Positions 1 through 64,000 of a stretch of DNA of 64,000 bases are shown here, one piece after another (positions within the stretch are counted from its first letter, which is position 1; each line of letters begins with the position of its first letter). The stretch is from Protonemura montana. Its lineage: Eukaryota; Arthropoda; Insecta; Plecoptera; Nemouridae. The notes below the pieces were generated by a model that saw nothing but the letters and a program-made list of their open reading frames with translations, ran no database searches and was not told where the DNA came from. The DNA lies in contig OX387607.1 of NCBI GenBank assembly GCA_947568835.1, forward strand, positions 7,511,201-7,575,200. Reading direction: 5' to 3'. Made by a program: the position numbers and the translations under genes.

Positions 1-241
1 GAGTTTTCTCTGGGGTTTTTCAGGGACCTACAGCGTTCTTACATATTACGAATTCTTTTTACATCTACGTTACCATTTAGCGATACCTTGTGACGTTTCT
101 ACATGGCGCACTGTGCTTTTTGAGTAATACAAATGAATAATTATTTGATATTATTATTCGTTCCCAATTAAAGAGCGAATTTTCCACTAATTTGCGGGGA
201 TCAGGACGCTATTGAATTTATGTAAGTCCTCTGTAAAAGGT

Positions 242-325
242 GTGCCCCGTACGGAAATCGAAACCCGACGCACGGTCTTCATTGCTGGGACGCTCTTGCC
301 TTCTGAGCTAGACGGGATTCGATTC
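242..325 (-). repeat. tRNA-derived SINE or tRNA pseudogene fragment
   Basis: Read on the minus strand, the segment has an A-box-like stretch TAGCTCAGAAGGCAAGAG and, about 45 bases on, a B-box-like stretch GGTTTCGATTTCC. The outer CCCGT and ACGGG can pair as an acceptor stem and GCTC with GAGC as a D stem. The T stem pairs poorly, so this is more likely a SINE head or pseudogene than a working tRNA gene. Confidence 0.45.
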
Positions 326-1305
326 TGGGACTAAATCGAATTACTCGAACTATTAGTTTTTCTCTCTAATGCGAATGTCAACTTATTATGGCCGTTGATA
401 TGTAGCTTTTGTGTGGATATGGTAAGCTAGCCAATTTGAGGTGTTCGAAGCGCAAGCAGTGCAAACACCAAAGTCCAGCCTGCAATGCGGGTATTTTCAA
501 TGAAACGAACTCATGTGCCACAATTGCTAACCTGAAAAGTTCTTCGATCGCAAATTCCTCGGCGGCTTTATCCCAGCACCCTCTGCATTAAGAATGGGAG
601 TTTAAAATTCCAATGGCAAATTCCTTGTACATTTTATACAAGTTCCATAATCGCAGCTACAACCCCACGTTAAGGGGCTTCTTTATTATGCGCAAATTTG
701 TAATTCAACATCGCTGAGGTTTTATTAGCCTTCGCCAGTGAGAGAGGCGATTAGACAGCTCTGTTGCATCCAAATCTATCACCGTGCCCCCGATTTCGAT
801 TGTTTTCTAGAGGAGAAGAGGCCGCTATGGACTTTTTCTGATGTATGTGTATATCCACCGTCGAAACAAAGCTTGGAAAATTTACTAAATGGAAACATCA
901 GATTTTTTGCCACCGCCACGGCCAATCGGTTGCATCGTTCGCGGAACTTAGTGCATTCCTGGGCCGGCAGTCCCTGGAGCCAGTGGCGTAATCGTGGCAC
1001 CCGCGTCGCGTGGCATGCACATCTGGGAACGAACCAACGAAACAATGCCTTATTGCAAGAATTTAACCTAAATGATTTTGTGGAGTAAACGTTGTTGAAA
1101 GATCACGTGGGAAAGGCAAAATTTCACTGGCGATTTGTGTCCCATATCTTACTCCCAAAGAGTGTATTTTCACAGACATGCTCGTTTGACCATGGAGTAT
1201 AGACCCTTGTAACAGTCGGTAGTTTTACCCCAGTACTTGTCACATGGACGAACGTGCTAGTAACTCTCATCCTGGTGTTCGAATATCCCATCATGGTAAA
1301 TACAG

Positions 1306-1672
1306 TCCAGTCCGAGAGAAAAGATATCGGCTCACCAGATACCGCTACCCAGCATTGCTAACAATTCATGACTGAAATTATAGCTATGATTTTAGTGGTG
1401 GAATTTCAAAATACTTATCATGGTTGCTAAATCATCCCTAAGATTGTTAAAATTGGTAGAAACATTAATAAAATAGATAGAAAAACAAAATATCTTGGCA
1501 TGACGAAATATTTAGAGCAAAAGGAAAATGGTTCACCATTTTCCTTTTGCTTTCCTTTTTTCATCAGCGGAGATGGTTTTCATTGTTTTAAAAAAATTAC
1601 AGTCGGCCTGCATGTCACCTCAAAACGACCGGTGGCGCCTTTGCCGTTCTCTCGTTGAACGGAGTAAAGATT
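1306..1672 (+). repeat. Dispersed repeat family R2, copy 1
   Basis: Shares its whole layout with copies near 11308-11646 and 41868-42252 and, inverted, 36709-36870. It opens with a GAGAGAAGATACC-like block and has a middle block of TTTAGAGCAAAAGGAAA type. It closes with ACAGT(T/C)GGCC(T/C)GCATGTCACC, CGACCGGTGGCGCC and a TTGAACGG block. No ORF and no clear target duplication were seen. Confidence 0.7.
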
Positions 1673-1750
1673 CTTCACATAATGCACACGTTTATTAATC
1701 CCAGTTCCCACAAAATGTCTCGCCTAACGATTCACGAGCTATCTTGACAA

Positions 1751-1781
1751 CCCCCCCCCCCCCCCCCCCCCCCCACCCCCA
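1751..1781 (+). repeat. Poly-C tract
   Basis: A run of 24 C, one A, then five more C: a simple mononucleotide repeat. The exact length in an assembly is unreliable. Confidence 0.9.
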
Positions 1782-2514
1782 CCGTCCAAAAACTTCCCTT
1801 CTCTAAGCATCCAATTGCCAACAAGCAGACAATTAATTAAATAAAATGCATCCACGTGGATTATTTTCAACAAGCATGACTGTGGGATGCTATCCGAGCA
1901 TCTGCAATTCGCACGTTCCTCGTGAAATACACACGTTAAGCAACAATATGTCGAGTCAGGCTTTGGATGGGTGACCGCGACAGGGATTTTCACTCAAGGT
2001 TATGTTGACTATTTCGTACACCATAGACACGGCTGCAGTGTATGTGAAAAGAAAAGTGTCTCGTTATATGAGAAGGGGTGCTCTTTGGACAGAATACGTA
2101 TTAGTTTGGTGCTCCGCCACTGGTCGCGCGGGCAGGAGGCGAGACAATGGTGCGGCCCTACATGGACAGGTTGTTCTTAGGGACCTGCAAACCAGTCCGG
2201 ACCCCCTCCCCCCTCTCACCGGTCCACCTCTCTTCGGCAGGGCCGGGTGCCGCCGATGCAGCAGTTAATTGAGACGGAATGGAATTGTCAAACCCCTGGC
2301 TAGCATCTAGTGCTGCAATTGCAAAGTGCTTGTGATCGTTGTCTCGGTTCGCCATCTTGTTTTGGGGCTTTTAGCTTGTGTTTCTAACCACTTTAGAAAG
2401 GGGTTTGACATGGGGAATTGTCGGTTCGATTTCGATACCAACTGTAACGGTATCGATTAGGGGACTTGTCCATGTCGTTTTGAATCATATTTGAAAAAAT
2501 AAATTATGTCTAGT

Positions 2515-2700
2515 TTCCGCACCGTCCTTCGGAAGAGACGTTATTTCAGTGTTCCCCTTGGTGCTCTTCGACAGGAATAGGCTACATGCTGGCACCGAGT
2601 TTCCCCTCTTCCCTTCTAGGCTAGGTTATGTTCATCATCGTTGTCATCATCTTCAAATCATTTACCGACGCTCTAGACCAGAGCCCGTTGTCACCGCGGA
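2515..2700 (+). repeat. 5S-derived SINE (family R1), 3' half
   Basis: Matches the body of the R1 element on the plus strand: CCGTCCTTCGGAAG, then CTTGGTGCTCTTCGACAGG, a TAGGCTA block, a GAAGGG-type block and the (ATC)n-like stretch. The 5S-like head is absent. Diverged and truncated, so old. Confidence 0.7.
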
Positions 2701-4390
2701 CATGTTTCCGTTATTTTCATGAAAACAGTGACGTTTTTGATGGCAATAGAATTTTTTTGGTTAAAAATTGAGACACAAATTCCAGTTATTCAATAATACT
2801 CATTGCTAAGCTAGTTTTCAGTCGAGTATGCGCATTAAATTATCTCGGTTATATTCGAAACTTGGTATTTGATCCTCGTTATATTGGAGGTGCGAGTTCT
2901 GTTTGGTGATTAAGCTCACGCAGCTAAGCAGCTAAGTGATAGGCATGGAAGGTTATGCAGATCACACAGAAAACCAGCTGTTTTTTTTCCACCTTTTTTC
3001 CGGGCCGTTTTTGAATCGCGAAATAGAATCGTCATGCCGCGAACGGCGCTCGCAAAGTGGTCGCGCTAAGGGGATAGCTGCGATTGGTGGAGATGCTGTC
3101 TCTCTCCTGTGGTTGGCCTGCAAGCTTGGTTCTTTTCTCGCTCGCGCACCAAGATTCAAACGAGTTTTTTCACACATTTCTAAGGCCATCCTGAATCGAA
3201 TCGCGAGCGCCATGCATGCAGTTTTTAACCACGTCGCGAAAACGAGATGTTTGAGCGTGGAATTTGCTGCATGTAATGCAGATTGTAAAATGGCTGGCTG
3301 TCTTAAATGATACGGATTCAAGCAAGGTTTCTCCTTTCTCAACATAATTTATGAAAACAATCGGACTGCAGTTTCTGTCTTAAAGTTGTTTTGAAGGTTT
3401 CACTGTTGTTTTGAGACAAAGATTAAGTTAAGGGAGGCACCCCAATTTTTTTGAGATCAAGGTTATGTTTGAAGCAAATCTTTGCGATACATGGGGCTTA
3501 AGATAGCATCCTAGTGAGGTACATTGTTAAAGCCATAGTTTATATATTACTACACAATCGTGACAAAGATTTGTGAAAAATGACGAATTCAATTTTCTTT
3601 GGGAGCCGATCTCAACGAAGAACTGCATTTCCCCACTGCTGCTGTGTACCAACCATTTGTTGCTACGTAAGCGCATTTCTCCGTGGGAATCGGCGATGAC
3701 ATCTGGGTAGACCTCTTTGTAAACAGCCCTTATCACTTCACATGCATGTCATATCTATGTGCTAGAAAACTGTCTACTCGTTTCATTCAAGAGTCACATC
3801 TACCAGTTATGCTAAGTTATCTTAGTCTCACACTATGCTATCATGCCGCCAATTAGTCTAATGTACATGATGAGCACATTTGCACTTCAGACCATGTGGT
3901 TCGTTCCTGGTGACCGGCCATCCCATGCTAGTCCAGCGGCTTGGTGTAGGAATAGACTTTTATCATGCACATTGTGATGGAAGCAGGCAATTTTCAAGTT
4001 TGTAGAGTCTTCATTCTGAATAACATTACGTTTGGTACCCAAAAATCCGACGTCTGTAACGTCTTATTGCGTCGGTTAATGTTGAGGCGCATGCGTTTTG
4101 TTCAGGATGAAAACTGTATAAATGTACGCACAATGTGCGTGGTATTTTCACTAAACCTCTGGAAAATGCGGTCTATGGGGTCCTCCTGCCGTTTCAGTCA
4201 ATTTCTGGGATAATTATGTTACATGGAGCGTTTCGACCCTACCTCTAGTCCTGCTGGGTTGCATAAAACCATCCAGCACATACCCGATCTTCAGCTCGCT
4301 CTTAGCACCTCAATTGATTAATATTTGGGCTAAATTCATGGTATCCTATTGGACCACGTGAGATTTTAACTCGACTAGCTGGACTGTCAG

Positions 4391-4413
4391 CGCACGGGAT
4401 TTAAACCCGTGCG
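4391..4413. other. Perfect short hairpin
   Basis: Arms CGCACGGG and CCCGTGCG pair perfectly around the loop ATTTAAA. No U-run or gene context indicates a role. It may be the T-arm relic of a tRNA-like SINE. Confidence 0.4.
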
Positions 4414-5029
4414 TTTGTTGTTTCAGAGAGTCGAGTCCGTGTAAATCTTTCAAAGTGTTCGGCTAATATCAACAAGTCAAGAGTTTGTTTGTCTTTCTTG
4501 GTCGAGTGAGTGTTCCTTGCGGTTCATCACAATAAACCTGTTGAGTGCGTGCAAATGTTTGCACTGGATTTTCGTGCGTTTGGGTGTGTGTGCGTAGATA
4601 ATTGAGATTAATCAGCGATTTGAGTGAGGAAAAATGGTCTACACCATCCGACATCCCGAGGAAATGAACATGCGGGAAGCTTGGTCGTAATAATTTTAAG
4701 ACACACAATGTTAATTGCTTTTTTCCAGCCCATGGTCAATGCTTAACGGCGCACTGTCTTTATGGTGACTTAGAGCCACTGACAAAAAAACTCTAATTCA
4801 TATTTAAAAAAAAAAAACACATATCATTCACTCGTTCCACCGTAGTATCATAACACGTCAAAATAGCCGCCAAATAACTACTTTACTGCGACAAAATGGA
4901 GGTTTCTGCTAAGTGAAGTCACCATCGTTTCGACTGTTTCTCGCAGATTACTCGCATTTAAGGATTGATGCACACTCTTCCATACGTTGCGTAGTAATTA
5001 TTTAATTTTCGAAGCTTGTTAAAAAGGAC

Positions 5030-5150
5030 GGCCGCAAGCACCATCGGGTGGCACCCATCGTTACCATGTGTAGCCGGCTCATTTTCTCATCAGAAATGGA
5101 ATTAGTAGTGCTGGCCCTCCCACTGAACCTATGAACTCAATGGTTATCTT
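5030..5150 (+). repeat. Dispersed repeat family R4, copy 1
   Basis: Resembles 13985-14100. Both have a GCAAGC(A/G)CCATCG block, then GTTACCATGTG, then a TCCCAC block followed by ATCAA or CTCAA. Diverged, non-coding. Confidence 0.4.
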
Positions 5151-6042
5151 TATTTAAAATGTGTCGACTGATTTGTTTGTAATGGAAAAAGCATATTGCA
5201 AGCAACACAATGTTACTTCTTAAAGTTCCTGGCATCTACAATAACTTTCGAGCTGCTCTGCGATGACAATAGGAAGCGACTGTTCATCATGAAGGTATCT
5301 ATTTGTGGCCGACAACTCGCTGGCTCGAGCCAAAGCAAACAAATTCGGTGCTCCGTCTTCGATCTATCTGGTAATGTGACAGATCCTCTTATCGTGGCAT
5401 CTTCTCCTTGCCCAAGTGACAGACAAAGGCATCCTGTGACGAGGGAGTGTCATTACTTGGGATAGGAATTTTGGAAACAAACTGGGAGAATAGTAGGGGT
5501 AATGATACATAAATTTGGTGGTCAATACGTGGTACAAGACACAATTACCGGGATATGGTATACAATTATGAACCATTTTGCAAGGATGAAAGACTCCGCC
5601 AGTCTGGAAAAGTTATCCTAGTTGACGTTTTCCATTTTATTTTTCTGACAGAAATCGGATGGTTGGAGTTGAAAACTAAGTATCGAAAGAAACGTTTGCG
5701 ACAATAAGTTCAAGATATGGAGTCCGTGGAATTTTACAATGCTTTGTTTCAGGTGTCAAGTTGTTAACTTCAGCATTGGTAGTCAAAACATTTTCAAGTG
5801 GTAGTTAGCACATTCCGACGGGTAATCGTTAACAGGTGGTTTTCAGCCTGAGCTCGAACATAAATTTGTTGGTTAGTGGCCATGGCGGTGCCACACAGTT
5901 TGTAATATATATATTTTTTGTATTATTTGAATGGGGAACGAATGTTTTGGGTATTTCACTCCAATTTTGAGAAAATTTTTTGTTTATTCTCATAAGTTTA
6001 TAAGTTTATCCACCTCTTTTCTCTTTGACTGAACCTCCATAA

Positions 6043-6462
6043 TGTGTTATAACGACGCACTGTTTTGACAACGTACCCTGTGGCTCTGGTCGAATGGCGC
6101 TGGCGAATTATCGAGTGATACTAACTAAGTATAACCTAGAAGAGTGCTGTAGAAAACCGGTGCTGGCAAATAGCCTACTCCTATCGAAGATCACCTAGGG
6201 GAATGGCGGCTTTACGTCACTTTCGAAATTCGGTACAACTCGATTCCACAGGATTCCTCCACATATCCTTGTTGCCCCGAGGTTGAAAGGCAAAGCGAGT
6301 GAAGTTGTTGTCCCTTTCATCCCTTCAAACTCTCCCAAAACAGACCTGGCCATGAGCATGATGGTCACCAATTCAGTACCTGACCCAGCGCAGTGTCGTT
6401 CAGTTTCGGTGATCTCACGAGTGTTGCGGACTCTCGTGGGCAATCCAGCGAAGTCCGGCCAC
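6043..6462 (-). repeat. 5S-derived SINE (family R1), near full length
   Basis: Its 3' end faces left (GTGTTATAACGACGCACTG on the plus strand) and its 5S-like head faces right. On the minus strand the head reads CGTGAGATCACCGAAAC, followed by a block matching the 5S internal promoter. About 420 bp, diverged from the two youngest copies at 32356-32802 and 56955-57399. Confidence 0.8.
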
Positions 6463-6959
6463 TGCACAGTAACAAGGTGCGCTCGAGGATAACCAAGTAG
6501 GCAGCGTGAGACACGAAATAATAGCAACGTCATCATAATCACGCGGCCCGCTAATGACACGGACGGTCCGTCGGGTGTTACTTTTTTCCCCTTTTCTTTC
6601 TTTGTCTGCTGGCCTGGCTGGCTGGCTGGCACCGACCAAGCTGCTGCCCCCAAGGAATGCACCTGGGAGGGAAGGCATGCTCGTAGAGCGCCACTGCGGA
6701 CGAGTTAAAAGCGTAGCCGTCAACCAGTGCTGATTGACGGATAGATAAAGCGATGTCAAGAATCTCACCGAGCACACGGCCGAGTGGTTTGTTTTCCCTC
6801 GAAATTTGGACCACGGTCATTTAGAGTCTGTCTGCGATGGGGCAGGGACAGATTATTCATTTGTTTTCGCACTCGTCCGAAATTTTTCAACGCGTTGCTG
6901 ACATGTGTTTCAACTGTCCGTTTCGTAAAACCTATCGATTTTTTAAGGAATCCTCTTCG

Positions 6960-7112
6960 AGTTTCTTGTCCTTCAGAAGGGACGTTATTACAGTGGTCCC
7001 TTTGGTGCTCTTCGACAGGTGCATGCACCGTGTTTCTCCTGACCCTTTCTAGACTAAGTTTGGATCATCATCATCCCCATGATTACCCTCATTCAACGAC
7101 GCCATTAGGGAC
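6960..7112 (+). repeat. 5S-derived SINE (family R1), fragment
   Basis: Plus-strand body fragment containing CCTTCAGAAGGGACGTTATT and CCTTTGGTGCTCTTCGACAGG, then the (ATC)n-like stretch and CAACGACGCCATTAGG. No 5S head was seen. Confidence 0.65.
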
Positions 7113-10100
7113 AGCCGTCAAAATCAACGTCTGTAAAATCAGCAAATCGACAAATTTCGTAGTACGCACTTAGTTTTATACCAAATAGCACGACAGCTTT
7201 ATGCTCGTGAGAAGTCGAGCTCTCAAAATCCCTCAAGAGCAGCCCTTGACTAGCAGACACCAGACTCGTTCGTCTCCTCCCCACAGATTTGAATTCCATT
7301 CCACGCCGGGCACCAGTCTCGTTAGCGCCGTCAACTCGGACCTCTTTGTCGCACCCGCATCCCGTGCCCACCTATGCCGCAGGTGCGAGCGAGACGACGC
7401 TGGCCAAGGTGTTGATCTGGTTACCGGGCAACGAGGCTCTCGGTGTCGGACCGGCCGTTGCTTGGCGACGAGCTGACCTTGAAGCGCCACCTGACTCCGG
7501 CTCCGGCAACGTCGCTACCCCGCCCCTGGCCGTGAGTCAGACGGAGATGATCCGGCAACCCCCATTGGTTAGAGTGAGACAGACGCTGCGCGTACCCCGT
7601 GAGTGCGAGGGAGATGGCGATGGTATCCCGCCCCTGTAGGAAAGCGAAGTACACATGCGAGCTGGTTTTGAAGCTGGCTGCGGTCGCGGATAGAGATTTG
7701 CGAACTGTTCGAGGACCGAGAATCTTTGCTAATTTTGCGGAGAGTTAATAATGCCGTTGCAAGGAGATTCGAACCTAGGTCTTTTTAGAAAGAATTCGTC
7801 GTTCTTTCTTGTTGGCTTGTCTAAGTTAAAGCCCGTGAGAAAAGATACCGTCGATGAATTTGTTTCCACTAGCTCTAATGTCAACGATATGGCTCTGGCT
7901 TTGATATTTAATCTTTCCCAGCGCGATAGCCCGCCTTCAAGGGAGCGCATATTCATGTTGATTTATATTATATCAACAAACATGCGCTTCCTTGAAGTCA
8001 AAAGGTATAGGCAGCAATCACTGCACAATGAATGACAAGAGGGCGAAAAATCCACAAACCCAATGAACAATGAACGTAGACATAAGATTCCTTCAATTTC
8101 CCACACAAATCAACGCCTGACTAAAACATCTTCACGAAATTGCTGTCCCCTGGACGTCGTTCCTAAACAAACCGCCGATTCCCCGCGGTTTCACGCAAAA
8201 AAAAAAACGCACACGCTGACCCGTTCCCACAATTACCAACACGTCGCTCTCGCGGTCCGTTTTCTGCACGCCGCCATGCGACTCTCTCGCAACACCTCAT
8301 TACACCTACTTAATTCCACGCCGCATGTGCACACCAATTTGCCGCTTTGATTGGGGTACAAGACGCATGTAGATTCCGACAGTTCTCTCTCGTTTTGTCT
8401 GAACCTTTACCTGGAACAAGTGCGATAAAAAGCGGCCCAATCTGGTCGCCGACAAGGATGATGAGACTTTTTATGAGAGATAGACAATAATTCAGCCCGG
8501 GTATTGTAGTACCTGCATCTATCGCTGTATCTATACACTCCAAGCCGGGCTCGAATTGGACACCGCCGTGTTGAAAAAAAGAGACAGCTAAGGCGCAACG
8601 GAAAAAAGACCAACGAAAACAAGAGAGCAATGTTTTCTTTGAAGCGCAACAAGCAAACAGAGTGTTGTTCATTTTTGTTTCGTTTCGTTTTGCTCCTCGT
8701 TCTTTTTTTCTCTTCGTTCCTGTCGACTCGGATATGAGTTTTTGTCGACGGTGGAAATAAATCAGTCGGATTCCTTTGTTGGCCGCGGTCGTCCTGGCAA
8801 CCGCTTGTTGTTGTCGGTCGGCAGCGCTCGGCGAGTGCGCCGGCAGAACGGTGAACTGGCGCGACGCAGGCGGGGTTTTATTTTGATTTTGATTAAATAC
8901 TCGGAGTGTGAGGATGTCGATTTTCGACTGAATAATTACAAACCACGGGCTCGCTAATATCAGGATCTCTCCGTCTTTTATTTAAAGCATTGTAGTAAAC
9001 GTGGAATTACCTCAAGAAAATGATAAGTAAACAATATCCTTGGGTGTCACCAAATAAGGTTCTCCTAATTTTTCTGGATTTTAATTTTCGTCTGAATCTT
9101 CTTCTCCGAATTATCAGAAAAAATCAAATTTCACGGCTACGTAATCATTTATAAAAAAAAAACTTAAACATGGTCGGCACACAGCCTAGTAGAGCTAACA
9201 GATTAGAAAGTTGTGTATGTCGGTCATTTTTAGCTGTGCTTGAAATATTTAAAATACTGTGCCACCCCTAAGGTACCACCCTAAATTTTGCTAAAATTAT
9301 GAAACTTAGCTTCGTTACCCTTATCTGTCAGCAAGCCTTCTGGCTCTCCAGTGCCTCGAGGTTGACGTTGGCCACTCACCGCTCCACTTCCCGCGTGTAC
9401 ATGTACAGCACACGGCGACACGTGCAATACCTCCCAGCGTGTGGCCACGTGCCATACTCACGCACGTGTGTGCTGGGCATTGTGTAAGGCACGATCGGGT
9501 CGAGTTGCGTCGACCACCCCTCGCCATTGCTGCAGGTGTGCACCCGGAGGAGGATTGGCGGGGTCCGGTGAGAATTTCAACTGTGCACTGCGCTGAAAAT
9601 CCAAAGGAAAAATGTTTTATTTCTGGTTCTGCTGAAACCAAGACGTGGTAGAGGATATTTTAAAATAAAACAGATCCCTTTGGATTCCCCACGTGAAGAA
9701 TTGTCAGGACAGAGGTCTTCTGGAGTAAGATGGTGTGAGATTATTGCAAATGTCAAATGATTATTGCTATAGTATTTACAGGATAAGAATCCACATGTGA
9801 AAATGATCATCTCACAGCCTGCTCAAACCATTCTCCCATAAGAGTCACTAGGCTATGGAACGTTGAGATTCGGTCATTTTCACAGGGGTGCGATTCTGCA
9901 ACTGTTTTTCCAGTGGAATAACATGAAACGAGATTATTGCATTGTTCTATTGATAACATAGAAAACATTTGCTATTTTATCTAATTTTACTGGAAAAATT
10001 AATAGAATCGCAGCTCCGCGCCGGTACTAACTGTAAAAATACTGTACGCATTGTCATTACAGCGAAATGCTGACAGGGAAAGCACCGGGCATGTAATTCG

Positions 10101-11307
10101 AAGCGGCGCTAAAATGAATACGAGGCAAGACCCCACGTGAGTCGCGATTGCTTGGCGCCCCTCGCTTTGAAAAAGTCCTCCGCGTACTTCCGGTCTATAA
10201 TAGGAAGTAACTATAGATGCGTATCGAAACCTGATGATCTCGTTGAGATACCGTTTTGTTCCGTGTATCGTTGGATGGAGAGGCACGCGTCGAAGATCGA
10301 CCTCACACAACACATGCTACCTCGTGTCGTATGTGTTCCCATTAGAATCATTTCGACGTCCCACATCTTCACGGGACCACCCAATGGGGCACCCATGTTA
10401 TGTCCCCGGTCTTTGTCACCGACCAACGAGCATGCGATGGGCGCCGCTTGTCACCACCCTTACCGGGAGTACCCGTATCGCTGAACGCTTGGCGCCAAAG
10501 CGCGGCGAGATTTGCATTTCGGCATGAATGCGTCGGTATTGACGACATAGTCCATCCAACCGGCAACGAAGACGCACAGGGTTTCTACCGTCCACTGCTT
10601 CGGTGTTGACAATTTCTGTGATATAATTTATACATACAGTAATTTAGCCAAATGGATTGTTAATTTTCACTACAAGACGGTCGATAAAATTCAATAATAA
10701 CAGTGTCAGTATTCTAGAACTTATTTTCTCGTTTCCGATCGATTTGAAAAGGAAAACTTGTATATAGTGACAATCAGTGGTAACAGTTACAGCCAGATTT
10801 TGATTAAATTCGATAAACATACTCGTTTTACCTTTTCTACCAAATTGGTCTAACCACATTTGTATTTCAACTACATCTCGTGTGATGGTACCGTGAAACA
10901 GTTAGTCTCGGTTCGGTCCCTAGGAGTTGAAAGTCTTCTGCCCTGCGTTCTCGTGCTGGCTTCGCGTGCGTCCGGTCTACATAAAAGGGACTCCGCGTCC
11001 CGGAAACTGTGGTCACCAACGGTACACCCTCGGGGCGATTTTGTCTGACTTCTTGAGTGACTCTGTGTTGACGGGGTGGTTCAAGTGACTTCTGTTGCTG
11101 TAGGCATCGTTGAAAAGTGTACGTTTTCATTCGAGCGTGTATGTAGTTTTTGTAACTCCCTTTATTTATTGTTGATAATTGAAGGGTGCCGTTGATATGA
11201 TACATAATCTGTCATTAGAACTGTCTTCTAAAACTTTTAGTTTATTTCCACAATACTTTGTCTAATGTTGGCATTGGAAAAATTGAAGGCATTCCTGTCA
11301 CTTCTAC

Positions 11308-11646
11308 AGTCTAGCCCGTGAGAGAAGATACCAGCGCTGGACTACCCCCTGCATTCTACCATCTCATGTATGCAATTTCAGTTATGATTTCAGTGATGGG
11401 ATTTCAAAATACTTGTTATATCTGCTAAATTACTCTCAATATCATTATATTTGGTAGACCCTTTATTAGAATAGCTGCAAAAAAATTGTGGCACGACAAA
11501 AGCTTTAGAGCAAAAGGAAAAATGAATACCTACATTTGAGGAGGTGATTTGCGGTGTTCGTAAAAATGACAGTTGGCCCGCATGTCACCCCTAAACGACA
11601 GGTGGCGCCTCTACCGGTAAAGTATGTTCTCTTGCTGAACGGTGAG
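11308..11646 (+). repeat. Dispersed repeat family R2, copy 2
   Basis: Begins TCTAGCCCGTGAGAGAAGAT and ends around GTTCTCTTGCTGAACGG. The block TGACAGTTGGCCCGCATGTC followed by CGACAGGTGGCGCC is the family hallmark. Non-coding. Confidence 0.75.
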
Positions 11647-12969
11647 AATTGAACATGCTATGCATTAAAACCAGAGTGTGTTGCAATATTTGTTGAAATA
11701 ATTGAACGCATTTTAAGCCAGAGGGTGTATGATTCAATTAAAAAGGTACCTGATGTTTAAGCTTTGTGTCTACTTATTCTTCTTCTTGAGAAAGTTATTT
11801 CGATTACCTTTCTGATAGTTATGTTGTGACATTATTTAATAAATACTCAGTACGTAGCAATTATTTAAACACTACTAAATAACAATGTCCTCGATCTCTC
11901 GGGCTTACATTGTACACTAAATATTACCATACTGAAGACCAATTGCCACCGATGTAAAGTAGGAGAATAAATCATGGTCCTGGACAATTACTAGGCAAGC
12001 ATAAATCAGTTCTAATTATCCTAGATTAAAACATACACGACGATTTAATGACAAAATGACGGAAAATTGACTTGTGTAGGCATTTGATTGCCTAAAGAAC
12101 TTGTTGACTGTTCACATAACCGCAAGAATTATGGAAATACACCTCGGCTTGTGTTGAATCTACTTTATTATAATTGGGAACACTTAACTATCTTTAAAAA
12201 TAATATTTCTAAAACACTATATTATAGAGCGTTTTGAATTGCGCATTGCCATATTGATTGAAAGTAAGCGTTACGTTTGGTATTGATATAATTTTCTTAC
12301 ACTCCGTTTTGAAAATGTCAAGGCAGTGGACATAGCTTGTCAAAGTTCTGCTCCTGCAGCGTCAGCTCCTTTAACTACTTAGCGCGGCCGCCTCCTTTCA
12401 GATTGTCCCTAACTTTCCCCCGTTTGACATATAGACATATTGTACCTTCTTAAAGAAAATAGCGCCCACCATCAAATTAACTACCTGTTTTGTTGCTGGA
12501 ATAACCATCAAGCTAGATTCGAACGCCCTTGGTCAATTGACTCCTGCATTCTCGAAAAGAAACAAATACATATATTTTCTCAGTGTGTCTTACAGCATTT
12601 ATGGCTTTAAAATCACGTTAAAATGGTCCACTTAAACAATGCAGTGGTCCTGCGAATGGATTACCAACATTACACAAAGAGATAGAAGTAGGTTTACTTA
12701 CTAAAACTCGTTATGATAAACCAGTTTCCTTATCAGTAGCCGCTGTAAAATGAGGGTTGACAATCTTTATGCATCAGTTAGTTGTTTTACCAACACATTC
12801 CAGCACAGCAGATTTTATATATCGCTTCGGTTATTTCGATGAAGCAGGGAATAAATAACAACTTAGGGTGAAACATTATTAATGCACATTAATACGTACC
12901 ACCCCTGATACAACGTTTTATACCATGGCCCCTAATTTTCAGTTTCCTCAAGGAGCCCATGCTATTTCA

Positions 12970-13190
12970 AGTGTTTTCATCAGTAGCTTTTGTGGATTTC
13001 GCAGTTTTTTGCACTTTAATGGTTTAAATTGGTTGTAATCATGTTTCAAAATTTCTAAAATTAACATTGAAATCATAATAACACCTCGGAATAGGGACTT
13101 ATAACTTTTGCCAGCAACGGATTGCCCAACTCCAATTTTGCTCAGCAGACTGGATTCTATGGTCTATCCAGGATATTTGAGATCCGTGAC
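12970..13190 (+). repeat. Dispersed repeat family R3, copy 1
   Basis: Aligns by eye with 37900-38065. Shared blocks are TTTTCATCAGT, GGATTT(T/C)GCAGTTT, ACACCT(T/C)GGAATA, TTGCCA(G/A)CAA, CTTCAATTTTG or CTCCAATTTTG, and CTCCCAGGAT-like or CTATCCAGGAT near the end. Low identity, so old. Confidence 0.45.
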
Positions 13191-13488
13191 TATGGCCATT
13201 ACGGTGCTAGTAACAAATGGCTAATGCAGACATTTTACGATCATCACAATAAGCAATAATTAAAAAAAATACCTTAGCATTTGATTTAAGAAGACTCTAT
13301 AAAAGAGATAGCATACCATGAGCTTGGTAGGTAATTTAAACCTAAATCCAGATGCTAATGGCAATTCACCCTATTCACGACTAACTTTTGAGTGTAATAT
13401 TAGTATCGAGATGTACATTGAGCTGTGTGCCATGGATAAGTTCAAATGGGAAGGAAATAAACATTCCTAACAAAAACAAATGTTGATT

Positions 13489-13551
13489 GCTCCACAGGGA
13501 TGCCCTGGCCGTTCAGAGATGGACCGGCCGGCTTGCAGCCCGCACCACTAG
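13489..13551 (+). other. Splice acceptor and 5' UTR at the first ihog coding exon
   Basis: TTGCTCCACAG ends at 13497 and is followed by 54 non-coding bases before the ATG at 13552. This looks like a true 3' splice site, so at least one upstream non-coding exon is expected. An ATG at 13500 opens a frame without a signal peptide that does not connect to exon 2 in phase, and one at 13530 soon meets a stop. Confidence 0.5.
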
Positions 13552-16500
13552 ATGTCTCTGCGTCGACGCGCGCGCTTGCCGCCAACGGCAGCAGCGTCGC
13601 TCTTCGCGATCGCGTACTGGCTCGCCATACACGTGCAGCCGCTGTCAGCTGGTACGTTAAACCATCAGGTTAATAGATGTACTATGAAGTAAGTCTCGGT
13701 GCTAATATTAAACTGTCTTTGCAAAGATTTTTGGCTCATGAATACTATGCAGACAGAAATTGCTGTCACGCAGAAGTAGAATCACCATTATCTAGTTTTT
13801 TCTTGCAGACTTCTTGCATTTGAGACTGGTTTATGTTCAATTAATCTTCAAGTTAATGCTAACCTCATTGATCGATATATGAACGTGTAGTGGACATGGC
13901 AAAGCAGATCTGTACCCAAGCCAGCATGACCATGTACCTACCGATATTTTGAGTCGTAATTATTTAACTAAACAGGTTTGTTTAAAAATATCAGCTGCAA
14001 GCGCCATCGAGTGGCCACAACTGTTACCATGTGCTAGAGGCTGTATAATATCTAGCATTGATACTGTGACTCTCCCACGAAGTCCATCAACGCATATGCC
14101 TAACTGTCTGGTACTGCGTTACAGACGTGGGCTTGCGCTTTGTGCGTGCGCCCGAGCCCCTCGTGGCACCACCTGGCGACGAGGTAGTGTTTGAGTGCTC
14201 GCTGAACGTCCCTGCCGAGCAAGTGCGCTGGCGACATGCCGGGCGATTCCTGCCTGCTTCCGCCAACGATGCTGCTGTCGCGGCGGGTAACCACAGCGCT
14301 GCGCGCGCCGCCAGCCACCTCGTCGTCAAGGTGGTGGACGAGACGCAGGCCGGCGACTATCAGGTAGGCAAGGTGACGCGAAGGTGGCTTCGATGTTTTT
14401 TGTTTCTACCAATCAGATGCCCCTCCTGGAAATCAATTGTGTTTATATGTATCGATAGTTGACCAAAAGTTGACCAACAACAATAGCGATGAAAATGTAT
14501 TACCCTTTCTCTATTTTAAAGTGACTGTTTAATCATGTTATATGTTTTATTTAAAATTATATATTTTAAAAAGAAAATATTTAAAAAAATTTGTAATTAG
14601 TCGTAAGTTATTTTTTTTTTTTCTTTTTTTATTGCTTATTTATTTTTTAATTTATGTCTTTTTTAATTTATTATTTATTTTCTTTACATTTTTCACAAAT
14701 TTCGTTCAAATCCAACCTATGGTTTGAGATCTGGAAAAGTTGCTTCTGGAGCTAGCTTGACTCAACTCATTACCCCAGGTACAATTTTTTTGAAAAGTAC
14801 CCATATTTTCTAGTCTATTGCAAAAATCTACCATACCTCAATGACAGTCATAGTAAACTAGGATTGTTACAAAATCTTAACGTGTTTCTCGATTGTGTCT
14901 TGCGCAGTGCGTGGCTTGGTACGGGGCATCGGCGCTGGCGTCGGTCCCTGCACGACTGAGCCTGGCCGAGCTGAAACCGTTTTTGCCGCCACGTAACCTC
15001 AAGAGCTTCACGGCGTTCGAGGGTTGCACGGTGGCTGTTCGGCTTGAGCCACCTGAGAGCAATCCGCCCGCCATTTTGCAGTGCCACAAGGACGGGCGGA
15101 AACTAGACAGTACGTGCACTTTTCCACCATATAAAACGAAATGAGCCAAGAGGCTAGTGCTAATATAGGAAAAGAGGACAGTAGGATATGCAACTCTTCA
15201 TAAACAAAAAAGTCGGTTACGTCAAATGCAGAAAGATGTTGACTTTTTGGCTGCTGTCTTGCCCACGTTGAGTGTTCAACATGGTCTCTCTACGTCTTCC
15301 ACAACCGGCTATCTAGTTTTTGGTAAGCTGCACTTTCTACTGGTCTTTCCTGGAATTATAAAGGAAAAATCTAGCCCCCATGGCATTGATACCTTGACAG
15401 GAAGAAATTCAGTTTGGCTCATGATATGGACGTGTTTTTCGAGCACCAACTCATGACAGATTATTTCATTGCACCTGATTCTTAATCTTGCACTCAGTGT
15501 TTGGTGGGCAAATCATTCTAATTCCTCTGCTAAAGAAGTGAATATTTGTTGTTTGTGGTGTACCACAGGACTGAAGAAGATATGCCAGGAGTAAAACTTA
15601 TAAAACCTGTTGATATTGGATAAAGCACATTGTTTAGTGTTTCTGCTATTGCTTTGAAATTTTTACACTTAATAAAGAACTCTAAAGATCTCTGTAAATA
15701 GAAAAGGAACCATGTTGAGCGCCTTTTGCTAACCCATCACGATTCTGCAGCCGCTGTTAGCTCAACCGGTACGCTGTTGCTTGCGAACGTGACGCAACGC
15801 GATGGTGGTAGCTACGTATGTTCGGCATACAACTACATCACGGGTCAGACGCTGCATGCCTCACACGAGCTAACGCTGAGGGTGAAGCCTACTACGGGGC
15901 GAGGGGCGCTGGCGTTCCTGGAGCCCTTGCAGGAGGCGTACATAGTGCAGGCCGGTAAGTTCGACAACCAGTTGAGCGGTGATTACATAAAAAAAAACCT
16001 GTGATGAACAATGCAATACGTTATGACAAGCGGACATTTTTTACTGAAATTTGCTCTTCAATCGAGTGCTGCCTTCAGGCTTCTTAGCTTCTTGAGTTTT
16101 CACTAGAGATAGGAAACAAATTGCTGTTTTATTTAGTTTTTTTTTCCTTCCAACTGAGTGCATGTTGTCTAGTTTTTTGGACACCTTGTTGCTCAGCAAA
16201 ATGGGCCCTGCTAGGAATTTCTATAACAGAAGTGCACTCTTTGACAGGCATTTTAAGACCTCCAATGTAATTAAATGCAATGTTTCTGAAAGACTATTCA
16301 AAGCTGCTTTAGCACTCGTAAATACTCTGGATGTTCTCAGAAAGCAAAGACTAAGTACAGTATCACTTTGCATGAAGCTTGTCTCTTTTAAAAAGTACCA
16401 TTATCCGTGGTACAATTTCAAAGCCATCTGTCTGATTTTTTTTCTACTAGGTCTCATGGCAAAAAAAGATCTAGAGGGCTCTTGGAACCTTCTTTCAAGG

Positions 16501-19500
16501 GATAGACAGTACAACCATTCAACTCTCTGATCTACATTAACAACATGACGCCAAAAATCACTGACATTGACCGCTTAACAAACAGGCTGGAACGTGACCC
16601 TGGTGTGCGCGGCCAGCGGGTCTCCCCCGCCCCGAGTTACTTGGTCTCGCTACGGAGGCGAGCTGCCGCATGGCCGCGCCGATCGTGTGGACGCAGGCCT
16701 AGCGTTGCGCCACGTTGTTCGCGAAGATGAAGGCACCTACATCTGCGTGCTCAGCAACGGTCAGGGACCAGATCTCAAACACGTCATCTCTGTGCAGATG
16801 CATGGTGGGTATTCAATTCCAACAGGGATTTAATCTGCAAACAAGTAATGTCACATTCACAAAATGTATTGTTTTTTTTTACAGTGGATCAATCCTCAAA
16901 TTTTTTAATAACATTGACCAGAATTGAGTCTTAGAGATTTGACTAGGAGCCACATTGTGGTGCAGCTGAGGTCATGGCCTGAAAACTTTTTACTAATCAG
17001 ACTATGCATGCCAAGTAACCTTTTAAAATCTCCAATAATTTGTTACATTTTCTGCCCTTTGAAGGGCTTGCACTCAATTAATGACATCAGTCTAGCTTCG
17101 AATATGATCCACTTTATCTTTTGTCACTTCAATAACTGCTGTAAAGGCCATTCCTAAATCTTCTGCCATGATTAAAAAAAACCACTGGAGTTCCTAGAAA
17201 CTATTCTACCTTGAGATTCAGGTAATCAGTAAACACAATAGTTTTTCGATGGCACCATATTAATATTTAAAGGCTCATTTCCAATGAGCTTTGGAAACCC
17301 AGAAGTCGCTAAGGCTGTGTTTCCACACGCAGAGCCTCCGGTGATCCTGAAGGAGCCTGCGAATGCGGTGGGTGCTGAGGGCGGTGATGTCACTCTTGAG
17401 TGCGCCGTGCGCGGTTCGCCGCCGCCGGTCGTCTCATGGATGCTGAACGGCGCCTCTGTTGCCAACGATACGCACATCAAGACAAATGGTGAGACTGCAG
17501 CTTTTTCCAAAATAAAAAAATACCCTTTTTCTCACCGGGGCTTCTTTCATAAATAAATAATTTTAATTGGTTAAAGATGGGCATGCCGGCTTGTACTCAG
17601 GTACAAAGTAGGTACCCGAAAACAACAGAATTTTTGGCTGCATTTACCCGAGTCCACATGTTTGAGTGTGTCTGCTATGCTCCGAGCAAGCCCGAGGCCA
17701 TGCATAAATCCGAATGATGGCGGGAGTAGCTCACTGGCAGCCTGAGCCTGATGGCAAAGTTTCCTGCTTGCTAATATTTTTTAGACAATTTTTTGCCATT
17801 GAGTCTTGTCTCTCTCACTCATAGAATCAGCAGGCACCGGGTTCATTATCACCCACTCATTAGCCGATGCCATTAGACCAGTGCCACAGGACCAGCTGTC
17901 AAAACAATATGTCGTTTAACACCAGAAATCAAACATTACCAACGACAGCTCCATCTGTGGTTTCACCGTAGTTTGAACGTCACCAAACTGTGCCTGACCC
18001 AGCTTTGTTCGCAGGGGCGCGATTGCACATAGCTTCGGCCAGCAAACGACATGCCGGCATCTTTCAGTGCCTCGCGGTGAACGCACTAGGCGCTGCGTAT
18101 GGTTCGACTTTGCTTCAAGTCTCGCCACGACAAGTCACCGCCGCTGCTGCAGCGGCCGATAACGGGGAAACACCAGTTGATGTTGCCGCTACTGGTACGA
18201 TTCTGTCTTGTCTCCTATGCTTCTCAGACTATTTCCAGAAGTTTCTGATGTCTCACAGTTAATTTTCAATCTCTTAACTGGCTTTGTAAGATTTAAGCTT
18301 GGTTAATGTTTGCTACCAATTTAAGCTAACATACTCTTTTTGATTGCATCTCTTCCATTTGCTAGCTGGCACACTGTCTGGCATGTTTGGAGAAGGTTAG
18401 AGTAAGTTAGATTTGCTTAAAACATAATTCTATTCGAAAAGAGAAATGAAAGAAACGCAACTTACCAAGGGGGAAATTAGGATTTGAGTTTTGTCAACCT
18501 TTCATCTGTCACTATCGGTAATTTCTTTCTTTGTAAGTTGGCATTAATTCTCTCCTTTTCCTTAATATATTTACCTGCCGGTCGGCACATTAACCTTTTT
18601 ATACAATAACAATTGTTATCATTTTTAATAACTAATCACCAATCAGTCGTCAATTCATATCATTTTAAAAAATGTCTCGCAAATAATGTACAAGACATTT
18701 TTCTCCACGTTGCCTTGTCCTGACTGGTATGTTACTTGTTGCGCAGACTCGTGGGGTGGAGGAAAGTCACCCGTGGTTCCTACAGTTGCGGCTGGGGGCG
18801 GCAAGGACCACACGCGCAAGGCGGGGGCAGGGCGGCGCAAGGAAAAGCACAAACACAAGGGCAACAGTGAGTCAAAGTCCAGGCTATTCATTTATCCCAT
18901 TGATCTTTTTTGCACCTGAAGAAAAATGTGTAAAACATTTTGATTTAAGTATTATTTTACCAGAGCTATGTGTCATCTCTTCAGCATATTCATGTGCTAT
19001 TTGAGAATTAATAAAATTGTCGTGTGCTCCGGCCAAATTCTTATCTTCGATTCAACCTTTATTGATTTTGTCTTTGATCTTTGAATCTGTATTTGATTCT
19101 TATCTCACCTACTTTTGAAGAGTCCAATATTAAGCTCGATGTTGCAGAGTCTAAACTGCTAAATTGGTAAATTTAGGAAGGGGCAAAAATTTCCACGCAA
19201 GTGCAACCCTGAAAATTTGACGGTGTTCAATACATTTCTTTGTTTGTGTAGCTTTCATTAAAAAAAAACCGTTGGTTTTCTTGTTATAGTAACGGGGAAG
19301 AAGAAAATAGGAATGCAGCTTACTGAAGTTAAAAAAACTGGTTGCAAAAAATTGGTACATTATATGGCTACGTTGTTTTGTCATTAAACGTTGTCTAGCT
19401 CTGCATTAGCTTTTAAAATTTTGATAAATATCATCCCTTCTTTTCTCTTCCCTATTTGATGTTCTAAAGAGGTTGTAGTCCTTATAAAGGATTGAACGTG

Positions 19501-22500
19501 ATTCCTTTATAACTAATCTCATTAAAAGATAATGTGTAACACCTATCAACAAACAATAAAAGAACATTTTTCCTTTTAGCTGTGATGGTCCCACCAACCC
19601 GACCCAACATAACACGACTGTCGGACAATTCGGTGATGGTCCGGTGGTCTGTGCCGAGCAACACCGGCTTGCCCATCCAGTTCTTCAAAGTGCAGCACCG
19701 CGAGATGGGCCAATCTTCCACGGGCGCCGCGCGCCGCGGGGGCAGTGGAAAGCGCTGGATGACCAACAATGACGACATTCCGCCGCACGTGCGGAGCTAT
19801 GAGGTGGACGGCCTAGAGACAGAGCACACATACAGGTGAGTAACTTTGTGTCTGGGACTTGTGGACTGGCATGTCAGAGGACTCTTTTGGACTGGGTTTA
19901 CGGTAAGCTCTTTTGGGGGATATGTCAACAGTCCAGGTGTTCAGCACCTAATGTGCTGTAAAATTTTATAAAGATACTTTTACTTCATTACCCACAAACA
20001 CACATTTATATTCTAAGGAATATTTGGTATTGCCCTTGCTTTGTGGAAAACTTTGCATTAATAAGGTCCATCACACGCTCCAAAATATTGTTTATGGCCA
20101 ACCAAAATTATTGTGTAATATTATATTTGGTGACGCGCCCTGCATTTTAGTTGGCCAGAAATGCTGAGACAGCTGTTGTTTATAACAACTGCAAGAAATA
20201 TGTGAAATGCTTTTTATTATTTGCAGTAAGCTAGTTGCTGAATAGAAACTAAGTGAAATCTTAAGTTGTCAACTGAACCAATATGAGCACTAACGTCTTG
20301 TCACAGATTCCGCATAGCGGCAGTGTACTCCAACAACGACAACAAGCTTGGACCCAACTCTGGGCGATTCCACCTCCACCGCGCCACTGCCAGTGGCCGG
20401 TCGGCGCTAACTCCTCCAGCGCTGACGCATACAGAGGCTGTCAGTGCTAGCGCCATTCAGATTCACTGGCACCATGATCGGCAAGCCAGTGCACCCATCG
20501 AAGGTCAGTGGAAGGCTGGGTGAAGCCCATCTCCTATGAAAAGTTTTCAAAATACCAGTTGTTAGGAGGAGTTGGGTCCATTTTTACTAACTCTTCAACA
20601 ACAAGTTGGGTTTCTAGCTTATGGAATCACCTGAATTTCACTACATGTGATTAGAAGTCGTCATGGCAATTGCTTCAACGATCACTTCTACCGTTGAGTG
20701 TAGGTTATTGGTAGAGTTTCAACGTCAATGTTACAGTCTCTGCGTGAAAAATGACTACCTTACCGACAAAAATGCAGAGTACCGGAAGTTCACGTTAAGT
20801 GGAGCCACTGTCGTATGAAATTTAATTTCGATATTTATCGTATTTACTCGCTTCTTAATATTGTTACGTGTATATCAATCGTTGAGGTAAACATTGATGA
20901 AGATTTTTTGAGCATGAAAAGTTTCAAAAGCGAGTTAACCTACGAGAAATATCGAAATTAAAATTCATACGACAGTGGCTCCACTTAACGTGAACTTCCG
21001 GTACTCTGCATTTTTGTCGGTAAGGTAGTCATTTTTCACGCAGAGACTTTAACATTGACGTTGAAACTCTACCTATATCCTACACTCAACGCTTCTACTT
21101 AGAGTTGAGATTTTGGTAAAACCAGATCTTAGTGCATTATAAAATACATGCTTTGCTCGGATTTTAATTTTATTCGGAAAACACGTGATTTTCCTAAGGT
21201 TACCTATTTCGGGGAAAAGACCGCTATAATGAGGGTCGATTGTTTTTGGTTGCATTATAAAGCACCATGGTAGCACCACCAAATGGCCAGTAAGCTGAGC
21301 AAAAGGAAGAGAATATTTTGTGTTTACCATGATTTAAACAATCGAACAGTAACGGACTTGCTCTGTTGAGATTGATTTGTGGTCCGAAAAAGGACCTAAA
21401 AAGTCGATGTTTCTGAAGATGTCCTGATGACAGTCTTGAAAATGTCGGCGCCAACGCTGACGAAACGTCAACTTTTTAGGTCCTTTTTAGGACCACAAGT
21501 CAATCTCAACAGAGCAAGTACGTTACTCACCACAACATTCACCCACGACTCTGAACCACTTCACCAAACCAATTGAACAGTGATTGATGAAATATCAGTT
21601 AACCAACTGAAATGAAAATGAAAATATAATATAGTCTTTCATAACTATGTCAATTGCAAGATCTTCTGCTCAGTTACATCACGCAATTGAGAAATACCCT
21701 TGTTACAAGATATTTGTATCAATGGTGCCAGATTTGAAGGCCTGGTGGAGATAATCTAGCGTCCAGCCAACAGGCTTTGTACCGACACCTTTTCGCGCAG
21801 GCTTCTACGTTTATTACCGAGCTACAAGCAGTGCCGGTGATTACGTCAAGGCTACAGTGGATGGCGAGGCAGCACGCGCCTTCAACGTTACTCATCTTCA
21901 GCCCGACACGGCGTACGACTTCAAGCTGCAAAGCTTCACTGTCAACGGGGCTTCCGACTTCAGTGCCATTCTCACGCACAAGACTCAAGGTGAGTGTCGG
22001 TGGCACTGGAAGGCGATTGTGTGAAAAAGTTTTTGCATGATTACTTTTCACTTTTTTCCTGTCACTTTTGGTATCTTTTGATTTCGGTCGGGATTTGCCT
22101 TAGAAAATGTGTGACAACTCGTTTGATATTGCGACACAATCCCTAGGAATTTGAATTTTTTTTTTTTACTTTTCGATTGCCATAAAGACAACTCTCTTTC
22201 TGCAAATTGAGCCATTGAATTGTGTATCTATTTGAATAATTTCTTTAATTTGTGTTAAAACTTAGGGTGTGCATATTTAAAGTGGTTGAATCAGGTGATG
22301 AATAATTTTAAAGTTAGTGTTCCAAAATTATCTCCGTTGATATTTGGCATAACAACACAGCTGTGTAATCAGACTTATATAATAGTTACTAGTAAATTAT
22401 AGTATAAAGTATAGTGTAAAGTATAGTATAGTGTTTACCAATAGAAAATAGCAGATAGAAAATATAGCAGATAGAAAATAGCAAATAGTTAATACGTGAC

Positions 22501-24856
22501 ATCTAATTTAAATTGCAAACGCTTACAATGCGCGGAGTATTTTATTATTAGGAACACGACTACTCTCTCAAACAATGATGCCCAATTGTCCCTGTTTGTG
22601 CACCAATTTTTTAGAGGGTTGTCCAGCTCCCTGTGAAACAACAGAAAGTGATAGGTTGTAATGCTTTCAGTGGCACCTACTGAGCAGCCCCCCCAGTCGC
22701 CTCCACCCGAGGTGGTAAGCGCATCAACAGGTTCAGTTGGTATTATGACTGTTGGCTTCGCGGCTGCGGGCGGGATCCTGCTGCTAGCTGGCATCGTACT
22801 GGGCGTCATCCTATGTCGCCGACGCAGGCGCAGTGCACAAGATAGCCGGCAACAAGGTTTGTTTCATTGAACGCTTGTGTTTTTCACCTGCATTTTTTCA
22901 TTGCAGAGACACAGCATTAATAATATTTAAAAATATTAAAAATATTTGATTATTAATATTTATCTGTTTCCTAATGTATTCTAATGCTTTAGTTATCTGG
23001 TTGTGCTATTTCAAAGTTGCCTTAAAAATACCTTAAAAATATATATTTTTAAAGTCGGCTTTCAGGTAAGTTACACCGTTAAGTGTTCTCATATCCCAGT
23101 GAAGGATTTTGAACTATCAATGACCATGCCTGCTTGCAGACATGAGCTAGAAGCATCTAATATCTAAAATGAATTCAAACAGGCAGCTTACTGAGGTACA
23201 AATAGCCGATTACAACAGATGAGAAGAAGTGTGCAAAGCTTTGGCCCATTACTTCAGGTGCCATTCCTCAGGTTCAGGTGCGATAGGTATACACCAGCCT
23301 TTTGTCACTGTAATCTTTTTAGACTGTAATTTATTCTGGGGCAGTAAATTTCGATGAATTAACTCTAGTCTGATTCTAGTCTGATTTGATTTGATGAACC
23401 AAATTTAAGATTTGATTTGCTTAGATTCTGCTGTGATTTTGATCTGCTGATTGTAATAGATTGTCTTGCTGTTCAATGGTCCTGAATCGATTGATTGCAA
23501 AACGAGGGGATTCAAAACAAGGACTGAACAGGCTCTGTGGGAGTGCACCTTGGGGTAACATGTGATAAAACTGTAATTGATAAAATTCCCTCTGTGTGCA
23601 GATGAGCGCAAGCCAGGTGGTGTTGACCCTGCGGCTCTGGACGTCGTTGCGCTTGGCAAGACTCGCGCTAACGGGTTTCTAACGCCGCCCAAAGTTAACA
23701 TCACCACGAACCCTCTGGCCGCCGACTCCGCGACCATCGAAAAGGTAACTGCAATTTTGTGACGCAGCGTCGATTCTGGTTGGCATGAAATTGGCCAAGC
23801 TGAGTGCTCTGTGTGAAAATATAATGCAAATAGATTGCGAAGAGGAAAAAGAGAGGGAGCGCTACTTATCGGGGATAAAGAAGGGCGTCCCTTGGTGCAC
23901 TAGTCGAGATTAAACGTTTCCGCAATGATGCTTTTGTCACTGATAAAGATAGTTCAAACAATCTCTCTTCAATAACAATTACAAATATAATGTTTTTCCT
24001 TCTTCACCTCAACAAATTTAGAATATATGGTAAAACGTTTTCCCTCTCTCGGAGCAAAGTGAGAGCACTCTAGGGCATCTAGCAGTAATCAACAAACCTT
24101 CAACATGGCTACCTAATTTGATTGGTTTTCTTTCAGAATTAGCTTCATCAAACTTTAAAACAAACCCACCAATACATTTGAAAACAACTAGTCTTCATAA
24201 TAAAAAAATACCTACAAATAGGTTTTTGTTCTTTAGTGGGAGCAAATAATTTTGACTACCTGGGATGAGTTGGATGTATTTCGATAGCTATGTTTCTGCC
24301 CCATCGGACGGCATATTTCGTAACCCTGGGCCAGAGAATGAATATTTAGAATGAATTGCATGCATTGCCAAACTGGTAAATTATGTATGTATTTCTTTTA
24401 AGCCATTACAATATTTTTTGACACCATTTTTACTCCAAATCAGAAAACGATCTTTTGGAAAATGTGGGGAATTGTATTAAAATAGTGGGCTATAAATGGT
24501 CTGGAGCCATTCAAGCAAAACAGTTTCAGCTTAAAGCCTCTTCTTTTAAGTACCGAAAAGGTTAAAACCGTGGGAATTATATCTCTTTTCAGAACCAGAT
24601 AGTCATGGAGATGTCGTTCCTGACATCTCAAAACAACAACTGCTCTGCGGGCAGCGAGGCAGGCACCTCCGGTGGAAGCAGCGGCTCCGGGGACGACACG
24701 ACTCCCCCACCAACGCCCCCTGTTGCCCGTGCCCCCGCCCCCAAGGCCATGGCATCCCATCGCGCCACCGCCCCAAAACCTGTGGCGCTCCCCGAGCCGT
24801 GGCGAGCTAACTCGTCGGGACATTCGGCGAATCAGCTGGTGGAAAACTATGTGTGA
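13552..24856 (+). CDS. ihog: Interference hedgehog (Ihog/Boi-type) Hedgehog co-receptor, 14 coding exons
   Basis: Type I membrane protein that binds Hedgehog with Patched at the cell surface. Coding exons: 13552-13651, 14125-14363, 14908-15109, 15751-15954, 16586-16804, 17333-17488, 18015-18194, 18747-18866, 19580-19835, 20307-20503, 21801-21989, 22671-22856, 23602-23744 and 24593-24856. All have GT-AG borders and compatible phases, giving 884 residues, close to fly Ihog. Layout: signal peptide (1-33, [11 protein letters not shown] then a hydrophobic run), Ig1 (38-120), Ig2 (135-235), Ig3 (250-320), Ig4 (322-412), basic linker (434-473, RRKEKHKHK), FN3-1 (475-575), FN3-2 (590-687), membrane helix (711-734), RRRRR stop-transfer and a Ser/Pro-rich tail. 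FN3-1 is the diagnostic part: [14 protein letters not shown] and [15 protein letters not shown] match Ihog closely. Most middle exons are phase 1-1. In Ig2 the usual core Cys and Trp are not at their places ([13 protein letters not shown]). The ATG at 13552 was chosen because it opens the signal peptide. Exons are GC-rich and introns AT-rich. It could be the boi paralogue instead. Confidence 0.95.
13985..14100 (+). repeat. Dispersed repeat family R4, copy 2
   Basis: Intronic, just before the second ihog coding exon. Shares GCAAGCGCCATCG, GTTACCATGTG and a CTCCCAC block with 5030-5150. Non-coding. Confidence 0.35.
14540..14725. repeat. AT-rich low-complexity tract
   Basis: Long T and TTTA runs in the second ihog intron. 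The ORF read through it is a composition artefact. Confidence 0.8.
17815..17925 (+). repeat. 5S-derived SINE (family R1), 3' fragment
   Basis: Inside an ihog intron. Contains CGATGCCATTAGACCAGTGC and TGTCAAAACA..GTCGTTTAACAC, the reverse complement of the R1 end seen at 56955. Only the 3' quarter remains. Confidence 0.7.
20692..21091. mobile_element. Palindromic foldback MITE with 7-bp target duplication
   Basis: A 400-bp element in ihog intron 10. The left arm (from CGTTGAGTGTAGG) and the right arm (ending CCTACACTCAACG on the plus strand) are inverted copies of each other over about 150 bp with only a handful of mismatches, around a centre of roughly 100 bp. The sequence CTTCTAC lies directly before (20685-20691) and after (21092-21098). 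No transposase is present, so it is non-autonomous. Family unassigned: 7 bp is unusual for the common superfamilies. Confidence 0.88.
21348..21527. mobile_element. Short foldback element with about 65-bp inverted arms
   Basis: The left arm AGTAACGGACTTGCTCTGTT... and the right arm ...AACAGAGCAAGTACGTTACT are inverted copies with few mismatches. Both include a GGTCCTTTTT / AAAAAGGACC block. About 180 bp, non-coding, in the same ihog intron as the 400-bp MITE. No clear target duplication. Confidence 0.75.
22385..22495 (+). repeat. AGTATAGT / AGATAGAAAAT simple tandem repeats
   Basis: Short irregular units (AGTATAGTGTAA, then AGATAGAAAATAGC three times) in the intron before the ihog membrane exon. 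Confidence 0.7.
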
Positions 24857-27025
24857 TACTTGAGTGCTGATGAATCGCTATTGGTTTGTGGCATTGAAAA
24901 ACTATATGAACTGTTATCTTTATAATTTGCTGATTTGCAAGTGGTGGAATCTTTCCTCAACGATAACTCGAGAGACAACGTGATATTGCAAATCGATCAT
25001 TATCAGTATGAAATGAAGAAGCGGAAGTGCTTGTTCTCCTATACCCGAGTATGAAATTGCGTCCATCCATATGTGTCCGGTCTGTATTTATACCGTCTAA
25101 ACAGTTGTGCACAAAGAAAAATCCTTCTCATTGTGGCTGCTATTTTATTTTCTTGTTACCGAAAAATGCAATGACTGAGCCTGGTCAAGCACTCTACATA
25201 GGTACTTCCTTCGTATTGCCTCAATCTGTGCCCTAATTTTGTGCAATTTCCAGAAGTTATTTCATATACAAATTTACAAAATTTTCAAAAATTTTCCAAA
25301 CTTTTAAAATAATATAAACTAATATATATTTTTGATCTTTAGTTATAATGTAGAAAGGTTGATCACTTACTGACTTTTCAGGATAAGAATATCCAACAAC
25401 AATGGCCAACACTCCCTTCTAGCCAATTATCTCTTATGGGCAAGCTTTTTTAGAAGGCTATGTGTTAGCTGTTTTTTTTTTGTGGTTCTTATTTTGAATG
25501 GACAATATACCTCTGAAGACTTGGCAGGTGGCACTGAAAAAAATATGTATATTTGTATTTATACAAGAAACTATGGTTGTGTACGCGTTGTGTAGCTAGA
25601 ATGTAATTTTAACACTTTTTTTTATATATTTGTAACTAGCAGGACAATTAATGTTAAAAATGTTATTTTGTTAGACAAAATATTCAAATGAATGTTAACC
25701 CAGTGCAGAGGTGATAATGAGCAGACATGCTTCATGCGAAAATGTCACGCTCAACGTGACGTAACGGCTGTTATTTGATTTTACTAAGAATTTCTTTACA
25801 TCCTATAGACAATTTTTTTATTTGTGGATGCGCATTCTCACATGGTTTGGCATCATCATGCACAAAGGGCTTGACAGCTTCTGAACTCGATGTACTACAA
25901 GGGCAAAGAAAAGGACTGCTGCATGCATTGATCATTTGACAACTGCCTGCGTTGAAATTTTAGGCCGGAGCTCAGAACCTGCTGTTTGTACTGGCTTTAG
26001 CGATATGAAAAATACACTTTTAATCCTTGAGACATTTGATCTTATTTTCTGTTTCTTGGCAATCGAGCATAGTGTTGGCACCTCCTCATTCTATGGTATT
26101 GTTCATAAACTCAGGTGGATTGGGTTTTCAAACTTGTAAGTGGTTTTTTAAATAGTTTTGTAAAGAGTCTTGTGTCAACATTTCAGCCTGTCTCGACTCA
26201 ACCATCTAGGCTATGTTATCAACTCAAGTAGATACCTACTCTCACCTATTCCTCACCTACTCCCACCTCAAGTACCTACCCTTTAAGTAAATACCAGAAA
26301 TAAAATGGCAATCCAATGCAAAACATTTGACAAGGAAGCCTATTCAATAAAATCTGACAGCTTATATATTCTAAAGGTAAAAGTTGACTTCTAAAAATGA
26401 ATGAATACAGATTTTTTTCAAAAATGCACATGAGTTTTTGGGATACTACTCCTTTGAAGTGTGAGAGAGTTGCTGCTTAACAGTCTTCATTTTCTAGGTG
26501 CTCAAGCTGTCTGGCAGGCACCTGTATATGAGACCCGAATCTTGCCTTGGTTCCAAAGTAACACTGGTACACACTCAACGCCAACGGTATCACACTGGGA
26601 GACAGGGACGATGCAATTCCAAAGTTATGAGAAGTTTGCTAGTAGAAAGAAATCCCATTGCAGGTACGAGATTCCATATTGTGTGATTTGTTATCAACAT
26701 GCAAGTCAATAAAACAAGATGAAAATAAATCACTTCTGGCAGTAATATTTATGTCTGAATCCTGATGGGTAGGCCACTCATCGTACACGTGTGCACTGAC
26801 GTCGTGTTTACAGTCCAGGCGTTGGGAGTGCAGTCACTTCAATTTCCACTCAAAAATATTGAAAAATCAATGGACGTTTTTTACGTTTCTTACGTTTATT
26901 CTTGATTTTTGAAGATTCGCCCATACTGTGGTCTATGGGGTAGTTTGCACCCCCGAACACGATGGGCTATTATGGGCACGATTCCGTTATTTTATAGCTT
27001 CAAGGTTGGCAGCTCAGCAAGGTGG
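24857..27025 (+). other. ihog 3' flank and likely 3' UTR
   Basis: AT-rich, no ORF I support. AATAAA hexamers occur at 26299-26304 and again near 26346. Either could end a long ihog 3' UTR, but none lies close to the stop codon at 24854-24856. Confidence 0.4.
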
Positions 27026-27400
27026 GTACACGGGTTACCGACCGATGGCCGTGATTTATCGACATTTTAATTGATCAAGTACATTTGATATCCAACAGAT
27101 TGCGTTTGGGATCACAATGTGCTTTAACTCGACTGCTGGTTCGGTGATACTTGTTTGGTATGGTTGACCAGGGGACCTCAATGCGAGCAACGGGGTTCGA
27201 CTGGCGTTCCTCCAGTCGGACTTCAAGGCTTGCATATTCGCGTCAGATCGTGGCAACTGGTGAAAGCCCAGACTTTTTTGGAGTGGCCGAGTGCCTCAGC
27301 ACTGCTTGGTGTTGGGGTCGGGTCCGGCATTTACACATTGTGTAGAAGCGAATCCTTCCTTCTCTAGTTACCCGTAGTTAATATCGTGGTGTTTATATGT
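27026..27400 (+). repeat. Dispersed repeat R5, left copy
   Basis: Positions 27026-27335 recur inverted at about 28740-29060, for example GGTTACCGACCGA versus TCGGTCGGTAACC, and AAGGCTTGCAT..GGTGAAAGCCC versus GGGCTTTCACC..ATGCAAGCCTT. The following block CACATTGTGTAGAAGCGAA (from 27334) recurs in the same direction near 29096. Non-coding. Confidence 0.65.
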
Positions 27401-27892
27401 AATCTGTTCTTTGTACCTGTTGTATATAATGTCATAATTGTGTATGTATCTGTAATAATGTAATATTCTTGAGTACATCTGTCATATTTGTTATTAACTG
27501 AGTGTAAATATATAGATGAACTTATGTTAAATTTTAACATACATTTATTTGCTACTCATACTTGTATTATTATTAATTTAATTTACTGAGTACGCCTAAA
27601 TGTACATTTTCTCAACTTTGGCAAATAAACGTATAATTTGAAGTCAATGATAGGTTGAACACCTAAACTTTTAGTGAAATAATATTAAATTCACAAAGCG
27701 GGTATCATACTTCGGCCCCGCTGGCATACTTAAAACAGGCAACGTGACAACTTGACCACGAGGCTGGTCACAAAGTAGCGCAGAGTTTTAATAAATATAA
27801 ATTGTTGCAATACAACGATATGTAAAGAAATTGTAGCTACATCGAATCGTTGACATTTTAGTTGCTTTATTTCAGTTCCCTCTCATCAGTCC

Positions 27893-27966
27893 AGCGTGGC
27901 TCCGTGGTTAGCTTGCTTGGTTCGTGATGAGGAGGTCAGGCGTTCGAATCCCGACCGAGCAGCTTT
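27893..27966 (+). repeat. tRNA-derived SINE head
   Basis: TGGCTCCGTGGTTAG matches a Pol III A box and GCGTTCGAATCCC is a near-perfect B box about 40 bases on. The stems do not fold as a clean tRNA, so it is a SINE head or pseudogene. Confidence 0.5.
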
Positions 27967-28204
27967 TTGGCAGCTCTGAGCTCAAGTCGCTCTGGTAGCT
28001 AATAATCAAACTCGATGAAGCTGGATAAAATATCAAAAATTTTATAAGTCCAGAGTGTAGTTCGATATTCTGCCAACAGGTGGCAGTTTAGCACTCACAA
28101 CTGTTCCTATATACTTGATACTAGACTTAGGAGCCGCACACGGGGTTAGGTGGGGTCTGGGGTCGTGGGAACGTCCCGCAAAATTGGCGGGTGCGACTGG
28201 CGCG

Positions 28205-28380
28205 GAGCGCCAGGAGCGCCCGGCAATTTTGCTACTGTCTAAAAACATACGCCCAAAAAAAATGGAAAAGTATGACACCGCGTCGAGACACGAGCGTGAT
28301 TCGAACCCGGTACGTCGTCAATTCGACATTAATGTGATCGATTAATCCGATGCCTTTAACCGCACGACCACGCGGATAAA
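28205..28380 (-). repeat. tRNA-derived SINE
   Basis: Minus strand: CGCGTGGTCGTGCGGTTAAA (A-box side), then CGGGTTCGAATCACGC (B box), then a body ending in a T-rich GGGCGTATGTTT stretch. The long arm between the boxes suggests a Leu/Ser-like head. Not an intact tRNA. Confidence 0.55.
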
Positions 28381-28739
28381 CGTTTACCTCTTCATTTTTT
28401 GACATATACAAGTCTCCTGACCGCAGGTCCCACGGGTGGATGTTGCATTTCAACAGTCAAAAACTTCCTCCGTCGAGTGGGTGCGATCCACGTAGCGTAT
28501 CATTTAGACGATGCCGAAGCAACGACAATACCAATGTGCCACGCAGACTGTCATACATTGTGATGATCGATGGACCTATTTGAATTTCATGGTTGAAAAC
28601 CCGCTTACTAGGTCGGAACATGATATCGACTGCACCTTCTGATTAGTTCGGTCCAAAGCATCACCATGTTAGCGGTCCGGGTATCTAGCTTTTATAATTA
28701 AGAAAATATCATGGAGAAGTATTATTCGTCCTCGCAAGC

Positions 28740-29165
28740 AAGAGCTAGAACCCGGCCACCACACCAAGCAGTGCAGAGGTACTAGGTCGCCACACCTAGC
28801 AGAGCAGAAGCACTCTACAACTCCAAATTATGGGCTTTCACCATTTGCAACACGCTAACGTGAATGCAAGCCTTAGAGGCTGACAGGAGGAAAACCAGTC
28901 AAAGCCTGATGGACGGTCGCGGTCCTCTTAATTACTCTTATCTATAAAGTTTCACCGAACACGCAATCGTGTTAAGACGCACCGTGACCCCCAGCGCATT
29001 CTGTTGGATATCAAATGTACTCGATCAATTTATGCTGCACTTCGGTCGGTAACCCGGATGATGATGACAAAAAGATATTAAATTATCGCTTTTATCACAT
29101 TGTGTAGAAGCGAAACCTTCTTTCTCTGTTAGCGCATGGTTGATATCGTCGTGGTGGTGGTGGTG
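28740..29165 (-). repeat. Dispersed repeat R5, right inverted copy plus GTG tract
   Basis: About 320 bp inverted relative to 27026-27335, followed by a direct copy of the CACATTGTGTAGAAGCGAA block. It ends in a short (GTG)n tract at 29148-29168. Confidence 0.6.
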
Positions 29166-29683
29166 GTGATATTAGTGTACGTTATCTTCGTTATATTGCT
29201 TGTGGTGATGTTTGTTAATTGCTGTATCTCTGTCGCAAGATTATATCATATAGTTATAATTCCGAATTACTCGTGTATATATTAATTTTCCCCCCTTTTC
29301 CTAATTCTTCTTATATATTTACTTTATTTATAATATAATATATATATTAATATCACATTCTTAATTTTTCGTACTAACTTACATTTTCTTTTAGTAACAG
29401 TAGCCATCTTTTCATTTAGCGTTCCCCACCATGGCCAATATTGTTTCGTCGATGCTATCACCCCCTGGTAGCCAGGCTAGGAACTAAAACGTAATTTGAA
29501 ATTTTTTTCTTGCCCTGGAGGATGATGGAACAAAGAGATACATGAATAGCAGAAGACGACTACAGTGTAATAATGAAAAGAGTCAAAAATACTTTGAGAG
29601 TTTCGATGGATGAACGAGCGATGCAATATTTGCAGCATTCAATGAATGCCAGTCGCCACTTGATGAAGAACAAAACGAAGATC

Positions 29684-29770
29684 GGGCAGGATTCGAACAC
29701 GAGACATACAAGCCAAGTCCCCATGAAGAAGTGGCCGTACCTCACGGCCACTGAGACGTGCTGCTACAGC
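29684..29770 (-). repeat. tRNA-derived SINE head
   Basis: Minus strand: CTCAGTGGCCGTGAGG followed by GTGTTCGAATCCTGCCC, giving A-box-like and B-box-like elements about 60 bases apart. The segment also produces a spurious plus-strand ORF. Confidence 0.45.
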
Positions 29771-29888
29771 AGAGGAAATAACATATACTTGAATAGCAGC
29801 TGGCGGGGATCACGGTACACCATCGAGAAGAGATGTTAGTTTTCTCTGTAAAGATTAATACATATCCAGCAGTTTTACACACATGTGA

Positions 29889-30072
29889 CTTACCTGCTTC
29901 GAACCAGCGACCTGGCGCTGACCACGAGAGCGATCTTCACTCGCCGCCGAATGGACGCTACGAAGACCGGCGAGAGTTGCATGACAATACTTTAACAATC
30001 TTGGTAGGTGATTGATTCTTAGTTAAAAATAGTGTACCAAGCGGGATACGAACCCGGCCCCGTTTATCCTCC
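29889..30072 (-). repeat. Two further tRNA T-arm-like fragments
   Basis: Minus-strand B-box-like sequences: CTGGTTCGAAGCAGG near 29889-29910 and CCGGGTTCGTATCCCGC near 30038-30058. Both are probably heads of degraded tRNA SINEs. Confidence 0.35.
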
Positions 30073-30137
30073 GTTCCACTTTCATGTACCTTTTGCAGGA
30101 AGTAAATAAAACAAGATATAAAGAAATCACATCTAGC

Positions 30138-31752
30138 CAGTGTCGGACTGGCCAGGGCAGCCAGGCGGCAAATGCCGCCGGCTGGATTTTTTAAATTTGA
30201 TTTTCGTGCTTAAACCCACAAATCATGGTTCCAAACATAATTTTGGGAATATTTTTAAGATCACTTTTGTAGACTTACGGAATAACATTATACGCCTGTC
30301 ATTCGGACCTCGCGACACCGACACAAACGGGGCGCCGGTTCAACCCGTTTCAATCGCCTCTCGCTCTTTCAACGCGACACCAAAGTGAATAGTATTTTAT
30401 ACAACGCACTTGTGTAGCACTTGTAGCACATTCAAAGAAACTGCACACTCAGGGGGCCCCAAAAATGCATGGGGTGGCCGCCGAATTGGTTTTTCTTTTA
30501 AATGTAAAGTAAAGAAGTCGAAGTAAAGTAGTAAGTGATGTTGGACAAAATTTAGAAGTTACGATAAGCATGGTGGTTGATAATCGAATAATAATTACAT
30601 GAATTTCTAAATTATAACTTCCAAATTTGCATCGTATGGGTTATATAATGATGAGGGTTTGCATTGAGCTAACCACATATTTGCAGTGGAGCTAGACGTC
30701 GACCACGCGCTTATTTCACATTAGCAACAATAATTATTGGCGTTTCTACGGGGAAATTAAGATTTTTATTTGTCAGCTACACGGGTCTGGCGGATTTACT
30801 CGTGCTTTGCTGTCTACAGATTGTTGCCTGAATGATGACCCCGAGCAAGCCTAAACTCAAATTTGAAGTCTGAGCTGGCTACAGAATGTGTTTAAGAGTG
30901 ATGTTTCGAACAGCTGTTGTGTCGGTATGTGTGTATCAGTATCTTGAAACCGATCAGTTCCAGAAAAAAACGGCTAAAATTACAGCGAATTTGTCATTGA
31001 ATTAACATTGAAACAATATCCACACTTTCGAGTGTCGCAGTGCTTTGTTGGCGCTGCGTCGAGCCTAGATAGTTCTATCGCTTTGCGTTGTCATCATATT
31101 AGCTGTACTCCTACAACACTTCGAGTTTCGGGTGTTGGCATACTATTTTCAGAATGATAAGATCATATGAAAATACGTAGGTACGTTATCGCAGATTTCA
31201 ACTTACAAATACATTTTTCACTAACACGTAAAAATAACACGTGCTTTTTGAATATAAGAGCAGAGAAGAGCAAACCTTTCCGGAAATGAATGATCGATTT
31301 ACACTATCGCAAGAAAAAGTGGGTACGCGGGGCTAACGTGAGCTTACGCCAAAAATAACCTCTGCAGTGGGCAGAAAATGTATCGTATTCCAGACAAAGA
31401 AATGCACCAGTATGTTTTTGCCCTAGCACAAGCATTTTTCTGAGAAGTAGATAGACGATTTCAAAAAGGTTTTTTTTTCAGTAATTCCAAAGGCAATTAA
31501 TATTGTGTTGTAATATCGTGTTAATATCGTGTATCGTGTTTCTACGATTTCGTAGAGTCCTGTAGCCTGGTTGAAAATCGTCTATTCAATTTTATGAATC
31601 GTCGACGTATTGACTCTTGTCGACAAATTTTTTCATTTAATTTTGGCGTGTGCCGTGCTGCCTGAGTTTTTTTCGGGGCAAAAAATTTGGGTTTTGCTTC
31701 GGGCGCCCAAACCCTACACTCTGCGTACACTTTTGGAGCCAGTCCGACACTG
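30138..31752. mobile_element. Possible non-autonomous DNA transposon with CAGTGTCGGACTGGC termini
   Basis: The left end CAGTGTCGGACTGGCC and the right end GCCAGTCCGACACTG (or GAGCCAGTCCGACACTG) are inverted copies about 1.6 kb apart. Termini beginning CAGTG recall hAT-type elements. No transposase ORF was seen, and the 8-bp flanks (CATCTAGC, GTATACAT) do not match, so this may be two separate relics. Confidence 0.4.
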
Positions 31753-31964
31753 GTATACATATTATGTGAGCTCGACAATTTCACAATCATATGGCCATGA
31801 CCATGTGTAGTTGAAAACAACCTCCGCCAGATGCTCATCATCACACTGTCTTTGTTTGACCAGAGCACTGTAACTAGTCTTTGACTGTAACCCTGACACA
31901 GACCACCCCGCCATTGGTTTACTCTTTATATTAAAAAAACCCTTCACTGCCATCCTCTTCACGA

Positions 31965-32050
31965 AAAAAAATCTGCCAGATATTGAACTTGGGACCATCA
32001 TTATTCCATGCCAAGACACGATGCCAGCTTGCTACTAATGAGCCAAGCAG
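31965..32050 (-). repeat. tRNA-like pseudogene or SINE head
   Basis: Minus strand: TTGGCTCATTAGTAGCAAG (A box) and CCCAAGTTCAATATCTGGC (B-box-like) spaced as in a tRNA. The D and T arms are only partly preserved. Confidence 0.4.
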
Positions 32051-32229
32051 CTATCTTGTAGTAAGAGAGGTTTAGATCGTATATAGATGCAATCTTATTC
32101 AATTTGCAAACGCTTGCAATGCAATTCTACAAATAAATGAGTAAAAAACTTTTCGAAAGTATACGTCGGCTTATTTTATCACCACCCCTTCACCAGAATT
32201 CGATTCCAGATGGCGTGCTTCGGGTCACA

Positions 32230-32315
32230 AAATCTGAAGGTGCCGGGAGTCGAACCAACCACTCGCACTACGACGACACAATAGATCTACGTGGACAGGT
32301 GCGTGAGCGAGGATT
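32230..32315 (-). repeat. tRNA-derived SINE fragment
   Basis: The minus strand has GGTTGGTTCGACTCCCGGC, a good B box, preceded by a degraded A-box side. It lies just left of a young 5S-headed SINE. Confidence 0.35.
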
Positions 32316-32355
32316 TATTACTAAACACGTGATGAAAAGTGTCAGGTCGGATGCT

Positions 32356-32802
32356 ATATTTTTTTTATTATTTGTGGTGTTTAACGACGCACTGTTTTGA
32401 CAACTGGCCATGCGGCACTGGTCTAATGGCGTCGGTGAATGAGTGGATGATTATGAGGATGATGATGAACCTAACATAGCCTAGAAGGGAAGAGGGGAAA
32501 CCCGGTGTCGGCACGTAGCCTACTCCTGTCGAAGAGCACCAAGGGGACCACCGGCTTAACGTCCCTTCCGAAGGACGGTACAACTCGAACAACAGGATTC
32601 CTCCACAAATCCATGCTGTCGAGAGGTTGATAAGCAAGGCGAGTGAAGTTGCTGTACTAACTTTCATCCCTCCAACCTCTCTCCCGAACAGAACTGGTCA
32701 TGTGTATAATGGTCACCCATTCAATACCTGACTCAGCGCAGTGTTGCTTAACTTCGGTGATCTAACGAGAACCGGTGTTTCCAACAAGCCAAACCGTTCA
32801 GT
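32356..32802 (-). mobile_element. 5S rRNA-derived SINE (R1), full-length young copy with 12-bp target duplication
   Basis: About 447 bp flanked by exact duplicates AGGTCGGATGCT (32344-32355 and 32803-32814). On the minus strand the element begins ACTGAACGGTTTGG. It then carries GATCACCGAAGTTAAGCA and TATTGGATGGGTGACC, matching the A-box/IE and C-box regions of 5S rRNA. The body follows, and the tail is AAACACCACAAATAATAA plus an A-rich run. No ORF, as expected for a SINE that depends on LINE machinery. Confidence 0.92.
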
Positions 32803-33047
32803 AGGTCGGATGCTGTTGATGGAGAAGCGGCCTGTTCGAGACAAGTCGACAAATGGAGAGAAATAATAAATTCTTGGGTAGCAAACCGAAACGAGGACTA
32901 CAAGAAAAAATAGCTGGAATTATTGTATTTAAAAAAAAATGCTCTCTGCGAAAATTTGTACGAAAATTTGTGCCAGCCATTTTTAACATACGGGAATTGT
33001 GCACATTTTACTCACCTTTTACCGAGAAGCTGGAAGCTGCACGACCG

Positions 33048-33168
33048 GACTTCGAACCTGCGACCCACTCTCCCTGACACTGGGAGATCTGGGAGACACA
33101 GTGCGATGCATGTTAGTGAACCCTTATCAACGTCGATCGGACAGCCTCACCGCTCGACCAAGAAAGAG
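33048..33168 (-). repeat. tRNA-derived SINE head with long arm
   Basis: Minus strand: TTGGTCGAGCGGTGAGGC (A-box side, Ser/Leu-like) and GCAGGTTCGAAGTCCGG (B box) about 85 bases apart. The gap is too long for a normal tRNA, so I call it a SINE head or pseudogene. Confidence 0.45.
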
Positions 33169-33209
33169 ACAATCTGATACGAATTTACAAAAAGTTGACA
33201 AAAGTTAGA

Positions 33210-34597
33210 ATAAAATAAAATTCCTACATAAGGTGCTAAATTCGAATCAGATATTTTTCGATTTATTTATTTTTCAGATATTTTATCATGGCATATCATG
33301 TGTAATCATGGCTCCTGGACCATTTCTCTTGGAGAAAAACTGCCGTCCCAAATAATCATACGCCAAAATGCTATAAATGTGTACTTTACCCGTTACCGAT
33401 ATCTCAGGATTGGTTGACTCCTCTGAGTGTAGGGCTTTACACTTTCAACTACCTGTAGTTCAAAACCACCGCCACAGCCGTCAGCTGCAAAGCACATTTT
33501 TGCACTTAATCATTTAGATGGTTTTGACTCAAGCACCACAACTTTGACACTGCCCCCCGCCACCTACAATGGTGTGCTTACTCGAAAAAATGTCCCAAAG
33601 TCAATTAAAAAACGCTGAAATTTCCGGAATCAGTTGAAAACGGCTGGAAATTGTTTTAAATTGTACACTATTTTGGAGCATCCGGCAATTCATCCGGCAA
33701 TTTGAAGGGGTTTCAATAGAGAACTTAATCTAAAACTGGCTATAAAGGAAAGATTTGGACTGCTTTCAAACAGGATCACAAACCTTCTTGGGATAAAAAC
33801 TTACTTTTAGACAAGGTTAAGTCTATTGGCGTATGATTAAGATGTTTTTCGTTAAATTTAGTGAAGATTTAACAGGTTTTTAACAAGTTTTGCTCTTCAA
33901 GATGGATTTTTAGAAATTTTTGAAGGCAATCTTTTGACAGCTACCGTAATTTATTTTCCAATTAATAATCTTGCCCAACTTGAAATGTGCAGAGTTTTCA
34001 CAATGCAGTGACACCCAGTGATAAAAGTGTCAAATTTGAATGACTGGGAATGGGTTTTAAAGAATAAATGGCAATACTATTAACATTTCCAGAACAGCCG
34101 ACGATTCTGTTTAGGTGCGTAGCTTTGGGCGATTAGTCACATTATATGATAACATATAATATTTTATATTTAAATTATTTTGTTTATTATTATAATATTT
34201 ATACTATTTTGTAATATTATGGTTATTGGTTTATTATGGTTTTAGTATGGATGTACTGGAATGAAGAAGAAGAGAAAGAAAGCTGTCTATATGTGTGTAT
34301 ATAAATATATTTTTTTTTTATTTAATATTTTTCTTGTCATTTTGGTCAGGTGTGACATGTGACAGTCAGAGTTATATGTACAACAACAAAAAAAAGGCCA
34401 TTAGCCCAATACATCATTTGCAGTTTAAAAGTTCCAGTGTTGAGTAAAAACATGAAGTATAGATGCAGTTGGTGAATGAAAAAGATGTGTGAAGAAGAAA
34501 AATGATTTGGCATAATCCAGTTACATGACTAAAATTACGTATTTCATGAAAAGCAAAAACCGATTTAAAAAATAACGCCCCAGGAATGGGAATACTT
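33210..34597. other. AT-rich TRPA 3' flank
   Basis: No gene or repeat that I can name. A TTTATT at 34317-34322 (AATAAA on the minus strand), about 280 bases past the TRPA stop codon, is a candidate polyadenylation signal for that gene. Confidence 0.4.
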
Positions 34598-37500
34598 TCA
34601 AATTTCCTTCACCTGGTTTATGTTTTTCAAGTCCTCACGTAGCCTTTTCTCTTCTTCGTACTTCTTTGTCAACCGTTCTCTATCCTCTATTCCCTTTTTC
34701 ACGAGTTCACTGTTCAGCGTGTCTCTGTCAGAAGATCCACCTCTCCGACTTATTTCTATTTTTCTACACATCACAAGCTCATCAGCAGGGTTTGCTAACC
34801 CCTGAACCTCGTCGAAAGGGTCATGTGAAGTTGTAGTGGTTTTTATAGATTTCGAACACACACACTGGCATACGGTAGAAATCATTTGCATGATACCGAT
34901 TTCAAAACCCCACCATTTTGGGGGATGTAACAGCAGTCGCCGGTAGTTGTACAAGAACACCACCTGCTTGCTGATCCGGTGTAAGTTGTTCACTTTTATC
35001 ACGGCCACGACAACGAGTAGATTAGTCAAAACAAAACTGATTAAAATTATGAACAGAATGAAGGTAAGCATTGCCAAAAGTTGTGATGAAAGCGAGAGGT
35101 TCAGGTCTCTGGTGGTAGTAGCGTTTTGTAGATTTTCGTATTCGAACTCGTTTGCCATCATGACAATAGTTTTCATCAAAGATCCTAGAACTGTGTTGAA
35201 CGGCTTAGAGGTTCGAAATGTCATCATGAACGCAACCGTGAATCCGAATATCACGCTGATGAATGACAGCAAGAGAATTGCGCATTTTTTGGTCACCTCG
35301 ATGAACATGAGCATGTGCGAACCTCGGCCTGGAATCCGTGACGTGATGATAATGAGTTCAAAAGTAGCGAGAAGTACGGCGAATGAAGAGCACTCTGGCG
35401 GCGATCCGGGAAAACAAATTACGATTGTGAGTATAAAATAGATACATTTTACAAAGGACTCGATTCGATATGTCCATCGTTTTAAGTTCCCGATGCATTG
35501 CAATTCGTGGATGAAGAGCAACGCCATTGGTAAAAATACGGTTAGCGCTACGAAAATCCATAACATGGGCATGTAGCATTGACTTTCAAAACTATACGGC
35601 TCTTCAGCACCCAAAGACGTGTCGCTGTTCTCTAGGCACGGTTTCATAAGCACAAAAACACCGAGAAATATCGTATAAATATAGTTTAGGACAACGAATG
35701 TCCAGTACGGACCTCGAAGTACCCGCCAATGTTCGTAGAGGTAACTTGCCACTAGTGGATGCTCAAGAACTTTCCTTTGGCCTAGCAGGTCCCCAGTTTC
35801 CCTTAGCGCGTTCAGCACTCCAAAGCCGTGGTCAGGATCTTCGCTGATTTTTTCATGCGAGCACAGCGCTTTATAGTCAACGTGAACATATTCCGCTTTA
35901 TCCGGCTTCCTGATCGATCTGTCAAACACGGTAGTCAAAAGCGGCACCGATCCTGGCATTCTGTGAATCAGGATGTCGATGGCCGTCCGATAGTCACATT
36001 CCGTGAATTTACACTTTGCAGTCAGATCCGAGCCTGAGGATATCAAAGCTATTACAAACTCTGTTTGACGCCGTTCTAGCGCATAGTGCAATGGCGTTCT
36101 TCCAGTTTCTGTCGTTTGATGAAGTAAGCTGTGCAATTTTGTCTGTATTTTAAGATGATTCTTGTAAAGATTAGCACTGAAAAAATCTCGAACTTCTTGT
36201 TTTGGACTTAATGAAGCAAGGTGAAGCAAGTTAAGCTTTTTTACTCTCTCCTGTGTATCTTCGCTATGTCCGAATGTATCTTCAGTACATTTCTTAATCA
36301 GGTATTCAACGCATTTTGCATGGCCTTCTTTGACGGCAAAATGAAGAGGGGTACCGTGGAAACTTCCTTTACATTTGGCGATCAAAAGTGTTTCCATTTC
36401 TGCAGACTTGCATTCAAAAAGCTTTTCAATGACACGCAAATGCCCGTTAGAAGCAGCGAAATGGAGGAGATTCCACTGATCCGCACTCAAGACCGTAACA
36501 TCAGCACCGGCCTCGAGAAGAGCAACAACAAACTCTAGTTTTCCGTTACGCACTGCTGCTAGAAGAGGAGTTTGACCACCAATCATGGCATCGATAACCT
36601 GAAAATAATAGGATTAGTTTTTAATTATATTTTCAATTGCATATTCTCGCAGCAGGCAGATTATTTAATTATTATGTCCACTCATGTACTTTATTCAGCG
36701 AGAGAATTCCTACTTATCCGACAGAGGCGCCACCGGTCATTTTGGGGTGACATGCGGGCCAACTGTCATTGTAATAAAACACTACAAATCACTACAAATC
36801 ATTCCTGCCGATGTCCACTATTTTTCTTTTGTTCTAATGCATTTTTTATGACAAGATGTTTGGCTTTTTGAGCCAATTATAACAGTTTCCTGGGAATCCC
36901 TCCCCTAAAAGCATAGCTAAAATTCTATTCATGAGATTCATGAATTCCCCAGATATCTCCAGATTCTCCGATTCTCCAGAATTAGGGCAGTGGAGAAAAA
37001 TGGGGGCACGGGTTGGGGGGGGGGGGGGGGGATCGAGGAAAGGTGGAGATCGTGGTAATTTTTTGATTAGGTTTCATATTTTAGGTTGACTGTTCATTGC
37101 TAGAGCTTCGCGAACGCAATTTGAGTTGCGTTGATGTTGACCGTTTTTCTCTGATTCTTATTTATTTCGTTTCGGTTCCCTTTTCATTATCCCTCCTTCT
37201 TTTGGAACTTTCGGTGCACCAAAATCTCTTTCAAAGTCAGTCTGCAAAATTTTTTTTGAAAAATGCAATAAATATGATAAATATTATGATGAAAAAATAA
37301 TTTTTTTTTTACATTTGTTGAAATGACAAGTCGTAATTACCGAAATGATAATGATAACAATAAAATCATAATGATAACTGAAATTACCAAAATTGTCCCT
37401 ACGGTAAGAGTAAAATGGGGTGAAGGGTCTCATACCTTGCTCTTTCTTAACTAAAGACATTTAGGAGAATAGGAATTACGCTGATCTCCACGCGACTCAA

Positions 37501-40500
37501 ATTGCGTTTGCGGAGCCCTAGTCAAACAAACTTAAAATGCTAACTTAACGATCCTGACCTTTTTACGTTCCTCTGGGTTGACGCAAGATGCCACCACCCT
37601 ATTGACGATCTCCTCGAAAATTTCGAAGCTGTCAAGTAAGACAGCCGACTGCAGGACAGTTTTCTTCCCGCTCTTGCCCTCCACGTCTGCCCCTGCCTTG
37701 AGCAGCAAGCGGACACCTTCTAACCACTGAGAGTTGGTGGCTATGAACAACGGGGACTCGTTCTCGAACTTGGCGTTGATGATCTAGACGGAGAGAAAAG
37801 TCAGGGAACAAACACTGATCTCATATAACCTGGAAAGCGGTTGCCAGAGTGAGCGGCCGCCATCTTGAGAGTCTCTTATTTTTAGTTCTCTCAAGAGACT
37901 GTACTATTTTTATTATTTTCATCAGTGGTTTTCATGGATTTTGCAGTTTCTTGTTTTTTGCAGTACACCTTGGAATAAGGTTAGACTGGGACCTGTTGCC
38001 AACAATGAACTCCCTGACTTCAATTTTGAATAGCTGGCTGTATCCTATGCTCCCAGGATGTCGCCACTCATAGCGGAACCAGAGATTTTGTGATTATTGG
38101 GTACAAAGTGAAAAGCACCAGACTGCTGTCGGGCAAGAGCTAATTGATTGTTACAAATTATACCCTTACAAACAAGATAAATGGGTGAGTGTAGAGAAGA
38201 CTTAACTTGATTACCCGGAAACAATTCAATTCTGTTTGTTTGCTCACAACTAGCCAAATGGTTGACCCGACTTGGATGATGTTTGCAGGACCACTTTGAA
38301 ATCTCTACTACGTTTTTAGCAAAATTGGCTAACACTTATAACAATTTGCTAACGAATCAAGATTATTGTAATATTCATAGAAATTTGTAAAAAAAATAAG
38401 CAATTTACGCGTTCAAATAATGGTTAGGATGGCATATGCTGAAAATGGTTCTGGAATCTTGAAAGAAACAGTGCATCTAGCCGTTGGATACTGATCTATA
38501 TTCTAGAATCTTACTATAGCTCTAAAAAAATTAAGGTTTTGTTCATGAGCAGTTTCAAAGATTTCAATCACTTCTCGAACACTATTTCCAGTCTTAACTT
38601 TGTCTGCTGGGCATTGACCTGCCCGTCTGCGCCTGCGTTTAAAAGCAGACGCACGCCTTCTGCCCAACCTGATTTAGCAGCTTTGAATAGCGCAGTCTCG
38701 TTGTCCAGGGTAGCGTTGATGATCTAGATCGTAGGACAAATAGTAATATTTATAAGAACACCATAAATTGATTGGTTGTTCTGTTGTGTTTACAACACTC
38801 TGTCATGACTCATGACTGCGGGGTCTGTGACACTGGTCACTGTGCCACTCTGTAGTACTGACACAGTGAATAAAGAAATGGGGGGGGGTTTAACCTGTGG
38901 GTTGTATTTTATGAAATACACAACGTGCCCTATTTATTTTCACCGTAGTTTCCTCTATTTATTCTCCTATCGTAATCCACTTATAGTGTGATTCTGGAAG
39001 TGTTCGGTAAAATCTTTACTGTTTATACGTTTCCACCGTTTATGAGACAAACTTTTGATGTGGGCATCTTATGTTGAGTCATCAAGATCCCGATGCTCGC
39101 ATGAGAATGTAGGACATTTCTATGTCATGAACGAACTTGTCCCACTTTTTCTTATACAAAACTCTGCTGCGCACCTATCTTCTGAGTTTAAGTATACACA
39201 AAAACATACTTAAAATTACCTTACCGTTTCACAATCGTTCAAGCGGCACACTTCTGTGACTATCGCCTCGAAAACTTCGACGTCCTTTTGCTGGACCGCC
39301 AAATGAAGGACGGTTTTCTGGGGTTCCTTTCCGTACTTTGCCTTCACGTCTGCACCTGCGCCTAGCAGCAGGCATACGCCATCTGCCCAGCTGAGTTTGA
39401 CAGCTGCGAACAGCGGCGACTCTCCGCTGCTATCAATGCGGCTCACCTGACCCTTCTGTACCAAAATCTGTGGACCAAGACTGCTTTCAGAAGAGTGAAG
39501 GTGGGGTATTAATTTAAACTAGGTCTCTTTTTTCTAATCTAGAAATCTAGTTTTTGACACTTCTCCAAGGTTTGCATCAGTTCCTTATGACTCTAGGGTT
39601 CCTTGTGACCCCAGAGACAAGAAGAGCGTATAGTAGAAGTCTTTGCCATGACTGTTGAAAAGTTCTGTTAGTGGTGTTTACCGACGCACTGTTTCGACAA
39701 CACCCCCTGTGAGACTGGCATAATGGCATCAGTGAATGCATGGGTGATAATGTGGTTGATAAGAACCTAGCGTAGTTTAGGAGAGGGTAGAGGAAACCCG
39801 GTGCTGGTACTTAAACTTCCTCTCTTAAAGCGCCCCAATGAGCCCCCTGTTTACGTCCCTTTGAAAGAACGGCATAGCTTCAACAATAGGATTTATCAAC
39901 AAAATCAAGCTGTAGTTATAACAAAGACAAGTGAAACTGTTAAACTTTCAAACCTCCAGTCTCTCTTCTAAATAGAACTGTCGTGTGTATGATGGTCACC
40001 CATCCAATAGACGGCCTATTATAATGTTGCTTAACTTTGGTGATCTCACAAGAGCTGGTATTTCCTATAGACCAAACCGTTCCTAGTCCAATGTAAAACA
40101 GAATGCAAAAAACTATAAGGTCACTTCGTTAGTACGTTTACCCGCCCTCCCACTTACCTGGAGGCACTCATAGTGCTTCCCGTCGACCGCCAGATGGAGT
40201 AATGTCTTTTGTAGACTGTCGACTTCAAAGGCATCTGCATTATGCTCCTCTAGGTCGCAGTGATTTAACAGCTTCTTCAAGATTTCGGCGTGGCCCGCCA
40301 AGGTCGCTAGTTGTGCACAGCTGAGGTTGGTGGCGTGATCAACGCTTCTGGCAGACGCTCCTCTCTGAAGGGATCTGTGAATTTATACAGGTATATGTAT
40401 AATGTTCCATATTCCGTCCATGTTCCATATAAACATGGAACATGGACGGCAAATTGTGCAGAATTGCAAATGTTAATGATAAGTCTTAATATGAAATTAT

Positions 40501-41544
40501 TTGGTGTGCCGGAAGTGGTTAAACATTTAAAATAGCATAAAAATGACCTAGTAAAATATAGCTTAAATTGCAAATGCTTGAAATCGGCAGAGTAATTAAT
40601 ACTGCCGTAAATAACTGAGCTGCATTCAGCTCTTTTGTGTCCATTTTAAACGCGAGGCCACACCAGAGGCTGCCAGGCTGGAGGCTGACACTGCTAAACT
40701 CCCAAAAATGTCCAAAAAAGCACTATCTGGTAATTTCCCGTTTAGTGACGTAGCAAAATATGACAGTAAAAAAGTTCACAGTTACGTTATCTTTTTTAAA
40801 TCTGCGTACATACGTCGTACATGTGCGAATCGTAATCTATAAGATTTTTTTTTTGAAATCTCATTTACATGTCCATATCAAAGCTGAACGACGTTTGGAA
40901 TTTTTTTTAGTACAATTGGATAGAGAAAATTTGCATTAATTTGGTTATAAAAAATACCAGCAGAAAAAAAAATAGTAAACAACTCGCCTTCGCACGTTCT
41001 CAGGGCTGCCACTTTTGACGGCCGCCACCAGGAGAGCGTCTTGCCAAATTAATGGTGATAAATCCAAGATAACTTCTTGGTGAACTTCCTCCTCGGTGTT
41101 ATCTTCATTCTGTGGTTCTTCTAGCTTCCTGCTGGCTTCTTGCTCGTCTAAATGCACATTTACATGTTCGTCTACATGCACGATAACAGATTGCGCTGCA
41201 TTCGACGGACCAGCTCCATCATTTCCGACAGGCTGCTCAATTTCAATCAACGAAACATTTGTAATTGCATCTTGTGGATCAATTCGCGGCGACGGAAATG
41301 TCTCTTCACTCACTTTTTGCAGAGTTTTTACAGCAGATAGCACACCCTCTTTTTGTTCATCATCATCATTATCAGACAGTGAAATAGTCTCAAGTGGTTC
41401 AGGTAGATACAACGAACCTTGTTCTTCGATGGCGACTTCTTGATTGCGTTGAGGTGTGGGTCCTTTTCTGTTACAATCCGGTGAGACTTCTGTTGATGAA
41501 GTCGAAATTTTAAGGAGAGGAATGTCGTCGTCGTTGTCCGACAT
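34598..41544 (-). CDS. Painless-type TRPA channel with N-terminal ankyrin repeats, five coding exons
   Basis: Non-selective cation channel of the TRPA family, used in arthropods for heat, touch or irritant sensing. Exons in transcript order: 41544-40988, 40320-40158, 39467-39225, 37783-37559 and 36598-34598, about 1062 residues. Residues 1-165 are an acidic, low-complexity leader (MSDNDDDIPLL; a second SDNDDDEQ). About seven or eight ankyrin units follow (e.g. LLHLAVDGKHYECLQ, GVRLLLKAGADVEG, TPLHFAVKEGHAKCVEYL, TPLHYALERRQTEFVIAL). Helices: TM1 694-714, TM2 740-760, TM3 776-794, TM4 800-815, TM5 835-856, TM6 905-930. The pore loop TIVMMANEFEYENL at 864-885 has NEFE where many TRPAs have GEFE. 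The start is the ATG at 41544 (context CTGAAAATGT). The first intron seems to use a GC donor (AAG|GCGAGT), the only choice I found that keeps phase. A missed exon there is possible. A decayed duplicate exon lies at 38568-38723. Confidence 0.88.
36709..36870 (-). repeat. Dispersed repeat family R2, inverted partial copy
   Basis: In the last TRPA intron. On the plus strand it carries AGGCGCCACCGGTCATTTTG and GTGACATGCGGGCCAACTGTC, the inverse of the R2 hallmark, then a CTTTTGTTCTAA block. Confidence 0.75.
37017..37031 (+). repeat. Poly-G tract
   Basis: About 15 G in a row in a TRPA intron. Length is uncertain, as for any long homopolymer. Confidence 0.85.
37900..38065 (+). repeat. Dispersed repeat family R3, copy 2
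   Basis: In a TRPA intron. Aligns by eye with 12970-13190 through TTTTCATCAGT, GGATTTTGCAGTTTCTTG, ACACCTTGGAATA, TTGCCAACAA and CTTCAATTTTG. Confidence 0.45.
38568..38723 (-). pseudogene. Decayed duplicate of a TRPA ankyrin exon
   Basis: Sits between the two live ankyrin exons 39225-39467 and 37559-37783. It keeps the same acceptor context (GATCTAG|ATCATCAACGC) and opens IINATLDNETALFKAAKSG, WAEGVRLLLNAGAD, nearly the same as the live exon's LFIATNSQWLEGVRLLLKAGAD. After that the frame runs GQVNAQQTKLRLEIVFEK and stops, while the expected VIEIFETA continuation appears in another frame. No donor in a usable phase was seen. This is a host exon duplicate that has lost coding capacity and is presumably skipped. 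Confidence 0.75.
39671..40083 (-). repeat. 5S-derived SINE (family R1), diverged copy
   Basis: In a TRPA intron. Starts GTGGTGTTTACCGACGCACTG on the plus strand (its 3' end) and ends ACCAAACCGTTC (its 5' end). The 5S head reads GATCACCAAAGTTAAGCAAC on the minus strand. Many differences from the young copies and no clear flanking duplicate. Confidence 0.8.
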
Positions 41545-41867
41545 TTTCAGTAACACGACTGATGTCACATCGACCAAGATAAAAATAACTGCAGCCCGGG
41601 TAACGCAACTATGATCTTATCACATTCTAGACGCTTTTTACGCTCTTATCTCCATGTCAAGCCAGCAGTTCTGACAATCTTGCGCATGGCAGATTCAAAG
41701 AGCTCTTATCGCAAAACTAAACATGAATCAATGACATTGAACTAAAAATAAGCATATAAGGAATTCCAGTTTTATTCGAGTCTTTCAAGTAAGTACATTC
41801 GAGTAGGTACACAGAAGTTTGTCTGTTTGTCTGTAGTAAAAAAGGGTGTCGCAAAAATTTGGCGCGT

Positions 41868-42252
41868 TTGCAATCTAGCCCGCGAGAGAAGATACCATCC
41901 AAAGGACTGTCCCCCTACTGTGCTACGAACTCGTGAATGAAATGGTAGTTACGATTACAGCGGGCTTGATTTAAAAAATTCTTGTTAATTGCAAAATAAC
42001 TCCAAAATTATTAAAATTATTAACTAAACTATTAGAACTACTATTCTAACTATTCTAACTATTAAAACTATTATAATAATAGTTCTGTAAACAAAACATC
42101 TTGTTACGACAAAGGCTTTGGAGCAAAGGAGAAATGATGGACATTATTGGAGATCGTTTTTAGTGTTTTTTAAAATGACAGTTGGGCCGCATGTCACCCC
42201 AAAAAGACCGGTGCGGCTCTGCCGAAAAGTATGTTCTTCCTTTGAACGGAGT
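41868..42252 (+). repeat. Dispersed repeat family R2, copy 3
   Basis: Begins ATCTAGCCCGCGAGAGAAGA and closes with ACAGTTGGGCCGCATGTCAC and a TTTGAACGGAGTG block, between the TRPA start and the Fas3 3' end. An ATTCTAACT/ATTAAAACT simple repeat lies in its middle. Confidence 0.75.
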
Positions 42253-42710
42253 GTATATATTGCAGCAATGATTAAAGCAATTTAAAATTAATTTGTGAGC
42301 GTGCTTTTAATGACCATGAATTTCGATACCAGAGTTTTATCTTTAAGACAGTAGGTACATTTATTTTAAAAATTATGAATTTATTTCCTAGCGAGTAGAA
42401 CAATTTGAGAGAATTTTTTTTTTTTTTTTCATTATTTTATCTTGAGAAGGCTGTCTCACATTCTGGACGACAGCTCTTGCGGTTGGTGTGAGTAGGTACC
42501 TACTACACATAAAAACCGTTAGTGACAGTTCTTCAAATAGTTAATGTCAAAAGCCATAACTCCAAGCAGACGTCCGTTTGAACTATATCTTCAGGAACAT
42601 TTTTAAAATAAACATTAGACTTTCTTAAAATGTGTACATATAACAATTGAAACGCCTACATTTCCTCCTTCCCCTCCTCCACCTGAATCGTCATCGTGGA
42701 TTGGCGACGA

Positions 42711-42716
42711 TTTATT
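42711..42716 (-). terminator. Candidate Fas3 polyadenylation signal
   Basis: AATAAA on the minus strand about 190 bases past the Fas3 stop codon at 42905-42907. No closer hexamer was noticed. Confidence 0.45.
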
Positions 42717-42904
42717 TGCAGAGCGCGTTAAAAATCGAGGATCTTCTTGGAAAAAAGTGAGGCATGCAAATAACGACACCATCACAATAGCAACGTGATA
42801 AAAAGCAGAGAATTGTAAACGTTATATCCTGTCGTGGAAAATATTCGCTCTCAACGCAAGGCAACGCAACGCAAGATTGAGTGACACTATTTCAGACGTA
42901 TGAC

Positions 42905-45900
42905 TTAAGGCGCCCTTCTGGAGTCAGCATCGTCCGTTTCTTCGGCGTCGTCTCTCAAGCTAGACCGTGCTGGAACAAGAAACTCGGCGTCGGAGAGTGC
43001 AAATGCTTGACCTCGATAGTGCAGTCTAACTCTGTACAATATAACAATTGAATACAATTGTCCTTTTCGGCTTGTTTTTGTTTTTATACTGGCCCAAGCC
43101 ACTTACTATCAGTTATCACTTATTGCTTTTCATTTTTCCCCACTTCTTCCTTTCTACTGTACATCAACATATTATTTGTCCTAATTTAATTCTCCTTGAA
43201 GCATAAGACCTAGTCAAAACTATTAATTTAGTGAGTATTACCATATCACTAAACAGGAAAAGTTTTCAGAGTAAAGATTAGAGTGGTAAATTTGAGGTTT
43301 GCTTATGTCAAAGTTAGTAAGAGTACCGATTTCCCTCGATTTTTTAAACATATTACAACACTTATTTTGCATCTATTAACTGCCCTATGACTTTCATGAG
43401 AACAGTTCCACTCCACTTACAGAACTGTTTCCTGCCCATGCACCATCGCCACCTAGATTGGGTGTACCAAACACCAGTTCCCACCACGATCAGCACCAGC
43501 AACAAGATGGCGATCGTTAAACCCGTGAGCGGGCAGTTGGTGGACTCTGGAACAGCAAGGACCCAAATTTCAACAATTGTATTGTATTGTACCATTGTAC
43601 AAAAATGGTGCGCAAGTCAAAATTACCGGTCACACCTACTTCAAGTCGAATTAAAATACAAGCTTTTATTAATAATTGTTTTTAAAAGGATTTAGGCAGG
43701 CCAATTTACTGGTTGTCTTTCTCCTGAAAATACCACAAGTCTTATGTTGCATAGTTTTTTCATATTTTATTAGTAACAACACTATAACCGTCTCAAAAAT
43801 TGATGCCCAAACGGGGACTCGAACCCCGATCTCTAAGTTTTTTCATAGTTTGTTACACCATTAAGAACGATGTCAAGCCTAATTATTAGGTTAATGACAC
43901 AATAGGCTAATCTGTGGAGCGAAGCTAATACCACGCAGGTGAGTACAAAACTGTAGTTCATTGTTGAAAGAATCACAAGAATATGCAGGGCTCGGAGAAT
44001 GTGCGGGTGATGTACGGCCGGAACTCAGGAGACGAAATGCCTATGCGTTCCCTTTCACTGGGTTAGTTTTCTCTGCGGCTAGCTGCCAATGAAATGCTAT
44101 CAATGAAACTACTGCCAATGACAACATCCCGTTTGTGGTTAGCGATTTATCGTTATTTCCAGGTCATCTTGCTCTCGCTGAAATAAAAATTGCCGGCAAC
44201 TTGACGCCTATAGCGGCTTGACAGCGTACGTTTAATTGCTAAGCAGATGTGTTTATTCGTCATTTGAAGATGCATTTTTGGATATTTGAATTTTCAAGTA
44301 TGGCTGCTGCAACGTATGCCCTTCACTCACCCTGTACTTCATGTTTGAGCGAGTCGATGCGTGCGGGCACCACCACGTCCGGCTCCAAGTGTTGCACCCT
44401 TCCTTCGCATTGCAGAGTAATTACGTCGGCGGAGGTAGGCGCAGTGTTGAGGAGCAGCTGGATGTCAGCGCTGCCCAGCTTGTTGGTGGCGGTAAGGAGA
44501 ACTTCTTCCTCAAGGTCGGACTGCGCAAGGCTGGAGATGACCAACTTGGCCTGCCAACCGCAATCATTCTGCAAAGATGCATTTTTTTTTTAAATATTTA
44601 GGTATCCACGATAGCTGATTTTATTAAGTCAATACTATAAAACCTATTTTATGAAAATCACTTAATTTTCTCCCAGCGTAGTACAATTTTAACTGATAAG
44701 GGAAAAGAATAAAAGAAAGTAGATGAAGAGTGGTTTAACTTGAACAAGGCAGAAGCCGAAACACCGTTTTACCTTTTTCAGCTGTCGCAATTTTCCATTT
44801 TTACCTCAGTAAGTTGCGTTTCTTTGTTTCCTATCCCTCAATTCATTTGCCGCGTCATTGATGCTATTAGCTTTTAATCTGTGTCTTTATTTTATCTTGC
44901 TAATATTTTTAGGCTAGTAAAGCAATATATTGCATGCGATAGACAAGTGCCGAAGTGAATCATAATTTTATTAGCAGAAGGCTAACTTCCAGAACCGTGG
45001 GTCAGGTGCTGTCGCTATTCAATGACTTCAAAACAGATTAAAATCCCAATTATTTGTGGATGCTTTCCGTTACTCACCTTGGTGGCTCGTAAAGCCTGCA
45101 CCCTGTCACCGTCCAACGACTCCCCCTCGGCCAATGTGGCGTTGGCGAAAGTCCAGACGAACGTCGGCCGAGGATTGGCCGACACGTGGACCTCGACCTC
45201 GGCAGCTTGGTCAGTGCGGAAACCGTGAAGTGCGACAGAGGCGGACGGAGCGACCGGCGCGACTGTCAGATAAACGACGACGACGACAGAGGATACCTTA
45301 TTAGTTCAAAGTGAAGCGTTCCGTCTCAGATTCATATAGAATGAATTACCATACCACAATCGGGAGTCACTCATCGCGATGTTAACTCACTTCGCTCCGA
45401 CAATTGATTTTCAAACTAGCGACATAGATATTTGCCGATTAGTCGTTATTCAAGAAGAATGGAATGACTGCATATATTTTATTATATGTGATCAGTCTGT
45501 ATTTGGATCGGTATTTTATGTCTCATTTATTGCTACCTTCCACGAAGGCTTCGTAGAATGGCCCAGCCCTAGGCTCATAGGCACAATTTGGTCAGGTGGC
45601 ACATTCAACTGGAGCTGCAGCAACAGAGTCGGCAAGGGTTCGAAAATATTGAAACTGCCCAATATTTTGCCGCCTTTGCCGAAGCCTGGCTGACAGAAAT
45701 TATTCGAATTGTCTTTTTGACTCCTACAAGAAGGCTTCCACTAGCTTCCACAAGACTAGCTTCCAGGATGTGTGGGGTGCATTAAAACTTTAAATACTGC
45801 CCAAAATTTAACCAATCTCGATTTTAAAATGCGACTGAAACGTTTATCTAGAAGTTATGTCGCCATATTTGACTGAAGATGCACAGCGGTGCTCTAACCC

Positions 45901-48900
45901 CCTCCAGCCAACTTGCTTTCGTCGAACCCTTCGTATCGCCGAAAGCACAGGTAGCTCTAGATAAGGCATGGCACCATGTACTATTACATTCGATGTATCT
46001 TACACTTGAATGAGATTCAACAAATGTCCAATTGCAGTGTTTTTTTGGTTTTTCTAGCATTTCCGTTAAGGAGCTTAAACCAGCAAGCGGATGATGGAAA
46101 GGAAGCTAGACTGGAAAAATGTGCAACCGAACCGGGATACGAACCCGGGACCTCCCAATGTGGGAATATATGTGTCCGGATAGCTCAGTTGGTAGAGCAC
46201 CCGACAGGCAATTGGGAGGTCCCGGGTTCTTATCCCGGTTCGGTTGCACATATTTCCAGCCTAGCTTCCTTTCCAAATGTCCAATAGTTGCCAAAGAGCA
46301 AGGAAATTGGCCTACTAAATTGGTGTGGAATAGTTTTGATTGTTTCAATATCTTCATGTCTCTAACTACGAATCCCAATAAAAGCACGGCCAAAACCTCT
46401 TTAAAAACAAAACATCAACTCACACGTCACGTTGACGACTTGCTTGAGATCCACCCTGCCCCCAGGAAGAGCCGCGTGCTCGACGCGACACACAAGGTCC
46501 TGGTTGTTGTCCTGCCAGTCCACTCGAAGCACCAGCATCGCCTCGCAGTCCCCAGCTTCGTATGGCCACCGCCAGTCAGCGCCAGCAGCGTCCACGCATG
46601 TTTCCTCGCCGACGACTTTACCGGCCAGCAGCCACGTGATGCGTGGCATGGGGCGCACCTGACGGATGATGCACGAGGCTGCGAGCGTACCGTTGGCCGG
46701 CACAGATGCGTAGGCGATGGTCAAAATAGGAGCGTTGGGCGCATCTAGAACCAATCAGCGAAGATTGTTTTATGAGTTCGATGTCTCTCTTTCGTTCGTT
46801 ACGTGTGATCATTGATCATTGTCAAACGTATCAGATTTAGGAAAACCAAAAAGTTTTAAAAAGTGTCATCTACACTTTACATCTTACTTTACATCTTACA
46901 TTACTTCATCTACACGTTTGACGCATTTTACAAGCGTTATCAAGGGATACGAGAATTTTGACTTGCACGCCATTTTATAAATCTGCAGGTGAATATGGTA
47001 TTTGATTTACTAATTTTTTTGCATTTAACCACGCCCTGTTTTGATAACGGGGCCTGTGGCATTGGTCATATGCGCCCACGAATGGGTAGGCGGATATGAG
47101 GATGAAGATAACCTTGTCTAGTAGGGTAACATGGTAACCCGTTGCCGGCAAGTAGGTAGTAAAGTCCGGTCAAAGAGTACAACATAGCGTCACTTACGAA
47201 GCACAGTTTCACTTGAAGCACATGATTTATCCATAAATCCATGCTGTCAAGAGGTCGAGAAGCAAGGCGAATGAAGGAACTGATGACTTACTTTTATCGC
47301 TCCAAACCCTCATCCAAACAGAAAAGGTACGATTATAATGGTCATCTCTCCAAGCCTTTTACCTTGTGCCGTGTTATTTAACTCCGGTGATCGAAAAATA
47401 AATTGTCTCCAACTCACCAAGTCGTTCGAATTGCGTTCGTAATCAGAGATTGGTGGGTGCCAGAGCAAGTGACGGCTCGTCGCCAAAGTCTGTGCTCTTT
47501 GGTGGTAGGTTGATACGGAAAATTACAATGACCTTGCAAAAACAGACGAAGGAAATAAGAATTTCAAACACCTACCAGCAATAACAAGCGGCGAGGTTGC
47601 AGCCTCGTATCCCTTGGGCCGTGACTTGGTCCACGCGCTACATATGACGTTTCCCGACAACGTCGGTTTCGCGTTCAAGAATGTGATGCCACACTGGCCA
47701 CGGTCCAGCCCGGCGCCACTGTAGCGATACTCAGCGGCGTTCGAGGACTCGTTCACAATCGTCCAGGAGGTGTTGTTCCACTTGAAGAGGCAGCTGCTGA
47801 CTGCTTGGTCCGCTTGGCACAAAACCGTCACGTTGCCGCCAGGTAGCACTACGGGACGCGGTGGTGTGATCGAGAACCTGAAGGTGGCGTTGGCTGCAAA
47901 GGAAAATGGCGATAAACTAGTATTCTAGATGCATTATTCTTCACTTTCTTCTTGTCGGCGAACTCCCAGTCTCCCACTGATTATGATATATACCAATCAA
48001 AAACCTCTCAACTTACCAGTTACCAGTTCTCAGTTACCACGAAATACTTAATAAGAAATATAGCTTACAGATCGAAATGCGCCGGAGTCTCCGTTAGCGA
48101 CACGAAGAAAAGGAAGTATCATGACAGTAGAAACAAAGTACATAACACACTATGAGGATATTCAATCAAATGTCCTTGAGTAGTAATGACTTAAATTCTA
48201 AGACTTTCGACGGGATCTGAGTAGTAGGTATTGTCCATTAACGCAATTGTGACCTGTTCCTTGGTTCTCACTTGAAACTACGAGTTTGCAAACCAATAGT
48301 GAGAAGTTGCGGGGTATTTTCTAGAAATATAAACCTAGTGAATACTAGAAGGTAAAAACCAGATGTCAAATAATAATTATTCATGCCAAATATTAACTCA
48401 TAGTTAATAAATAATTCAATTGAGGTAAGATTAAGCTTTGATCGGTCTATTTACAGTTTAAGCTTATCGAAACTCACAGTTGATGACCAGCGACATCTGC
48501 GCGTACTTCCAGCCTCCGTCTGCGGCGCGTGCGCGGCAAGTGATGATGTCATACGTGTGCTCGCGCACGTACTCTGTCAGGGTGATCCCACACTGTCCCG
48601 TCGATAGTCCATTCCCGTAATACCCGAAGTCCCTAATAACGGAAACCAGCCAAGTGTTTAGGTCATGTTAGCAATGGGAGTTTGCTCGATGTGGTAAGAT
48701 CATCTTGGCTAATGAGTGGGTGATGATAAGGCTGATGCACCGTTCAGAGTCTAGAAAGGAGGAGGAGAACCCCGATGCGTTTACTCTTGTCGAGGGGACC
48801 ACTGGCTTAAAGTCACAGTCGAAAGATTGTACAACGCAAACAACAGGAAACCTCCACAAGTCCATAGTGTTGAGAAGTTAGAAGCAATGTTAATTAAGCT

Positions 48901-51900
48901 GTAGGTACTAACTTTTTTATTTTTATAATATCTTTGTCAAACAGATCTGGAAATGTATGTGATGTTACTTCTTCAATACATGACCAGACCATTGTTGCTT
49001 ATCCTCGGTGATCTCACGAGTGATTTCAACACGCTAAGTCGTTTGGCATGATATTAATTTATTTCTTAGACCCCGTAGCCTATGGGCGTGCGTGGCGTGC
49101 GCTTACTATGCCTTAGCTCAAACACTTCACTAGTCATGCCTCTTCACAATCACACTACGAAGGTGTGTTCTTGTAAAGAGGCCACCACGGCCTACTCTAG
49201 CGAGGCGAACACCTTATTCTTCAAGTACCTAGAATAGGGTGATTGCTGGCCAAGACTGAGGTCATAGAGGCTGTTCGAAAAGACGCGCTTGAACTGACAT
49301 CCAACCAATGGGACATCAGCCTGACACATGACCTTCACACGCTGCCTGGGCAGCACGTGCATGTTGATTGGCGAGATGGTCAGCTCAAAGGCGCAGACAT
49401 CTGAAACGAATATATTTTAGTGTTGGCAAAATGGCGCCTAATTATGTGGAATGATTGTGATGACTGATGACTGAAATCGTTGTGAAACACTGCATAACCT
49501 AGAAGGGAGACGGGAATTCTGTTGCCACGAAGCTAGCCTGCTCTTGCCGCAGCCACTTAGGTTTTTGACCCTTTCGAAAGGATTTTAGAAACTGGAAAAT
49601 CCATATAACTTCAATCTATCCTGAGTTCATGGCGGTAATTTAAACAAAGATCCTATACAGAACACACCACAAATAAATTCCATGAATGTGTCTACATAAA
49701 CAGTGATCTACTAGTTAATACTAACGAATGTGCTGCTTTTCAGTATGCAGGCAAATCTAAACCAGCCAGTGATTTATTTACGCCACCCCGTTATGATTTC
49801 CTCAATCAAAGAGATTCAGGATTATTGAAACAGCGTATCCGTAGTATTTAATTTCAGCAGTGTTGCTGTCAGTGTAAGTATTTGAATGTCCGGGAAATGT
49901 TTTCCGTTTGGAAATGGTTGCTTTATACCAAGTCAAGTTTGCCAAGGAATCATTTTGTGCTCGTCATCTCCTTAACTATTCACACAGATCAATTTATTAA
50001 ACAAAGATCTGAGTTTGTTTTTCCTGACAGTTCAAACAGCAAGACGCGATCTCCTCGATTTGTAGAAGAAGATTACTTTCAGTTACACAATGGCACAAAC
50101 TCTCTATTGTATTCAGGCTATTTTCTTGGTCAGCATGCATTTTCCTGAACGCTCGAAACGTTTTTCTCTTAATGAACCTTACCAACCTTCAGACATTGAC
50201 AGTAGTGGGATAAGATAAGATGTGATTAGAAGGTACACTTAGATGGAAAAAAAAAACCGCTATCGACCTTTCCCCTTCCAGACTTTTGTCGTCGTACCGC
50301 TTAGCGTTCTCTAACGCCTCATGGGGTCTTATAGAGATCTCAAAATCGTGTTAAAAAGAAGAACAAAATACAAATATACACACAATATTTTACATTTTTA
50401 GAGCTCTTTTTTCAATAGTCCGTTAATTTTTTAGTATGCTTGGCAACAGAAACATCAGAATATGTGTTTTGTTTATTTATGGTATGGTAATGTAACAATG
50501 CGCACCTGAGCCGCATATGTTAATTCAGGTTCTTTTATATTAATTGTTGTTATTACCAGTCTTACTTTACCATAGATGACTCGCATCAGTACTCGGGACT
50601 TAGATCTGTCAATACTAGGTCACGAGCTGATGGTGCCAAACTCTAAGCTTGGTCAGAGTGCATCGATGGCAAAGGTTCCCTTTTGCACACGTGACGAGTT
50701 AAAATCCATCACCAGCAAGGAACGAGACTGACAACTAATTCTCATTCTCACTCAGACTTTCAGTCCTGACAGTTCTTCTTCCGATCTCAGGATCATACAA
50801 TTTACGCTCGACTATAGGAAGTAAGTAAGATCTAATTTATAGAAATCTGGTCTATTCTACCTCTCTAACAGTCCCGATTGGAGTCATCCAGTTAAGATTG
50901 TCTCTTTGAGAAACACTCGATTCAGGAGTCATCCTCTATCGTGTTTCTATCCTTTCTAAACGCTGGATTCAGGAGTCATCCTCTATCGTGTTTATCCCTT
51001 TCTAAACGCTTGATTCAGGAGTCATCCTCTATCGTGTTTATTCCTTTCTAAACGCTCGATTCAGGAGTCATCCTCTATCGCGTTTCTAAGACCATCGATC
51101 TCTATTCTTTTGACTTACTCTCTCGATTGTACTTCCATTACATTCTGTGATTCTTATAATAAGTTTGTACATCTGAATTGATAACAATAAACCGTGTTAA
51201 CTTCACATACTGTGTCTTTACTGATTCTCCTCGACAAGGGTAAGCTATTCTTTTATTGGCAAAGTAATACTTTTACTGGCGCAAGACCAGCCCAGCTAAT
51301 CTATTCTCTCCGAACGCCTTGAACGTTCGCACGTTTACCTAGATAATTTAACGTCTTCGAGACTCCACGAGTCTCTGGTGGCAGCGTACCGAAATTAACT
51401 CTTAATCCAGTCTCTCAGGTATTCTATTCCGTCAAATACCCAATAATGGCAGCCCTAAAAAGCTCCATTACAAACTGGTAGTCAGCGGTGGGATAACGAA
51501 AGTTTTGCTTGTGCCTGTAAACATTTTTTTCAGAGTCCGAGGAGGCGAAAATCAGAAACACTGTATTACTAATGATATGTTTTTTTTTCTTCTCTGATCT
51601 TAATCTGTAACTTATCATGTCTAACACGCAGAATAATATTACGCTCGATAATGACGTTGTGTTTGACGAAGTGCCGCAGTCGGCAACCCCCACCCCCACT
51701 TACATTGACATAGGCAGTATTGCAGGGTTAATCACGATGGTTAAATATTTCACAGGGGTGGAAGGGACAACTAGTGTAGGCGAATTCTTTAAATCTTTGG
51801 AAACAGCTAGTCTACTAGGCAACTGGGATGATCGACAGAAAACAGCAGTCTTAGAATCGAGGATAACTGGCCCCGCAGAGCAATTCTATAACGCAGAGGA

Positions 51901-54597
51901 AAATTTTAAAAGCAAAAGTTGGCCAGAAATAAAGACAAAATTCCTTGAATGGTTTCGAGGGGCAGCTTCGACGCTTGACCCATTTCAGGCGTTTTACCAA
52001 TGCCAACAGAGAGTAGGTGAGACTGCAAAGCAATTTTTCAACAGAATAAAGCTAGCAGGACTGGCAGCAATGCCGAGCTCTCTGGAGGAGGAGGAGAGAC
52101 GATCGCGACAAAACCAGGTTGAAAGAGGAATTCTGAATGTCTTCATTAATGGGCTCAGGGATGAATCCGGGAAACAATTTATTTCAATGTTTGCACACAA
52201 TAATGTAGCGGACGCGTTGAAATTTGCAGACAGCTACGAATTTAATAATAAACACAAGAAAACTAAGGTTTTCGCGATTTCTGAAACACCTAAACCCGAT
52301 CCAGTAACTTCAAAAAAAAAAAAATAAAAAAAAAAAAAAATAAAAATAAAAAAAATAAATAAATAAATAAAGAAAAAGTTGATATAATTATTATTATTAT
52401 TATTGTTATACTACTATTGGGTTAAATATTATAATTTTGGCAATAGGGTTTCATAAATTAACGATTTTATTTTCTCACTTTGAAATTATTTTTATGTTTA
52501 GATATTTACTGGTATGTAGGTTACATTTTATAATAGATTAGATTTAATTATTATCGAAATTGTTCCAATCATTCTAAATGGTTCATTCTTCGTCACTGGT
52601 AATGGATAGCAACTACGAATTAAGTTAAAATTTTATTAATTAAGTATTTCAACTTTGATATCTTTCTCTGTTTTTTAAATTACCTCTCATTATTTGTTAT
52701 ATTTCATTATCTTTTTAATTTCATGTAAAATTTACCTCATAACATACCTTAAACCTTCTCTCAGGGATAATAGTAAACAATTTTCAATGTTCCCACCCTT
52801 ATTCATTCTTTGCAAACAATTAATGCACACATGTTTCTTTCCTGCTCAGTTCGAGTCGCAAGGACATCGGAGTATTCGAGAGGGATGACATATAGACGCC
52901 TTCCATAACCGGCACAGCATCTGGAATCGGCGCCCTGCAACTCGAGCCAACGTATACCTGGACTCGACAATAACGCATGAAAAACGCGAGCAGGAGGCGA
53001 ATCAACCGAACCAGCGCTGCTAATATATTACATCGTTAAAAAGTGCCGTGTGACGATTGCGTATCAAAGTCAGTCCCCCGAATCCCGTTGCCTTTTGTCG
53101 ATTTTCCGAACGAGTACGATCGTTACAATTTTCTTTTCGATGAGCTTCTTCCCAACATAAGGACGACATGTTCGCCGTTTCAAACATTGAACTTGGTTTA
53201 CGATTTTTTTTTTTTTATATATACGTTTACGCCAGTAGATATCCAGAGAAACAAAGACAATCCTCGATGGAGTGTTACTATCAAACACTTATTATCTACT
53301 ATCATTATGTACCACCTTACACTTATTATCTACTGTTACTATTTACTATCTATCCTTATTTTACTATTTCCAATTGTTATCTTCGTATGTCTTTCAATTA
53401 CACACCACTCATTTCCACCGACACTCATATTCAACACCTCCATTTGGGAGATGTTTCATTCGCTGGAAGTGGGGGGTGGTGTAACAATGCGCACCTGAGC
53501 CGCATATGTTAATTCAGGTTCTTTTATATTAATTGTTGTTATTACCAGTCTTACTTTACCATAGATGACTCGCATCAGTACTCGGGACTTAGATCTGTCA
53601 ATACTAGGTCACGAGCTGATGGTGCCAAACTCTAAGCTTGGTCAGAGTGCATCGATGGCAAAGGTTCCCTTTTGCACACGTGACGAGTTAAAATCCATCA
53701 CCAGCAAGGAACGAGACTGACAACTAATTCTCATTCTCACTCAGACTTTCAGTCCTGACAGTTCTTCTTCCGATCTCAGGATCATACAATTTACGCTCGA
53801 CTATAGGAAGTAAGTAAGATCTAATTTATAGAAATCTGGTCTATTCTACCTCTCTAACAGTCCCGATTGGAGTCATCCAGTTAAGATTGTCTCTTTGAGA
53901 AACACTCGATTCAGGAGTCATCCTCTATCGTGTTTCTATCCTTTCTAAACGCTGGATTCAGGAGTCATCCTCTATCGTGTTTATCCCTTTCTAAACGCTT
54001 GATTCAGGAGTCATCCTCTATCGTGTTTATTCCTTTCTAAACGCTCGATTCAGGAGTCATCCTCTATCGCGTTTCTAAGACCATCGATCTCTATTCTTTT
54101 GACTTACTCTCTCGATTGTACTTCCATTACATTCTGTGATTCTTATAATAAGTTTGTACATCTGAATTGATAACAATAAACCGTGTTAACTTCACATACT
54201 GTGTCTTTACTGATTCTCCTCGACAAGGGTAAGCTATTCTTTTATTGGCAAAGTAATACTTTTACTGGCGCAAGACCAGCCCAGCTAATCTATTCTCTCC
54301 GAACGCCTTGAACGTTCGCACGTTTACCTAGATAATTTAACGTCTTCGAGACTCCACGAGTCTCTGGTGGCAGCGTACCGAAATTAACTCTTAATCCAGT
54401 CTCTCAGGTATTCTATTCCGTCAAATACCCAATAATGGCAGCCCTAAAAAGCTCCATTACAGTAACTACATAACGGAGCACTGAAAAACCAGCACTAAAT
54501 CGGTTATTTGGTAGATTTTGTTGATAAACTAATAAAATATCTCACCAAGAGTGATCATCAGGATCAGACTCAAGACCGATGATATCTTCGTCTCCAT
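42905..54597 (-). CDS. Fas3: Fasciclin 3 homophilic adhesion protein with an extra N-terminal Ig domain, nine coding exons
   Basis: Immunoglobulin-superfamily homophilic adhesion molecule of neurons and epithelial junctions. Exons in transcript order: 54597-54546, 49400-49229, 48632-48478, 47893-47576, 46744-46424, 45262-45078, 44568-44331, 43546-43421 and 43029-42905, all GT-AG and phase-compatible, 563 residues. Layout: signal peptide (METKISSVLSLILMITL), Ig A (20-126), Ig B (127-232), Ig2 (233-339, RITWLLAGK, LVCRVEH), Ig3 (340-455, FAPVAPSASVALHGF, FVWTFANATL), membrane helix (488-507) followed by SRWRWCMGRKQF, and an acidic tail ending DDADSRRAP. Fas3 is recognised from YRYSGAGLDRGQCGITF (fly YFGAGLTAGQCGVSI), the Ig2/Ig3 junction and the RWxW/CxGxK stretch after the helix. 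Fly Fas3 has three Ig domains. Here the first kind occurs twice (LSTGQCGITL; LDRGQCGITF). The last acceptor (TACAGAG|TT) is the one that keeps the frame. Introns carry an LTR element, SINEs and tRNA-like fragments. Confidence 0.92.
43803..43838 (-). repeat. tRNA T-arm-like SINE fragment
   Basis: Minus strand CGGGGTTCGAGTCCCCGT is a perfect T arm and B box, followed by TTGGGC. No A-box side remains. It lies in a Fas3 intron. Confidence 0.45.
46033..46273. mobile_element. Head-to-head foldback of a tRNA-derived SINE with 12-bp target duplication
   Basis: In a Fas3 intron, flanked by exact CAAATGTCCAAT (46021-46032 and 46274-46285). The left half is the SINE body and T-arm on the minus strand. 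The right half restarts on the plus strand with a tRNA-like head (CCGGATAGCTCAGTTGGTAG, then CCCGGGTTCTTATCCCGG) and a short piece of body (CCAGCCTAGCTTCCTTTC). The halves pair over about 60 bp. A simple single-headed copy is at 54995-55146. The head resembles a tRNA, but acceptor pairing is imperfect and the base before the would-be anticodon is not T, so it is not a tRNA gene. Confidence 0.85.
47021..47430 (-). repeat. 5S-derived SINE (family R1), old copy
   Basis: In a Fas3 intron. The order of blocks is preserved (CCACGCCCTGTTTTGATAAC, a CTAGTAGGG block, CATGCTGTCAAGAGGTCGAG, CGGTGATC) with many substitutions. The 5S head is at the right end. Confidence 0.7.
48690..49047 (-). repeat. 5S-derived SINE (family R1), old truncated copy
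   Basis: Between Fas3 exons 2 and 3. Starts inside the element (AATGAGTGGGTGATGATAAG) and keeps CTTGTCGAGGGGACCACTGG and TCGGTGATCTCACGAG of the 5S head. Confidence 0.7.
49448..49600 (-). repeat. 5S-derived SINE (family R1), fragment
   Basis: Carries the CATAACCTAGAAGGGAGACG, AGCTAGCCTGCTCTTGCCG and CCCTTTCGAAAGGA blocks of the R1 body. No head or tail. Confidence 0.55.
50491..51472 (+). repeat. 5' LTR
   Basis: 982 bp, identical by eye to the 3' LTR. Contains the tandem block 50919-51088 (units start GATTCAGGAGTCATCCTCTA). Confidence 0.92.
50919..51088 (+). repeat. 46-47-bp tandem repeat inside the 5' LTR
   Basis: Units start at 50919, 50966, 51012 and 51058, with GATTCAGGAGTCATCCTCTA at each start and CTTTCTAAACGCT between. 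The same array is in the 3' LTR at 53908-54077. Confidence 0.9.
51617..52327 (+). CDS. Gag-like capsid frame of the LTR element
   Basis: A 236-residue frame with the look of a Ty3/gypsy capsid region: YFTGVEGTTSVGEFFKSLE, KSWPEIKTKFLEWF, FQAFYQCQQRVGETAKQFF, GILNVFINGLRDESGKQFIS. It ends in a lysine run where the DNA becomes A-rich. It is the only recognisable coding part of the element. Confidence 0.7.
   Translation: MSNTQNNITLDNDVVFDEVPQSATPTPTYIDIGSIAGLITMVKYFTGVEGTTSVGEFFKSLETASLLGNWDDRQKTAVLESRITGPAEQFYNAEENFKSKSWPEIKTKFLEWFRGAASTLDPFQAFYQCQQRVGETAKQFFNRIKLAGLAAMPSSLEEEERRSRQNQVERGILNVFINGLRDESGKQFISMFAHNNVADALKFADSYEFNNKHKKTKVFAISETPKPDPVTSKKKK
52310..52400 (+). repeat. A-rich low-complexity tract within the LTR element
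   Basis: AAAAATAAA and AAATAAAT units followed by (ATT)n just past the gag-like frame. Simple sequence. Confidence 0.8.
53480..54461 (+). repeat. 3' LTR
   Basis: 982 bp, matching the 5' LTR end to end, preceded by the purine-rich GGAAGTGGGGGGTGG. Confidence 0.92.
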
Positions 54598-54994
54598 TCT
54601 GGCACAGAATCACCAGTCTCGAGCTGGTAACACGCACTGGAACCAGCTTCGTTCCAAAAACAACACACCCCTGTTTAGCCTCCAGCGAACACAGAAATCT
54701 GTTCGTGGTCTCGTTAAAGATGGAATCGTATCCTGCTTCTGGCCTGCTTCCGTTGCGGGAGGTCAGAGGATGTTGGTGATAAGCCAGTGGTGATATCCTT
54801 TAAACAGCTAATTGCTATCTTGTTGTTCGACTTATCGCTTCACAGACTAAGGGATGCGCTTGTTGGTATTGTGTGCAACTCATAACCTTGCAAATCTAAC
54901 TTCTATACGATGTTAAGGTTGAGGAAAAATTCTCTACATTCAAATACACCTTGATATTTAGATCCTTCAAATACATGATACATCGTATACCTTG

Positions 54995-55146
54995 CAGTGT
55001 TTTTTGGTTTTTCTAGCATTTCCATTAGGGAGCTTAAACCAGCAAGCGGATGATGGAAAGGAAGCTAGACTGGAAAAATGTGCAACCGAACCGGGACCTC
55101 CCAATTGCCGGTCGGGTACTCTACCAGCTGAGCTATCCGGACACAC
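54995..55146 (-). mobile_element. tRNA-derived SINE, simple copy with 8-bp target duplication
   Basis: Flanked by ATACCTTG (54987-54994 and 55147-55154). Minus strand: GTCCGGATAGCTCAGCTGGT (A box), GGTCCCGGTTCGGTTGC (B box), then a body of about 80 bp ending CCAAAAAACACTG. It shares head and body with the foldback copy at 46033-46273. It lies just upstream of the Fas3 signal-peptide exon, in the likely promoter or 5' UTR region. Confidence 0.85.
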
Positions 55147-56780
55147 ATACCTTGATCATCAAGTATACATAAATATAACCAAAACCGTAACCATAACCAT
55201 AACCATATAATAACCAACTTAAATGTCATCATCGTGAGATAATATCAAAACCGTTAGAGGGTAATATATGAAAACAAAAGAATCTATCAGTATCTATCAA
55301 TACCGAGTCGACCCGATATTCCGAAAAGTAGAATCAACATTTACCCTCCACGGATGAATCAGTGTACGGATTTTCCGGATGAAATCATGCCTATCATGCA
55401 AGCGCCATGTGATTAGGAAGGAAGCCATACTGTCTACGAGACAAGATGGAATTTTTTAATTTGCGAGGACGGATGTTGCCAAGGACAAGTACTCATCAAT
55501 TCTTGCATCATTTTTTGTGATATCAAAGATCATAATAAACGGAATTCGAGAAATTCTGCGGAGTTTATAGAAATTGTAGATGCATCTTTTTTTTGGATCA
55601 ATGCAAAATTGTTGATTTTGCAAAAAAGATTATTTTCGTGTTCACCAATTATACTCAATCATTTCCGATTATTCTGGGAGCACATTAAAAAAAAAGTCGT
55701 AGCGTTCATAACAGTGAACTGGCAATTTAGATAAAATTTAACTGACTATTTCATATTCGTTTTCAAATATCGATAATTCACCCACGAGGTTTAATTTGTA
55801 TTTATATTTGTTATATTTTTAGAGTGATTTGAAATTATTTTTTAAATGTTTACAGAGAAAGCATTACAATTTGATAAGCGCTTATATCTGAGTATCGCAC
55901 GGTATTTTCAAGTTTAGAGCGGCAAGGTTAGATGGACGACATTTCCATTAATTTCATTGGCTAACTTTAAAACAAGACTGTACGGCAAGCCACAAGTACT
56001 GTATTTCATTGCGGAAGCTGAACTGTGTATTTTATTTGGGATGCCTATCTCTCGTCCAAGATTACAGAAGACAAATGGACACATCGCGACAAGCTCTGTG
56101 CAAATTTAAAACAATCTTATCTACCATTGAACACCTTTCTCTGTCTACAGACACTCGCAGACGACGTTGTCAAAGCTCTTAGAGTATAGCCATGAGCGGC
56201 CGCCCGCATGCGTCTATCAAGCTTCCTCGTTATATCAGGTCAGATCCATCGTTAAGCTGCTAACAGATAGAACCAAGAGGTTGACAATCTGAAATGTGTC
56301 TTCAATTGCAAAATGTGAAATTGGTTTTGTTATCAGCGTGTCAATTGTCTTTATTGTGTACAACTCTGCCATGCGCTGGATAAAAAAAGGAAATAAAAAC
56401 ATTTTTTGGAACTAAAAGAAAAGGCACGATTTTGTAAAGTATACCATAATTCAGTTTTGGTGGACCTTTTTCAAGGCAAATAAATAAATTTCGTTGTGGT
56501 TAGAACTTCATGAATGAGGGTGATATTACTACCTTTGGACGCAGATTTGATTAAACAAGAGTTTTTCCAGAAGGAAATAGGAATGAATTATACTTTATGC
56601 GACCCCACAATTCCTGCGTCAGACAAATTGGTTAAAGGCTATAAACCTAACCCGAAAATCTTAAAATCTTTTTAAAATACAAAAAACAAAAAATGAACCT
56701 GTAGTTTTCAAAAAACTGAGCTTAAGTTTTAGTAATAAATCTTGAAACTAATAGATTGAAAACTAATAAAAAAAGCCTTA
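55147..56780. other. Intergenic stretch between divergent Fas3 and its broken paralogue
   Basis: AT-rich, with a short (AACCATA)n-like tract near 55180-55215. No ORF of note and no signal-peptide exon for the right-hand paralogue that I could identify. Confidence 0.4.
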
Positions 56781-56793
56781 GCACTCGTGTCAG

Positions 56794-58215
56794 TAACGTC
56801 AGCAGCACTCCAGCTAAACGGCATCAACGGCAACGAATGTCGTTGTTTAGACCCGGACGAGAAGTTCGTCGACTGCCAGTTTAAGGGCTACCCCAATTGC
56901 GGCGTGGTCGACATGGCACACAATGATAACGGATGGCTAAAACTCGACTCCAGTTATGCTATTATTATTTGTGGTGTTTAACGACGCACTGTTTTGACAT
57001 CTGGCCATGCGGCACCAGTCTAACGGCGTCGGTGAATGGGTTGATGATGATGAGGATGATGATGAACTTAATCTAGACTAGAAGGGAGGAGGGGAAACCC
57101 GCTGCCGGCACGTAGCCTACTCCTGTCGAAGAGCACCCAGGGGACCACCGGCTAAACGTCCCTTCCGAAGGACGGTACAACGCGAACAACAGGATTCCTC
57201 CACAAATCCTTGCTGTCCAGAGGTTAATATGCAAGGCAAGTGAAGTTGCTGTACTAACTTTCATCCTACCAACCTCTCTCCCGAACAGAACTGGTCATGT
57301 GTATGATGGTCACCCATCTACCACCTGACTCAGCGCAGTGTTCTTTAACTTCGGTGATCTAACGTGAACCGGTGTTTCCAACATGCCAAACCGTTCGGTC
57401 TCGACTCCAGTCTTTCGACGGGTAGTTGCACAGTGACGTTGTCCAACAACTTCAAGACAGATGTCGACTACTTGATAGCGTGCAGGTTGCGAGTATCATC
57501 TGACGAACCGTGGATCGAAGAGGAAAGGTCATTCAGCCGACAGGTGGACACAAGTGAGTGAACGAACCGAAGAAGTCCATCAAGTGACATTTGATTCACA
57601 GATGCACTGAAAGTTTTCAGAAAATGGCTCCAAAATTTTAACAGTTCCTTTGAATATACCACTACCCATGACCAGAAGAGATTTTTTTTAATGTGGCATG
57701 TCCCTTGTTTTTTGGAATGAGGAGTTGAGACTTTCTGAATAATTTCTGGCTCAAAAACTAGTACGGCAGCAATGCTCAGTCACATAATTCTGTTGTTTGA
57801 GTGGTACGCCAAACATGCATGCCATAATCAACGCATGTCAACGCATGCCATTATCAATGCTTTTAGTTAAGAGGCATCTTATTTCGAGACGGGGTACCAT
57901 CTAAAATGTAGATTGGACTGCGATAGGCCACGGTTTCCTGTCCATCAGTCCCGCATAGTTTCGATGGCACGCAGGTACTACTCAAGTGTGATTCCAGATC
58001 TCAAGCTCGACTCACTGACTAAGACCACGTCGCTGACTTCATCGCTGACGGCCAGCGACACGATCAGCAGTCACACTATCGAAAGCGTCGGTGTGACTAA
58101 GTGTTCGTTTCTCATCCTGGACCAAGAGGAGCGTTTCGCCGGAACAGTCAGTGGCAACAAATGCACTGCGAGTACAGTCAGTGGTAGAATGCCGCAGTTC
58201 GTGATCACATCATGA
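56794..58215 (+). pseudogene. Broken Fas3-like paralogue (two Ig exons)
   Basis: Exon 1 opens after the acceptor TCGTGTCAG at 56793 in phase 1 and reads VTSAALQLNGINGNECRCLD, then FVDCQFKGYPNCGVVDM. A 445-bp SINE (56955-57399) with duplicated CTCGACTCCAGT splits it. Beyond the SINE the same frame resumes as LDSSLSTGSCTVTL, DVDYLIACRLRVSSDEPW and ends at A|GTGAGT (57553). The intact gene reads LSTGQCGITL and YDIITCRARAADGGW at the matching place. Exon 2 starts after CCATCAG at 57949 (IPHSFDGTQVLLKCDSRS), soon stops, and a second Ig-like half (VTKCSFLILDQEERF, GNKCTAS) lies in another frame. It points away from Fas3, so it arose by inverted duplication. With an exon broken by the SINE and a frame change, it is very probably not a working gene. 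Confidence 0.75.
56955..57399 (-). mobile_element. 5S rRNA-derived SINE (R1), full-length young copy inside a Fas3-like exon
   Basis: 445 bp with exact 12-bp flanks CTCGACTCCAGT (56943-56954 and 57400-57411). Closely matches the copy at 32356-32802 along its whole length. On the minus strand it begins ACCGAACGGTTTGGC and carries GATCACCGAAGTTAAAGAAC (5S-like). It ends AAACACCACAAATAATAATA. Confidence 0.93.
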
Positions 58216-59219
58216 TCGTGATCGTGAGCTTTCCTGGACATCCACATCCACCTATACCAGTGTTCCCAAACTTTTGAAATCGGTGTACTCATTATATAAT
58301 TATCATAACAAGTACCTACCTACCCCTCGTCACAAAAAAATCGCAGATGAGTTGTTTTATGTTAAATTAACTAAAAAAAGTAAAGCTAACCAAATTTAAA
58401 CCTTGAAAAAAAAAATGTTTTCCAAATGTTTTCTCGAACTGTTCATGCGCAGCAGCCGTCTAAACTCGAGTCTTAGGAACGCCGAGAAAATTTGGTTAGT
58501 TTCAGGTGATAAAAATGCATAAAAGCGTCGAAATGCTTAAAATGCTTAAAATAAAAAATATAAACTTTCTGAAATATGTTCAGTAGTTAGGTGAAGCTCT
58601 CTAGAAAAGTGCATCGCATACCCCCACTAATCTCTTTCCCTCGGGATACGCGTACCACATTTTGGGACTATACTAATAAGTAATGCTACTTTCTAAAATA
58701 AAATACCACCCATGCAATATGCCACACAAAAACAACTTTACTACAAAAACTATGTTGCCTTGACATTACATTAGTTTATTTTTGTAATTGTTTGTATATG
58801 CCAATTGACGACTCATCTCTCTGGTAAATTCTATACTTTTATTTCAGCCTTTTGCTGTTAGATTTTTAACTAGGAATTGTGTATTGAATGCTGTAAAACT
58901 CTGTGGGAAGCTTTTAAAAATTAGTGTATTACGAAAAACACCAATGTTTTGATTGTTTTTAGACTCATGTCTACTTGATCTAACCTTAGCACTAGTCTTG
59001 ACACATATGTTTTATTATAAATAAACACATAAGAATCCAAAGAACTAATCACGAACTGCAATTTTCCTGGGGAACGATACCGCCAAAAATTCACTACACA
59101 GTTAGAAACTTAGAATATAAAAGGAAAAGTGCAACTCTGCCAGTAAAAATGACCATTACAAAGACGAATCGGTATTACTTCCCGCATGCCCCAAATTATC
59201 TTCCCCCACCACTGCTGAC
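58216..59219. other. AT-rich spacer with the esterase polyadenylation region
   Basis: No gene seen. TTTATT at 59011-59016 (AATAAA on the minus strand) lies about 200 bases past the esterase stop codon and is a plausible polyadenylation signal for it. Confidence 0.45.
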
Positions 59220-62200
59220 CTACAGCTGCTCGTTCTCTGCGAGTGGTGCTTGTTCCCAAAATTTCATCCGGCTGTCGTAGAACTCGGTGGTCATGCGAAA
59301 CTCGATGGTAGCGGTGTCTTGGTTGTGCAGTTGAAACTGTTGTCATGACGACTTCCAATCACATGCAGTGAAATTCAGATGTTTCTGTGAGTAAGAGGTC
59401 CAACTTCTAGTGGACAATTTTGGTAAAACCCAACCTTAAAGGACTAAAATAACATTGGTTATTAAACGCAAATTAACAAAAATATCATATCATCGTATCC
59501 TGCATCACGAAGTTGATCTATTTTGAAATAGTAGCCCTGGTCATTATTTGAATCGTCGGTTTGTGTTCCCAGTTCTGTATTTCCAGGACTAATCCGTGCT
59601 TGGCGAAGTTGGTCCAGAGGGTGACGAGACTGTCGACCACTTTGAGATCTCTGTGGTGCTCGGGCCACGCGGGGAAACCGGCGACCGGCATCAGGTGGAT
59701 CTGTTCGTCGCCATGAGCGATACCTGCAAAAAATGGATTGATTAGTGGGGCTTAATGCCGCCCTGTTTTGAAAAAGGACCATTTAACACTGGTTTATGAG
59801 TGGATGGTGATGAAGATGATGATAAACCTAACCTAACCTTGAAGGGAGGAGGGGAAATCCGGTGACGGAACGTAGACTATTCCTGTTGAAGAGCATCAAG
59901 CGGACTACTGGCTTATTGCCCTTCCCGAAATACTGTATAACCACTCGCCTACATCAATTTTATTGTTAGAGCTGATAAAGGGTAACGGCCAAGGATATTG
60001 GAGGGTATCGTGAACTTATGCCAATTATATACATTATTTTTGTTTCCAAGGCGTACTTTCCATTACAAACTTGCTACTTTGTATCGTTATCACTCCCTAG
60101 TTGGTCAAGCAGGCTGGCAGTCAGTTTTAAAAATCAAATCGCTCAAGTCACTATTCGTTGAGGAACATTCTTTGCACGGTAGCTCTTAAATATCATAGCG
60201 AGAAGATGGTTGATATTAAAAAGTGTCGAATTAGTATTTCACATCGTTGTTTGTTGATTTTGAGTTTCTTTGCGTTTTCATGGCATGCCGTAGACAATGC
60301 CGATTTGCTTGCTGAAACCAAAGCAGTGTGCTTCGACGAAGACGTTTACAGGCACGTTCTCCTTGACAACCATACTGATCAGAGTACGAAACTCAATCTG
60401 GCAGCTGATATAATCTACAACTGCTCCCAGTCACCAATAGAAGACAATGATGTTAAGAAAGTAATGAAAATTTACTTCGACGTTTTGCATTTAGATCAAG
60501 ATATTTTATCAGAGTCATTTCGCATACTTAAAAAAATTCTTGATGCAATAGACAACATTTTTTCAAAATATAGCATAGTTCCTTCTTTGTTTTTTCAAAT
60601 GGCGTTTAGACTTCCATCGCGTACCGTGAAGGATTCTCACATCGGAGATGACCTTTTTACAAACGCTGTTCTTGACTCTCAGCCCAAAAAGTTATCACCC
60701 ACAGTCATGTCAACAGTGATGTTTGGTTATGAAAGGAAACCATATTTTATTACTTCGGGATTTTACACCACAGACACAAATGAGAAAATGGTTAGTTTCG
60801 CCAACTCTACTGAAATTGACACCTTGTTTAAGTTTTATCCAAATTTTGCCTGTGTCGCAGTAAACCCTGAAACAGTTTCCTACTACCGCGTTGTGGCAGT
60901 CGTCTACCCAGTAAACGTGACGTCGTATCCGAAGATGGGATCAGCGTCGAACATCCACCAGTTGGATCTCTACATCGACGTCGATTACGACGCAATAAAA
61001 ATCAAGTTGAACATGCAAGTACCAAACGGAGACACGTTGTTTGACATCATGTTCCGACCGGAAACTTCTGATACTGAGTCGGGGTGTGCATCTTGGAGTG
61101 ACGACCTCGACGCATGGACCGAAACGGGAGCTTGCTGGGTACAATACGTCCACAGCGTCACAACATGCCGCTGTAACACTGGCGGTAACAGAGTGACTAG
61201 AGTCATTATGTTCGACCTCCCGCGCCCAAGTAATTTCGCTTTATCTACACAATTTGTAGGCCCCGCTATTGTCATGCTTATATTTTCGTCGTTTTCGTTG
61301 CTTAGTTTGATTGGGATTTTTGCAATCGCCATTATTTTACCCAAATGGCGCGAGGAATTGGGCAACAAAATCGTTTTGAATTTAGCCGTGTCGTTGTTCG
61401 TTTATTTAATCATGAACACGATACGTGAAACGCAATTGATTTTTTCGTATGGAAATATGTTCAATGTCGGTTTAATCTGTTTTACTGCGTTCATGTATTA
61501 CATCCGACTCGTGCACTATGCGTGGTGGTCGGTGCTGGTATTTTATCAATTTCGTAGGATTTCAGATAATTTCGAAGATATTCCGACCGCACATATTTTG
61601 CTCGTGGTCAGTCTTCTGGCTTGGCTAGGTCCAATTGTTCCTTTAATAGTCTTGCTATCTTGGGACGCGAACACACACTTTACAGGCCCTAACAAGCAAA
61701 CGCATTACCTTATGTACTTGGTTCCTTGCGCTGTAATCACACTGGTCAACATTGGTGTGGTCAATTTGCTGAAATGCATAGTAAGACGAGTATTTGGCTG
61801 TGGCAAAGTTCTGCTGCCAGACGACAGTGTCTCTGACAAGCGTAGATTGAATCGAGCTTTGACTCAAGTTTCCACGCTGAATTCTCTTTTTGTTGCAGCC
61901 GCCTGCGCAGAGTTGTGTAACGATTTGTTTTTCCATAGCGTTTTTCTTGACTATGTCAACAAGTTTCTGGACCCGAGCAAAGGGTGCGTTTTGTTTTTGG
62001 TCTATATTCTGTCCGATTCAGCGACCAAAAGTCACTGGAGGTTCAAGTTTGATGAGGAGGATGAACCGTTGCCGGTGAAGGGAAATAACAAATTTAAAAA
62101 TTTTAGGACTACTCGAAGGGTAATCAAATCTTTATAGCACAGTAAAAAGTTGTAAAAATGACTTTAAATTATGGTTAGAACTTTGGTTTCTCTAAACAAC

Positions 62201-63803
62201 TTCAATTTTGCAGTAAACTTTAAAAAAACTTTTGTGGTCAGCTTGAAATGTCATTAAACCATTACTCTGCTGAATGTCATGTGCACGTTTGTTTTCTTTA
62301 TGTCAAGCATGTATTTGTTTTTCTATGTTTTAATGTGTTTTATGCTATGGCACCACTGGGTATTTGCCTGTCTGTCATAAAGGTTAAATAAAAAAATACA
62401 TAGACCAGGATAAGACTGATATACGTACCTATCAGTGTACTTATTTCATGATAATAACAAGCCAGGTAATAACCCAAGCAGTATCGTCGAGCCACGAAGG
62501 TCGTGTTTGAGGCCATATTTGACACAACAGTGAAAACTAGATTTGCTATTCTTAGGGTCGGTGTCCAGTGGTCCCTTTAAACTTATTTGTTATTTGTTTG
62601 GTAACAGCCAATCTAAAGATGTATTTTCTTTGTTCTGAACACCTGGAATTTTAAACGTTATTTTTAGTTTACTTTTTTTTTTTTTAAGTTGTTTATTTAG
62701 GAAAAAATGCTATTTACAGTAAATTTTACATTTTTGTAATTTCTTGGCTTAAATGTTTACTTAAATACTGACATGGCTTTCTAATTTTCTACTAAACTTA
62801 ACAAAGTCTTCCTCGCCTTTAATATTTGCAGGAAGTGCATAATACTTTCTTACTCCTCCTTAAAATATACTTTTGTTAACCTTGCTTTCTACACACGAAT
62901 TTCTTTCTGATCTAGTATTATGTTCGTGATCTTTAAAATTAAGTCTATTTTCTAAGTAATTGAGCATCTTGCCATGTAGGATCTTATTAATAGTATCTTG
63001 CTACTTATTTATACTTTTTATCAACCCTTTATGGTTTGTTATGTTTCACGCGAGAGTTATGTTTTCTTTTTACATTATTGTTTGACCGATGTCTTCAGTT
63101 TATTAAACACTCAAATAAAATAATTAAATCAGAAAAATAAATAAAATTTTCACGAAAGTTACTCTTTTTTGAACCAATTTCCAAGCATCTACGTGATAGC
63201 ACAAAGAATAAAATAAAAAAGTTCTATTTCAACAATACAATATAATACAGTTATTTATGATTTCTTTGATTTTTATCTAATAAGTGTAATTAACAAAACA
63301 CGCACAAAATAAAATAAGGCCTCACAAACGCAAAGGTTATGGTAATGACCATGCCGCAGTCAACCAATAAGTAGGTAGGTTCAATCAATGTCATAGGCAA
63401 TCGATAGCAATCCATGGCATCTCAGTTGCAACGCTGTGCACGTTTACGGCCTCTCACCTTATTCGGGGCTACATTGATCCAGATTGTGATGGTTTTTTCA
63501 TAAGTTTTCATCGATTAGTTTAAATTATAAACTAATCCAATATGGCTGCAAACCTGGTTAGAGCAACTCTATTCAGTGCTGTTATCAGCAGTACCAGATA
63601 CAAGGCACTCAGTTTCATTACTTCTTTCATGACTTACCATAGTCTGCAACAGGTTCGGCAGTGTACGAGCTACCATAGCTGAAGATGCCCTTGTACCAGA
63701 AGTTGTACATGTAGATGGAGTCGTGTCCACGACGGGCTTGGATCTGCGCGGACTTGTGTGCACCTTGAATTACAAGGCGGTCCGAGAAGAGCTGTGGAAG
63801 TTT
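59220..63803 (-). CDS. Carboxylesterase (alpha/beta hydrolase), last three exons; 5' part beyond the window
   Basis: C-terminal part of a type-B carboxylesterase or juvenile-hormone-esterase-like enzyme, which hydrolyses ester bonds. Exon pieces in transcript order: 63803-63638, 59723 to about 59590, and 59336-59220. The first reads LPQLFSDRLVIQGAHKSAQ, then SIYMYNFWYKGIFSYG. The second begins across the junction with GIAHGDEQIHLMP, whose His is the catalytic base of the family, then PEHHRDLKVVDSLVTLWTNF. The third gives DTATIEFRMTTEFYDSRMKF and WEQAPLAENEQL before TAG. After WTNFAKHG the expected GN.../YF.ID continuation (GNTELGTQTDDSN, GYYFKID) lies in another frame, and the only in-frame donor is a weak TTA|GTCCTG. 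So this copy has either a shortened C-terminus or a frame break. The nucleophile Ser exon is outside the window. A single-exon GPCR gene sits in the intron. Confidence 0.8.
59745..59942 (-). repeat. 5S-derived SINE (family R1), 3' half
   Basis: In the esterase intron. Contains GCTTAATGCCGCCCTGTTTTG, TGAAGGGAGGAGGGGAAATC and GAAGAGCATCAAGCGGAC. It stops before the 5S head. Confidence 0.7.
60206..62137 (+). CDS. Adhesion-like seven-helix GPCR, single exon
   Basis: A 643-residue receptor in one uninterrupted frame. Start at 60206 (AGAAGATGG, good context) opens a signal peptide (CLLILSFFAFSWHAV). A 48-base upstream extension to 60158 is in frame but would bury it. The ectodomain (about 30-345) has several N-glycosylation sequons. 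It ends in a GPS-like cysteine motif: CASWSDDLDAWTETGACW then TTCRCN (residues 294-324). The cleavage HLT is not there (CRCNTGG), so self-cleavage is doubtful. Seven helices follow: FVGPAIVMLIFSSFSLLSLI (TM1), KIVLNLAVSLFVYLIM (TM2), MYYIRLVHYAWWSVLVFYQF (TM3), ILLVVSLLAWLGPIVPLIVL (TM4), YLMYLVPCAVITLVNIGVV (TM5), STLNSLFVAAACAEL (TM6), GCVLFLVYILSDS (TM7). Ligand unknown; I do not recognise an orthologue. It lies in an esterase intron on the opposite strand. Lack of introns suggests a retrogene or a lineage-specific intronless family. Confidence 0.85.
   Translation: MVDIKKCRISISHRCLLILSFFAFSWHAVDNADLLAETKAVCFDEDVYRHVLLDNHTDQSTKLNLAADIIYNCSQSPIEDNDVKKVMKIYFDVLHLDQDILSESFRILKKILDAIDNIFSKYSIVPSLFFQMAFRLPSRTVKDSHIGDDLFTNAVLDSQPKKLSPTVMSTVMFGYERKPYFITSGFYTTDTNEKMVSFANSTEIDTLFKFYPNFACVAVNPETVSYYRVVAVVYPVNVTSYPKMGSASNIHQLDLYIDVDYDAIKIKLNMQVPNGDTLFDIMFRPETSDTESGCASWSDDLDAWTETGACWVQYVHSVTTCRCNTGGNRVTRVIMFDLPRPSNFALSTQFVGPAIVMLIFSSFSLLSLIGIFAIAIILPKWREELGNKIVLNLAVSLFVYLIMNTIRETQLIFSYGNMFNVGLICFTAFMYYIRLVHYAWWSVLVFYQFRRISDNFEDIPTAHILLVVSLLAWLGPIVPLIVLLSWDANTHFTGPNKQTHYLMYLVPCAVITLVNIGVVNLLKCIVRRVFGCGKVLLPDDSVSDKRRLNRALTQVSTLNSLFVAAACAELCNDLFFHSVFLDYVNKFLDPSKGCVLFLVYILSDSATKSHWRFKFDEEDEPLPVKGNNKFKNFRTTRRVIKSL
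62387..62392 (+). terminator. Polyadenylation signal of the GPCR gene
   Basis: AATAAA inside AGGTTAAATAAAAAAATAC, about 250 bases past the stop codon. Confidence 0.6.
62400..63637. other. AT-rich esterase intron sequence
   Basis: No gene, named repeat or RNA seen. T-rich and AAATAAAATA-like low complexity. Confidence 0.5.
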
Positions 63804-63904
63804 CTGAGTGCAATCCTTATTCCTCGGGGGTAGTAAGTCTACGTACGCAAACCATGGGCATGCTAGCTCCATGTTTAGGCTACTGTCAAATGTCGAACAG
63901 CGTG

Positions 63905-64000
63905 GCGTGGTGTTCGAAACATCGGTTATCGTGAGATCACCGACGATAAGCAACACTGCACTGGATCAGGTAATGGATGGGTGATCATCAAGCATATAAC
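63905..64000 (+). repeat. 5S-derived SINE (family R1), head, cut by the window end
   Basis: Plus strand: CGGTTATCGTGAGATCACCG, then ATAAGCAACACTGC and GTAATGGATGGGTGATCA, matching the 5S-like head of the R1 family. The body continues past 64000. Confidence 0.8.

Follow-up and report, generated by a model that had tools for sequence, protein, structure and literature searches.

A 5S rRNA-derived SINE of apparent middle age within a probable former V-type Ig exon

Two identical 12-bp sequences flank a 445-bp repeat in the window (the whole 64,000-nt stretch of DNA that was analysed), and the question that this locus raises is whether a mobile element broke a coding Ig exon and, if so, whether it did so recently. 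The insertion itself is real and well delimited. The two copies of CTCGACTCCAGT are 100% identical with 445 bases between them, and the right copy adjoins position 57399, an edge that was set independently by an Rfam match to 5S rRNA (model positions 1-120 of 120). Thus, the perfect 12-bp duplication proposed by the initial annotation was confirmed. As a chance control, any repeated 12-mer within the 1001-bp stretch was found in 2.5% of 2000 mononucleotide shuffles. Excision of the element together with one duplicate had been claimed to restore one open frame, and it does: the rejoined exon (...NGWLKLDSSLSTGSCTVTL...) is 303 nt long, in phase 1-1 and without a stop. The features of the locus are collected in Table 1.

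Table 1. Coordinates of the interrupted exon, the inserted element and its parts within the window.
Feature	Positions	Strand	Basis
Putative former exon encoding a V-type Ig domain (phase 1-1), split	56794-57553	+	Joined frame, V1 profile, GC3
5S rRNA-derived SINE, full length	56955-57399	-	Rfam and genome copies
5S rRNA-like head of SINE	57399-57279	-	RF00001, 56.3 bits (gathering score 38)
AAT-rich 3′ tail of SINE	56955-56970	-	Tails of other genome copies
Left copy of 12-bp target-site duplication, CTCGACTCCAGT	56943-56954	.	
Right copy of 12-bp target-site duplication, CTCGACTCCAGT	57400-57411	.	

The Rfam model RF00001 (5S_rRNA) is matched over its entire length on the minus strand (E 4.3e-9); against it, a sister copy at 32802-32682 reaches a score of 61.3. 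Since the 5S match starts beside the right duplicate, the 5′ end of the SINE lies at 57399 and the element is antisense to the exon; the initial annotation had assigned it neither strand nor class. At its left end stands TATGCTATTATTATTT, an AAT-rich tail in reverse complement; such tails are present, at varying length, in other copies of the SINE. Within its 5S-like part the element departs from the family consensus. A tRNA origin was rejected, as ARAGORN found no tRNA in the element and Rfam gives 5S.

In the genome to which the window belongs (258,480,905 bases in 34 contigs), searching at the DNA level recovered at least 39 further near-full-length copies at 91-93% identity to this SINE; 40 of 4248 first-look candidates were scored and copy counts are lower bounds. 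Flanking repeats of at least 8 bp are present at 17 of 30 SINE loci, this one included, compared with 8 of 870 mispaired flank pairs. The SINE core was matched 61 times (27 of these over at least 150 bp) in 227,927 bases drawn from the window, the flanks of loci, the Ig loci and three further stretches, a non-random sample, much of which surrounds SINE copies and Ig paralogues. By its 5S head, AAT-rich tail, short length (445 bp), dispersed many-copy distribution and target duplications the element is of the SINE3 type, an assignment by these general features. According to PMC10886601, SINE3 elements are 5S-derived, arose several times and include lepidopteran families such as HaSE3. The present element shares with SINE3 the 5S rRNA-like head, the short non-coding body, an A-rich repetitive tail and target duplications. 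No description of this SINE family, or of an Ig expansion such as that described below, was found among the literature matches listed, one search being swamped by ecology.

We then consider what was interrupted. That the split region was formerly a coding exon of Ig type, as the initial annotation held, is well supported by comparison with related sequences. A V1 profile was built from nine sequences, namely the neighbouring Ig gene of the window and eight paralogues, with the split exon excluded. This profile matched the rejoined exon at E 1e-4 (19.3 bits) over 68 residues; the right-hand ORF on its own gave E 0.0016 and the left-hand ORF E 8.8, whilst the best ORF of the window outside the split exon and the neighbouring Ig gene reached E 0.42. 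Conserved cysteines and the LSTG.C motif are seen in the alignment. A genome search with the exons of the neighbouring Ig gene (E up to 10) returned 94 matches, of which 29 among those listed cross the V1 domain uninterrupted (from query position 30 or earlier to 95 or later), each free of stops, so that V1 commonly occupies a single unbroken exon within the family. Moreover, GC3 of the two exon halves is 0.66 and 0.65, that of the five exon pieces of the neighbouring Ig gene is 0.67-0.77, and the GC content of the flanks around the split exon is 36 and 43%.

The splice borders had been described as good. This is true of the donor at 57554, which lies at the 99.7th percentile among GTs of the window's plus strand, but not of the acceptor ending at 56793, which reaches only the 85th percentile among AGs of the same strand; both values come from a self-made consensus score with assumed frequencies. 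The moderate acceptor would fit a region that had never been exonic and whose frame is open by chance, as would the lack of any Pfam Ig match (E up to 10) to the rejoined exon. However, the V1 profile match over 68 residues with the next unrelated ORF at 0.42, the conserved cysteines and LSTG.C motif, and a GC3 far above the GC of the flanks all argue against this, and we consider it extremely unlikely. Used as a protein query against the genome's 34 contigs (E up to 10), the rejoined exon matched nothing but its own halves. An empty copy at another place in these contigs was rejected, as the rejoined exon (protein) and the left flank (DNA) match this place only. The label "Fas3-like" for the Ig family is a putative one; 'fasciclin 3' was absent from the literature among the matches listed.

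With the SINE in place the frame reads LDSS-YAIIICGV-stop, ending 8 codons beyond the junction. The gene could nevertheless be alive if the SINE were spliced out within a new intron or if the symmetric exon were skipped. The exon is in phase 1-1, so that the frame survives skipping; 49 GT-AG pairs yield in-frame, stop-free joins within the range searched, and the neighbouring Ig gene has, in the same domain, an intron with an older SINE of this family inside it. However, none of the GT-AG pairs restores the exon exactly, because after the only AG of the duplicate come a T and the T of the SINE rather than GT. The best in-frame pair among those listed scores -1.7, compared with 5.2 for the natural donor alone (assumed frequencies), and skipping would need neighbour exons, none of which was found. 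Splicing of the SINE, for which the pairs were enumerated, is not favoured, and we regard a living gene as very unlikely.

Companion exons are also central to whether the insertion broke anything. On the plus strand from the exon to the window end, V2 and C2 profiles gave nothing better than E 3.6 among the 25 matches listed per profile. Of 39 ORFs in the surroundings of the exon, 10 were compared with Pfam (seven short ones downstream, two upstream and one of 668 residues), and none had an Ig-like match. An Ig reading of the ORF at 57871-58212 was rejected, as it has no Pfam match. The missing companion exons fit an isolated relic just as well as a gene that the SINE interrupted. At the time of insertion the exon may thus already have been a relic detached from its gene, in which case nothing was broken or dated; we hold this to be unlikely, though deserving of some weight. 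Against it, the joined 303-nt frame is still open, both splice borders exist, and companion exons could be diverged or lie farther off. The open frame is weak evidence, because indel-free neutral simulation at 4.5-7% divergence kept it open in 43-56% of runs; when indels were allowed at 10-20% of substitutions, it stayed open in 2-16%. Since the SINE itself carries no indel relative to the consensus of 30 copies, an unselected exon is quite possible. The proposed dating of the gene's loss by the insertion is not established, given that no companion exon was found nearby and that the host frame is still open.

Nor did the description of the SINE as young survive comparison with its family. Compared with a majority consensus built from 30 other copies, it differs at 32 of 432 positions (two of them in leading columns outside the element), whilst the other copies differ by 1.6-4.2%. 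Its identity to the core consensus is 93.0% over 429 positions (7.0% divergence), the seventh lowest divergence among 27 pieces of at least 150 bp that range from 98.8 to 65.0% identity, the 34 core matches shorter than 150 bp having been left out before ranking; pieces 1-2% from the core consensus exist among the 27. The branch leading to this SINE alone is at least 4.4%, a lower bound, with the nearest copy at 6.6%, compared with 0-2.0% for the other 30 copies, a panel that was picked by likeness to this SINE, favours little-changed copies and is itself the source of the consensus. Even so, a burst more recent than this copy is visible in the family, with this copy outside it. The calculated chance that a 12-bp pair stays identical at 4.5-7% divergence is 0.33-0.18, so that a perfect pair does not point to youth, and dating the insertion as young from it was rejected. 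In general, a perfect target duplication alone does not mean a recent insertion. Judged by relative divergence, the scale of age used here, the insertion would be of middle age for its SINE family and not especially recent.

Our preferred reading, to which we give a probability of about 0.68, is that the SINE inserted antisense into a coding V-type Ig exon at a middle age of its family and disrupted the domain. The 5S rRNA-derived element would have been copied into the exon by target-primed reverse transcription, a mechanism that we infer from SINE biology in general, and its landing, antisense to the exon, was accompanied by the 12-bp target duplication. In the assembly as it stands the frame continues past the left duplicate, enters the tail of the SINE and soon stops, so that the exon no longer encodes the Ig domain, barring skipping, for which its unoccupied form is symmetric. 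The exon was presumably in use when the SINE arrived, and function was probably lost. This reading is supported by the duplicate, the 5S edge, the copies with flanking repeats, the V1 profile, the 29 of 94 uninterrupted family matches, GC3 and the premature stop; counted against it are the absence of a Pfam Ig match, the query that finds its own halves only, the moderate acceptor and the lack of V2 and C2 matches.

The insertion is ordinary in kind, though it shows cleanly how a SINE can interrupt a coding exon. It could be used as a marker to compare populations or related species. Introners, which are treated in PMC9860276, resemble it in being mobile elements within coding exons with a target duplication; here, by contrast, no splice pair restores the 56794-57553 exon exactly and there is no sign of splicing. 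On a further reading, which we find highly doubtful, SINEs of this kind insert again and again at one part of the V-type Ig exons of this expanded gene family and some of them turn into introns, as in the V1 domain of the neighbouring gene described below, with the present locus as an early, unspliced stage.

The neighbouring Ig gene lies on the minus strand at about 49.4-43.4 kb of the window. Its V1 domain is cut by an intron (in the region 48632-49230, minus) that contains an older SINE of the same family at 48711-49046. The intron ends are alike in register at 11 of 19 bases, a likeness reached by 0.4% of random pairs in a post hoc test. A second copy of the roughly 190 bp of this intron that precede the SINE was not found. 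A PDB search with the second V domain of the gene gave weak general Ig matches only (best E 0.00036). The Ig family is large, with its 94 exon-level matches (E up to 10) on contigs C1, C3, C4, C5, C11, C12, C14, C15 and C16, and many of them are grouped in clusters on C1, C3, C11, C12 and C15. In one paralogue (L046) only the second half of V1 is present.

Several other features of the window and genome were observed. Direct copies of 982 bp at 50491-51472 and 53480-54461 are 100% identical and about 2 kb apart; this pair, situated between the two Ig loci, has the look of an LTR element that inserted recently. A tRNA-Ala-like match (46174-46247) sits within an inverted repeat at 46095-46275, with a related copy at 54992-55149, and long self-palindromic stretches occur at 20692-21091 and 21348-21527 (85% and 79% self-complementary, respectively). 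The 668-residue ORF is uninterrupted (60131-62137, plus); its secretin-type 7-transmembrane match is weak and, with E 0.05, misses the cut-off. Lastly, COX1 matches on a large contig (C4:5760925-5762262) and a small one (C34:3504-4841) are equal in score, frame length and TGA count, and this pair represents either mitochondrial DNA recently copied into the nuclear genome or a join made in assembly.
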